Assembly (NCBI GenBank): GCA_025617375.2
Contig: JAMYGW020000001.1
Coordinates: 372,001 to 436,000 of the forward strand
Source: Acarospora socialis
Lineage: Eukaryota > Ascomycota > Lecanoromycetes > Acarosporales > Acarosporaceae
Direction: 5' to 3'
DNA length: 64,000 bases
This document shows positions 1-64,000 of this stretch, piece by piece. Made by a program: the position numbers and the translations under genes. The stretch's first letter is position 1; each line of letters begins with the position of its first letter. The notes beneath the pieces were generated by a model. The model had not been told where the DNA came from, ran no database searches, and worked only from the letters and a program-made list of their open reading frames with translations.

Positions 1-296
1 CGGCAGTGGACAAGGCGGGTCCCAGAATCAGACCGGCGGACCGTCCTATATGGAGCTCATGGGGTTGAACGGTATGCTAGTTCATCATAATCTGCCTTAT
101 AGCTCTTCACAAAGCATATGACCACCTGACTCTGCTTTCCCTCATACTGTTTCATGTTAGAAATACTCACTTACTGTGGCATTAAGGTGACATGGGACTA
201 TCTGACAACAATCCTCAAGCTCCTCGCCAGCCTTCCCAATCCTCATCCATCAATGCACAAGACGGCTCTCAGCGCTCGGCTCGCGGCTCAGGTTAG
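1..296 (+). CDS. 3' end of an unrecognised gene (partial)
   Basis: Two terminal exons are visible: 2-71 and 187-296, joined over a GT..AG intron (72-186). They encode a hydrophilic tail rich in Gly, Ser, Gln and Asn (GGSQNQTGGPSYMELMGLN, then GDMGLSDNN...RSARGSG) ending at TAG 294-296. The 5' part lies left of the window, so the family cannot be named. Right after this stop another frame stays open to TGA 407-409 and reads like an acidic protein tail (DPDVNLTSLSQVG, ADEEAKDISAEM). The true end may therefore be 409, through a splice I could not place. The function is unknown. Plus-strand coding is reasonably supported by the intron and by frame continuity. Confidence 0.5.
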
Positions 297-576
297 ATCC
301 AGATGTCAACCTAACCAGCCTATCGCAGGTGGGCTCAATATCGGCAGATGAAGAAGCGAAGGACATCTCTGCAGAAATGGCGCTAGGGGACGGAGCTGGA
401 GCATGTTGATTCACTTCTTTTATTTCGTTTGTAGACTATGCGGTTTTGCTTTGACCTTCCGCCTTGTCTGTTATTATCGTATGTATCTGAGCTGCTGAAG
501 AAATTCAAGGGGAGAAAGAGAAGCATGAGGTTCAAGTCAGAGCCGAGGTCTGTTGCTTTTTCTAATCAAGTCATTC
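297..576. other. intergenic stretch, AT-rich
   Basis: Apart from the possible extension of the upstream gene to 409, I see no gene here. A stop-free stretch at 438-698 has no recognisable similarity and runs into the inverted-repeat element at 577. Confidence 0.4.
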
Positions 577-880
577 TACGGAGGCACAGCCCACTGGTTA
601 GGTATGCCGCACTCACTAATTCAATGACTAAGCAATCTAAGAACTTCATCAGCCGTAACATATTTGTCTTGAGCGATACATCTTTTGCGACTTTATAGCT
701 GATTACTTTCTTTCATGTATTATATCTACTCAGCAACATTTCATATAGATTAAAATTGAAGAGAAAAAATTTGCTTAACTGGAAGTCGATTTATATGATT
801 GCACACAAAAGAGTAAAAAAACTGACTAGTCTTAATCAGCCATTAGCGCTGCGGCATAACTAGTGGGCCGTGCCTCCGTA
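577..880. mobile_element. 304-bp MITE-like element with imperfect terminal inverted repeats
   Basis: The left end (577-610, TACGGAGGCACAGCCCACTG...) is the reverse complement of the right end (851-880), with two substitutions and four extra bases in the left copy. Next to it, CTAAT...GACTAA on the left resembles CTAAT...GATTAA on the right. The interior is AT-rich and has no transposase. This fits a non-autonomous DNA transposon (MITE). I could not find a convincing target-site duplication, so the superfamily is open. Confidence 0.6.
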
Positions 881-1028
881 TTCAAATGCACATACTCTCG
901 CAACATATATCAAAGAGTACACTGCATATGCGTATGACTGAAATACTAGCTAGTAGAATTTATTACACTTTGGGAACCGCAGTTCCATAGAGCACTGGAC
1001 TAGTTGTGTTACATATATGCTAATATAA

Positions 1029-1461
1029 GGGATTTGATACACGTAGACCCCTACTTACTAGTCATAGACCCCTCATTTACTAATCATAGACCCCCCCAAA
1101 TCGGGAAGTAGTTCCAGGCTTTCATGCCTAAACCCACCCCTAAACCCACCCCTAAACTCACACCTAAACCCATGTCTGGACTCACACCTCCACAACGTGT
1201 GTCTGTCCTCTAAGTTCTACACTTTGTCAAATTCTTTTATCATATTCTCACTGTTCTAACTGTCCTTGCTGTCTTTTTTCAACTCTCTTCACTGATTTGG
1301 AGGTTGAGAAGTCTTGTTGGTTCGAATATTCAGTTTAGGGGTGGGTTTAGGGGTGGGTTTAGGCATCAAAGCCTGGAACTACTTCCCGATTTGGGGGGGT
1401 CTATGATTAGTAAATGAGGGGTCTATGACTAGTAAGTAGGGGTCTACGTGTATCAAATCCC
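1029..1461. mobile_element. 433-bp foldback/MITE-like element with 130-bp terminal inverted repeats
   Basis: Bases 1029-1158 and 1332-1461 are inverted repeats of 130 bp each. By eye they differ at one position (TTCATG versus TTGATG). The ends begin GGGATTTGATACACGTAGAC. Inside each arm the motif TAGACCCC occurs three times at roughly 25-bp spacing (subterminal repeats). The inner part of each arm holds 12-bp CCTAAACCCACC-type repeats. The 173-bp loop has no coding potential. The near-identity of the arms suggests recent insertion or maintenance by gene conversion. The target-site duplication is unclear. Confidence 0.8.
1127..1174. repeat. four 12-bp telomere-like repeats inside the MITE arm
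   Basis: The units are CCTAAACCCACC (1127-1138), the same again (1139-1150), CCTAAACTCACA (1151-1162) and CCTAAACCCATG (1163-1174). The opposite arm carries two matching units in inverted orientation (about 1336-1362). The core CCTAAACCC resembles fungal telomere repeats, but the 12-bp period is not telomeric. Confidence 0.75.
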
Positions 1462-1820
1462 CAATTTATATATGGTGGTCGCTCGGGTCAGTACTTGTGA
1501 CTTGACCTGACCCGAGCCATGTAATTTATGGGGAAATAAATTACACATTCTGGTAATTTATGACCAGGGCAACCCAAAGATGGTGTGTTACATGTGATAT
1601 ATGTAATCTACTTTTTGTTACAGGGTGTGCACGGATGGAATACTGACAGCGGGCTTCAATCTGAGCAAATAAGTTTGGTGGCTTACTCAACTGCATACCA
1701 TTCTTCAGCACTCGGACAACTGCAGCTGCTGAGAATTGGTATCGCAGTAGAGATGTGGTGGTTAAGGAGGGTTCGTTAGGATATTCAAGACAGTCGACCG
1801 GAGATCATCAGGTTGTCACA
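1462..1820. other. gene-free stretch with several short hairpins
   Basis: GCTCGGGTCAG (1481-1491) pairs perfectly with CTGACCCGAGC (1507-1517). GTAATTTA (1521-1528) pairs with TAAATTAC (1537-1544). A third small palindrome, CTGGT...ACCAG, follows. No gene is seen. The last part probably holds the promoter and leader of the ZIP gene that starts at 1821. Confidence 0.5.
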
Positions 1821-3275
1821 ATGTTGGACGGCTTGTTCACGCTGCTTGCCCTGAGTGTTGTTATGGCTGTTGCGTGAGTAGACTGTCGGTCTGATTTCTA
1901 CATTATCGAGCTAAACAGTTGAACTTCAGGTCCTTCTTTGCCGGCGCCCTTCCTCTCTCCTTTTCCCTGTCTCAGTCACGACTCCGTCTTATATCAACTA
2001 TGGGCATGGGAGTCTTAGTTGGGACATCACTGATCGTCATCATACCCGAAGGAGTAGAAACACTGTATAGCGCAAGCTCAACTACGCATTCACACCAGCG
2101 CAGACGTATATCTGCAGCTCCGCTAGATGTACGGTGGCAGAGCAAAGGCCTGGAAGGAAAAGCTGCAGAGCCTGCGCATCCATTGCACCAGTATGGGGAA
2201 AGAGAGGATATTGCAGACGATGTGTTCAACAAGATGCCGGGGCCTGTCATACCAGCTGGAGTGACTCTGAGAACGGATCCTGTTGCGACCTCGCACATAC
2301 AGCCCTCCGAAGCTCCTGTCCGGCATCCAGGATTGATTTCCGATGACGCAATCTCCGACGAAGCGGCTCCGCATGAGCATACACCGGAAGAGCACACCCA
2401 TGAACGCTCACCGCACGCCTGGATCGGACTCTCCCTAATCCTCGGCTTCATCCTCATGTACCTGATCGACCAAATTCCGCGTCACGCCTCCTCGCAGTCC
2501 AACACCGCGCAACAACCCACCTACATCGCTCTCGACAGCCTGGGAAGACCACACCGCACCTCCTCGCCCAGTCACGACCCCGACTCAGACAGCATCATCG
2601 AAGCCCCCTTGTCGCAACCCTCCCGCAGCCTATCAACGACGACAGGGCTCGTCATTCACGCCGCCGCAGATGGTATCGCGCTCGGCGCCTCATCCTCTAC
2701 ATCGAACACGAGCCTTAGCTTGATCATTTTCCTCGCCATCATGGTTCATAAAGCCCCTGCGGCGTTCGGTCTCACCTCCGTGTTGCTGAAACAGGGGCTC
2801 ACGAAACGAGCGGCCAGAGGTCATTTGATCGTATTCAGTCTCGCCGCGCCAGTTGGGGCTATAACGACTTGGGCGGTAGTCAATGCGCTGGGTGGGAGAA
2901 GCGAGGGAGGCGAAGAGCATACGAAGTGGTGGATTGGGATCACGCTACTGTTCTCGGCGGGGACGTTCTTGTAAGTCATTGCTGTGATCGAGGGGAACAG
3001 TTTCTATACTTCTGGGAGGATGTATGCTGCCAGACGTCCTAGAGAGTACATATTATGATATGGGCTGACAGTTATTCTTTCTCTGCAGATACGTAGCCAT
3101 GCATGCGATGCAAGAAGACGACTCGTCACATCAGGACAGTCATTCCAACGGTTACGCTAGTGATGGTCACGGAAGTCATGCGCCGCCGAAGCAGGGCCCT
3201 ACCATGAGCTTGACTATGGCGGCGGTGGCGGGCATGCTGCTGCCTTTACTCACGCAATTTGGTCATCATCATTAG
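1821..3275 (+). CDS. ZIP-family metal transporter, SLC39A9/Atx2-like
   Basis: Three exons, 1821-1873, 1930-2970 and 3089-3275, keep frame across GT..AG introns and give 426 residues. The start reads MLDGLFTLLALSVVMAVA, then SFFAGALPLSFSLS and GTSLIVIIPEGVETLY, the signature of the ZIP9/Atx2 branch. A long His-rich loop (HEHTPEEHTHE) lies between the third and fourth membrane segments. The metal-site helices show HAAADGIALG and HKAPAAFGL; the second is the ZIP9-type variant of the usual HELPHE. The C terminus ends in HHH. Family knowledge: ZIP9 and yeast Atx2 sit in Golgi/secretory membranes and move Zn or Mn into the cytosol. Which metal is carried here cannot be told. The start was chosen because it is the only ATG that gives the first hydrophobic helix. 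Confidence 0.88.
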
Positions 3276-3496
3276 ATCAGATATAAGATTTATGAACAAG
3301 GATCTTAAGTCAAGGTGCTACTTGGTGTTACTGACGAACATATCCTACACCTCATGTCTGAGCTCTGGGACGTTGTGGCAATGATACCTAAGGCAATTTG
3401 CACGCGGCTGGGTCTTTCTCCGCTGACACCCATTTCGAGATCCTCAGGCCTTTCTCTATCGCATAAAAAAGAACAAGAGCGTCTCTTAAACTTAAT

Positions 3497-5563
3497 CTAT
3501 CTCTCAAGGTCCGGATACAGCTCCATGACCCCATCAACAACTTCTCTCAGGCCCTCGAGACTCTCATCATCCTCAGTTGCATCCGAAACACCGCTAGCCA
3601 ACTCGATCATCCGCCGCGCTTCTTTTACATACTTTCTCCTCACCGCTGCTGGAGCTCTTGACAATACCTCTACCGCGAGCAGCCACGTCCCTATTCGCAG
3701 TTCGAGCTCGATGGGAGTGGCCGGCTCCGACATTTCGTCAACAAGCGATACTAGAACGACTTCCAGCCATTCATCTCGGAAGTGGCTGCTAACCTCCGAT
3801 TCAACGACGGCAAGGAGGACTCTAACGATCTCAATGGCTCGAATGATATGATCTCCGGCTCCGCTGGACGGTCCCAGGATTGACGTAAGATCGTCGAATA
3901 AGACTCTCCATCCACCTTTATCCAGAAACGCTTCGACGCCTTCAGGAACGGTCAGCATGCCCTGGAGTGCAATGACAACAGGTGACCGAATATCATCGGT
4001 AGTAATCGAAGCATAGAGGCTTAATAGGACGTAGATGATGTTCGCAGCTTCTGTGCGTAACTTCTCGTCTTCGTCTTCGCGCAGCCAGAGGCCAAGAGCG
4101 CGGACTTGAGCCGCCACTAGATGGAATTCTGCCGACGTAGTATCGGCGGACTCCCAAGGATAATTAAGCGGCTCATTGGCTAGTTGCCGTGATCGTGATG
4201 AGAATTCTATAGTTGCTTGAGAGTTAGGGGGCACACCCACTGCAGCACCATAGCGGTCCCGGATGTATTCAGTGGTCGATGACATGGCCTCTGCAATGTC
4301 GGCTCTCAGCTGGAGCAGAAGATCTGGTGGCACGACTGAGTCTGTTGTAGCCTCGGAATCGGGGACGTCAACGTCTAAAGTTTTGAGCAAGTAGCCAATG
4401 AAGCCCACAATAATATCGTATGATGCTGCTAGTCGTTTGCACGTGTCGGGAAAGGTCGGGGATGTACGCATGCCCGATAGTGAGGGTATAGTTGCTCGAA
4501 TATCAACAAGAAGCAGCTTGATGTAGAGGTAGACAAAAGGCTTCCCATCTAGAGATGGGGTGGGGGACGAGGACTTGAACAGGAGTGCAGAGAACTCCTC
4601 TCGGTATATGCGTAAAAGAGTAGCCGCTAGAACGACAGCTGACATTCTGTTGTCATTTGCGGCATCCTCTCGTGTGTTCATAGTCGAATTATGGATCGTT
4701 GGAACCAAAGACGACAGCCATGATGCAGGGTAGAGCATCTAGTAGTTGTCCAAGTCAGCTTCAACGCTATTACTTATCTAACGATCACACATACCCATGA
4801 CGGCGAGTTGTTCAGTAGACCGTCAAGAAAGACGAAGAGCTGTGTAGTTTCGGCATTTCTGAAGCTGCGGATTAACGCCGAAATATTTTCATGTAGCTTT
4901 ACAGCAATGACTTTGTGCGAGACATCGTCGAGCGTCACCCCAACTAGGAAAGCGTGCTGGAGGATTTTCAGTACCAGTGGCTGCTGCACACTCAGCTCGA
5001 GCAATGGCGATAGCGCTTCCCCATCCAGCTCCAATAGCTCATGAGCCCCATGAGCGGTACTGGATAAAGTAAGGAGAATCTGTAAGATCTGCGTAGTCGT
5101 CTCTGAAGAACTACATGATCAATCAATGTACTCCACACTTGTTGAGGCCTAAGAAGGCGACATACCTCTCGAGTAGAGCAGCGACTAAACCTGGGCTACG
5201 GCCAACCATCTTTCTGCTCTGCCGGCTCTCCGGGGGAAGCAGAACAACGAAAACATGGAGGACCGCCACCGCCAGCTCCACCATACTTCGCGCCTCCAGC
5301 TTGCTTCTGCCCTCGGTTTCCGTGGCCCGCAACAGCGCATCCAAGAATCTGGGGGATATAGCGGCCCAGCACTTTGTGATGATTATGGGATCATCCCGAA
5401 GACTCTGCTTGTTGTCGAGTATGGATCTGAGCAGCGCCAGGCCAACAAATATTTGTGTATCATCTCCACTCCGTAGAAGGGCAAGAGGTTGCTCCAGTGC
5501 TTTCTCCGGATCAAATTCAATGGCCGTCTGCTCCGTGACCTTCTCCTGCGTTTGCCCTGCCAT
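3497..5563 (-). CDS. neurochondrin-family protein
   Basis: On the minus strand, exons 5563-5166, 5110-4795 and 4738-3497 join in frame through GT..AG introns to give 651 residues. The protein is almost entirely alpha-helical, as expected for an ARM/HEAT-like fold, with the neurochondrin pattern near the N terminus (ALLRSGDDTQIFVGLALL) and LFVFLDGLLN at the second exon border. Family knowledge: neurochondrin is a conserved cytoplasmic helical-repeat protein; its fungal role is not settled. I place the start at ATG 5563, because upstream in-frame codons to 5626 contain only a TTG. A 40-bp tandem duplication lies just upstream and may belong to its promoter. No truncation is seen. Confidence 0.82.
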
Positions 5564-5679
5564 GAGGGCTGCGAGGAAAGCGCTGTGTATTGTCCGTGGT
5601 AAATCTCTTGATGACGAACCTGTCAACTAGATCATACCATTGCCAGCATCCCCAGAGCAGAGTGGCAATATTCAGAATC

Positions 5680-5759
5680 ACCAGCTCGCTTCTCGAAAGG
5701 TATAAATCCATTGTCAATGACCAGCTCGCTTCTCGAAAGGTATAAATCCATTGTCAATG
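5680..5759. repeat. perfect tandem duplication of a 40-bp unit
   Basis: Bases 5680-5719 are repeated exactly at 5720-5759. The unit begins ACCAGCTCGCTTCTCG and contains GGTATAAATCC, a TATA-like motif on the plus strand. It lies in the 339-bp divergent promoter between the neurochondrin-like gene (-) and the L12 gene (+), so the duplication doubles a possible core-promoter element. Confidence 0.95.
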
Positions 5760-5902
5760 GAGCTCCGAATCTGGAGGTCGTGGTGCTCAAAGTCGCATTG
5801 GAACTTCCCGGGCGAACTACGAACGCACGCTAGCTTGATTTGTCCTCGAATACTAGGATTCGGCGTCGACAGCTTCAAGACATCACCATATTCGTTGCCA
5901 CA

Positions 5903-6538
5903 ATGTCAATCTCACCCAGCGCCGCAGCACGATGCTGTGCCCATACCTTACGTCTCTCCACTGGTTCACTACGGGCGGCTTCCCTCGCCACAAGACAACG
6001 CCGAAGACCTGAACCAGCGCGCCGATGGCAGTCCACGGGCGCGGCTGCGGCTGGCAACCCCAAGATCGTCGGCATAGTGGATCAGATAAGTCAGCTGACT
6101 TTACTGGAGACGGCCGATCTGGTGTCCAGTCTGAAGGTATCTCCTCAGCTGCAATCAGCAGACAACTTTGGCAATGCGTGGACTCGCTGACCCTTTGCTC
6201 CTGCGCGTATACAGTCACGCCTGAACATACCTGACATGCCTATGGGTGGCTTCGCAGCTGCCGCGCCTGCAGCACCGGCCGCCCCGGTTGAGGAGGAGCA
6301 AGCGGCCCCGGCAGCACAGGAGAAGACACTGTTCAACTTGAAGTTACAGTCATTCGAAGCGACCGCCAAGCCGAAGATTATCAAGGAGATTAAGAGTATG
6401 CTAGGGTTGAGTTTGGTAGATAGTAAGAAGTTCGTGGAGAGTGCGCCGAAATTGATGAAGGAGGGAGTGCCGAAAGAGGAAGGGGAGAAGATCGTAGAGA
6501 CGCTGAAGGCTCTGGGAGGGGTTGTGGTGATGGAATAG
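5903..6538 (+). CDS. MNP1: mitochondrial large-subunit ribosomal protein L7/L12
   Basis: Exons 5903-6136 and 6215-6538 join in frame to give 185 residues. The N terminus is basic and Ala/Arg/Ser-rich without acids (RCCAHTLRLS, RRRPEPARRW), typical of a mitochondrial presequence. Next comes the L12 dimerisation helix pair (IVGIVDQISQLTLLETADLV), an Ala/Pro/Glu-rich hinge (AAPAAPAAPVEEEQ), and the C-terminal factor-binding domain with KIKEIK-like (KIIKEIKSML), GLSLVDSKKFVE and EEGEKIVETLKALGG. Family knowledge: L12 forms the ribosomal stalk that recruits translation factors. The intron separates the N-terminal helix region from the hinge. Confidence 0.95.
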
Positions 6539-6870
6539 ATAACTGCTCGACAGGTAGCTGGGGCGGGTGCTGTGTACTCTAGGGACGGTTGCTGTATACT
6601 TCAAATCATACTGTACAGTTCCATAGAGCTATTCATTCTACAATTCCTACTCCTAGAAGACCGTGTTGGTTCGAGGCGCTTTGTGTATGGCAAATTCATT
6701 TAAGGCCAAATCGGAACATGATATAACATGATGTTGCGCGTATTTCTTTGAGATTATATAGCTGAACACAAAGGGTATTATATTGGACGCCTATAAAGCC
6801 CTAAACATCAGCCTCCCATGCGAGTTGGTGTATGCCCCAATAACCTTCAGCAACTCCAAAGACTAATCGT
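6539..6870. other. convergent intergenic stretch
   Basis: This is the 3' side of both the L12 gene (+) and Ctk3 (-). No gene or distinctive repeat is seen; AT-rich segments are compatible with 3' UTR and poly(A) signals. Confidence 0.5.
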
Positions 6871-7702
6871 TTATTCAACATCAACAGCTTGCCTCCGCTC
6901 CATAGCATCTTCTTCAGCAGCTAAATAATCATCATCGCCGACCTCGCTGCCCTCATCCCACAACCTTTCAAACTCCTGGTCCTCATCGGCACTCACAGCC
7001 CAGATGCTTTCCCTCAATCTCTTATGCCGCTCACGATCCTCCTCTATCCGTTGTTCTATTTGCCGCTTATCCAGCCTCACTATACCGTTCAATTTGGGCG
7101 TAGCGTGGGTGCACTGCGTGTCGCGCTGGCCGTTGGCTTGGATAGGTGAAAGGGCAGGGTGGGCAGGTAGAGTATCGCGCTCCTTGAGGCAGGCTTCTAT
7201 CTCCGAAACCGTTTCGGAGCCAAGAATCGACTTCTGTTGGAGGCCATTGAGCACCTGTTGGCTCTAATTAACCTTTTGGAGTCATAAGAACCAGCCGCCT
7301 GTCACATCCACTCACCCTCCTCACAACTTTCACATTGGCGGCACCGGATCCGTCGCTTGGGGCCACTGCGTCGACCACCCTTAATATATCCCTCTGCATC
7401 ATCCGAACGAAGTCCAGATGGCTTTCCTTCTGCGACATGTCACAGAGGTGCTCGATGAAGTACATTATGTTTGCGCGGTTGTTCATGGAGTTCTACAGCC
7501 GGTTAGCATCCAAGAAATAACCTTCGCACTCTATCAGGATTAGTACCCGTTCGAGCTGCTCCAATATACATGAATGAAGATCCTCGTCCATGTCCCTGTA
7601 CTTGAGCGCATAGTGAGCCGCTTTCTGGGCGGAGGTGACGGAGGCGTTGAGGTGCTGGAGTTGTGAGGTGAAGCGCATGCGCACTTCGAACGGATCGGCC
7701 AT
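6871..7702 (-). CDS. CTK3: CTD kinase subunit gamma (Ctk3)
   Basis: Minus-strand exons 7702-7547, 7492-7316 and 7263-6871, all with phase-0 borders, give 241 residues. The first exon reads MADPFEVRMRFTSQLQ...LNAS and YALKYRDMDEDLHSCI; the second has NNRANIMYFIEHLCD. This is the CID-like N-terminal domain typical of Ctk3. The C-terminal part is charged and probably coiled (RQIEQRIEEDRERHKRL), with a short acidic end. Family knowledge: Ctk3 is the small subunit of CTDK-I, which with the Ctk1 kinase and the Ctk2 cyclin phosphorylates Ser2 of the RNA polymerase II CTD. The gene is divergent from the P5C reductase gene; the two starts are 231 bp apart. Confidence 0.88.
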
Positions 7703-7933
7703 ACTCGTCGCCGCCGATATCGTTATTGTGTGGACAAACCCTTGAGCGCCGTAAAAGGCTACGATGAGGGTTGAGGGTTGAGCGGCGCACTCTCAGCCTT
7801 GCGAAAGAGAACGGACTCTCCGCTGCAGGGGGATGTCCCACTGTGCTAGCGGGAAGCGGAACCGTCCCGCAATCCACAACATTCTCGACTTCGGGGCAGT
7901 CCAGAGCTACAGTAAGCAACGACAAATTGCACG

Positions 7934-9004
7934 ATGGCGCAAAGACTTGCTCAGATCAATGGCACCACTGAGCATAGTGGTGGCTCTGGCCTAACCCTCA
8001 CTGTTCTCGGTTGCGGTATGTACTGGACAATTCTTGCCCTGAAAATCTCATATTGAAGGCATTCAGGAACCCTGGGTATAGGGATCCTCTCCGGAGTGCT
8101 ATCCTCCCTCTCAGATCTCAATGCCTCTGCACCAACACCCGATGGCCGCAGCGAATCCGGCACCTCAACTCCCTCCGACGAGCTTCCTCCGCGCATACCC
8201 TCGCGCTTTATCGCGTGCGTCCGCCGCCCGGAGTCCGCAAAACGAATCAAGAATGCCCTCTCGACCTACAAATCGTCTATCACGATCCTCCAGAATGACA
8301 ATCTGCAAGGCGCCCAGCAAGCAGACGTCATAATCCTGGGATGTAAGCCGCAGATGGTCGGCGACATTCTCGGTGTTGACGGCATGCGTGAAGCGCTTAA
8401 GGGGAAGCTGCTCATCAGCATTCTCGCCGGTGTGCCAGTGTCGCAGATCGAGGAGATTCTTTACGGAGAGGCGAGTGATCGAGAACTGGAAGAAGAGGGC
8501 AGGTGTCGGATCGTGCGGGTGATGCCTAATACGGCGTCCCTCGTGCGGGAAGGGATGACTGTCATCGCCACATCGACGCCTCCGTTGCCTTCTACGCTGA
8601 ATGCTTTAGTCACATGGATCTTTTCGAGGATCGGGAGAGTGGTACATTTGCCGCCATCTTTGATGGATGCGAGTACCGCACTGTGTGGGTCCGGACCGGC
8701 CTTCATGGCGCTTGTGCTTGAGGCGATTGCGGATGGGGCGGTCGCTATGGGTTTGCCGAGAGCGGAGGCGCAGCTGATGGCTGCGCAGACGATGAGGGGA
8801 ACAGCGGGGCTTGTGCTGAACGGGGAGCATCCGGCGTTGGTTAGAGAGAAGGTGAGCACACCGGGCGGGTGCACGATAGGGGGTTTGTTGGTGCTAGAGG
8901 AGGGAAGAGTACGGGGGACGGTTGCCAGGGCGGTAAGAGAGGCAACGGTCGTCGCAAGTCAATTAGGAATGGGTGTTCAGGGCGTTAACGGCACTAGATT
9001 TTGA
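7934..9004 (+). CDS. PRO3: pyrroline-5-carboxylate reductase
   Basis: Exons 7934-8015 and 8067-9004 give 339 residues. The splice rebuilds the Rossmann nucleotide-binding loop: LTVLGCG at the end of exon 1 continues as TLGIGILSGV. The C-terminal half carries the P5CR signature (CGSGPAFMALVLEAIADG, then GLPRAEAQLMAAQTMRG) and the conserved VSTPGGCTIGGL segment. Family knowledge: it catalyses the last step of proline synthesis, NAD(P)H-dependent reduction of 1-pyrroline-5-carboxylate to L-proline. An insert rich in Ser/Thr/Pro (SAPTPDGRSESGTSTPSDE) after the first strand is longer than in bacterial enzymes, as is common in fungi. All key segments are present. Confidence 0.95.
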
Positions 9005-9582
9005 TTCTTATTCAAGGCTATAAAGGCTTGAGAACTAGTGCCCAGCTGCATATGAGAGTGTGTGATATCATGACACTGTGACGTAAAGTCATGCCTCCGA
9101 AGGAAGTACAGCCCTCAAACCCCGGTGCCACTCTTTACGCTTTCCAGAGCTGCTTCGTCGTCCATTCCGAACCGGACCATTGTACGTTGTGCATTCGTCA
9201 CAATACCGTTTGGCCTCTTATGTCCGAGAGTGCCCTAAGGCCCTGTTCTGCAACCCGTAGTAGTTTGCTCTGGTTTTACAGGCGCCGGGCCATGTATGAG
9301 TGAAGTCTTCCTTAAAGACATCCCTCGCCTTCGCCAAGATCTCCAGCATGGCTCTGTTTGAATCGTCTTTGCAGGTAGTGATATGGTCCTTCTGCTCACG
9401 ATAAGGGCATAAGATCCCGCGAATGAACGAGAACCTGTCCGTTTGAATCGGAGACTTATGAACACCCTAGTGCTCGTCAAAGTCTCACTGACGAGGCGTA
9501 GCCATTGCACGACTTCACAATCTTGTTGCCAACGGCATTCACGAGGCTCAGAACGTGCCTCGGAGATAAGCATACGGTAGCT
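9005..9582. other. convergent intergenic stretch
   Basis: About 580 bp lie between the 3' ends of the P5C reductase gene (+) and the CLC gene (-). Stop-free stretches on both strands have no recognisable domain and unlikely composition. I see no gene, RNA or repeat. Confidence 0.45.
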
Positions 9583-12578
9583 TCATCTTTCATCGACGGG
9601 ACTTGAAATAACTTCGGTGTCGCCATCTCGACCAAGTAATGCTCGTTCTTCTCCCCTCCCGTCGTCTCTCGTTACACCGATACCCATGCTTTGCTGCACA
9701 TCCTTAGGAGCATTCAGGACATACCACACATCCTTTTTCGTTAACAGGCCCTGCAGTACCCCTCTTTCACAAAAGAGCACATACCGCAAACCCAGTTTCT
9801 GGAAGAGGCTTACCGTCAGCTGAAGACTGCTCTTGCTGTTCAGAGTGATTGGTGTTTGATCCATCCAGGGCCGCAGGTCCAGAGTGGAGAGCGGATCAGC
9901 CTGCGGCTGGTGCGAGAAATAGATCTTGGTTGTGGGAAGGAAATTGCGCCCATTGGATGCTGCGCTGCTCAAAGCGAATGTTAACTCTGTTCGGGAGATG
10001 TAACCAAGCAGTAGCGCATGGTGCCTCTCCGATATGACGGGAAAGCCCCGATATGGCTGGCTAATCAGAAGATTGTGAACGCTCTCGAGGGTATGACCGG
10101 TAGCAGTGAGGACCACGAGATCTTCGAAGGCGGTCATGATCTGTGAAACCGGAACGTCCGGCAACGGTGAATCATCGTGGTTGTCCAAAAATGGATACTG
10201 ATTGAATTGTATCCAGCTCTCGTATATTCCCCGCTTGCCGAACGCATCACCAATCCATTTGCTGATCATGACTGTAATCATGATTGGTAGGACGTATGTC
10301 AGAGCTCCAGTCAGCTCGAACATGATGACCACGATGGAGACTGTCATGCGCGTGACCCCGCCAAGAGCGGATGCGGCTCCAATAATGGCATAGGTACCAG
10401 GCGTGACACAAGGGATATCCGGTTCACAGGCGGAGAATAGGAGAGCATTAGGGTAGTTCTTTTGCAATACTTCGACAACAATGCCAAGAGCACGCCCGTA
10501 TAGCGCACCGATAGCCATTGATGGTAGGATGATGCCGGCTGGAATCTGAAGACCAAATGTAACGGAGGCGAAGATGAAACCTAGACAAGCGGCCAAGACA
10601 AGAAGCACTATGACGCCAGCAGTGGCGGACCCCGTCTTGCAAAGCCCAAATTGATCGTCTGGAACAGCGGCGCACTCGGCAAAGAGGGTATACACAAGCT
10701 CTGATGACTGTGCTCTCATGAATATGTTGGGAAAGTTGATGAGCGCTGTAAGCAGAGCTACCACAGCGACTTCCATCACTGGGTGTTTCGTGATGTTCGG
10801 CGATCTTCGCCACTGTGCAATCTTCATATTCAGCTTGATGAAGAGGCCACCGTAAAGACCCCCTAAGATCGCTAGAATAGCGAAGGCTATCATCTCAAAC
10901 CCATGCCAGCCACTTGTGTAGGTGACTTGATACAGCACCAGCTTGCCAGTTCGAAAAGGGTTGAAGGCCTGAAGCGTCACCGCAGCAACCATAGCACACA
11001 CAAAGCTCTGCCACATGGTCTTGTCCGGAAAATAGTAGGACAGTTGCTATTGTTGATTAGAACGAGCATTGCGCAACAGTAACTAGCTGAACATAACCTT
11101 ACCTCAAGACTAAACAATACACCACCAATAGGTGATCCAAAAGCGACGGAGATACCTGCTGCAGCGGCAGCGGACAGAACTTCACGCTTTCGCGCTGTTG
11201 GCTATATTAGATTTGCTGGGGTGATTTGAAAAAGCATCAAACGTTACCTTCGTTATTGGTCAATGCATCGAACATCTTCATCAACAGGTTTGCGCAGCAG
11301 CATGCAACATGGACAAGAGGGCCTTCCTTTCCGAGCCAAAGGCCTGATGCTACGGCAAGACACTTCAATACGGGCCATTAGCGGAATTTCTGTCTAAGCA
11401 AACTCGACAGGCTATTACCAGGCCAATCGATTTGATTACCAAAGTCCAAGTTCCCATGAAACGTCTGATAACGAATCCACCTAGTACTGTCTTGATTTCG
11501 GGGATGCCGCTGTGCCTGGCATAAATTGCATATCGTTTGACAAGCACACTGGCGCATGCCGCAAAGAACACCTAAGCTTTCGTCAGCTATCTGACAAAAC
11601 AGGTTTATCATAAGGATATCCCACGAACCGAAAATAGGACAAAGAAAAGGTATTCGCTGATGTACTTCCCAGCGTCAGACTGTATTCGAAGTGCTTGACC
11701 CCAGGATGTCCAATCCTGACACTGGGCCCATTCTGAAAGCAGGAGTCAGCGAGTTCAGACCAACAATCAAGCAGATAGTCAGAGATGTCGCCAACCTTCA
11801 TGACCCCAACAGCAGAATCCTTTATTTAAGTAAAACTTCCCGCCCCCAGGACCATTCTTGCAGTACCCAGTTTTGATATCACCCAACCAATCGCTAGCAA
11901 CGTCAATAGAAGCGGCTAGAACGCCGACAGCAAGGCCGGTTGCTATAAGCACGAGCCATATTTGACTAGCGTCTGCGAGTTGCTGAAACTGGCCAACAAG
12001 TCCTTTTGCCCTCGAGTATAAAGCTCTTAATCGCTGTCTTTCTTTGGTATATTCGAAGATCCAGTCGATGGCTGTAAGATCGTCATATCCTACTCGCCGC
12101 CCCGGACCTTCCACGTACCAATCTAACGGCCCGCCGTCCTTTAGATCGTTCAAGTGAGCCTCTCCAGGAAGCGGAGGATAGCTTTCCGACGCATTAGTCG
12201 TGAGCCCCGGAGACCTATCGCGTAGTTGACGGGTTCGAGCTGCCAAAGTTCGAGGAGATGGCGAGGCTTGCCTGCTGTTGTTGTGCAACGGAGAAGACAA
12301 AAAACTGGTCAGCCCGAAACCTGATGCGAGCTTTTGTTTGCGCTTGAATGAGAGCCTAGACGACCCTTTAGTAGCTTGTCTATCGAATTCTCCTTCTGAG
12401 TAAGCACAAACCTGTTCCCTGTCTGATCTGAATGCAAAAAGCCATTGTCTGTGATGAGGCTGGGAGCGGGATGATCCTCGTCGCTACATTCTTCTGCATG
12501 AGTATATGAAAGGTCCCGGCTAGACCGCTCTCCAACTTCAGCAGAGTGATTCTCACGCCCATGTGATGAGTTTGACAT
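9583..12578 (-). CDS. GEF1: CLC-family chloride channel / Cl-/H+ exchanger with CBS pair (Gef1-like)
   Basis: Minus-strand exons: 12395-11796, 11732-11629, 11571-11419, 11362-11248, 11194-11103 and 11046-9583. They are in frame and rebuild family sequence across each junction (for example CQDWTSWGQ and [10 protein letters not shown]). The first exon is less sure: I propose 12578-12557 (MSNSSHG) spliced from GTGAGA to an AG just before 12395, giving 849 residues. Visible motifs: HSGIPEIKT (in place of GSGIP), GKEGPLVHV with the gating glutamate, [15 protein letters not shown], and two CBS domains in the last 200 residues. Family knowledge: Gef1-type CLCs act in Golgi, endosomes or vacuoles, balancing charge for the V-ATPase and copper loading. 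The gene is divergent from MDN1 with a 256-bp gap. Confidence 0.9.
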
Positions 12579-12834
12579 ACTCGTCCCTCATCGGAGTAAA
12601 GGAGACGAGATCCTGGTTGTTGAATCCAGGGCAGGGCAAGGTAAGTTGGTACCTTGCATGTAACTGCCCATGCCAGTATGCCTGGTATGCTTTGGTCCAA
12701 GCTTACGGAAAGTTCCGTTGTCACATGTGTCACTCAAACTGTACATGCATTGATACGGGAATTCTAGCCCTCGAAAATCTTCAGAGGTCACCATTCAGTT
12801 GTCTCCTTGACAACATTCCCAAGATACAAAGAAT

Positions 12835-15800
12835 ATGAACTGCTCGTGGCCAGACTCGAAGCTACTGACTTCTCTAGATGAGTCCTCTAATCTACCTGCC
12901 GAGCTACTAGATATCATTGAAAATGGTTCGAACGAAGAATTTCTTAATGCGCTAGCCCTTGCAGCGCTCAATCCGAAATACACGAAGACTATATTCATGT
13001 ACTACGAGCCTATCATTACTGACTTGTGCGGACGATGGATGTCTCACGCGGAAGTGTCGGGTTCATCGTTGGATATAGTCTCAGCTCTTGCGAGGATCTT
13101 ACCATGGGCTCCGCAGCTTGCGGTCTTCGTGGAAGAGCTTGTTCTGAAGCGACGTGCTGGTGTCTTCGAGCGTCTGTCATCCCCGACAGGTATGCAGTTG
13201 CAAGATCTTCCGCATCAAACCCTCCACGATCTCCTTCTTGCGGTATTCCGGTTGCTAGTGTTCGACAATCCAAGTTTTGCACCAGCCATTGCACCTTTGC
13301 AACTGCAGTTCTTGCTACGGCATGAAGATAGGTGTATTAGATATCTAACGGTCAGAATCCTATGTCTATATCTACATGCTGCAGATGCGGCTATGACTAG
13401 AATGGTGGACCAGTACCTTGGAGAAGAGGCTATAGAAGGCGAATATGAAGGGCAAAATATCGACTACGGTTTTTTGAGTCTATGGGAGGAGAAGCGTATG
13501 GAGGAGTCAGAGTCGCAGCTTCGAATGCTTCGACAAGAGCGGCTTGTTACCATGACTCATTCTGTACCGAGACGAGTTATCCATCAAAATGAATTCACGC
13601 CATTCACGGTTGAGGTTGCTGGCGTTCTCATGCCGCGGCTTCATACTTCTCCAACCAAAGCGTCATCTTTAGCCCTGACGAGTACAACATGCACCAACCT
13701 GGCTAGCCTTGCTAAGGCGCTGCTTAAGCCTAATCCCGTCTTGGTAACCGGCGTGGCCGGATCGGGGAAAACAGCATTGATTTTAGATGTTGCGCGGAAG
13801 TTGAACACCGCTACATCTATGGTCACGCTACACCTGAACGAGCAGACAGATGCAAAGTTGCTGATTGGCATGTACACTACAGATTCTAAGCCTGGGTCAT
13901 TTGCATGGCGACCCGGTGTCTTAACACAAGCTGTTAGGGAAGGCCGTTGGGTGTTAATTGAGGACCTTGATCGTGCTCCTACAGAGGTGCTCAGCGTTTT
14001 GTTACCACTAATAGAGCATGGAGAGCTTCTAATTCCGAACCGTGGTGAACGTGTGCATGCCGCACGAGGGTTTAAGCTGATTGCTACCATGCGTACGGTG
14101 CTCAACGCTCAAAGCAAAGAGAGCTTACCGCGGCTCAACATGCTGGGTATTAGACTCTGGAGACAAGTCTCTATACTATTACCCGGAAAAGACGAGCTTA
14201 ATCTTATCATTGGGCAGTCCTTCCCCTTGCTCCATGCGTATCTGTCAACGATTATGAACGTGTACTCTCGGCTTCTAGCCCTATATCAAGAAGCGTCCAC
14301 TGTGACCCGCAACCAAGCTTTACTTGGCAAGACCTTCAATCACCGCGATGTTTTCAAGTGGTGTCAAAGGATTGACCGGTCACTAAAAGCATACGGCCTG
14401 AGAACCGGAGAAGAACCGTTCCCGGAAGACTTGGTGGACAGTATATTTCTGGAGGCTGTTGATTGCTTTGCGAGGGGTCTTCGACCAGGATCTGGACAAG
14501 CTGCCGTCATCGCCTGTGTTGCACAGGAACTGCATGTATCTCCCCAAAGGGTGCAATATTACTTATACGAGCGCATCCCCAAGTACTTCAACGAAAAAAC
14601 GGAATTACGCATAGGGCGTGTCACGCTCCGGAAGAAACAGCTCCCTAAAGCCGCATTGACGCAGAAGAAGCAGACAAGGAAAGACCCATTCGCTCTTACA
14701 AGCCATGCTCTACGACTGCTCGAGCAAGTGGCCGTTGCTGTTGGTGCGACAGAGCCTGTTCTGCTGGTTGGAGAGACGGGGACGGGCAAGACCACTGCTG
14801 TGCAACAGCTTGCTAATGAGCTGGGCAAGAAACTCGTAGTAGTCAATCTCTCTCAGCAAAGTGAGAGTGGTGATCTCCTTGGAGGTTTTAAGCCGGTCAG
14901 CGTCAGGACGCTAGCTCTCCCAATGAAAGACGAGTTTGATGAGTTGTTCGAATCGACCTTTTCAAGAGCCAAGAACAAACAATACATTGACATGCTGGGA
15001 AGACGAGTGGCCAAAGGGCAATGGTCCCGTGTAGTGATCCTCTGGAGGGAAGCTTTACGTATGGTGGAGAACGCTCTTGGGCCCTTGACCGAATCAGTAG
15101 TCAGTTCTGTTCTTCAGCATACAGAACAGGTCAAGAAACGGAGAAAGCTGGATTCTACATTGCGGGAGAGCCTCAAGGCCCGATGGATTACCTTTGCTTC
15201 TAACCTAGAGCAATTGAGTCTACAAATCTCGAGCGGGTCAAGAAGCTTTGTATTCTCTTTTATTGAAGGAAACATTGTCAAAGCTGCAAAGAGTGGGGAT
15301 TGGGTACTCTTAGACGAAATCAACCTTGCCTCACCTCATACTCTCGAGAGCATAGCAGATCTTCTTCAAAGCGGGCCCGAGAATCCTCCGTCTCTTTTAA
15401 TGTCTGAGGCCGGCATTGCAGAGCGTTTTTATGCTCATCCGTCATTTCGAATCTTCGGTGCCATGAATCCGGCAACTGATGTTGGGAAGAAAGACCTACC
15501 ATTGGGGCTGCGATCTCAGTTTACTGAATTATATGTCGAGGCTCCAGACAAAGATCTTGCAAACCTATTGGATGTCGTGAAAGCCTACCTTGGCAGCTTC
15601 AGTGTCACAGACGAACGTGCAGCTAATGACATTTCGCGGTTATACCTCGAAACGAAACGTCTCGCTGAGGACAATCAACTTGTGGATGGAGCTGATCAGA
15701 AGGCCCACTTCAGTCTCCGGACCTTAACCAGAACCTTGAGCTATGTGACTGATATAGCACCAATATATGGTCTGCGGAGAGCACTTTACGAGGGCTTTTC

Positions 15801-18800
15801 AATGAGCTTTTTGACGTTGCTTAGCAAGGAGTCAGAGCGCCTTTTGGTACCTTTGATAGACAAGTATATCTTGGGAACTCATCGCAACGCTCGTTCACTA
15901 CTCCGACAAATGCCACGTCTACCTCGCAATGATAGGGAATATGTGCAGTTCAAGCACTACTGGATAAGTAAGGGCCATCTTCCGACCAAGGAACAACCAC
16001 ACTACATCATTACCCCGTTTGTCGAAAGGAATCTACTGAATCTCGTCCGTGCTACATCGACGAAACGCTTCCCTGTCCTTGTTCAAGGTCCTACATCATC
16101 CGGCAAAACTAGCATGATCGAGTACCTTGCGAACATATCAGGGAACAGGTATGTGAGAATCAACAACCATGAGCATACCGATCTGCAGGAATATATCGGT
16201 ACGTACATATCTGGACAAGATGGGCAGTTACTTTTCCAGGAAGGAATTCTTATCCGAGCGCTCCGTGAAGGCCATTGGATTGTGCTTGACGAACTGAACT
16301 TGGCGCCAACGGATGTGTTGGAAGCCCTGAACCGCTTGCTAGACGATAACAGAGAGTTACTAATACCAGAAACGCAAGAGGTGGTTCGACCTCATCCGAA
16401 CTTCATGCTCTTCGCAACCCAGAACCCTGCCGGCTTGTATGGAGGCCGAAAAGTGCTTTCGCGAGCTTTTCGAAATCGGTTCCTAGAGCTACACTTTGAC
16501 GATATACCTGATGATGAGCTGGAAATTATTCTCCGTGAAAGGACACAAATTGCTCCGTCTTTCTGTGCCCGTATCGTCGCAGTATACAAGAGGCTTTCCC
16601 TACTTCGACAAACGAGCAGACTTTTTGAACAGAGAAACAGTTTTGCTACTCTCCGAGACCTGTTCCGCTGGGCTCAACGAAAAGCGGACACCCGCGAAGA
16701 GCTGGCGGCAAATGGATTTATACTACTAGCTGAGAGGGTCCGGAAACCGGAAGAACGATCTGTCGTTAAGAGTGTCATCGAGGACATCATGAAGGTCACA
16801 CTATATGAAGAGGGCCTCTACGGTCCGCCACATGTCTCCAACTCCGGAAATTCAGCGACCCTACCTGTCTCAAATGGTATTGTGTGGATAAAAGCCATGT
16901 GCCGCCTCTACGCGCTTGTTTCGAAGGCACTCGAGAACAACGAGCCAGTTCTACTTGTTGGTGAGACTGGGTGCGGAAAGACAAGCATATGTCAGGTCAT
17001 GGCAGAATTACTAGGAAAGCAGCTGTACACCGTTAATGCACACCAAAACACAGAGACCGGCGACCTAATTGGCGCACAACGGCCTATCCGTAACAGAGCC
17101 GCCATTGAGATGCAGTTGCGGAACGATCTATGTGCTCTACTTGCAGCTCAGCCCAGCACTGTCGATCCGATCAAAGATGATATCGATGACTTGTTGCAAG
17201 CCTACGAATCTTCATCGACTTTGATGTCTGAAGGACATATTCTAGAGCTCAGACATCGCGTTGACATTAATAGAATGAAGTACAAGGCTCTTTTCGAATG
17301 GTCTGATGGTAACTTAGTGCAAGCCATGAGAACCGGGCAGCTCTTCTTATTGGATGAGATCTCACTAGCCGATGATTCGGTCCTAGAAAGACTGAACAGT
17401 GTTCTAGAACGTGAACGGTCGTTGTTGTTGGCCGAGAAGGGTCCCGAGAAGTCACTCGTGAAAGCGGCCCAAGGCTTTCAGTTCATTGCTACCATGAACC
17501 CTGGAGGGGATTACGGAAAGAGAGAATTGTCACCGGCATTGCGAAATCGATTCACTGAGATCTGGGTGCCCTCTTCGTCGGATCCTCACGATATTTTGCA
17601 GATCGTGAAGGCAAAAATCCCTTCTCCTTTGACGGGCTTTTCGGAGACTATTGTTCAATTTGCCCAATGGTTCGGTGCAGAATACAATCCTTCTGTCTCC
17701 GCCACAATCTCAATCCGAGACATACTGACATGGCTCGAGTTTATCAGTACGTGGCAAGCCAACGACCCGCACCTTGTTCTGCTTCACGGAGCAGCGATGG
17801 TATACATTGATACCCTGGGTGCGAACCCAGCCGCTCTTCTTGCTATATCCCCCGATCGAGTCCAGCGCGAACGTGAGAAGTGTCTCGAAAGGTTGGGTCA
17901 ACTCCTGGACCATAACGTAACTTCGCTGTATACGGAGGTACCACATGTTTTAGTTGATGTACACTCTTTATCAATCGGATCGTTCTCGATTGCGAGAGCT
18001 GAAGCCGCTGTTGATAACTTAAACTTCAATCTCCGAGCACCAACAACGCAGACCAACGCATCAAGAGTCCTTCGCGCAATGCAATTAAAGAAACCAATAC
18101 TGATAGAAGGTGATCCTGGAGTCGGGAAGACGACGCTCGTTGTGTCCCTGGCCCAGCTAGCTGGACGGAGGTTGACACGGATCAATCTTTCTGAGCAGAC
18201 AGATCTAATGGACCTCTTTGGCTCCGATGTTCCAGTTGAAGGTGCAGAAGCTGGGCACTTCGCATGGCGTGAAGCACCTTTCCTGCGCGCCATGCAGAAC
18301 GGTGAATGGGTTTTGCTCGACGAGATGAACCTGGCTTCGCAGTCAGTCCTCGAAGGCCTAAACGCTTGTTTTGATCATCGCGGGGAGATATATATCTCTG
18401 AACTGGACCAGACCTTTACTCGCCACCCAGACTTTCTCGTGTTTGCCGCGCAAAATCCTCACCATCAAGGCGGAGGCAGAAAAGGATTGCCAGCTTCTTT
18501 CGTCAATCGCTTCACTGTAGTCTATGCTGACTTGCTTACGTCCGATGATATGATGCTGATTTGCAGCCACAGCTTCTCTGATATCCCTACTAATACAATC
18601 CAGGAGATGATCCGCTTTGTGACTGCTCTGAGAAGCGAAACCACGTACAACCACAGCTTCGGCAATTCCGGTAGCCCTTGGGAATTCAATCTTAGAGATG
18701 TAATCCGGTGGCTACAGCTCCTTTCGTCGCAAGGATTGCTGGTATCTATTGAATTACCGGTGGATTTCCTCGACTTACTATTTACGCAAAGGTTTCGCAC

Positions 18801-21800
18801 AGTGGAAGACCAAGATCGCCTCAGATCTCTGTTTAAGGCACAGTTCGGGCAGCGGGTCTTAGAGCGAAGTTACTACCATAATCTCAGCTCCAGCTTCCTC
18901 CAGATCGGACATAGCTTTCTAACACGAGATCTCTTAGCACAGCGGACCCCAAGCCCGAACATACCATTTCCAAAGACTCATTTGCCTATTTTGGAGTCTC
19001 TGATGGTCTGTATCCAGCGCAACTGGCCGTGCATCTTAGTCGGTCCTTCCGGCTGCGGCAAAAGCGTTCTTCTCAAACAACTTGCCGCCTATTCCGGAGC
19101 TGAGTTGGTCGAATTTGCTGTCAATTCGGATATTGATACCATGGACCTTGTCGGTGGATATGAACAGGTTGACCCTCAGCAACATATTTCAGCTTTCCTA
19201 AAGCTACTGCAGGACTATATTTCCTCCCAGGCGTTGCAAGCTATCATTGCGGGTCAGATATCTGTTCAAGCATTGTCAATGATGGACTACCTCCAAAGCA
19301 GCAATGCCGGTAATGTAGACTTGGATCGAATCTCTGGCTACCTACGAGACCTGTCGGACTGTCACCCAACTACCATTGCTTCCAAATTGCAGAACCGATG
19401 CGATGAGCTGTTCCGCATGCCGGCCATTGCTGATAAAGCCCGGTTTGAGTGGGTTGACGGTATACTTGTCGAAGCACTCGAGCAGGGCAAATGGCTTGTG
19501 CTGGATAATGCAAATCTATGCAGCGCGTCTGTATTGGACAGGCTCAACTCCTTATTGGAACCTGAAGGGACTTTGCTTATCAATGAACACCCTATGGCGA
19601 ATGGAAGCGCTCGTCTGGTGAAGCCTCATCCTGATTTCCGAATTTTCTTGACGATGGATCCGCGATATGGTGAGCTCTCTCGGGCGATGAGGAACCGCTG
19701 TGTGGAGGTCTTTGTTGGCCCTCGAGAGCAGAGTGCTCTTACCGATACGGCTGGAGCTCTTCAAGCTTTCACATGCGAGTCATCTATAGCTAGGTTGCGA
19801 AACCTACGTGCGTTTGTTTCAGATGTTTCCTCAATCGCTTTGACTAGCCGTCTGACTGATGTCTGTCTTGATCACATGTCTTTGTCAGATATGGAGCTTT
19901 TGCCGCGTTTGAAAGATCATGGTTCTGCTGCTATGTTCGGCAACTCGCAGAGCTCAAGAAACATTATTTCTTCTGCTTGGGATAGATACCTCGAGCTATT
20001 TGCCTCTCAAAATTGGTCAAGTCACATCCTGCGCTTTTATAAGGCAGTCACCCAGGCAGCTGGTTTAGGGGACAACTTTGGAAAGACGCAGGTCAGTAGC
20101 TATAAAGTTCCAACGTTAGAAAAAGTATACTGATAGTTATACCTGTTCCTGTAGCCTATCCATTCCCTCGTAAACCCAGTACCGGTTTTGACGTCTGCTA
20201 AAGCGCTTCGAAATTTCGATGCTTACGGGCTTGCGGTGTTACAGGAGTTAATCTTGGCAATTGCTTGTTTTCTCCAGCAACTAACGTGCAGTCAACAAGA
20301 ATCGGAGTTAAAGAAGCCATCGCAACTGACTCGGCTCGAGAGATCTTTTGCTATAACGCGGGTACAAAGCTACTCGAGAGACTCAACGTCTGGTGTAGCG
20401 TACTTCTTAAAAACACTTGGGCAAGCGCTCTGGGATTGGGTTCAACGAGAGTCACAGCCAACTACTGCCCAACAGGTCTGTTCTCTCACTCATAACTGCC
20501 TGAAGATGGGAGGCTAATAATTGTTAGGATTCTATTCCCGTTCTGTTCGAACTTCTAGCCTATTGGAAGGATTTCTATGACCTTGTCCAGTCACATGCAT
20601 TTGAAGAAAGCGAGTTTCAAACATATCTAATCACAGGAAAAGAATTATCGTCTAGAACTGTCAGTAACGAGGGTGTGGCTTCTCTTCTGCAGAAGTTAGG
20701 TAGTGGTCTTAGTCAGTTCCACGCTTCCTGGAAGTTGTCGACCGGGCTCAGCATGGAAAGACTGTGGGAAGCATGTCGACCACAAACGCCACCAACACTT
20801 TCTCACTTGTCGGTGTATCTGAGGCTTGAAGGGCTTGCGGACCGATTCGATAATGCACTGTGGAGGTCGTGGATACCTGTGGCGCAAATCAGCAGTGTTA
20901 GGGTATCCATCGCTGAAGCCCTTACTGTAATGCGCTCGCAAGACACGCAAAGCGAAGAGATGATCGATGTAAGCCTCTTACTTCGTCACACAATTACATA
21001 TTAATGTAACCTTACTGACGGAACGTTTCAGACTGTTAACAAAGCTATCGTCAAGTTAGAGCTGCGGCACGGGACAGGGAACACCAAAGATACTCCGTAC
21101 TACCAAGACGTATTCGAGGGACTGAGTCAACATTACGATCTCGTGGACTCGTTGGGACATCGCGGAGAAAGCAGTGCACCGCCTAATAACCGTAACCACT
21201 TACTTCATCTGTTAGCAGGTCGACCTACTAAGTTGGAGTCATCTGGCGAGCTGAGTTCGTTAAAGACGAGCTTTTTTTCCGGTCTTCAGGACTATTCCGG
21301 TAACGGCCGGGGCACTGACTGGATGGCGCTGCGAGGCATCACGTTGACTTCTACCTTATGGAAGACGTAAGTTCCTTGATCGATATATCATTCATAAGAT
21401 GCAACGAACCTAATTGGTTGCAGTCATCGAGCGGAAAATGTCAAACTCAGACTGCTTGAGCCTCTTCAAACCGAGGTCGAATTGCTTGGATCTAGCATAG
21501 CATTGAGTACCACAACGCTGGCGCTTGACCAGCTGAAGTTGCTCAATAGACGGCTGTGCAGGTTACTACTGATGCTCTTCAAAGCTCATCGCTTATATCT
21601 CGCAGAGGACTTTCAGGAGGAGTTGATTCGCACACTCGATTTCATTCAGCAACCCACGGACAGCTCGAGCATCCCATCTTCTTACTTCGAGCAGCTCAGA
21701 CCGGTTCAAGTTTTCAAGTCAGATCTTCCAGAGGAACATTACTTCCGCAGCATAACCGCAGAGTTCTTGCTGCCTTCACTCTGCAATCTCCTCACAGCCG

Positions 21801-24800
21801 TTAGCCATGAGCAGGCCTTATATTCGGAATCCGCCTCCGCATGGTTGTACTTCGCCATGGGTTCTATACTTTTGTACATTCCTGACCGTCCCTTTGACCC
21901 TGCCATAAAGCCGATAGTGGAGATGCATCGTCATACTAAACGGAAGTCAGAGCTTCAATGCAAGCTACAAGCTCTGAGAGGCTTCGAAGAGTCGTTCACC
22001 GGTCAGAGTACGAATTTACGAATCGGGCTCATGGAGCAGCGTCTTCTGGCGCTTGGAGAGGCGCCTCCAGTACCTGCTATAGCTCGACCACCCGTATCAA
22101 AATTGACGCAGCTTCAAGGAGAGTTTAACAATCTATTGAATTCGGTCTTCAAAAGCTGCAAATCAGCCGATCAACTATCACGCTTTGTTCAAGGAGGTCA
22201 TGAGGTATGTGCAGAAATAAAGATGTTGAAATCGAATTTGAGTCAGGTCATGAGCCGCCTTGAGAATGGTTTCAGGGTATATGACGACCTTACAGCTCCC
22301 GCTGTTGGGCTACTAAAGTGTTTTGATGTCGGGTTATCATTAGCTACGCTAACATCGTCAGTACTGGATGACGATACAAACAAAAAAATCATGTCCATCG
22401 CAGACCGTACACCTTTCCTGGGCGGAGCACCGAACAGCTTCCTGCGTTTCAACATGGATGAGCTTACCAGGCGTCCCGACGGGGGCCTAACTTACTTGGA
22501 TTATCTGACCGTTGCGCAAGGCGTTGATCGTAGCATACTGTCTAAGCACGACCGGCGGCAACAGCTCTTTTCGGTGCTACATAGCCTCTACCAAGGTTGG
22601 AAGGATCAGCTTGGGGCCGATAGAGAGCAAGAGGCCGCTCGGACTGGGCTTTATAGGTACAGAGGAGCTGAAGATATAGTGATGCAGGAGGAGGAGGAAG
22701 ATTTCGATGAGATGTTTCCAACCTACGAAGAAGAAGGGGAGGAAAGGAAGTCAGAACGGACAAAGTCAGAAATGACTCCGCGAAAGCTGGCTAGCTTAGT
22801 TGCCCAAAAGCATGCGGCTATCTTTGGTAGCATTGAGTGTAGCTCCATCCCACTCCAAGCGCTTCTTGCAGAATCCGGAGCAACTATCAGCAGAATAATG
22901 AGCAGCTTGGAAGACAAGAGAGCACCCATCTCAGCCGAGAGGCTCTTGGCAGCTGTGGTGATCTCCCTAGATCAGACTGAGGCCAGTTTGCGAGAAAGCA
23001 CGAGTACAGGACGAAACTATAACTTCTATGAGGATATGAATCTTGTGGAGGCGAAGAAGTTACTGTCATTGGTGCAAGCCATCAACTATCGGTTCCGTCA
23101 ACTCATCGAAGCCTGGCCAGAGCATGCCACTTTGCACGAGGTGGTTCGGGTTTGTGGCGAGCTTCTTGATTTTCCGTACGGAGAACCTATCGCAAAGTTC
23201 CTGACGAAGGCCGAAAAGCTACATGGCTTCATCCACGAATGGCAGCTTGTTGCAAGCAGGGAATTCTCTGCAGCTGAGGTCTACGATGGCCTCACCAAAC
23301 TATTGATTGAGTGGAGGCGCTTAGAACTCTCTACATGGGCTCGACTCTTCGATCTGGAAGATGAGAAGTACAAGGAAGACGCCAGGTCTTGGTGGTTTAT
23401 AGCCTACGAAGTGATCGTCGCGGTCCCAGTTTCTTTGGCCGAGTCGCACGACCTCAGGAAGCACGCCGAGAGTCTCCTGGACCTGCTCGAGAAGTTTTTC
23501 TCCACCACAACGATAGGCCAATACTCCCAGCGACTTCAGATTCTGGAAAGTTTCCGGGAGCTGGCGGGCTTAATCGCGAAAGACATCCCTTCTATGACAC
23601 CCGTCCACATGAGTCTGTGCAACTTCTACAACTTCTTCAAGCGATTCGAGAGGCCTATATTGGATTTCCTTCGTGAAGGCCGTCAACAACTCGAGAAAGA
23701 TATGAAGGAGGTCCTTTTGTTTGCTAGTTGGAAAGACACGAACATCAACGCTCTCAGAGACAGTGCAAAGCGGTCACATCACAAACTCTTCAAGCTCGTC
23801 AGAAAGTACCGAGCATTACTTGGACAGCCTGCGCAGAATACAATCAAGCAAGGCTTGCCTAGCGAAGATCGAGAAGATGTAACCGTTCCAATGGAAAGTC
23901 AAAACTTCCGGGTTGCCGTCATAGACTCGAAGGCCCTGGCGATCTGTGCAAGTCGTCTTGAAGACTGGAGCATGAAGCCGTTACGGTTGAGAAACAGCAC
24001 AGCTACGGTTGAGAACATGGTGCGGTTGGCCCGCGTCTTAGATTCGCCGGTAGATGCCTCTTCGCAACTGAAGTCACTCGTTTCTGACTTGACGGAGTCA
24101 ATGAGCACTCTTCGAAGGCAAACTCCATCGAAGTTGACCGAAGATAACAAACAGATCGTCAATCATCTTAAATCTCGCAAGCGGAAGCTGTTCGCCGATA
24201 CGCTCAAGGAGGTTCGCCAGATGGGCTTTCGATCGAACCACTCCACAGACGTCTTGGCACGGCAGACTTCTCTTTCTGCTGTGCTCTCCACTATCCCAGC
24301 GCTGCAGAACCTTGACCAGAATGGAGATATCAAGAGCGCAAACTACTACTTACATACTTTCCTTGACCTAATGCCCGCTGTGCGGTCGGCAATCAAAGAC
24401 CATTCAAATGAGATTGTTACTGCTGAGGTTACTCGAAGTATTGGCTACATTGAGGGTCTTCTCTCCCGTTTGATGAAGCAGAGGGAAACCTTAGCGGGTT
24501 TTGTTCCCAAGACAGTCGCACTGGATCGAACAGTCGTGAGCTTACAGAACCTTTGGCGGCCGCAGGAGTACAATGTACACGGCAACGAGAAAGAGGTTAC
24601 AGGACAGATACAGGGTCTCCATAAGACCATTGTATGGTTACCCAGCGTCATGGAACTTGGAAGCAATATCATCCAGGCACAGAGTCGGCTTGCTAAGGTC
24701 AACGCAATGGATGTGGTTAATGCTCTATCTGTCTACAAAAGCCTTTTCGAGTCTTACATTGTCGAATGGGACACTTTACCCGTCATGCCCGATGGACTAT

Positions 24801-27800
24801 CCACATCTGATCACACAGGCTGGCGTGACAAGGTTGCTTTGTCAGTAAAGCAATTGAAGGAGATCTTAGAAATGTGGACTCAAAAGCATCCTCTAATGGC
24901 GTTTGTCTTCGAACAAATACGCCTTTGGACAGATCTTGGTCAGCCTCTGGCAAATGGTCACCTGAACGGAAATCATGCCGTCACAATGCCTTCCCTGGAA
25001 GATTCTCTCTCCAAGACTCTAGATACGGTTTTAGTTGCATTACAACACATGCAGGCTTCTGCAAATGGCATGCCACCATCCACCGAAGACGCGGCTTGGT
25101 TGACCAAATCTGACTTGTGTCTTGCGGCGACCTTCAAAGTGCTGAACCCTGACACTATCATCTCAAAGCTTGAAGAATCCATGTCGCAACTGCAAAACCT
25201 AGACTCATCAGAACTGCTAGTCGGGACCGCGCTCTTCAGAATGATTACGCCTATGGTTCAGCAGTATAGGAATATCGTCTCTAATGTCTTCCAACGTTAT
25301 GCTATGCTCCATCAATCAACCTGTTATCTTGCTTATGTTTTAGCAAAATCCTTCGTTCAGATTTCTTCGCAGGGTTTCTGTACACCTGCTGAAGACGCCG
25401 GGGCGCAAGATAGTAGAACGGAGAAGCTGGAAGATGGAACAGGCCTTGGCGCGGGTGAAGGTGCTGAAGACATAAGCAAGGATGTACAAGACGACGAAGA
25501 CTTGTCGGAGCTGGCTCAGCACGCTGATGCAAACAAAGATAGAGAAGAGTTAGAGGATGAGAAGGATGCAGTGGATATGAAACAAGACGATATGGAAGGG
25601 CAGATGGGGGATGTTTTTGAGAAAAGGGAAGACGATGAGGGAGAAGCTGACGACAAAGACAGCTCAGACGAGATGGATGAAGAAGCAGGCGGAGTCGACG
25701 ATCTTGATGCCTCTGCAGTGGACGAGAAACTCTGGGATGATGACGGAGAAGAAGCGAAGAGAGACAAGGAGGGGCATCAATCCAACAGCAAACGGCAAGA
25801 GAAGGATTTGACTTCTGCGGAGGAAGCAAAGCAAGATACTGCTCTAGAAGCAGAAGAGCGAGAGGGAGATGAGAATGAGAATGAAGGTTCCGAGGAAGGC
25901 GAACAGGTTAGTCGAGAGGAGCTAAAGAGAACCGACCCTCATCTCCAGAGGGAAGAAAAGCTGGACCTCCCAGACGAAATGGACCTGGATCATGATAAGG
26001 GATCCGAGGCCATGACAGACTCGGATGATGAGCGTATGAATGAGCTGTCGGACGTCGAAAAATCCGACGCGGGAAAAAAGCAGCCTGACATCGATAGCGA
26101 GGATGAAGCAAAAACATCAGACGAGCATGACCCTGGGCTAGATAAGATGTCAGACATTGAGGACCTCAATGAACCACCGGCTGATCTTGATGACAACCCT
26201 GCGGATATAGAATCTCCGCTTGATACCGAAGGCGAGGAAGATGGCATTGACGAACATGAGGGTGTCATGTCAAGCCATGCGGACGAGGCGGCTGTTGATA
26301 AGGATAACATTGTTCCTAGCGACGTGCAAGGACTAGGCAACGAGAATGGTCAAGAGGCCGGAGACGAGGAAGAAAAGTCTCACGTGGCACAACAAGACCA
26401 AGGATTAAAAGGCGACACTAGTACCACGGAACAGCCGGAAGCTGCAGCGAATGAAGGTCAAGCCTCTGGGAACGACCAGGAATCCGGACTCGGTCGCGCA
26501 AACCCCGAAGAAGTGCAAGAAAACCAGGAGTTAAGCGGCTTCAAAAAGCTTGGCGACGCCCTAGAACGCTGGCATCGTCAGCAGCGTCAAATTCGTGAGG
26601 CTGCCAAAATCGAGGAACGGCAGGAAGCTAAGCCTCAAGAGGTGGATGCGACGGACGCGGATTTCGAGCATCTACCTAGCGAAGGGGCTCGTGCCGATGC
26701 GCAGGCGTTGGGGGCTTCTACGGAAGACCAAGCGCAAGCGTTAGATGAAAGTAGAGCTGTCGAGTCGGAAGACACACAGCTCCCTAGCGAGTTTCCGCCC
26801 CAGACAAACAAGGATGAGCCGCAAGATGTTGAGATGAGCAATTTCGAGATGCAAGCGCCGCGGGACTGTCGTCAGGTTGAGCAGCCAAGCAATGCTCCTA
26901 TGGAAGGCAAAAAGAGTCAGTCAGATGACCGTAAACATGAAGATGATGGAAACGGAATGCAAGATGACCAGGATCTGGAAGACGTTCATGAGCACCTCTC
27001 TACTGTCCACCTTGGACCTTGTAGCTTGAACGTTGCGCGCTCGCCAGAACAAGCTCGTCAACTCTGGTTCCACTACGAAAACCAGACCAGGGAGCTCTCC
27101 CTATCCCTTACTGAACAGCTACGTCTTATACTTGCACCAACCTTGGCGACTAAGATGCGTGGTGATTTCCGCACTGGGAAACGCCTTAATATCAAACGAA
27201 TCATACCCTACATCGCATCCCAATACAAGCGCGATAAGATTTGGATGCGGAGATCCATCCCTTCGAAACGCAACTACCAGATCATGGTGGCGGTCGACGA
27301 TAGTAAATCAATGGGCGAAAGCGGAAGTGGCCAACTAGCCTTCGAGACCCTCGCCCTGATCAGCAAGAGTCTCAGCATGCTCGAGGTTGGCGAAATATGC
27401 ATTGTGGGATTTGGGGACGACGTCCGAGTCGCTCACGAGTTCGACAAACCCTTCTCATCTGAAACCGGCGTACACGTGTTCCAGCAATTCGGCTTCCAGC
27501 AAACAAAGACCGACGTCCGCAAGCTCGTCGCCGAGTCCATCGACTTATTCCACGATGCTCGCAACAAAACATTCGGCGCGAGTGCGGACCTCTGGCAGCT
27601 CGAGCTCATTATCAGTGATGGGGTCTGCGAGGATCACGATACTATCCGTAGGCTCGTCAGACAAGCTCAAGAGGAGCGCATTATGATAGTCTTCGTTATT
27701 GTGGATGCGCTGCGAGGAAGTTCGATTATGGATATGAGTCAGGCTACATTCGAACCCGATGAAGAAGGGCAAATGAAGTTGAAGATGAGGAGGTATCTTG

Positions 27801-27913
27801 ATGACTTCCCATTTGGGTATTACCTCGTTGTGGGAGACGTAAGGGAACTACCAGGGGTACTGGCCACCGCGCTTAGACAGTGGTTTGCGGAGGTTGTGGA
27901 TGCTGCTGGCTGA
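12835..27913 (+). CDS. MDN1: midasin, dynein-like AAA+ ATPase of 60S ribosome assembly
   Basis: Five exons (12835-20091, 20155-20475, 20528-20968, 21032-21366, 21424-27913) stay in frame and give 4947 residues, close to yeast Rea1. Six Walker A loops are visible in order, near residues 307, 646, 1084, 1376, 1759 and 2069: GVAGSGKT, GETGTGKT, GPTSSGKT, GETGCGKT, GDPGVGKT and GPSGCGKS. They form the six-AAA ring. A long helical linker follows, then an Asp/Glu-rich region of about 500 residues (about 25400-27000), and a C-terminal MIDAS domain with VDDSKSMGESG near residue 4740. Family knowledge: midasin pulls Ytm1 and Rsa4 off pre-60S particles through its MIDAS domain in the nucleolus and nucleoplasm. 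The two giant exons are 7.3 and 6.5 kb. Confidence 0.97.
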
Positions 27914-28261
27914 GGAGAGTCAAATTTTTTATATGGTCACTGTTGAGAGTATGCAAGTGCATTTGCGTTGCTTCACTAAAGTCATATCTTTTGTTCGTGC
28001 ATTGTTGACATAAGCATACTGTGCCGTATAATACTCGCCTTCGTGATACCAAACCACTTTGGGAAAGAAGACTCAGGGCTACAGGAATCCAGCCAATCAG
28101 AACGAAGGGTTCTACAATCACGCTGTGTACGGTCTGTTTGACAATCATAGAAGGCATCATCCTCTTGCCCATCGATTCTTTTCTTTTCCCTCTTTTAATC
28201 TTTACATACATCATCTCTTATCCATTACGGGAACAACGATCAAGCGTCATCGGCGATAGCA
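27914..28261. other. short intergenic stretch with leader of the next gene
   Basis: Midasin 3' UTR followed by the promoter/leader of the hypothetical gene at 28262. A pyrimidine-rich run (TTCTTTTCTTTTCCCTCTTTT, about 28166-28196) precedes the start by about 70 bp, common in fungal promoters. No gene is seen. Confidence 0.4.
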
Positions 28262-29662
28262 ATGGCTCAATACGGCACTAACCAGGGGCATGGCCACCCA
28301 GTCCCACCTACCCAAAACAACGGGTTTGCGCCGTGGGGATCTGAACATCCGACCCCAGCCCATCATCCAGCATCACAGCATATCAACAATCCCAACGGTT
28401 ATTCTTACGGCGCCCCCAATGCAGTCTTATGCCAGACTCCCGAGGGAGTCACTGGCTTCATGATCTGGCACGGTGACCCAAATGCTTTTCCAACCGTAGC
28501 ACAGATCCATTACGGCAACGGCCCTATTTATCCTACATCTTATCCTTCGCAATCTATGGCCTGGGGACCGATGCCGCCTCCCACTCCTGATAGCGCATTG
28601 ATCTCGACTCAAGGCTTCGTTCCACCTCATGAGCCCAGCTTCCCTGTCGCCCAATATCAGCCAAGACCCAGTGCACAGGATGGCGTTCTCTCGGCTCCTA
28701 AGAGGGACGTACCTCGCGTCATGCCTATGCCGAGCGCAGGAGAGATCGATTTACTGAAGTTGGGACAGTGGCAAGGCCAGACGGATCCAGTGCCTGTGCC
28801 TGGGCCTGGAGTTACTGCCACCCAAACTGGACAATCCCAGATAATCGAACCTCGACCAGTTGTGGAGTCTACCGTACGGGACATCGACTTGCTTACGCAG
28901 CCTATGGCAACTGAGGAGCCGTCTTATATTCTCAGTGGAAAGGGTCAGGAACGGACCCTTAGCGACGGAAGCATTGAAGAAACCGCCGTTACCGACGTCG
29001 AGGCAATTTCTGTGGACATATCCGAAGAGACCGTTAAGGATCAGTCCAAGTCGCCAAACATCTCCGAGAATAGTGGATGGACTTCGACCAGCAAAGAACT
29101 GACGAAGTCACTAGAGCCCGCTCCCCTTGTCCTCAGCTCTTTCATCGCCTCTCCGGAGCGAAAACGGCAGAAAGCTGCGAAGCCCAGAACGCCTGTCAAA
29201 CGATTCCTCGCTACAACCAACAATGTCCAGTCTCGAAAGAAGCGCCCTACGATGGATGGAACCGCGAAAGCCCCAACTCCAAGCTGCGCTCCCGGAGCCG
29301 TCAGATTGCCAGCCACCGCGGAGACTATCATAGACCTTGAAGACGACGTTCGTGCTGGATCGGTAGTAGAGGTGCGACAGGGAGCGGCAACGCCAAAAGA
29401 GATTACAGAGGAGGCGAACTATTCCAGCCCTTTTCCCTCTTCGCCAAATTGGGAGGCGGAAATGAACAGTCTCTTCGATTTCGATGGAGCTAGCCTGGGT
29501 TGGATAGACGTATCTTTCTGGAAGAATGAGGATCCGGCTCAGACGGGACAGCACGGTTGTCCCGGACATGCAATGAAGGTTTTCAGAGGGACCAAGAAGG
29601 CGCCCTTCAGTCTCGATCCCTGGGTGGATGACGAACTGAAGATGCCTCTGTGGGCCGTTTAG
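28262..29662 (+). CDS. hypothetical protein, probably nuclear
   Basis: Single exon, 466 residues, not assigned to a family. The N-terminal third is low-complexity and rich in Pro, His, Asn, Gln and Tyr (HGHPVPPTQNNGFAPWG). The middle is acidic with Ser/Thr. A basic cluster, ERKRQKAAKPRTPVKRF, looks like a bipartite nuclear localisation signal. ETIIDLEDD resembles a SUMO-interacting motif, with a hydrophobic core followed by acids. The last 90 residues (SSPNWEAEMNSLFDFD, WIDVSFWKNED, DPWVDDELKMPLW) are Trp-rich, look ordered and are probably the conserved part. The composition suggests a regulatory or chromatin-associated protein, but that is inference. The start ATG 28262 fits the leader; no intron is needed. 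Confidence 0.7.
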   Translation: MAQYGTNQGHGHPVPPTQNNGFAPWGSEHPTPAHHPASQHINNPNGYSYGAPNAVLCQTPEGVTGFMIWHGDPNAFPTVAQIHYGNGPIYPTSYPSQSMAWGPMPPPTPDSALISTQGFVPPHEPSFPVAQYQPRPSAQDGVLSAPKRDVPRVMPMPSAGEIDLLKLGQWQGQTDPVPVPGPGVTATQTGQSQIIEPRPVVESTVRDIDLLTQPMATEEPSYILSGKGQERTLSDGSIEETAVTDVEAISVDISEETVKDQSKSPNISENSGWTSTSKELTKSLEPAPLVLSSFIASPERKRQKAAKPRTPVKRFLATTNNVQSRKKRPTMDGTAKAPTPSCAPGAVRLPATAETIIDLEDDVRAGSVVEVRQGAATPKEITEEANYSSPFPSSPNWEAEMNSLFDFDGASLGWIDVSFWKNEDPAQTGQHGCPGHAMKVFRGTKKAPFSLDPWVDDELKMPLWAV

Positions 29663-30148
29663 TAGATTGAAGAGGATGTAGATGTCTCTAAAGAGGTGGA
29701 TTGTGTATGGGTTTGGAAAGGTGACAAGTCGGGAAAGGAGGGCCTGGCAACTGGCAGGTGGAAAAGGCTAACGATACATTAACGCTGTGCGTTTCCCATT
29801 CGTTCGTGTTATTCTTTTTAGAGGAAGGGTCGGATATTCGCGAAGCCCAGTGGTGGCTGGTATTATTCTTTCTTCTTTAGGCTTAGAATAGCATAATATA
29901 CAAAGGGATCCATCAACATGGGCACCACTGATATGGAAGCCTCTCGAAGCCCTGGATTAGCCCTGAGTTTTATTCATGAGTGGCTTCTCACGCCGTTGCT
30001 AATCAAAGCTTGTTGGTTATGGGAAGCCAAAAACCAACAGGCATTTTCGGGTCCACGCTTGTAGCCGTAATCCGGTCGGGTTAAAGGCATGATACTCTGG
30101 CTTGGATATGGAAGGCTTCGACCCGCTCCATCTCAAAGAGACATTCCC
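29663..30148. other. convergent intergenic stretch
   Basis: 3' flanks of the hypothetical gene (+) and the PRCC gene (-). No gene or clear repeat is seen. Confidence 0.45.
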
Positions 30149-31369
30149 CTACCAGCCGTACCTACTGCCAGCTTCCTTCTTATTCCGCTTCCCGGAAGCA
30201 AAGTGCTCCTCCAGAGCGTCCTTCTGGTTACTCGCCGCATTGACCAACTGCTTCAAGCTGTGCTTGCCAGGTGCAATAGCTCTGACCGGGTTATGCTGTA
30301 CTTGCTCGCCCGCTGCGCGAAGCGCTTCATTGGCGGCGTACTCCTCGTCCGTGTTGAAGTTGACGATGTTGATTGCGGATGCGTTAGACTGATTCGAGCC
30401 TCGTTGACGGCCGAAAAGTTGCCGTTTAGCAGAGGCGGAGAGATTGAGGTCTGATGCGATGCTGTCTAGGGATTGTGGGGTTGAGCCGAGGGCGGACGAG
30501 TTGTCGTAGGTAAAGAGTGGGTTCAGTGTTGTGTCCTCCACTACATCGAGGTCCGTGAGAGCCTCCGGCGAGGATGATTTGGTCTTCACCGGGGCCGTAT
30601 CGTAAATTAAGGGTTTATACTCTTCATTTGATGATATTGAAGGCCGTATGTCAATACTGTCAGTACTCAGAGAGAACAAGGGGACGTTGGCAACCGTCTT
30701 TGCTGGCTTGGCCGCGTTTGCAGGGTTGCCGGTAGAAGAAACTGAATCGGCAGTCAAGCCTGATTTCTTCTTTTGAGGCCTCCTGGCTATAGATAGAGGT
30801 TTGAACATCATCGGTGTACCTCTCTGAGGTATCTTCTGCTTTGGCTCCTCTGACGGCACAGGGTTGATATCATTTTCGCTATGTCCATTCGTTTCCTGTA
30901 GTTGATGCTGTGATGGAAGATCAGAGCTAGGTTTTTGAGAATCCCACTTTGCATCGTCCTCTGACGTCTCTGGCAGTGCCTCTCTGCTAAAACCTGGCGA
31001 CGGGCCCGTCTTCAGATTCACGCCGCTCCCAAGCCCTCTCCTCTGTCCTTGCCCAGTCTGAGATCCAGCATGACTCGTTCGCGGTGCCCGTTTCGGCGCT
31101 GGGAGGAAGGAGTTGAAGCCACTGAAAGCACCGCCGCCAGTTTTCGGTCGCTTGGCAGATCTTTCGCCTCCATCAATCCCGTGATGATCGGCTTCAACCT
31201 TTGATATCTCAGGAAGAGTTACGCGGATCTTGTGTGGATTTGAGCGATCGACGACCTTCTGGAAAGTCGGCTTCGAAGTGGATGACAAGGCTTGCTTCGG
31301 GGTTGATGCGGATTTTTCTCCGACTTCTGTATCTGATCCCTCCGACTCTGAGTACTCCACCAGCCCCAT
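30149..31369 (-). CDS. PRCC-domain protein
   Basis: A single exon of 406 residues from ATG 31369 (MGLVEYSESEGSDTE). This start matches the MSLVAYxSSDE start of the family better than upstream codons. The middle is disordered and Pro/Ser/Lys-rich, with AFSGFNSFLPAPKR near residue 75, a motif shared by PRCC proteins. The conserved PRCC C terminus is present: NTDEEYAANEALRAAG, then GKHSLKQLVNAA, ALEEHFASGKRNKKEAGSRYGW. Family knowledge: human PRCC is a nuclear, spliceosome-associated protein named for a renal-carcinoma fusion and also linked to MAD2B. Its fungal role is unstudied as far as I know. The gene looks intact. Confidence 0.85.
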   Translation of the reverse strand: MGLVEYSESEGSDTEVGEKSASTPKQALSSTSKPTFQKVVDRSNPHKIRVTLPEISKVEADHHGIDGGERSAKRPKTGGGAFSGFNSFLPAPKRAPRTSHAGSQTGQGQRRGLGSGVNLKTGPSPGFSREALPETSEDDAKWDSQKPSSDLPSQHQLQETNGHSENDINPVPSEEPKQKIPQRGTPMMFKPLSIARRPQKKKSGLTADSVSSTGNPANAAKPAKTVANVPLFSLSTDSIDIRPSISSNEEYKPLIYDTAPVKTKSSSPEALTDLDVVEDTTLNPLFTYDNSSALGSTPQSLDSIASDLNLSASAKRQLFGRQRGSNQSNASAINIVNFNTDEEYAANEALRAAGEQVQHNPVRAIAPGKHSLKQLVNAASNQKDALEEHFASGKRNKKEAGSRYGW

Positions 31370-31583
31370 CTTTAGTATCTCTAATGTCATGGACCGGAAA
31401 ATCCCCTCCAATTTACGAGTAGGCTGCCACCGTTTCCAGTATAACCCCATGCTTACCTAACCCGCCACTTTTGACAGCTGTATACAACAAGATCAGACAG
31501 AACAAGATGTGGGATTTGATCAAATCTTGAATTGTCAATACTGTTACATATGACAGACCCAGATATCTTTGCGACTTGAAGAA

Positions 31584-31972
31584 CTACACGTTCTGACAAT
31601 CATTCAGGAACTTGATTAACTGTGTACGGAGACTATTGGCAAGATTCTCCGTCACCCCCAGACCTTGATCTTTGAGGAGACACAGCGATGAAGTCATACA
31701 AATCCTGACAACTGCGCCCACTGATGTTTCAACCTATTATCTATATCTTCAGTAACATTTTCCTGAATCTCAGGACTGGTTTTGCTCTGAAGCTCGCCCA
31801 GAAGGTGGGGGGGAGGTCTAAGGGTGGCGGAGGCTTTTGCCAATAGCCTTCGTACATCTTGATCTGTGGCTGTCTTGACTTCAAAACGGTTTAGATCCAT
31901 GCAGAACACAGTCAGCAACAGACTTCTACAGAAGCTGTTGTGTGTGGTATATTCAGTTTCAGTGGAAGCCAT
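31584..31972 (-). CDS. possible small spliced gene, function unknown
   Basis: Minus-strand ATG at 31972 opens 91 codons to 31700. The sequence GTATGA..CACAG then allows an intron (31699-31620), and a short exon 31619-31584 adds LIKFLNDCQNV and a stop, for 102 residues. Without splicing the reading ends FV at 31694. The protein is mostly helical in character (DQDVRRLLAKASATLR, ENVTEDIDNRLKHQW). The inner ATG at residue 25 (MDLNRFEV) may be the real start. No family was recognised. The first ATG is only 44 bp from the start of the divergent GMC gene, so this could be a shadow in its promoter; hence the low confidence. Confidence 0.38.
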
Positions 31973-32016
31973 CGTCCCCCGCGTTTCCTCTGTTCGTCTC
32001 CCTCACACTTGTTAAC

Positions 32017-34468
32017 ATGGCGTCTTCCGCCGCGAAGCTTCTACTGTCATTACTCTTATTCTCTGCTGCTTGTTGCTCTCCCCTTCATGTGGTGGAGCAT
32101 GCCGTCATCGTCGACCATGTTTCCGACTTACAAGCAGAGTATGACTACGTTATTATTGGCGGAGGCACCAGTGGCTTGACAGTCGCTGACCGACTTACTG
32201 AGGATGCTAACAGTATGTTTCTCAGCACCCATTGGAGCTTAGCTATCTGTACTGATCATCTCTCGCTGCGTAAAGCAACGGTTCTTGTGATCGAATACGG
32301 TTATGTGTATAGCCAGCTTCCTTGACCGCAGAAGTGGACTTGCCAACTGAGACTGGCTATAGTGATGACCAAGAACCAGGAGTCCTGGTGCCCGGAATTG
32401 GGCCTCCAGCGAAATATTCCCGCAACTATGAGAGCATACCTCAACCCGGGCTCAACAATCGCACCAGTCCCGTCTGGTCAGCCGCTGTTGTTGGCGGTGG
32501 AACGGTGATTAATGGCATGTTCTTCAACCGCGGCTCGGCAGGAGACTACGATGCATGGGCAAAGTTAGGCAATCCTGGATGGGCCTGGAATGACCTTCTC
32601 CCTTACTTCAAAAAGGTCAGTCACTTGGCCGTCGTTCCCTTTGTCCTGATGCTGACGGCTGGTGGCCGGTCATCAGAGCGAAACGTTCACTCCTCCCCCA
32701 GAAGACTTAGCTGCACAATACCCCATCTCAAGTGATCTGGGACCCCATGGAACAAGTGGGCCCGTGGGCTCCAGTTTTCCGGTTTATCAGTATCCTATCA
32801 TCAGTAAGGAATTACAGGTCGTTTTAACAAAGGCGGGCATCTGCCCAAAGCAGCCTCTGCATGATGGCTGACTGGTGGTGCGACTCTACGCAGAAAACTT
32901 CTTCCGTGGCTGGAGTAGAACTGGGGTAGCATTGAATCCTCAGCCCAACGCGGGTGATGCGAACGGTGCTTTCTACGGCACTCTTTCTTTGGACTTCAAG
33001 AATCAGTCTCGATCAACTTCAAGCTCCGCCCATTACCGCCCAATCATAGGCAAAAGACCGAACTACCATCTGATTACTGGTCAATCGGTTACAAAGATTC
33101 TCTTTGATGAGAAGAAAATGCAGGCTACTTCGGTATACGTGAGTCTAACCAACGTATTAGAATTGAGATTCAACCTTCCTAAACCATCGTATTCACTAGT
33201 TTGTCTCACGAGATAGCAATGCCACCCACTCTGTCAGTGCATGCCGTGAGATTATTCTCGCTGCTGGGGCCGTTCATAGCCCCCAAATTCTACAACTCTC
33301 GGGCATCGGTCCGAGAAATCTGCTGTCTGGCCTCGGCATCACGACCCTGGTCGATCTTCCGGGTGTTGGATATAATTTCCAAGATCAGCCATCGATGTTC
33401 TTGTCCTTCAATTGTGAGCCACCCTCCCCCATCAATGCCCCATCATGACACTAGGAACACGATCGTGACCATGTGGCAGTCAGTAGTTATCCTTTCCCCT
33501 CTCCCGACTGGTTGGATACCAATAAAACCTGGGCTGCCGAGCAGCTAGCCATCTACTACAAGAATCGTATTGGTACGCGCAAAACCACATATTGGGGCGG
33601 ATTGACGTCTAATACAAACAACCCAAGGTCCTTTCACGATTACGTACCGGAGTGGAAGCATCGTCTGCTTTTTACCCCTCCAGAACGTCACCAGCGACTA
33701 TGAGCAGATGATCAAATCTGCTGCTGCCGTGAACCTATCGACTCTGCTACCGTCAAACGCCGATCCCTCCATCCTCACTGGGTACGAAGCTCAGCGCGAT
33801 ATAATTCTCGATCTGTACGCCTCCCCTCAGGCCACTGTCCAGGAGACAGCCTTTGGCGGCGGACAGGTCGTTCCCATTGCCATACTCAAACCGCTCAGTC
33901 GCGGTTCCATTCTCGTCAACTCAACCGACCCTCTCGTGGCTCCGGTCTTCGATTACGGCACCTTCTCCCACCCCACCGATCTTGCGGTGGCCGTGGCAGC
34001 GCTGAAGATAAACCGCGCTTTCATCGCCTCGCCACCCATGCAGGAAGTTGGCGCAGTGGAGGCGGTCCCAGGAGCCCAGATCACGAGCGATGAGGCGATC
34101 GCGGAATGGATTCGTGGGTTTGCCACCAGCACATGGGCACACCCAGTAGGGACGCTGTCGATGATGAAACGAGAGTACGGCGGCGTGGTAGATCCAGAAC
34201 TGCGTGTTTATGGCGTGAAGAACCTGCGTGTGGTGGATGCGTCAATCATGCCCCTGATTCCTGCTACGCACACATCCGCGCCGGTGTACGCCGTGGCTGA
34301 AAAGGTGAGCTGGCTTTTTGCATTCGTTCACAGCTTCACACCTATTGTGTAGAAACGTGGGTGGGGCAGCTGCTAATCTGCGGGTTGCTTTAGGCGGCAG
34401 ATCTCATCAAGGCCGCGAAAGAACGAACCCTGAAAAGCGGAGTATTTGTAGACCACGCTCAATGGTGA
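32017..34468 (+). CDS. secreted GMC oxidoreductase (FAD)
   Basis: Nine exons: 32017-32212, 32276-32306, 32363-32615, 32677-32803, 32894-33138, 33200-33413, 33480-33572, 33628-34304 and 34394-34468. All phases agree and the product has 636 residues. A signal peptide ([20 protein letters not shown]) is followed by the FAD-binding loop [22 protein letters not shown] signature segments follow: [49 protein letters not shown], and the C-terminal catalytic region STWAHPVGT and [16 protein letters not shown]. Family knowledge: such enzymes oxidise alcohols or sugars with FAD; the substrate here is unknown. In-frame stops seen in unspliced DNA (for example near 32870) fall inside introns, so the gene looks intact. 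Confidence 0.9.
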
Positions 34469-35080
34469 GAATTCTCTTAATTGGTAGAGCATGAAGCCAT
34501 ACAACCACTACTAGCTGCCAAAACAGGACATAGATGCTATGCCAGAGGCTGACGACTGGCTGTCATCGAATATCTTCCGCGGAAATTGGAGAAGATGTCC
34601 AATTTTGGACAGGGAAGTAGGGCGGAATAGTAGTACAGAATTTTTCTGCAATTTTATTTGTAGTGAAGAACGTGCAGCTCAAATTTTTTTGACTTACTGT
34701 AAATGGCATCATCAACAGGTTGGTGGGATTGTTCAGAGGATCTGGTAAATAAGGGCAGTCAGAAAGTCTGATATCTGGGATGCTCTTATCAGATGTCGTC
34801 GGCCGGAAGATGCCGCCTCAAGCATAACCACCAAGCGATCCCGACATGATTACCATGTGACGAACACCTTAGAGGCTCGTGCTGTTACTTTCTATCTGCA
34901 TCAGGGAATATTCGCCGCTTTGATACCTAGATAGCTTATTCCAAGTGAAAAAGAGTTGCTGGCTAGACAAGTTACTAAATTCAATGCATATCCCATTATG
35001 AACCAGCCTTGATCCGTTATAAAGCTTCCACTGTACTCTCTGTCCTTTATGTTATGAAGTAAGGGAGTGGATTTCAGAGC
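34469..35080. other. intergenic stretch
   Basis: About 610 bp between the GMC gene and the Sin1 start. AT-rich segments and short T and A runs, no recognisable gene. The right part is presumably the Sin1 promoter. Confidence 0.45.
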
Positions 35081-37892
35081 ATGTCTCTCCTTCAGAATGA
35101 AGAGTAAGCTCACGCTATTCAGTGATCTATAATTATGTGCATTTACCACTACCTTGCCGGTCCCTTTCTCTTATATTGATCATAGGCTGACATCTCACTC
35201 TCCCAGTTTTCTGATATGGCATCTGCGCACTTCTTACCTTGCCAATATCAAAGATGGAGTCGGTGAGCGCCTGATCAATGTAGATTCCACGGTCTTGAAT
35301 AGTCCCGGGTTTCGAGCTGCAGGATGGACTGCCAATGCAGGTGACACGAAGCGCACTTACTCCCCACCCATTCCGACTGCCATCACCTCAGATTACTTTC
35401 AGGTCCCACCTCGGTCAGCGGGACTTCCATCGACGAGCTTCGGTGATGAAGAAGACGACGGGGGTATGGTGACAGGCGTTACCAGCAATGACACCTTTGG
35501 GCCAGGGCCTATCGCTAAACGACGGCGTAGAAGGGAGCCGCAGGAGGAAGATGACAGCAGTGACTTAAGCGATGAAAGTGAAGAGGATACAGAAGGTGCC
35601 CAACGGTAAGTGGCCTGGGTAAGGCATGTGGACAGATATGGTGGCTTACAAGCGGCTCGTAGCGCTGCACAACAAATCAAGTTCGCAAAGATGCCAGTTA
35701 GGACGCGATCTGGTTCCTCGCCGATGTGCACTTCTGAAACCAAGGATGGCCCGCCAGTACGTGTGATATCCCCGTTGAAGTCATCGAATGATAATCGACT
35801 GCGACGGGGTTCTTTGGGTGCTGTGGAAGCGGTAAAACAGCGCGCCAGAAGAGATACTGCTACCAGTAGCGAAGGCCTTTCATCGGAAAATGAGCCTGAC
35901 CGGTCGTACTTCAAGCGGAAACATGTCGACCCTTCGAAAGCAGCAAAGCTTAGTAATCTGCTCGCGGAAAAATACAGAGAAGATGAAGAGCAAGAAGGCG
36001 GAGAGACCACACAAGCCGCGGAGGGTTCTGACGAGGAGTCTGACGACACAACGATTTCCTCCGAGTTCGGAGAGACAGCAGACTCGGCTTCTCTGCTGGA
36101 TGAAGTAGACGGCCCGTTGACTTCATCTTCGTTAGCAGACATATCCCGGCAGAGTATGCCTCAGACACCGTCTCCGAAAAAGACTAGGACCAACCCATCT
36201 ATGCTTCAAGATCTTCCGCCACCACGACCAATCAGTGTCATACAGCCTGTGAGCGCTTTAGGTCTAGCCATCAAAGCGAGGAGAAAGAAGCCTGCCAATC
36301 CGCTCGAGGCTTTTGCCGGATTATCAGGCAAGGGCATACCGAATCCGTTGCAGATCAAGATATATGCTCCATTTTCTGAAAGTCCAGAAAAGCCTTATGA
36401 CATGCCACTCCAGAGGACAGTCCGGGACGACACCAGCGGTGGGCAAGTCCCTGTCACAGTAGTGGACGCAATTGGCCTTAGCCTTTGGAGATACAACGAA
36501 GAAGGCTTCAAGCCTCCGATACAGCGAGACAAGACGAATGTCAATCGCTGGACGATGCGCATGGTCGAAGATGGCGAAGTTGAATATGATTTTCCCGCTC
36601 TTGGACGTACTCGGCCTATTGCAGACTTTACATCGAACAATAACCGTGCCGCACGTGGCCGGGGTAGGGACAAGCGATATGACGAGTTTGCTCTAGTCGA
36701 GGCTACTGAAGATCAGTTCAAGGAGAATGAGAGACTGACCCCCAAGTTCAGTCAACTGGCCAACGCCGCAGAGGAGGATAGCTCAGAGAATCCTCCTCCG
36801 CAGCAACCACAGGTGCCACAACAGCCACCGAACAAGTCCATTGGACCAAGATTCAACCCCGTGCTGGGGCAGCCGTTCGCATCCGCTCTACGGAGCAACA
36901 ATATCACGCCTGCGGACACACCTGCGATTCCTCTTACACATTCGACACCTCGCGTGGGTGCAACAAAGTTGATCAAGATCCACTTTGCGACACGCGAGGC
37001 ATTCGCACAAACTAATACGATCGAGGTGACAACAGACACATACATCGCCGAAGTCCTCGATACAGTCTGCAAGAAATGGGGTCTTGACAAAGCACATCAT
37101 ATCCTGAAGGTTACGGGCACCAACACCGTGGCTCCGGTGGACCGGACTGTAGAAGCCATCGGCACTCGTACCGACCTTGACCTCATCCGCCGTCGCTTTG
37201 GTAACGATGGCCCCCTCAGCTTAACCGGATCACCTGGAAGCTCCTCGCCCAACGCTCCCTTGTTACTCACGGCAGAGACGCCGAGGAAGGGAAAGAGGCC
37301 GGTGCAGATGTTACCTCCTCTGGCGCAGAAACAGGACCCTCTAGGCAACACAGCCAGCTATAAGAAGTACAATGTCGTTCGAAAACAGCCAATGTCCTTT
37401 TCATCGTCACACCAACGTATCTTACTCATGGATGGGGAATATATTCATATCATGCCTGGAGAAACTGGCAAGACGCTCTTTGACACCAGCGCTAAAACCA
37501 CGACAATCCCCTACAGCAGTGTGGTAGGTTGCAAGGTCAGCAGGAGGCATCCAAAGACTTTCCGGGTAAGCCAAATCCAACCCAATCTACCCTGCTTGTT
37601 GTTTCCTCATACGAATGTCATTACTTGGTACTGTTTCTTTGTCCATCTAGACGGCATCGTCATGTGACAGCTTGATACACGTCCCTTTTGGACAGTCACT
37701 TAGGTCTTGGATGCTTTATAAAAGCATAGGGTTACAAACTTCCGACATGGGCTGATTCGATTCTAGATCGTTGTCTTCAAAGAGCGAGAGAGCAAACGGT
37801 ATGACTTCGAGGCGCAAACCGTCATCGAGGCTGCAGAGATTGTTGATGAAGTCAAGAAAGGTATGGAGCCTTATCAGGACATGCTAGCTTGA
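35081..37892 (+). CDS. SIN1: TORC2 subunit Sin1/Avo1
   Basis: Exons 35081-35103, 35207-35605, 35663-37565 and 37767-37892 give 816 residues. The tiny first exon encodes MSLLQNED and joins FLIWHLRTSYLANIKDGVGERLI, the conserved Sin1 N terminus, so the start is well supported. An acidic/basic disordered part follows (IAKRRRRREPQEEDDSSDLSDE). The CRIM domain is at about residues 352-493 (NPLEAFAGLSGKG, YRNEEGFKPP-like, RYDEFALVEA), a Ras-binding-like domain at about 576-650 (LIKIHFATREAFAQ) and a PH domain at about 706-816 (SYKKYNVVRKQPMSFSS, VVFKERESKRYDFEA). Family knowledge: Sin1 recruits AGC-kinase substrates such as Ypk/Gad8 to Tor kinase and binds membrane phosphoinositides. The last intron (201 nt) splits the PH domain. 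Confidence 0.94.
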
Positions 37893-39276
37893 GGAAGACG
37901 GTGGTGGAACCGTTTCTGGGCCAGTTGTTTGGAGTTGAGACCTCTGCATACGTGGTGTTTTGTGGACCGCATCTCTCAATCATATACCCATCTTCAAGAG
38001 TAAATTCATGAATACATCCATTGCAATAGTGTAGTGTTCCTTCGTAAGAGCAGTGGGAGCCATTACATATCAACTTCCGACTCCAGAGCTTTCCAACCAG
38101 GCACGGCACACCCAATATCCAGTTGCCATGCCCTAACACGCAGTCATACAGCATGACTCTGGTTCACTCAGTAACTCTGCCAGTCAATTTATAAATTTAT
38201 GTCTATAGACAAATGTATCCCGCATAAGTCTACCTAGTCTTCAGTTTTCAGCGTTTGCCAAACTGAGGAGACCTACGGTACTTCTTCGGCATAATCCAAC
38301 AACATCGTTATTGACCCCTCTGTCACTTGGTCTGGTCTTTGCCCCTCCTTCAGGCGAGGATACCTTACGAGGGTACAGATTCAAGTCCCAGTTTTGACAG
38401 TACCTTAGCATCTCATATGGAGGGCTTTTCAACCGTGTTCTTTAAATCCCTTCATTTGTCACGTTTTTCTTCCGTCTAAGACGTAACAGTTTGAGGATAC
38501 ATGTGTGAATAAGTCACACCCTGTTATTTCTTCTCATGCGACGAAGTGGATTATGAACCTGGAAATATACATTCCGGCGTGCGGGCATTGATCGACATTG
38601 CAGGTCCCGGAGAAAACTGATAGGGACGTCTCTGTCGCGAAGGACAGCGGAGTTCTGCTTGGGTTATGAGTACTCCGTACTTGGGTCGAGTCTTTATCAC
38701 GGACAGCCGCCGCTGAATTGCGTTGCGAAGCGTGGGGTTTCCATTTGCTGTAAGCGGCAAGGCCCCTCGCTCGCTCCCCTCTTTACTGCACTGCACTGCA
38801 CTGCACCGCTGCCTCCTACCTATACATTACCTTACATACCTTACCTACCTTACCTACACCTACTCTTCACCATTGATTTTCAGCCGACCGCGCACACTTC
38901 ATACTCCCCTTCCCTATGACAACTTCACCCTCCAATTGCTGCGCTATTCCGACATCACAAAGCGCATGTTCGGTTTGGTGAGGGTTGTTGGCCCGGAAGG
39001 ATCCTGGTCTGAACCAGGCGCGCTTCTAATCACAGCCTACACATCAATTCACGGACTCTGTACTTATGTCGCACACATTGACGTCGTGACAAGCTTCCCA
39101 TCCCACCTGACTATTACTGGCAACTTCGACCAGTCTCTAACTCTTCTTCTTTCACCAATCCTAACGCATAACAAGCGAGCATTCCGACGACCAGACAACA
39201 TCATCGGACTGAGCCGCAGCTCCTCTGAGAGCCACGTCACTTCCCCCTCATCTCCATACCTCACCGTGCGCTTTCC
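37893..39276. promoter_or_regulatory. long upstream region of the PKA gene
   Basis: 1.4 kb without a recognisable gene; it is probably the PKA promoter and a long leader. It contains (CTGCA)n and CCTTA/CCTAC-type pyrimidine repeats (38785-38865). An ATG-initiated 110-codon frame (38966-39298) overlaps the PKA start codon in another frame, unless a leader intron removes it. Confidence 0.45.
38785..38865. repeat. short tandem repeats upstream of PKA
   Basis: About four CTGCA pentamers (38785-38807) are followed by CCTTACATACCTTACCTACC-like pyrimidine-rich units (38829-38860). These look like simple promoter repeats. Confidence 0.7.
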
Positions 39277-40898
39277 ATGCCGACCCTCGGATTTTTGAAA
39301 AAGAAAAGGACGAAGGACTCGTCGGGTTCGAATCATCCTAGTTCCCCAACGTCTCCCGTCAGCGATAGCCCCCTCACGCCGACCTCGTCGAGGGGCTTTG
39401 GGGGTTCCATTGCGTCCGTATCCTCTCAGACATCATATCATCAATCCCAAACAGGTTCCGCAAAGCCTAGTGACTCCATGATCGCGAATCAGCGGCCTCT
39501 TTCCGGAGGGCCTACTTCGTCACCGCATACATCCGGCCAATCATATCATCAGCAGAATGTTCCCAGCATCAACAACATAATCAATGCCCCGCAACAGGAT
39601 GCTACCGGCCAGTCGCATCAGCAGTTGAACCAGGGTCAGATGGATGGACGAGGCAATGGAGCCGGATTGAACGGATCGAATATGGGTCACAATCCGAACT
39701 ATGCGAGCGGACTGGTGCCAGATCGACCAGCGGTGCGGACGACGAAAGGGAAGTATTCCTTGTCAGACTTCACTATCCAACGAACTCTGGGAACCGGCAG
39801 TTTTGGGAGGGTGCATTTAGTACAGTCGAAGCATAACCAACGATTCTATGCGGTCAAAGTGTTGAAAAAGCAACAAGTGGTGAAGATGAAGCAAGTCGAA
39901 CACACCAATGATGAGCGGAAAATGCTGCAAAGGGTCAAGCATCCCTTCTTGATCACATTATGGGGAACCTTTCAAGACTCGAGGAACCTATACATGGTTA
40001 TGGATTTCGTAGAGGGAGGGGAGCTTTTCAGTTTACTTCGCAAGTCGCAGGTTGGTGACACCGATTATTTTACTTTCTACTACAGGTATTATTCCATCTT
40101 TGATTACATGGACTCACTCGAAGAAAAGAGATTCCCAAACCCGGTCGCCAAATTCTACGCCGCAGAGGTCACTCTCGCTCTCGACTACCTACATTCGATG
40201 CACATCATCTATCGAGACTTGAAGCCAGAAAACCTCCTCCTAGATCGACATGGCCATCTAAAGATCACCGACTTTGGGTTTGCAAAGGAAGTACCAGACA
40301 TTACCTGGACCCTTTGTGGGACGCCGGATTATCTGGCACCGGAAGTTGTGTCGTCGAAGGGATACAACAAGTCTGTTGATTGGTATGAATCGGAAAAGCG
40401 AGGCTGAACCCGCTTCACAGTGTATACTAATCTTGTTCAGGTGGTCGCTTGGTATACTGATCTTCGAGATGTTGTGCGGTTTCACCCCATTCTGGGATGG
40501 CGGCTCACCTATGAAGATTTATGAGAATATCCTCAAAGGCCGTGTCAAATATCCTCCATACATCCATCCAGATGCACAAGACTTATTACAACAATTGATC
40601 ACGCCTGATCTAACAAAGCGGCTCGGCAACCTGCACGGAGGCTCAAAGGATGTCATGCAACATCGCTGGTTTGCAGAGGTCACATGGGAAAGACTGGCCA
40701 AGAAAGATATCGATGCACCGTATGTGCCGCCTGTCAGAGGGGGTGTCGGAGATGCAAGTCAGTTCGACAAGTATCCTGAGGAGACAGAAGAGTACGGCCA
40801 TCAAGGAGAAGATCCGTACGTTGCAACTAACTTCTATTCACACTAACTATGTTCATGCTAACCTCTGCAGGTACGGACACATGTTCACAGAATTCTAG
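39277..40898 (+). CDS. cAMP-dependent protein kinase catalytic subunit
   Basis: Exons 39277-40050, 40129-40382, 40441-40815 and 40871-40898 give 476 residues. The first 155 residues are a low-complexity Ser/Gln/Asn/Gly extension typical of filamentous fungi. The kinase domain shows the Gly loop [11 protein letters not shown] (about residue 170), the ATP lysine in FYAVKVLKK (about 194), [10 protein letters not shown] (about 286), DFGFAKEV (about 305) and the activation segment [14 protein letters not shown]. The C-terminal tail ends GHMFTEF, the conserved FxxF end of AGC kinases. Family knowledge: the enzyme phosphorylates basic RRxS/T sites when cAMP releases the regulatory subunit. The first intron (40051-40128) is 78 nt, has no stop and is in frame, so unspliced mRNA would add 26 residues. 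Confidence 0.95.
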
Positions 40899-41482
40899 AG
40901 ATGAGCTCTTTCACAAAGGCCACTACTGAAACTGCAACATGCATCACGACAGAAAGTCCAAGGACGTTTGCTTCACAACAGCGATGTTGCTTTGCCAATC
41001 CTACAGCTGGACCAGTCCCCATTGTCTTGAGGGCTTCTTGCCCTGCACGCCTCAACCACACTCTTTCTAGTCGTGCATCTGTCTTACCTCTACCAAATCT
41101 GTGATGCCTGTTTTGAGCAGGGCTTGGCTGCGAAATACCCTGGGCAATTGGCCAAGCGTTTCCCGGTGAAGCGTCCCATACCCTTCGGATTGGGCCTTTT
41201 TTGGTTGTTGGTTATCACCTGGCTGGCGGATGTTGTTGTGTTCCCAGCTTAGCACGCTGCTTCATGTCCAGGCTGGATGAGAAATGCAAACATGATCGGT
41301 GTTCGGACGTCAATGAGGCGAAGTGATGCATTCTTAATCACTCGCCCTTCCAATCTTGCATGTGAGAGCTGGGCATGGTCAACATGGGCGCAGGCCGTCC
41401 ACGCATCATGTCTGCTTCGACACCCCAAAACACCACCCAAGCCTCACATCAGAATTCAATATGCACCGGGTAACGGATACGA
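40899..41482. other. convergent intergenic stretch
   Basis: 3' flanks of PKA (+) and the NSRP1-like gene (-). No gene, RNA or notable repeat is seen. Confidence 0.45.
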
Positions 41483-42685
41483 TCAAGGCGCCTTGGCTGT
41501 CGCCGCTTCCCTCTTCCTCTGTAGATATCGTTCCCTTGCACCACTGATCTCGCCCTCCGTCTTCCTGCTCTTCGCCGCTCTCTCAAGCCCCCTCTTCTGC
41601 TCCTCCTCGTCGTCCGCAGCACGCTTGGTGACCTGTTCGAGCTGTGCCTCAAGCATCCTAGTCTGTCGCTCACGCATGGCCTGCTTGGATCCGCCACGAC
41701 CTTGAAATTGGGTCTCCGTCCCCGGCCGTGCCATCGAATTACCCGACGGCTTGGCAGAAGCAGTAGACTTCGGCTTCGGCGCAACATTCAGTCCAGCCGA
41801 GAGTAATTGCCTCTTATCGACAACCTGTCCGTCATCGTTTACAATGACACCTTTACCCTGCGCATTCAACTCCCTCGCCACCTCCGCCTCGCTCTTCTCC
41901 CGCTCCGATCCCTCCACCCCCTTCGCACTCCCGTCCCTGTCCCCAACCTTAACCCCCTCAGCCGCCTTCACCACCTCCTCATGCCTCCTCTCTCCCCTCT
42001 CTAGCACCCCCTTATAAAACCCCACCATCCCCAACCCCTTCCCCCTCCTCGCCTCCTCCTCCTCCCTCCTGCTCTCCTCCTCTTCCAGCCGCCGCACCTC
42101 CTCCTGCTGCGCCTTATACGCCCCCGTCACGAACTTCTCCTTGTCCGCAAACTCCTCCCCTTCCGCCTCCCGCTCCCGCAGCAACATCTTCTCCTTCGCC
42201 CGCAGCGCGTCGCGCTTGCGCACCTCGGCCGCCGCTAAAAGGTTGCCCATGTATTTCGGCTTGCGGTCCGCGTCGGAGGTGGAAGTGGATTTTTGCTTGC
42301 TGGCGTGAAGAGTGTCGTAGATGCCGTCGTAGTCGTAGACGCTGGCGTCGAGCGAGGTCGCGGTCGAGGCGTGCTGGAGGGAGGTGTGGGTGGCGGAGAG
42401 GTCGCCGTATTGGGAGATGAGGGGCTTGGGTTTGGCCGGTTTGGGGGCATTTTGTGGGCTTTTGCTGTCTTTCTGCTGGTTTGGCTTGGAGGCTGGAGTG
42501 GAGGAGGTGAGGCCACCGATGACGTTGATCTCTTCGGCGCCGTTGGCGTTGTCGGGCTTGTCTTCTGGTCCGGACTCGTCGTCGTCGTCGTCGTCGAAAA
42601 TGGTTTTCCGCTTTGCGGGTGGCGGGCGGTTGGCTAACGAGGGTGGCTTTTTGGTGATATTCAGACCGTAGGATAAGGTGGGCAT
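41483..42685 (-). CDS. NSRP1-like nuclear speckle/splicing regulator
   Basis: A single exon of 400 residues from ATG 42685 (MPTLSYGLNITKKPP). It starts with a short basic/Pro part and an acidic run (FDDDDDDESG). The conserved NSRP1 N-terminal domain (DUF2040) follows: DASVYDYDGIYD, RKPKYMGNLLAAAEVRKRD, then a long charged coiled coil (LREREAEGEEFADKEKFVTGAYKAQ). The C-terminal third is also coiled and basic (ARERYLQRKREA). Family knowledge: human NSRP1 (CCDC55) is a nuclear-speckle protein that affects alternative splicing. An upstream stretch without an ATG-led extension is probably leader. The gene is divergent from the NFKBIL1-like gene with a 208-bp shared promoter. Confidence 0.85.
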   Translation of the reverse strand: MPTLSYGLNITKKPPSLANRPPPAKRKTIFDDDDDDESGPEDKPDNANGAEEINVIGGLTSSTPASKPNQQKDSKSPQNAPKPAKPKPLISQYGDLSATHTSLQHASTATSLDASVYDYDGIYDTLHASKQKSTSTSDADRKPKYMGNLLAAAEVRKRDALRAKEKMLLREREAEGEEFADKEKFVTGAYKAQQEEVRRLEEEESRREEEEARRGKGLGMVGFYKGVLERGERRHEEVVKAAEGVKVGDRDGSAKGVEGSEREKSEAEVARELNAQGKGVIVNDDGQVVDKRQLLSAGLNVAPKPKSTASAKPSGNSMARPGTETQFQGRGGSKQAMRERQTRMLEAQLEQVTKRAADDEEEQKRGLERAAKSRKTEGEISGARERYLQRKREAATAKAP

Positions 42686-42893
42686 TATGAGAATCTGGGG
42701 GTCTGGTGTTGATGATGCAGTGTTGAACTGAATTCGGTGGAGCTCTCCGGTAATGAGATTCACGGGCGTGCACGGACATCCCGAGTTTACGCAACCACAA
42801 AGGCGGCAACTTCTCCAACTCACCCCTTCCTCTCAACATGGTTGCATTACTTTCTTTCTCGGCATAGAATGAGATGCCTCAAGTACTTTCATA

Positions 42894-43901
42894 ATGACTT
42901 CACCTACCTCTGCCAGTAAAGATGCTGGCGACAACACCTCGAATGCTAAAGACGAGCCACCCCCCTCCATCCCCACCAAATTCCGCTTCAAATCACACAA
43001 ACGGCGTCGCATCCCCCATGACGACCCTCCTCATCACCACAGCAGCAAGCACCACCACTCATCCCGTCACTGCTCCAAACGCCCTAAACACACCCACACT
43101 CCCACCCCACCCGACGACCCCTCCCTCTACGACGACACTCACAACCCCAACGCCTCTTCGGCCAAATACCTCGACCCAGACAGCGCCTTCCGCGAATCGC
43201 TCTTCGACGCCCTAGCCGACGACGAGGGTGCCGCGTTCTGGGAGGGCGTCTACGGACAACCGATCCACACGTACCCGACGACGCGGCCGGGGCCGGAAGG
43301 CGAGCTGGAGCGGATGACGGATGAGGAGTATACGAGTTTCGTGCGGGCGCGGATGTGGGAGAAGAGTCATGGATATGTGGTGGAGGAGAGGGCGCGGAGG
43401 GAGGAGGCGAAGGCGAGGCGGAGGGAGTGGGAGGCGGAGAGTAGGAGGTTGGAGAGGGAGAGGAGAGGGTTTGAGAGGGTGGTTGAGGAAAGTTTGAAGA
43501 GGGGTGAGGAGAGGAGGGGGAGAGTGATGTGGAAGGAGTTGTGGAGGGGGTATTTGGAGGGTTGGGAGAGGTTGAAGAATGCGGATTTTGATGCTGGCCG
43601 TGGCGGGGAGGAGAATGGTTCCGCTCTCAAGAATGGAGTATTGTGGCCTGTCGAATCGGGAGGCTGGAGGGACGTGAGTAAGGAACTGGTCGAGACGTTC
43701 TTCCGTCATGCACCCATGGCCGAAAATCCTCGTGCCGATCTCTTGGCTATTCTAAAGACTGAGCGAGTCAAATGGCATCCGGATAAGATCCAGCAACGGT
43801 TCGGGAGTCGCGGGATCGAGGACGGAGTCATGAAGGCAGTCACTGCGGTCTTTCAAGTTATCGATAGGATGTGGTCCGAGTTGCGGGAGAACAAGACGTG
43901 A
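42894..43901 (+). CDS. NFKBIL1-like protein with J-like C terminus
   Basis: A single exon of 335 residues. The N-terminal part is very basic and His-rich (FRFKSHKRRR, HHHSSKHHHSSRH). A central segment SAFRESLFDALADDEGAAFWEGVYGQP precedes a long Arg/Glu coiled coil (ARREEAKARRREWEAESRRL). The C terminus, LAILKTERVKWHPDKIQQRFG, carries the HPDK-containing J-like motif shared with NF-kappa-B inhibitor-like protein 1. Family knowledge: NFKBIL1 is a nuclear protein linked to mRNA processing; fungal members lack ankyrin repeats, as does this one. Biased G/A use in the coiled coil (43380-43560) comes from Glu/Arg codons. Function in fungi is unknown. Confidence 0.75.
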   Translation: MTSPTSASKDAGDNTSNAKDEPPPSIPTKFRFKSHKRRRIPHDDPPHHHSSKHHHSSRHCSKRPKHTHTPTPPDDPSLYDDTHNPNASSAKYLDPDSAFRESLFDALADDEGAAFWEGVYGQPIHTYPTTRPGPEGELERMTDEEYTSFVRARMWEKSHGYVVEERARREEAKARRREWEAESRRLERERRGFERVVEESLKRGEERRGRVMWKELWRGYLEGWERLKNADFDAGRGGEENGSALKNGVLWPVESGGWRDVSKELVETFFRHAPMAENPRADLLAILKTERVKWHPDKIQQRFGSRGIEDGVMKAVTAVFQVIDRMWSELRENKT

Positions 43902-44363
43902 TCAACCTCCAGCGTACTATGATGAGCACAAAGATTCGGGCTCTCTGTCTACCATAGTTGCCAGGGTGGCTATCACGGACTCATGAAGATTATATATATT
44001 CAGCCTAGGGATACCACAGCAGAAACCCAATGATTTCGCTAAAAAGACAGCTGGCAGGTTCACACATGTGTATGCGACACTGATCCTCGACACTTCGCAA
44101 TCACTAAAACTGAGGATTAGATCTTTTTACAGAAGCGATATGAGATGCAAGTTTTGGAACGAAAGTACTCCGGATGAACACTAAGGCGCGCAAATTATAC
44201 TTCAATAAATGCGCTCAGCTCAAAAGACCCACTCGCCCGCCACAATTATGGTAGCGGTTCGGGGCAAGACGATTCTCAATAAACGCTACCAACCCGACAA
44301 TCGAGGGCGTCGTGTGCTGGCTTAGATAGTCGACTTCCCTAGGTGGACGACCACGCACGCTTT
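43902..44363. other. convergent intergenic stretch
   Basis: 3' flanks of the NFKBIL1-like gene (+) and the Nce102-like gene (-). Nothing recognisable. Confidence 0.45.
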
Positions 44364-45022
44364 TTAGACGACTGTTCCCCCACGCACACCTTTCCTCCGG
44401 CCCGCCATCCCTGACAGCACCGTGGTGCCGACGAAGGCAGCGAAAGCGAAGAACAAGAACGCCGTATCAGCCTGCGCCTTCTGACACCGGCCCTGGAGAT
44501 CAGTGCCAAGCAAATAACGGTTATCGTGCAAGCCGCCATTGATGAGCGGGTTGCTTGTTATGAACCACTCCGTGGTGCACCGGTGCACGCGGAGCGTGAC
44601 GGCCATGGCCTAGACGCGAACCTGTCAGTCGAGTGTGCGCAATATAGTATGGCATCAGAACAGAGAAAGAGAGGTGAAAACTAACAATCCCAGCGGCCAG
44701 GGAAAACAACGTCGCTAGTACATCCAGCACGAGTGTAGGAATCCCCTCGAGCGCGCCGAAGACGGCCGTCGCCAGAATGCCGACCAGCGCCACCAGCATG
44801 CCCCATCCGCCCGCGAAGGCGCTGAAGGAGGTTTGCGACGGGGCGGAACCGTAATTTTGGCCTTTGATCAACGTGATGGAGAGGCCGAGGACGATGGCGC
44901 CGAAGATAAGCTGTAAGGACGAACGCGTGTGTATTAGTGCTTGTTCGACGTTAGGGAGGAAGGCAGGCTAGAGGGTGGGAGCGTACTTGGAGAGCACGGA
45001 GGACTAAGGCGACGATGTTCAT
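44364..45022 (-). CDS. NCE102: Nce102-like MARVEL-domain membrane protein
   Basis: Minus-strand exons 45022-44987, 44910-44686 and 44609-44364 give 168 residues with four membrane segments. Helix 1 is MNIVALVLRALQLIFGAIVL (split by the first intron). Helix 2 is in GWGMLVALVGILATAVFG, helix 3 in TLVLDVLATLFSLAAGIAMAV, and helix 4 in TAFLFFAFAAFVGTTVLSG. A Cys-containing loop (HRCTTEWF ... GRCQKAQADTAFL) precedes helix 4, a pattern seen in Nce102 proteins. Family knowledge: Nce102 organises eisosomes and senses sphingolipids in the plasma membrane. The C terminus is short and basic (GRRKGVRGG). Confidence 0.85.
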
Positions 45023-46465
45023 GATTGCTGTTGCTTCTGAACGGTTCGACAACTCTGCGGTAGCTCGGGCACCGGGAAGCTCTCTTGTTTCTGATGCGGG
45101 ATGGAGTAGAATCGACTCGACAAGCTTCAGTAGAATGTACACTCAGAACGAAGATGCCGGCGAGTGTACGACAAGTTACAATCAATTTCTTCGTCCTAAT
45201 ATAATAGTAGGGGAGAGTTCAAATATTACTACTGAGAAACGCAAATGAAGTGGACAAAACGCCTCCTATATGACCCAACCCGCGCCGCAAGGCCAGGCAG
45301 CCTTCCCGCCCCCAATGCACAACTCCCACTCTCTAATTACAGCTTTTGACGCAAGGCTGAAACCAAAGGTAAAGTAGGAGCAAAACAAGATATAAATTAA
45401 GCTGCACACGACCTAAAAGACACGTTTTCGGTTTCCCTACCGCGTCGCAGTCAGGCGGACGACGGTTTTGATTGGGCGACGGGAAACTGTGCCTCTCATC
45501 GACAGGAAATAAGATGGGTAGTTACTTGTAAGTAACTGGGGATTGCAGTCTGAAACGGGGCAGGGCCGCAGGCACAGCCTTACCGTTACCGCTGGCAGGG
45601 CGGTGTGGGGGAAAAGGATGGAGCTGCAGTGCGGTGTCTGGTGTGATTTGTCGTTAATGAAAGGAAGCGCTGTTAGTTGAGGGAGAAGAAAAAGGCCACT
45701 GCATGCGGTGAGGCTGGGGTTGCATATTTTGGGGAGAGGATCTTCATAGGTAGACATTATAAACGCTCTGGTTGAGATAGTATTGTTTGCCGGTGGTTGG
45801 TTAATTTGGACTGTGTAATTTAGCTATGCGCGGCGCTGCACCAGGTCACCAAGCATGCCTGTGGCTGTGCAGTGCAAGTAGGACCACCTCTGTTTATAGA
45901 AGACTAAGGTACCTTGTGGTGAAGGTGGACAGAGAGCAAACTGGACTCATTGAGCATCTTAACAGAAGGAGCGTTCTCTTCTCTCGTCCAATGTCTTTGG
46001 AGCATGGAATTTGGGTTGAGATGGATCCAATCTTACCCAGGTACCGTATTGCCGATCTACGCGCAAGGCACGGCTATGGACGAGTTCGAGTTGATGGTTT
46101 TGCATGCTTGCCAAGTCAGGATTGAGAAATATCTTGGGATTACTCGAGTACAATGTTTAAAGTGACATACCCTACTTAGCTTTTGGGTTGGATGGGGGAG
46201 GCTTGTTTATGGATAGTCATGGTAGGTAATAGGGGCTCGGCGAGGTAAACCACCCTCTAAGGGCTCGATTGCTAGGCTAGGTAGTTATGCAGGCATCGTA
46301 TCTCATACTCCGTTGATGCGATGCTGTTGCCCTTACTCCAGTACCGGTTGAAACAGTCGTACCATTCGCTAGAGGCGATTATATCACCCCAATCATCTAA
46401 AGCAGACTTTAATCCAACACCAAGCTCCAAATCACCACCCATACCAACCTATAGTTACATTTCGT
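45023..46465. other. 1.4-kb intergenic stretch
   Basis: This lies upstream of the Nce102 gene (-) and downstream of the Zrt3-like gene (-). Stop-free stretches at 45437-45757 (-) and 45826-46125 (+) have no domain and odd composition. I see no gene, RNA or large repeat. Part is presumably the Nce102 promoter. Confidence 0.45.
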
Positions 46466-48142
46466 CTATTCAGCCGTCAAAGCAAAGCTGAGACCCAGAA
46501 TGCCCATACCCAAGAACGCAAACGCGACGCAGAGATTCCGATTATGCGTCAAGCTCAAGCTTTCGGTGAACAGCTGCAGCGCGACGCTGGTCATGATGCC
46601 CGCCGTGACGGCAAACATGGCCCCGTATGCTCTCTCGCCGGGAGCCATGTCGCTTCGCCCAGCGACCTTGAACCAGATGGCCGCGACGCCAGCGCCGAGG
46701 GGCTGGCTGATGCCGCCGAGCAACGAGCTCCACAGCATAGCTTTCAGTCTGCTACCGAGCGCGAGGTAGAGGGGGAGCGCCATGGCGAATCCTTCGGTGA
46801 TGTTGTGAATGAAGAGGGCTAGGAAGACGGCGAAACCGAGCTCGGGGTTGGCGTGATTCGTGGCGAATGTGACCATAGGGGCAAATAATTTAGCAAATGC
46901 GTTTAGAATTTTACAGAGATAACTCACTGAAGCCTTCCGGAAGTTTATGTAGCGCGATGGCGATGGATGTTTGGAGACCGATTGATAGGAAAGCGTTTGT
47001 CGGGACGTGATGGTGGTGAGCCTGGGCAGGATCGTTGGGCGGAGGCGCTGCGGAAGCAGAGGACATCCCCGGTTCACGTTTACCCGACTCCAAGTCGGTA
47101 TCCGCGGTTTCGGAGCTTCTGTGTTCACCATCGTGGTGTGAGCGGCCACGGGCCGGAGCACGTGCATAATTGTCCGAACGCCGGCGCGTACTAGGGTCCA
47201 TAGAGTGACTGTGTGATTCTTCTCTCAGGCCCTCGAGTGGAACTTGTGTGGGCTGAGAAGAAGGAGTGGTTGAAGTTCGTAGAAGAGTAGGTTGACGATT
47301 GGGCCTAGATGTGGAGAGCCTCCGTAGCCTGGTCGGACTGCGACTGACGGCTTTGAAACACTCCTGTCCGCAGGGATCGGAATAGCCGTAGCAAGGCCCG
47401 CCCTCATCGCAAGAAGCTTTGCCACCACTCACCAAGGTTGACACTGTCGTAGTCAGTCGGGTCTGTAAGGAAGGCCTTCGGGAAAGGCCAGAAAGGGTAG
47501 GTGCATCCGGTCTGAGTCTCGTTTCGAAGGTAGAAGACCTTGACATTGGGGCTTTATTCCTTTTGGCAGGCGAGTCATTTGACAGTAGAGGTGTATCCTC
47601 ATCGATATCACCATTCTGTTGCTTATGGTCATTTGGAGCGTGTCCGACTTCATTATGTTCATGCTCCTCATGGGTATGATCGCAATCGACCACATGTGAA
47701 GGGATGTAGTGATGAAGGCAGCGTGATACGATCTGGATTCCAATCACACCAGCCAGAAAGCATCCGACCAGAGTAAAAGCAGCGGCCTGAGGAGAAAGTC
47801 CGCCCTCGATCAAGTAACTCTTGGCCTCGGGTAGTATGCCGTAAAGAGAGGAAAAGAGCTATTCCCACATGAGCACCGTTATCCCAGTATGAAACAAAAT
47901 ACATACCATGACACCAAAGCTCAGACTCAGCGACGAGGATAGAAAAGAATTGCTGTCTTGGACTCTGAAGTTCCGCTTGCCAGGTATATGCCTGATAATC
48001 AAGTCGATGCATATGATACTCGCGCCCACCACGCAAGCTGCAGAAGAATGAGCATGTACCCTATCAATAGAAGTATTTGCAACATACCTGCGCCACTAAC
48101 GCAGGTCATTATCCATCCTCTCGTGTCATTGTCGAGCACCAT
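46466..48142 (-). CDS. ZRT3: Zrt3-like vacuolar ZIP zinc transporter
   Basis: Minus-strand exons 48142-48088, 48037-47907, 47858-46928 and about 46872-46466 give about 507 residues. The N-terminal helices (TCVSGAACVVGASIICIDLI, SSLSLSFGVMLFSSLYGILPEA) are followed by a long His/acid cytosolic loop (DCDHTHEEHEHNE; HHHHVPTNAFLSIG). The core metal motifs are present: ALHKLPEGF and FIHNITEGFAMALPL, then QPLGAGVAAIWF. Family knowledge: Zrt3 releases zinc from the vacuole. Oddity: the last junction (PEGF to TFATNHANP) requires a splice acceptor at about 46873. The donor GTGAGT (46927) and a branch-like GCTAAAT are there, but the base pair before the exon is GG, not AG. Confidence 0.85.
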
Positions 48143-48603
48143 GATGAAAGCCTTTGTTGTTGAGTACCCGGGGCTTTTGCGACGAGGGTAATGGTTTTGC
48201 CAGCCAGCTGAAGGAGATGGGGGACCACCGAGTTGCCAAATAAATCTAGAATAGAAAGTCCGTTAAATAAAAGGAGTTTAGGTGAGATCGAAGGAGGTTG
48301 AGGTTGGGTTGTCGTGAAGAGCTGTTTCTTTCATCCTCACTGCTGATGATGCTTGGCACTCATCATCCCTCACTACCCATCAAGGTTCTCATCGCAGGAT
48401 CTTTGATCCGAATCGCCGTCATTGGCCAACGCGTAGTCCCCGAAACTCGAAAGCGCGCGTCTCCAAGTGACCTATAAGAGTTCATGTGACAGTCATAATC
48501 AGGTCTTGTTACTTTACTCGAAAATAAAGGGTCCGTAAGGCCTCAGTCAACGCTTAAGGCTTATTCTCATCGACTCCCGTTTAAGTTACCAGTAGGATTC
48601 ACA
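48143..48603. promoter_or_regulatory. divergent promoter region, Zrt3-like / Nuc1
   Basis: 461 bp between two divergent starts. No gene is seen. Short AT-rich runs (AAATAAATCTAGAATAG, TTAAATAAAAGG near 48240-48270) are compatible with core promoter elements. Confidence 0.4.
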
Positions 48604-49629
48604 ATGTCGAAAGCAACCATAGCCATTATCGCTGCCGCCTCCGCTGCGACAGGCGCGGCAGCCACAGCAGCATTCTTCTCCTCGAGACCAGATCGTAGTA
48701 TCGTTCAGTCTCCTAGTTCAACGTCCATCGAATCGCCCTGCAGAACATCAGCTTTGCCATCCGTACCAGCTGGTCCTCCTCCGCTCCCCGCTAAGGATAC
48801 ACTCCCTCCAGTCAATCCTGCAGGCATCCTCCAGTACGGGTTCCCGGGTCCAGTAAACGATCTTCGTCCAGGCCTTTCGATCATGTCTAGTTACGACCGA
48901 CGGAATCGGAACCCTCACTGGGTTGCCGAGCACATCACACCCGCTTCCCTAGCCACCAACTCTGGTGACAGAAGACATTCTAACTTTGTCGAAGACGAAA
49001 CGATACCCGCCAAATTCAGAGCGAAATTACACGACTACTTCCGAAGTGGATATGACCGAGGCCACCAAGTGCCGGCAGCCGACGCAAAGTGGAGTCAGCA
49101 AGCTATGGATCAGACTTTCCTCTTGACAAACATGTGCCCGCAGGTGGGGGATGGATTCAACAGGGACTACTGGGCACACCTGGAAGACTTCTGTCGACGA
49201 CTCACGCATTCCTACCCAAGTGTCAGGATAGTGACCGGGCCTCTCTACCTTCCGAGAAAAGATCCTGTGGACAATAAGTGGCGCGTCTCGTACGAGGTGA
49301 TCGGCAACCCGCCGAACGTCGCCGTTCCCACACATTTCTACAAAATCATCTTCGCAGAGGATGGCCAGACGGGCGGAAATGTCAGTTTAGGGGCGTTTGT
49401 GCTGCCCAACGCGGAAATCGCAAGCAACAAACCACTGGTCGACTTCGAAGTGCCCATCGAGGCTGTGGAAAGGGCGAGTGGATTGGAGTTTGCGAGTAAA
49501 CTCCCAGCACAGAGACGGAAGAGATTGTGCTCCGAGATCAACTGTTCGATCATGGTCCGGGAGTATGCAGAGCGGCAAAGGGATCTACAAGGGGCACCGG
49601 TCAAGAAACGCCTGCCATCTCCCATGTGA
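48604..49629 (+). CDS. NUC1: mitochondrial endonuclease G (DNA/RNA non-specific nuclease)
   Basis: A single exon of 341 residues. The N terminus (MSKATIAIIAAASAATGAAATAAFF) is an Ala-rich hydrophobic segment, probably a mitochondrial inner-membrane anchor. A Pro-rich spacer and GILQYGFPGPVNDLR follow. The catalytic motif DRGHQVPAAD has its histidine at about residue 154; the Mg-binding segment FNRDYWAHLEDF lies about 30 residues later. Family knowledge: Nuc1/EndoG cuts DNA and RNA, and acts in mitochondrial nucleic-acid turnover and in apoptosis-like death after release. Length and motifs are normal for the family, and all key residues are present. Confidence 0.95.
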   Translation: MSKATIAIIAAASAATGAAATAAFFSSRPDRSIVQSPSSTSIESPCRTSALPSVPAGPPPLPAKDTLPPVNPAGILQYGFPGPVNDLRPGLSIMSSYDRRNRNPHWVAEHITPASLATNSGDRRHSNFVEDETIPAKFRAKLHDYFRSGYDRGHQVPAADAKWSQQAMDQTFLLTNMCPQVGDGFNRDYWAHLEDFCRRLTHSYPSVRIVTGPLYLPRKDPVDNKWRVSYEVIGNPPNVAVPTHFYKIIFAEDGQTGGNVSLGAFVLPNAEIASNKPLVDFEVPIEAVERASGLEFASKLPAQRRKRLCSEINCSIMVREYAERQRDLQGAPVKKRLPSPM

Positions 49630-49959
49630 AAAGACTCGAGTCCGTCGCTGTTGAGCGTGCTTTCATTCGTCACATAGCTGATGCATAGCGTGGACCTTTG
49701 CTTCGTCATGAATATCTGTTTAGTATATACAGTCAGGAAGAGTTTCCAAATCTGGTGGAGAAATCTATGTCCCATATCCCATAACACACAGCCCCGAGCC
49801 TGAAAACGTGGAACCTCCTGCGCGGTCCGTCTAGCAGACTATATTATGGCCGATCGACCGCCGGCGTACCCCGTAATGCAGTATCGTACATCGCGCAATT
49901 ACCACCTTATCGATACAACCCGCCGTACTCCATCCTCGGAGTCTCCTTCATGCGCCGCT
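49630..49959. other. convergent intergenic stretch
   Basis: 3' flanks of Nuc1 (+) and Tim13 (-). Nothing recognisable. Confidence 0.45.
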
Positions 49960-50308
49960 CTATAGTGTCCCAATCCTCCCCTGCTCCTGTTGAATCCTCG
50001 CAATATACTGCCTGCTAACCGTATTCCACGCGGCCATGTATTTCTCCATACACTGCGTAAAGCACGTCTCCTCTCCCCTCGATAGCGACGACCCAGGCTT
50101 CGGTACGCATTTATCGAAACAGTGTTCATTGAGCTTCTACAGACAGATCAGTAAGTCTGTTGCTGAGAGCGGAAGTGCAGTCCAGCATACTTCTATCAGT
50201 TGCCGGGCGTTTGTGACGGCGGCTTCTTGGCGGACTTGGTTCATGATGGTGGTTTTCGGGTCGGCGGCGGAAGAGGAGAAGCCTAGGGAGTTGCTGAAGG
50301 TGTCCATG
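49960..50308 (-). CDS. TIM13: small Tim chaperone Tim13
   Basis: Minus-strand exons 50308-50192 and 50136-49960 give 97 residues. The twin CX3C motifs are complete: CFDKC in exon 2 and, after PKPGSSLSRGEE, CFTQC, with helices NARQLIEKLNEH and CMEKYMAAWNTVSRQYI around them. The PKPG spacer is typical of Tim13. Family knowledge: Tim13 pairs with Tim8 in a hexamer of the mitochondrial intermembrane space that escorts hydrophobic precursors such as Tim23. The four cysteines form two disulfides via Mia40. The gene lies beside another mitochondrial gene, Nuc1, in convergent orientation. Intron placement matches the frame exactly. Confidence 0.93.
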
Positions 50309-50709
50309 TTGGGGCGAAGAGTGGATGGTAGTGGTGGAGTTTGCGAGGAAGGCGGCGGAGAAGGAATTCGAGGAGGTCAAAGCTCTCAGCGTATCGGATC
50401 AGTTGAAGGCACTATGAGCAGCTTCTTTAAGATGCTTCTTAGGGAAGCTTATAGCTTGGGAGTTGCCGATTGAAGCTATCTGATATTGGACGATTTTGGT
50501 GACGGGAATACTAACGGCCTCGGCGGTGAAACTTTAAAGCAGCGTAGATTCACCCGGAGCCGATTTCGAGATCAGGACAGCTCACCCGCGAGAGCAGCAT
50601 AGACCTGATTCCAGTACATAAATCCTTGAATTTGTATGCGGATAGCATCACTGCTACAAATATACATCAACATCAAATTGTCGTGAGCACTGGGGCAAAA
50701 GGATCAAAG
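50309..50709. promoter_or_regulatory. divergent promoter region, Tim13 / L-type lectin
   Basis: 401 bp between divergent starts. No gene or clear motif is recognised. Confidence 0.4.
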
Positions 50710-52018
50710 ATGCTGCTCCCGCGGCCTTGGTCAATATTATGGCTCTTAGCAGGGTGGTGTCTTGGTGTAGAGGCCGCAGTGCAGGCCGATCCAAACATCA
50801 AGAGCATCCCAGTAAGTCTCCACGGCACGCGAGTCTCATGATGCTTTAACTAACGCTTCTCGATCACGCAGTTGCGCACGCACAGCTTAGCCTCTGTCAG
50901 TTACTCTCAAGCAGCGCTCCTGCGTCGCCCTCCGTTTCAGACATTATGGGGCTTCGAGGTCATGGGTACTGATATATCTGGTATAACGACAGCCATATCT
51001 TGACTCTGATATGCAAAGTCGATGGTTTGAGTTTGGTGGAGACACAATAATACGAGCAGATCAGTACGCGGTACCCACCCATACTCAGCCACGGCTCTTA
51101 GGGCTAACATAACTTCTCGCCCAGATACATCAGACTCACATCTGACCGGCCCTCCCAATCAGGCTGGCTCTTCTCCAAATTACCACTGACTGCCACGAAC
51201 TGGGAGGTTATTGGCTTTGCCCCAGGTTGCCACTACTTTGCCCCTCCGCTAATCCCTATCCCAGATCGAGTTCGAGTTCAAGATCCACGGCCAAGGCAAT
51301 CTCCACGGCGATGGCTTCGCATTATGGCTTACGAAGCAACGAGCGACGCCTGGACCAGTCTTTGGCCATACAGATCAGTTCGAAGGGCTTGGCTTGTTCT
51401 TCGATACATACAAGAATAATCGGCCGGGCATGGTGTTCCCGTACGTGATGGCCATGTTAGGCGATGGCAAGACGCCATACGACCAGGCGAACGATGGGAA
51501 AGCCAACGAACTGGCTGGGTGCTCGGTAAGTCGGGTCTCAAAATGATCTAATCTAAAACCAGACGATGCTGATCGCGAACCGGTAGGCTCGCGGTATAAG
51601 GGGCGCAACACAACCCACCAAAGCACGCCTCACCTACTTCCAAGACACCTCCCTCAAGCTCGAACTGCGATACAAGCCCGACGAAGACTGGACCACCTGT
51701 TTCGAGCTCGGCGCCGTCGCCATCCCCTCCATCGCGTACCTCGGCTTTTCCGCCGAGACGGGAGAGTTGAGCGATAATTTCGACATCATCAAGGTCGACA
51801 CGCAGAATCTCTACAGCAGCGTGCAGTATGAGGGAGGTTCGAAGAGACCGGCGTCGTCGACGAGACCGGGAGCGAAGGACTATAACCCGAACAGGGAGCA
51901 GCGCGGGGGGAGCTGGACGTGGTTCTTGCTGAAGGTTGTATTGTTCGGCGTGCTTTGTGTGGGCGCGTACGTGGGGTGGACTATCTATCGAAGTTCGAGG
52001 AGGTCATCACGGTTCTAG
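50710..52018 (+). CDS. L-type lectin, cargo receptor (VIP36/Emp47-like)
   Basis: Six exons (50710-50811, 50872-50895, 50993-51063, 51125-51206, 51265-51525, 51587-52018) give 323 residues. A signal peptide (SILWLLAGWCLGVEA) leads into the leguminous-lectin-like domain: HSLASPYLDSDMQSRWFEFGG, TSDRPSQSGWLFSKLPL, IHGQGNLHGDGFALWLTK, and DQFEGLGLFFDTYKNNR, which holds the Asp/Asn Ca and mannose contacts. Near the C terminus comes one membrane helix (WFLLKVVLFGVLCVGAYVGW) and a short basic tail (RSSRRSSRF). Family knowledge: such type I proteins carry high-mannose glycoproteins between ER and Golgi. The tiny 24-nt second exon is required to rebuild the conserved start of the domain. Confidence 0.92.
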
Positions 52019-52386
52019 TCACGGCGAACCAGTTTCTAGCTTGTAGGATACTAAGATTGCAGCGGGATTTCTTCGTACGATGTTCGGTTGCAAGTAGATT
52101 ACTATGTGATGGATATGCTGCGTAAATCGGAGTCAGTTCTCTCAGATGACACGGATGCTTGCACCTAATGTCAAGCACTGATGAAGATGTGACTCGGCAC
52201 CGAAACATTTTGCCCCGGACGACGGTCTCACCTGCCCACGCACAAAGAGTGTGAGCGACACCAACGTCCGCTCCCGTTACGGATCCACCCCATACCAACA
52301 CTGCGATGTTCGGGAGACCAACCTCTACTCCGTACACCTTATACACGCCCGGAAAATGCTACAACGAACAGATCCAACACCCCAAA
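52019..52386. other. convergent intergenic stretch
   Basis: 3' flanks of the lectin gene (+) and Pfs2 (-). Nothing recognisable. Confidence 0.45.
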
Positions 52387-54511
52387 TCATCTGGCAATCC
52401 GATATTTTCCCCTCCTCTGTTCCTCCATAAGACTCTCCTGCTGACTCGGCAACGGGCCCCTCCGCCTCACACTCCCACCCGCACCCCCACCTGGCACATC
52501 CCCACCATTCGCCCCCGGCGGCTGCGGAAAGCCTGGCGGAAGCTGAAAGTTCGGCGGGAACATGCCCGGCGGCATCTTGGAGAAGTCGAAATTGACCGGC
52601 AAGGGCGGAGGCGGGGGCAAGTTCTGGTTCGGGCCGGCGGACGTGCCGATGGGCGGCGGAGGCGGCAAGGCTCCGCCGGCGAACATGGCTGCGAACTTCG
52701 AGGGGTCGATGGCGGGGAGACCGTTGAGGCCCGGGAGGCCGGCGAGAGGGGGCGGGGGTGGGGGCACGACGTGGCCCATGCCGGGGATGTGGCTCTGCGC
52801 GCCGCCGATGCTGGTTCCGTCGCGGAAGGCGCTGGGCGGCACGGGTAGGCCGGAGATTCCGGGTAGGATGGGCTGTCGGGCTGGCATTTTCTGGTCTTCG
52901 AGGCCGTCGGCCTCGTCTTCGAGTTCTTGCTCTTCTTCTTCTCGCATCATCCGTCTTCCACCTTTCCGGTCCCATGTTCCTTGTGCCTCGGCGGCTGCTT
53001 CGCCGATGTGGTACCGGTCGTTGAAGCAATCGGTCTCGCCTGGTCGAGCACGAGTCCAGAATCGAGTGACGCGATCGTTGGAACCGGATGCGAGGATGTG
53101 GCCTAGTGGATGCCAGTCCATGGACCAGATGGCGAAGTCGTGGGCATATTGGATACGGTGGGCGGGATAGATGGTTTGTGTTGAAGCATTGCTTGGGTCG
53201 GGGCTGTCGTAAGGAGCGAGTGAAGGAGCTGTACCGGGTGGTGGGTTTGGTTCGTCTAAGAGGTAGTGATATAGACTGCCGTCCGAGCCACCGGTGGAGA
53301 GGAGGCTGACATGGACAGGGTGCCAAGCCAGGGTGGATATGTCTTTCTCGTGCCCGCGGAGAAGGCAGATGTCTCGCATCATGCGCAAATCGAAGACTCG
53401 TGCGGTCTGATCACGTGCACAGGTTGCTAGGAGTTGGCCACGGATGCGTTCAAAGGATGTCTTGGAGATCGTGTTCTTGTGACCGTGGAGGGTGGTCAAA
53501 CAACGGCCTGTCCTAGGATCCCAGAGCTTCACCTGATGGTCCTTGGAGCCGGAGACAAGGAGGCCTTTGGTCGGGTGCCAGTCAACTGACTTCGCATCCC
53601 AGTTGTGGCCGGTAAGAATAGACTCTTCGATGCCACCGGAGAAATCAAAGATCTTAAGGGTTGCATCATCTGAAGCTGTAACAAATTTGGTATCGGTGGG
53701 TGAGAAGGCAAGATCTCGGATAGGATCGTTATGTGCCTGTATAGCTTTGACGTTGTTAAAGTTTGGTTGCCAGTATTTGACAACACCGTCTTGATCGGCA
53801 GACACAAGCCAATCATCTCCGTGCGAATACGAAGCGGCTCGAACTGCAGAATCATGGGCCTGCCAGGCATTAGACCGAGGGCCTCCTCTCGAGAGGAACG
53901 TTGATGCAAACCTGCATGATGGTCTCAAAGTTAAAGCCCATTCCATTCCACAGCGTAAACTCCCCACTACTCGACCCAGTGAGCAGCCGCCGTCCTTCAG
54001 GTGTCCATCGTACAATGTTAATGGGATGTTTGATTTTATTCAGGGAGGAATGTAAATGCCTTGCGGGTATGGTGTCTGCAGGCCTATCGATTTTAGCTGC
54101 TGGTGGAAGCATCTACACCACCAGATCAGTTGTATACACGCAGCATGGTTGTTGATCTTGCATGACATGAAGTTGTATTGCGCTACATACGTCGATTATG
54201 TAGCTAACACTCGGCCTCTCAAGCTCCACCGTTGCTCCCCCCTTATATCGAGGTTGCCGGTGCCGCATCCATTGAACCATAGAGGAGCCGTAGTCCGTAA
54301 CGGGTCCTGAACGAATATTATCAGCCATTGTTCCGGAGGGAAATCTATCACCAAGAGCTATTGCTTGGTGAAGTGTTGGGCGTTTCACTGCACTGGTGAA
54401 TTTGCCCATCATGAGAAACGTACTTCTACCCCTGCCCCGTCCAAATCCTCCATCGTATGCTCCTCCATGTCCGCCCTGATAGTCACGTTCCATTCGCAGC
54501 TCGTACGACAT
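52387..54511 (-). CDS. PFS2: polyadenylation factor subunit 2 (Pfs2/WDR33-like)
   Basis: Minus-strand exons 54511-54191, 54112-53912 and 53859-52387, all phase 0, give 664 residues. The N terminus is Gly/Arg-rich ([14 protein letters not shown]) and contains [19 protein letters not shown], the conserved Pfs2 segment. About seven WD40 repeats follow (for example [69 protein letters not shown]). The C-terminal 200 residues are Pro/Gly-rich with runs such as [11 protein letters not shown] and a basic end. Family knowledge: Pfs2 is the WD scaffold of the cleavage and polyadenylation factor (CPF) and helps recognise the AAUAAA-like signal. Confidence 0.95.
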
Positions 54512-54958
54512 TTTCAGTCGAAGAGCATGGATTATTGTATATCACTAGAGCTGCATTCACAATTTGCCGTATGACCAGCCTTGTCATATACTTGGGAAAA
54601 TTGCATGGCCGTTGGGGAGAAGAATTACTGCAAGAGGTTGACTCCTGTAGCTGCCATTGTAATTGTGCACATAGGTTGGTTGTCTGCGTTGATGCGTGCA
54701 TAAGGTAATTGAAAACTGCATAAAAGCGTCATAGTGAGCCGACTCAACATCCAGCCGGGGAAGTCTTATCGATAGCTAGCACTATGGCATTCCCGGGATC
54801 ATTGAGTCATGGCATTGAGAGCGTTGCTTGCTTCCAAGACGGAAAGCATGGAATAGGAATATATTGGACTTGAAATATCATGTCCTTGGCTCCTTGTTAA
54901 AAGGACAACGTCAACCCTCATTTACTAGCTCCCTACACCAGCGAAAGGCATTGACACC
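54512..54958. promoter_or_regulatory. divergent promoter region, Pfs2 / DGAT1
   Basis: 447 bp between divergent starts; no gene is recognised. Confidence 0.4.
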
Positions 54959-56643
54959 ATGGCGACAACGATAGGCACTGCGATATCGACCAGTACGGAT
55001 GTACCGTCATTGGAGCCATCACATACCAACGGCAGCAACTCCCCCAAGCACGCTTCGAGGCTCAATGGCAAATCGAGCCAAAGCTTTGAGAAGAAATACA
55101 GACACATCGCCGCCGTGCACTCGAGGCCGAGGACATCATGCCTAAGCCATGATTCCGATGCTGCACCAAGTTTTCTAGGATTCCGGAACCTGATGGTCAT
55201 AGTTCTGAGTATGTAAATCGAGCTACCTGCTTTCAATTATGAATAGCGAGGTGTGACTGATACTGTATACAAGTTGTGATGAACCTACGACTTATGGTAG
55301 AGAACTTCATAAAGGTATGCAGGATATTGACCCTGGATTTGTGATGCTCAAGCTAAGGAATTGTAGTACGGTGTTTTGATCTGTATACGATGTCACGATT
55401 ACCGGCGACAGGACGTTGTCCTCGGTGCCATTCTGTACGCTCTCATTCCCTGTCATCTCTTCGTCGCCTACATCATAGAGTTGGCTGCGGCACAACAAGC
55501 AAAGGGAGCAGTGGGCCGCACAAAGAAGGATGAAGCGTTAGCCAAGAACACGGACTCATCAGAAGCACAGAAAGAGTTCCAATCGACGTGGCGAGTCATT
55601 GCTTTTGCACATACGATTAACGCCACGATGTCGCTCCTGATTACTACGATGGTAGTCTACAACAACATCTTTCATCCTCTCATTGGCACGCTCTGCGAAC
55701 TACACGCCATAATTGTGTGGTTGAAGATCTGCTCCTATGCTTTTACCAACCGGGACCTTCGACACGCACTTTTGCATCCGGGGTCCACATCCGCTCTCCC
55801 TGACATATATACGACCTGCCTATACCCGCGAAACGTCTCCCTGAACAATATCATCTACTTCTGGTGGGCTCCAACCCTAGTCTACCAACCCGTCTACCCA
55901 CGTTCCTCCCATATACGGTGGGCGTTCGTCTTCAAGCGTCTCGCCGAGGTCGCAGGTCTGAGCGTCTTCATCTGGCTTGCCTCCGCGCAATACGCCGCTC
56001 CGGTGCTCCGAAACTCACTGGACAAGATCGCCACGCTCAACATTGCCTCGATCATAGAGCGTCTGATGAAGCTCTCGACCATCTCAATGGTCATCTGGCT
56101 CGCAGGCTTCTTCGCGCTGTTCCAGTCGTTCTTGAACGCATTAGCTGAGATCACCCGGTTCGGGGATCGAGAATTCTACACCGACTGGTGGAACAGTCCC
56201 AGCGTTGGCGTCTATTGGCGGACGTGGAACAAACCGGTCTACCATTTCATGAAACGGCACATCTACTCTCCGCTCGTCGGAAGGGGCTGGAGTGTCAACA
56301 TGGCGAGCGCCATCGTATTCGTCTTCTCTGGTGTGTTGCATGAGCTTTTGGTAGGTGTGCCGACGCACAACATAATCGGTAAGTCTCTCGTCCCATCTCA
56401 CCCAAAGTTGATCGATCCAACTCGTCTCCCACAGGTGTCGCGTTCATTGGCATGATCGTCCAGCTACCACTGGTACAGGTGACCCTCCCGTTGGAGAAAA
56501 TGCAAGGCATCAACGGCAAGATCGTGGGTAACTGCATCTTTTGGGTGAGCTTCTGCCTCGTCGGTCAGCCGCTGGCTGCTCTTCTGTACTTCTTCGCCTG
56601 GCAGGCCAAATACGGTAGCGTCAGCAAAGCGCAACCGCGATAG
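54959..56643 (+). CDS. DGAT1: diacylglycerol O-acyltransferase 1 (MBOAT family)
   Basis: Exons 54959-55208, 55274-55314, 55367-56378 and 56435-56643 give 503 residues. The splices rebuild LMVIVLIVMNLRLMVENFIKYGVLI, the hallmark first membrane region of DGAT1. Later motifs: TCLYPRNVSLNNIIYFWWAPTL, SIIERLMKLSTIS, the FYxDWWN motif as FYTDWWN (about residue 366), and the catalytic histidine in SGVLHELLVGVP (about 422). The N-terminal 60 residues are hydrophilic and face the cytosol. Family knowledge: it makes triacylglycerol from diacylglycerol and acyl-CoA in the ER. Sterol acyltransferases (Are1/2) are relatives, but the sequence matches DGAT1 more closely. Several membrane segments are seen, as expected. 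Confidence 0.9.
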
Positions 56644-57268
56644 GTGGTATACTGTCCAAAAACATTCGTACTGCTGTCCATACCAGCTTCTTACCACATT
56701 GCGTGTAATTGTGAGGATCACGTTGATGCGAAACCCCTCCTCTGCCCTGCCATAGCAAGATGCAGTCAACTACTCCCCCCTCACGTTTCCGAATCTCTGT
56801 GCTTGCTCGAACTGTTTCCGTTCCTCGCACCTATCACCGATCCCCAGCATCCACACAGCAATGTCGATCTACCCAGCGCCCTGAAAGTTATCCGACATCT
56901 TCCTCGGACTACTTCTCGGTCTCTCACGCCATCCTCTCCCTCCAATTCTCATGCGTTATGTCATACCTCACACCCCACTCATACCGAGGCCATGACCTAA
57001 GTACTCTGCCTTCCCATCTTCCACGCCATTTCATGCAACAGAAAGGGCGAGGAGCATGGAGTAATCTACGCATTTACTGAGACAACATCGCATTCGAACC
57101 ATGTATGGGAATAAGTGTAGGATATATCGAAACGCTCGTAAAGTATCGAACTCCGCTGAGAAGCTGACTGTCAGGCGTGGAGGGGTATAATACCACCCGC
57201 CAGAGCCCTTTCTCACATTTCTATATCCCGTATCGGTAGATAAATACACCTAACCAAAATTATATCCC
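56644..57268. other. convergent intergenic stretch
   Basis: 3' flanks of DGAT1 (+) and Pus1 (-). No gene, RNA or notable repeat is seen. Confidence 0.45.
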
Positions 57269-59233
57269 TTACCCGTCTCCCGCCCCAACATCTGCCTCCG
57301 AGTCAGACTCAATAGCCGCCGGCACCGCATCTCCTTGCTCGGCTTTACTCGCCCCTTCCTCCTTAGAAGCAGGAATGCCAGCAGAAGAGAGGTAGAGGAA
57401 CTGGTTGCTCCTAAACTGGTCAATAGCGGAAAAGAAGCTGTAGAACCTGCCCTCAAGTTAGCTAAACAAAGCGGAACACAGGGTGAGTATGTGTAAAGAG
57501 GGAGGTTTGAACAGTTCACATACTGATTCTCCCTCTCCTCCTCCCTAAATATCCGCTCGTAAATCTCCCTCTTCTTAAACTCCGCTATCTCCGCCTCATA
57601 TTTCCCGAAATCGATCTTCTCCCTCCCGAACTTCGTCGACGCCCGCTCATTATACGAGTCAAACACCGGCCTCTCCAACAGCAACCCCAAGCCTGGCGCT
57701 TTCGGGATGCTGATCTTGTCGCTGCTGTAGCTTTCGACGACCCGGTTGACGTCGCAGCCGCAGCGGACCATCAGCGCGGCCATGGAGACCATCTTGCGGA
57801 TCTGGTGCATCATGAAGCTCTGCCCGTGCACTTTGAGCGAGAGCCACTCGGTGTCGTTGATGAGGATCGGGGTGGGGTCGATGGTGAAGCTTTTAATGAC
57901 ACGTTTGGCGGACGGGTCGCGGTGGGATTTCTGTATGGTATAGTTGTGGAAATTCCGAGTGCCGACGTAGAGGGAGAGGACGGAGCGGATGCGGGCGAGG
58001 CGCGCAGGGTCGATCCGGTAAGCTTTTTTGGCGGTGATGTAGGCTGCTCGGAGGGATTTTGTGGCGTCGTCGAGAGGGGATCGCTCTTTCGAGAAAGTCG
58101 AGTCTTGAGGAAGATCAACTTCTTTTGCGGGCAATGCCCTGTCATCGTTCTCTTCTTGTTGAGGCTCGACTTGCGCATCCTGTACCGTGGCAGCTTTTGG
58201 GTCATACAAGGCCTTATAGACAAGCGCTCGAGTTGCGCTGTCTAGAGACTCTAAAACAAGTCTGATGTGTTTCTCTTCGGCCAGAGGCCAAAAGCCTGAT
58301 ACCTCTTCCTGCCTTTCCTTATATCCCTTGCTATCGCCAGCCTCCTCTGCAAGTTGTACGAGCTTCCGTCCTAGATAGCTGTCTGGATGGGGTGGGAGAA
58401 ACGCATGTGTAGGTATCAGGTACTCGTATATCCTCGAATTGCACTCCTGATAACAGCTGAAACTTCCAACCGTCCGCTCGTAGCCCCACACTCGTATCTG
58501 CGGTGACAGGTTATCATTGATCTTCTGAACTATGCCCGAGTCCTCGACAATGAGTTTCAATGAGATGACATTGCCAGCCGCATGTACGCCTTTGTCGGTC
58601 CGGGCACAGCGAACGAAAGAGGACTTCTTGGGGTCATCGGCGTTCGCTTTCGAGATTGCGCCGGCGGAGACAAAGGCAGCGAAGAGATCGCCCTCGATGG
58701 TCTTCTCTTTGCTATTACTGTAGCAGTCTTAGCTTGCGAGTTTGTGCAGTATAAGTTCAAATCCCACAATTGCATGCCCTTGTATCCGGTGCCCGAATAG
58801 CCTATCATGACGGCCACTTTGTGCTTCGGCCTCCGCTCCTCGTTCTTGATGTCTTCGCTGGAGAAAGGTACTTGGTAGATAGGCGTCTTACCATCTCCAG
58901 TCTCGGTCTTCAGCCTCTTCTTGGCTTGCTCGTCGTCATTGCGGGCTCGTTTATCTACACGGTTACGGCTTAATCAATTAGTCTTGAATGGTTGAGGGTT
59001 CGTTCAATGATATCAACATACCTCCATTCTCCGCGCCCCATATCCTTCCTCTTATTTCTTCGATCGCCGCTGCCTCGGATGTGAGAATCGCCTCTGTTCT
59101 GCCTCTCCTGGCGCTGTAGATGGCTCGGGGATGGATCCATTGGTACTGTGGTGTCGGTATTGTTGGGCGCAGGCTTCTCCACTGGATCCATCGCAGTGCG
59201 GTCAAGGGCCTCGGCATCGTGTTCCATGCCCAT
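57269..59233 (-). CDS. PUS1: tRNA pseudouridine synthase Pus1
   Basis: Minus-strand exons 59233-59022, 58968-58768, 58717-57524 and 57446-57269 give 594 residues. The start MGMEHDAEALD is the first ATG in frame. A basic N terminus (DRRNKRKDMGRG; KRARNDDEQAKKRLK) suggests nuclear import. The TruA-type fold begins at KVAVMIGYSGTGYKGMQ; the catalytic aspartate lies in CARTDKGVHAAGN (about residue 177). Later conserved parts are VGTRNFHNYTIQK, GQSFMMHQIRKMVSMAALMVR and APGLGLLLERPVFDSYN. Family knowledge: Pus1 modifies several uridines in tRNAs, U2 snRNA and some mRNAs. The acidic insert between the two halves is normal for fungi. The gene is divergent from TFA1. Confidence 0.93.
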
Positions 59234-59629
59234 AGTGTTGAATGAGTGATGGCTCCGTAAATCAACTGAGTCCGAGCTTTCGAACCTCGATTTCGAGAAT
59301 TCCAATTTTAGGTTTAGCCTCGATTCCTTGGCACGCTAACTCAGCCCTACGGACCGTTTGATCGAGAGTCAGTCTGCCGGGAATGCTCCGTTGCTTGAAC
59401 CATTCCTGGCACAAACTGTCACTCTTTCAATCAACTGCGCTTCCATAACACTTCACATTGTCAGCCCACAGCTGTCGTGAAGGAGTTATGGATAGCAACA
59501 TCGCATGGTCATACTTATGATCACTCATCGTTCGTTTGACCACCATTCCGTCCGCTTGTGAGACACTCAGCAAGTCGTTTTAATTCCACCCAACCTGCAT
59601 CGGAGAAGTACCACCTACTGTTGATCGTC
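59234..59629. promoter_or_regulatory. divergent promoter region, Pus1 / Tfa1
   Basis: 396 bp between divergent starts; no gene is recognised. Reading can extend upstream of the chosen Pus1 ATG to 59305, but only from a TTG. Confidence 0.4.
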
Positions 59630-61197
59630 ATGGATCTTGCGAAGACCCTCATCAGAAGCGTTGTCCGCGCCTTCTACGAGACGAAGCACGTCCTTGTGAT
59701 AGATGCTTTGATGATCCACTCGGCGTATGTGGTTCCAGCCACCTAGCTGAGAACTACAGCTGATTTACTGGCCAGTCTTCACAATGACGACCTTGCCTTA
59801 CTTCTGGGCATGCAACAGAAGGATCTGCGAAAGCTGTGTGGGAAGTTGAGGGAGGACAGACTGCTGGCAGTGTACACCTCCCTTGCCTTCCTACGTTCCA
59901 TAGCTGGTGCTAAAACAGAGCAACCAGTCATTCTCGACAGGAGACCCGCGAGGGGATGCAACGTCCGATCAGCAAGGACTACTACTACATCGACTTCCAC
60001 GCGACCATCGACAGCATCAAGTACCGCGTCTACCGTATCACCCAGAAAGTCAAGGAGATGTACAAGCCGTCGGAAGAGAAGAAAGACTATTTCTGCCCGC
60101 GGTGCTCCGCGCGCTGGACCCAGCTGGAAGTGCTCGACAACTGCGGTCCGCTAGGCTTCATCTGCCACCGCTGCAACGGCGTGCTGGAACGCGACGAAGA
60201 AAGCGCCGGCGACAAAGGCGGGCACGAGAAGCAGTCGCGACTGATGAGCCAACTGGAAGGCATGTTGAAGCTGCTGCAGCAGATCGACTCGGAGATGATC
60301 CCGAACAACGACTTCGACACCGCCTTTTCCTACGCCGTCCCCGTGCAGCGAAACCACTTCGTCAACCCGGTCCGCCCCACCGTCCCCGTCGAACCCAGCC
60401 GCGCGCCCCCAAGCTCCGTCAAGGGCCTGGCGCAAAACACCACGCCCCAGCTCGAAATCTCCCTGACCACGAGCTCGGAGAAGACGGCTGCCGAACAAGC
60501 CGCCGAAGCGCAGCGCAAAGCCGCCGTCGCCGCCCAGAATGTCCTGCCTGTCTGGCACACCAACTCGACCGTCACCGGCGAAACGACCACCCTCGGCGCC
60601 AAAGAATCCTCGCTCAAGCGCGAACGCGACGCGAACGGCTCCGCCACCTCCCTTCTCAAACGAGAGGACCGGGACGAGAAGAAAGACACAAACGTCCTGA
60701 ACGACGAGTTGGCGGCCTATTACCAGCAGATGGAGGAAGAGAAAGCGCGCGAAGCGAAGGAGGACGAAAGTAGTGGGGCCGACGACGATGACGACGAAGA
60801 CGACTTCGAAGACGTGGGCCTCAACACCTCCGGCCTCGCCACGCCTAGCAGTTCCGCGCCCACTGCTGCCGTCGCAAACGGAAAAGGACCGAAAGTCATG
60901 CCTGGCAGCGTGAACGGCGTCAAGCGCTCCCGGCAGGAAAGCGAGTCTGGCAGCAGCGCGCCTGTCACAGGGGCGGCGACGCCGGCGGATACTGGTCCTG
61001 TAAATGCGAGTGGTACGGTGGCGACGGCTGCAGCGGCGGTAGTGGAGGGTGCAGACGTGTTAGAGGAGAGGGCGAGGGCGAAGAGAGTGAAGATTGAGGG
61101 GTTGGAGCGAGGGAAAGGGCCGGGGACTGGGACAGGGACGGAGAAAGATTCGGACGAGGACGAGGACGGGGCGGTGGATTTCGAGGATGCGTTGTGA
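59630..61197 (+). CDS. TFA1: TFIIE large (alpha) subunit
   Basis: Model exons 59630-59724, 59776-59869 and 59941-61197 give 481 residues. The N-terminal winged helix is seen in MDLAKTLIRSVVRAFYETKH, LALLLGMQQKDLRKLCGKLREDRLL and KDYYYIDFHATIDSIKYRVY. A zinc ribbon follows: CPRC (about residue 115) and CHRC (about 138). The rest is disordered, with Ala/Ser, a coiled stretch (AAYYQQMEEEKAREAKEDE), an acidic run (DDDDDEDDFEDV) and an acidic C terminus (DEDEDGAVDFEDAL). Family knowledge: TFIIE recruits TFIIH to the RNA polymerase II preinitiation complex. Oddity: the second intron border is uncertain. The only GT donor that keeps frame (59870) deletes about five family-conserved residues (VxTRQ). 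Confidence 0.9.
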
Positions 61198-62006
61198 TGG
61201 CGTGGGTGGGGGAATGTGTAACGATATGTAACGGACCATATAACCGATTGGAATCCGGTGTTGCGAGCGCGTGTGTGTCTGCATTGGGATATAGACGGGA
61301 GCTGGCACGGAAGGAAGGAATCCGGCGACCCTCGAAAGATGGGTCTCCGTCAGAAATACACGGAAGAAAGGACGACAGACATGTTTGACTTCGGATCCGG
61401 GTTGGGACTTTAGGGTACACTACAACCTACACTGTACCGTACCATAGACGAAAAGGTCCAAGATCTAATACCAACCAAAACCCAACGCGTTTTGCCCTAC
61501 GATCGAAGAGTGAAAAAGTGTGATTCCAATGTATACACAGAAGTAGACTTAGTAGAAATACTTCCATCCATGCGCCATCCAAGCATGCAGTTTATCGAAT
61601 GAATGAATGAATGAGTGAATGATCAGTCATCAGGACATCAATATCCTCCCTGAAAGGAACAATCTATCCGCACTACAGCATAGCACGTATCCCCATATCC
61701 CGAGGGAAAACCTTCGCTGCGCCAGAAACCGAACCCAGAACCGAAATGCACGTCAAATGAGTGGACTGATAACATGAATTTCCCTTCCCGCATCCCCTAT
61801 GCCGTCCCATGTCCGTAACCCGCCTGTCCAGATAACTTTCCCGTTGCACCCCGAATACCCACCCGTCGCTCGTCCATGCTTTAGTCAAGAAGTCTTTCAA
61901 ATGCCCTATGCTCCGCTCCGCTCCGTCCGCTGTGTGTGGTTCCATGCGGCAGATTGCGCCAACTCGAAGAGGAAAATCCGGTATTGGTGGTGAAGGGAAG
62001 GGATGA
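61198..62006. other. convergent intergenic stretch
   Basis: About 800 bp between the 3' ends of TFA1 (+) and the ubiquitin protease (-). It includes a small GAAT tetranucleotide repeat (61597-61620). No gene is recognised. Confidence 0.5.
61597..61620. repeat. GAAT microsatellite
   Basis: About six GAAT units, with one interruption (GAGT). Confidence 0.85.
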
Positions 62007-64000
62007 TTAAGGTGAGGGGATGTGTAAGGTATCGAAATCGGGATCGCTGGGTGGGTTCGAGGACACGTCCCATCCTTCTGGACCGGATCAGCGATCGGTG
62101 CATCAACGCTATTCAGAGCAAGGGAAATTCTGGCTTACCGGAAACGACATCGTCGGCTTCTTCGACGGTCAAGGTGGCTAGTTCCTCCAGGACGACTGCG
62201 CGTCAATCAGTATGCGCTCTGGGAGCTGCAAGGAGACTGAAATCAACTCACCTTCAGCCTCTCTTATGTAGCGCCTATCCTTGGCACTGTCGGCTTCAAA
62301 GTAGTTTTCCAGGCAGTGTTTGATAACCAGTACGATGGACTCGATAGTTTTGGCCTCGGCCTGCTGCTGCTCCTGGATGTAGGCGAGTCTGATCCTCTTC
62401 AGACAGTTCATGCACAGTTCTCTCGCCGTCTGCCACAGGAGATTGACCGTGTCCTCGTCGTCGACCGTGTTGATGTCGTGATCGAAGACGAGCCGTTGCA
62501 ACAGTTCCAGAGTGTCCTTCCGCACCGCTTCCTCCCAGTATAGCAGCAAAGGCGGGGCCCAGTCCGGCATCCTCTCTAGGACCACCCGGTCGAAAAAGTG
62601 GGGGTGCCGTGTGAAGCGCATGTTGCGGACGCGGCGGACACGAGTGAAGAACTCAAGATGCTCCCTACCGCCGTGACCGTCGATAGTCTCGACATCTAGG
62701 GCTGTGCGAGACACCATTTCTTTCGCTTCAATGGGTGACGGCGAGTGTTCACAAAATGTGATGCCGGCTTGCAGGTACGGTCCAGCTAATGAAGCAGGGT
62801 CGATGCCGATTCCGTTCATAATCGTCTTGTAGATGTGCGGGAGCAAGCCAAGCCGGGGTTCAGCACGTAACATCAACTCAAGGATAGCGGTCGTAGCGAT
62901 CGCGTTATGATTCAGACTCAGCATCCGCTCGAGGAAGATCAAATTCTTCGCCCTCGGGAGCTCTGAACCGTACCGCATGTAGGACTCCTCGCGGTCTGTG
63001 AGCAGGAACATTCCATTGCTATGCGTTCGTTCGTCGTAGTCGTCTTTAACAACACCACCGTTCAAATCGATCCTAGTGAGGAGAACGCGCACTAGCTCGA
63101 TAAGTTTGTTGTGCGAGTATTTCCTGCCTTTCTCTAACAACTTCCAAAGAGAGAGGTTCTGCTTCAAACTCCTGCCACCACTGCTGTCGATGATCAGGAT
63201 TTCAAGGCATCTTTTGAGGAAACCCTCTTGAAGGATTACCGAGGTTTCGGCTGTACCGAAGCTTGCCATGTCAGCGAGCAAGCCAAAGTAGTCATCCCAC
63301 GCACGCGAATGCGCTTGGACGACCAGCAGAAGTTCCTTGAGACGTCTAACGATGCTCTGAAAAGCACCATCCACATCGATCCAACCATCGTCGCTCGAGC
63401 CGCCCTGCGGTTCTTGCGTCTCAAGTCCATACAGCCGCGGCTCCTTTCGGCGTAGATAATCGAGAGCTGTGAGAACCATCTTCGCGAAGTCATGCCGGAC
63501 TTTGGCAGTGGTACTCCTTAGTAGTAAGTTCCGCATCGCATGTGGATGCGTCGAAACCCAGTCCAGCGCTAGCTTACAACAATCCGTGCAAGTACCAATG
63601 AGCTTCCCAACCAGAGACATCATAGGGTCAAAATCAGGAATATCCTTCGTCCGAGAGATGACTTGATCGATGTGCTCAAGCGCAAGCCATATTGCTTCTT
63701 TCTCGAGGCTGTGGTCTTCAGAGCAAGATCCTTTGCTCAAGTAACGCAATTGATCAAGGAGTGACCGGACGAACGGTGCATGAGCAGGATCGAAGAGACA
63801 GTACTTGCGAATGAACATCTCGTTCTCCATCGCAATGTGGTTGTACAGATCCAGCGAGACTGGAAGTTCAACAGGACGACCCAGCTGGGAGGGTGCTTGA
63901 ATCTCTTCGATCGAAGAAATCCGTTGATAAAACAGCATGTATGCATTCCATGCTTTGTGGAAACGTAGTTGCGGGAAGGCAGTGGACTGGAGCGGATCGT
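62007..64000 (-). CDS. C-terminal part of a large ubiquitin-specific protease (USP9X/FAF-like, DUF3517)
   Basis: The minus-strand gene runs off the right edge. The visible exons are 64000-62252, 62195-62139 and 62077-62007 (stop at 62009-62007). At the window edge the reading RFHKAWNAYMLFYQR is the end of the UCH catalytic domain (AYMLFY). After it come about 560 residues of helical sequence typical of the DUF3517 region of large fungal ubiquitin hydrolases. The last exons add VVLEELATLTVEEADD and a C-terminal tail, GWDVSSNPPSDPDFDTLH. The catalytic Cys and the bulk of the protein lie to the right. Family knowledge: such enzymes remove ubiquitin from proteins; targets in fungi are little known. 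Nothing in the visible part looks broken. Confidence 0.88.

Follow-up and report, generated by a model that had tools for sequence, protein, structure and literature searches.

Tm1, a Mutator/Foldback element of root-knot nematodes, is described as having composite TIRs with variable short tandem units (1 to 9 units, commonly of 14 bp), whose numbers are unequal between the ends of one element; the same description gives MITE-like members, 9-bp target duplications, and a Mutator-superfamily transposase in larger members (PMC3169594). Galileo, a P-superfamily element of Drosophila with 7-bp duplications, has long TIRs with internal tandem repeats, and the account of it includes exchange between subfamilies, chimeric copies with nonmatching target flanks, and TIR lengthening by copying of one TIR across (PMC3573991). 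Tetris and DAIBAM of Drosophila virilis are foldback elements with tandem repeats in their TIRs and 8- to 10-bp duplications, for which the authors suggested Mutator (PMC4079207). Target duplications of MULEs are given as 8 to 11 bp, and one subgroup of the Hop-group MULEs of Ascomycota has TIRs of 85 to 99 bp (PMC6446971).

We analyzed a window of 64,000 nucleotides (C1:372001-436000) in the 31.1-Mb genome (38 contigs) of Acarospora socialis, which contains a new foldback-type MITE, most likely a Mutator member. Like Tm1 as described (PMC3169594), this element has composite TIRs with variable short tandem units; unlike Tm1, it has a fungal host, a 12-bp unit of another sequence inside a conserved core, and duplications of 8 to 9 bp, and some of its relatives have termini of a second type, flanked by TA. 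The long, internally repetitive TIRs are also a point of likeness to Galileo, from which the element differs in duplication length and probably in superfamily; moreover, the extension described for Galileo recruits inner sequence, whereas one copy of the Acarospora family has outer host DNA mirrored (PMC3573991). Tetris and DAIBAM resemble the element in their foldback layout and in the tandem repeats of their TIRs; they are reported to share the final portions of these TIRs, whereas the Acarospora groups share inner arms and differ in their outer ends (PMC4079207). The likeness to the Hop-group MULEs lies in the ascomycete host and in the TIR length of a 4.07-kb relative (95 nt), which, however, is a decayed copy (PMC6446971).

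Architecture of the 433-bp element

Inverted-repeat detection gave two foldback arms of 130 nt each that were 99% complementary (1/130 mismatch) and separated by 173 nt (Table 1), in agreement with the one-base difference originally predicted. The prediction of three subterminal motifs per arm was correct in number but not in spacing, which is slightly shorter than the claimed 25 bp or so. All six copies of the motif (TAGACCCC) in the 64-kb window lie within the arms, and none of 100 shuffles reached this number; we regard these repeats as candidate transposase sites. The inner 12-mers were likewise as numerous as predicted when up to two mismatches to CCTAAACYCAYR were allowed (i.e., four on the left and two on the right), and exact matches to CCTAAACCCACC occurred twice in each arm. 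Their description as telomere-like did not hold, and a telomere origin was ruled out: among the contig ends listed (C1 to the start of C3), the arrays at or near the ends consist of CCCTAA, the telomere repeat of this genome, and not of CCTAAACCCACC. The layout had also been judged unlike a standard MITE, which is true of ordinary MITEs, but it matches that of foldback-type elements such as Tm1.

Table 1. Features of the element, in window positions
Feature	Position	Strand	Basis
Whole nonautonomous element, 433 bp, GGGATTTGATACACG...CGTGTATCAAATCCC	1029..1461	.	Family matches; ends compared with 18 other two-ended copies
Left foldback arm	1029..1158	+	Inverted-repeat detection
Right foldback arm, 1 mismatch with left arm	1332..1461	-	Inverted-repeat detection
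Three subterminal TAGACCCC repeats, left arm	1044..1094 (1044, 1065, 1087; spacing, 21 to 22 bp)	+	Common to 4.07-kb element
Three subterminal TAGACCCC repeats, right arm	1396..1446	-	Motif matches
Conserved arm core, AATCGGGAAGTAGTTCCAGGCTTTCATG	1099..1126	+	Sequence and alignments
Minisatellite of left arm and loop, four units of 12 bp (2 mismatches to CCTAAACYCAYR allowed)	1127..1174	+	
Two 12-bp units, right arm	1340..1363	-	
Loop segment homologous to 3' subterminal part of 4.07-kb element (L083 3865-4007)	1175..1314	-	Score, 77

Other features were observed in the window. A second, unrelated MITE lies at 577 to 880, with arms TACGGAGGCACAGCCCACTGGTTA.../...TAACTAGTGGGCCGTGCCTCCGTA and TA on both sides; it gave 19 matches in 16 places, four of them full-length at 90 to 100%. 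A short hairpin (GCTCGGGTCA...TGACCCGAGC) was seen by eye just outside the 433-bp element (1474 to 1517). Very long frames (2,440 and 2,171 aa) occupy 12811 to 27913, which we take to resemble midasin (MDN1/Rea1). Judged by eye, genes seem to contain interruptions; this and the CCCTAA arrays suggest a filamentous fungus.

Dispersal, target duplications, and an empty site

The 433-bp query matched 27 places in the genome by DNA search. The arms sort the copies into an A type (with TAGACCCC; window included) and a B type (with TAGACCAC); the window query and a B-type query together gave 39 places, and 49 were obtained when seven chosen terminus matches and seven TA-flanked elements (see below) were included. 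Many of these 49 are single arms or fragments. In the subset of places that was read, we delimited 19 two-ended copies whose termini are GG...CC (ends, GGSNNGTGATWCMSGTAGACC), leaving out one-ended or truncated places (i.e., L006, L008, L030, L031, L035, L037, L042, L043, and others). A search with the terminus pattern returned 112 matches, compared with 69 for the reversed control; because matches with two mismatches are mostly due to chance, they were counted as copies only inside copies found otherwise.

Perfect target duplications of 8 to 9 bp flanked 9 of the 19 copies (TATAAGAA, TTTGCAAAA, TATATATA, TATGAAAA, TAATTTTA, GCTATTAT, CTGGCAAA, TTGTGAAAT, and CATATCAA), and two more copies had a duplication with one mismatch. 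With 16 offsets allowed, the chance per random site is 0.00015 for a perfect 8-mer and 0.0055 for one mismatch. TATATATA is not independent since it comes from a copy with mirrored flanks (at C8; see below), and TATGAAAA and GCTATTAT were found only with an offset of one or two bases. Without the mirrored copy, eight independent perfect duplications remain (six of 8 bp and two of 9 bp). No convincing duplication was found for the other eight copies, including that in the window, whose best flank match was 6 of 8. One copy (C1:3674k) sits inside an older arm of its own family. When its two flanks are joined with one CTGGCAAA between them, the product aligns through the junction with an intact arm (55 columns with one gap of 1 base; score, 71; best of 100 shuffles, 41), which reveals a related empty site. 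For the other 18 copies, the same joining yielded no clear empty site, the next best score being 52 (4.07-kb copy).

The family is dispersed, and its copies share their ends; target duplications, a related empty site in one case, and, as described in the next section, loop homology to a larger copy were also found. Many copies with conserved ends and short duplications are what the original prediction expected of a mobile family; a single-copy sequence, which would have spoken against it, is ruled out by the same observations. They also refute, for the family, a static inverted duplication or an assembly artefact. The window copy by itself might suggest such an origin, as it has no recognizable target duplication, but it lies on a 4.08-Mb contig with telomere repeats a few kilobases from both ends, and we give this reading hardly any credence.

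The predicted RNA fold of the element (-288.1 kcal/mol; z = -29.6; stability matched by none of 100 shuffles) bore out the claim of a very stable hairpin, although such stability is expected of any repeat of this kind. Downstream lies a gene for a ZIP zinc transporter (PF02535; E, 1.1e-33), whose likely start codon, assigned by eye, is at 1821, with the element ending about 360 bp before it. This fold and position would suit a hairpin-RNA locus whose function is to supply small-RNA silencing and whose transposon origin is incidental. We consider such a locus very improbable, as a comparable fold would come with any 130-bp inverted repeat and several copies have arms with large deletions.

A larger relative and the transposon superfamily

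Two perfect matches to the terminus pattern, 4.07 kb from each other, delimit a 4,072-bp relative (C2:1776575-1780646; L083 176-4247). This element has the same kind of ends, TIRs of 95 nt (94% identity), and a perfect CATATCAA target duplication. It has in common with the MITEs the outer arm, made up of terminus plus the three repeats (66 of 84 bases identical between the window and the 4.07-kb element); the arm alignments showed neither the GGCTTTCATGCC core nor 12-mers in it. The window loop is colinear with L083 3865-4007 on the opposite strand, its score being reached in 0 of 200 shuffles (mean, 36.2; maximum, 60), and three other A-type loops also match the 4.07-kb element (0 of 200 shuffles each). 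Six B- and T-type loops (the latter from the TA-flanked elements) had no significant match to this copy in 200-shuffle tests. The A loops are related to the B loops (z, 4 to 8 in the three pairs listed). Given the loop homology, a relative of the 4.07-kb element was the source of the A-type MITEs.

The 4.07-kb element has a decayed frame, in two stretches full of stops that are split by an LTR element. This inserted element (L083 1236-3005; C2:1777635-1779404) is 1,770 bp long, with 238-bp LTRs (235/238 identical) and a CAAAT duplication. The left frame stretch matched PF10551 (MULE) at 12 bits, where the cut-off is 27.6; E was 0.3 across Pfam as a whole and about 1e-5 for this single model. 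The implausible family Nup35_RRM_2 scored better on the same stretch (E, 0.095). The right stretch had no transposase match and only the implausible Carbam_trans_C (E, 0.22). At E ≤ 1, PF10551 was the sole transposase family among the Pfam matches of both pieces, and no hAT family was among them. A copy with a transposase had been expected to name the superfamily; the larger copy with its decayed frame hints at a MULE, but the PF10551 match falls below the cut-off. With sequence evidence for a MULE this weak, the case depends mostly on the long TIRs and on the 8- to 9-bp duplications.

Further searches concerned possible partners and the decay. MULE was the first family sought in the genome, before the 4.07-kb copy was known. 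The search with PF10551 did not list the place of the 4.07-kb copy; it gave three matches, two of them above the cut-off. These three loci were rejected as partners, having no significant nucleotide match and weak protein matches (best E, 0.004, to L052). In a DNA search for other copies of the 4.07-kb coding part, 39 of 40 matches fell in the LTR part and the remaining one was the query; in a protein search, all 35 other matches ended in LTR-derived residues. RIP is not put forward as the cause of the decay, since the ratios of TA/AT (0.56 and 0.77) and of CA+TG over AC+GT (1.85 and 1.34) were not RIP-like in the usual CpA sense.

The element is a nonautonomous foldback MITE that we consider likely to derive from a Mutator-like (MULE) DNA transposon. 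The parent transposon would have lost its transposase gene and kept its outer ends together with part of its 3' region, now the loop, and the inner arm would have acquired its core plus a 12-bp repeat able to expand. Movement, by cut and paste, would be due to a MULE transposase that binds the terminal and TAGACCCC repeats, insertion would leave an 8- to 9-bp target duplication, and arm-templated repair would keep the two arms alike; the binding, the MULE as the actual mover, and the arm conversion are steps that we infer.

The same kind of foldback MITE could instead have been moved by a transposase of the hAT, P, or Merlin superfamily, all with 8-bp duplications, and the frame in the 4.07-kb copy would then have been misread as MULE-like. 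The duplications of 8 bp and the subthreshold, outscored PF10551 match would allow this. Such a mover is unlikely in view of the two independent 9-bp duplications and of PF10551 as the sole transposase family on the frame pieces; in addition, hAT ends are of the CAGG type, from which the GG... ends of the family differ. Fungal hATs with 8-bp duplications are on record, but the TIRs of those described are 18 to 20 bp long, compared with 95 nt in the 4.07-kb element (PMC6710886).

Arm exchange, mirrored flanks, and a second terminus type

Across 18 copies, each side held between 0 and 11 of the 12-bp units, a variability also described for Tm1, and the left and right numbers were unequal in 16 copies. 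Small inverted repeats of the GGTCGGTAAGTGTTTATCC... and GGTCGTAAATGAATGC... types were seen by eye nested in family arms (approximately L048 1479-1578, L008 1781-1812, L003 1900-1968, and L091 161-390). The two arms of a copy were closest to each other in 8 of the 19 copies, with one tie, and were not closest in 10. This mixture fits occasional arm-to-arm conversion and suggests, short of demonstrating, that arms are converted in concert. The window element had been proposed to be young or kept identical by conversion. Its arms are indeed more similar to each other (identity, 0.99) than to the nearest other arm (0.94), but no target duplication is recognizable. This combination makes youth the less favored reading and leans toward conversion, or else toward recombination between copies.

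In one copy (C8:1388743-1389378; L047 1744-2379), the inverted identity extends 83 bp past both termini (93% identity; arms, 91%), and a DNA search found the mirrored 83 bp in no other place in the genome. A partial family arm lies directly outside the left mirrored flank, and the history of this copy is therefore complex. Arm-templated repair that overran the element would fit the mirrored flanks; for Galileo, the same repair process has been proposed in the inward direction (PMC3573991).

Six elements carry the inner arm and the 12-mers behind TAACGTYTTCTAGGATTAAGCGAAAATGATG-like ends that are unrelated to the GG termini (T-a, L039, L089, and L091; T-b, L036, L038, and L088). L090 is a seventh element with T termini, in which the core is absent; it is 191 bp long (L090 44-234; C6:1884123-1884313), with an interior of other sequence that is almost entirely palindromic. 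The seven account for 14 of 23 matches to the T-terminus pattern (reversed control, 0), the other nine lying outside the set read. All seven start and end at TA, with unrelated flanks beyond, and TA also occurs within the TIR. A TA duplication would point to Tc1/mariner; in L091, the longest of the T elements read, no frame exceeds 76 aa.

We compared 12-mer-free segments of the T arms with GG-type arms (1,000 shuffles each). For T-b, no shuffle was as good in any of the six tests against two B arms, and 10, 0, and 0 shuffles were as good against the window arm. For T-a, the counts were 0 against both B arms and 1 against the window arm. When the T segments were set against the 4.07-kb element, between 0 and 268 shuffles scored as well. 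The first 45 nt of the L088 terminus did not match the GG termini (659 to 988 of 1,000 shuffles as good), and no T-type loop reached z 3 against other loops, so the common part is the inner arms only. T-a and T-b termini join the arm at different depths, which implies at least two terminus switches if the termini were captured.

Both this arm sharing and the mirrored flanks fit arm-to-arm copying. We tentatively propose, as a possibility that we rate below even, that foldback arms serve as a copying device by which a transposon can change its ends: a terminus captured on one side would be copied across by arm-templated repair, so that Mutator-type inner arms would pass under a different, TA-flanked, mariner-like transposase, and the same copying would mirror host DNA outward, as at C8. 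Alternatively, the T-type relatives may have arisen from one MITE nested in another with subsequent loss of the inner ends, or the arms may be of T-type origin. We found no report of one foldback interior behind termini of two superfamily types in the open-access literature.

For the window, the outcome is modest: one MITE copy close to the gene for a zinc transporter. What makes the family a noteworthy variant is its T-type relatives. Foldback elements are known from several superfamilies, their long repetitive arms having arisen repeatedly. The same inner arms with two unrelated terminus types, together with mirrored host DNA, provide a concrete case for arm-templated repair as the cause of such arms; such copying could switch the transposase that mobilizes an element and create new inverted repeats in host DNA.
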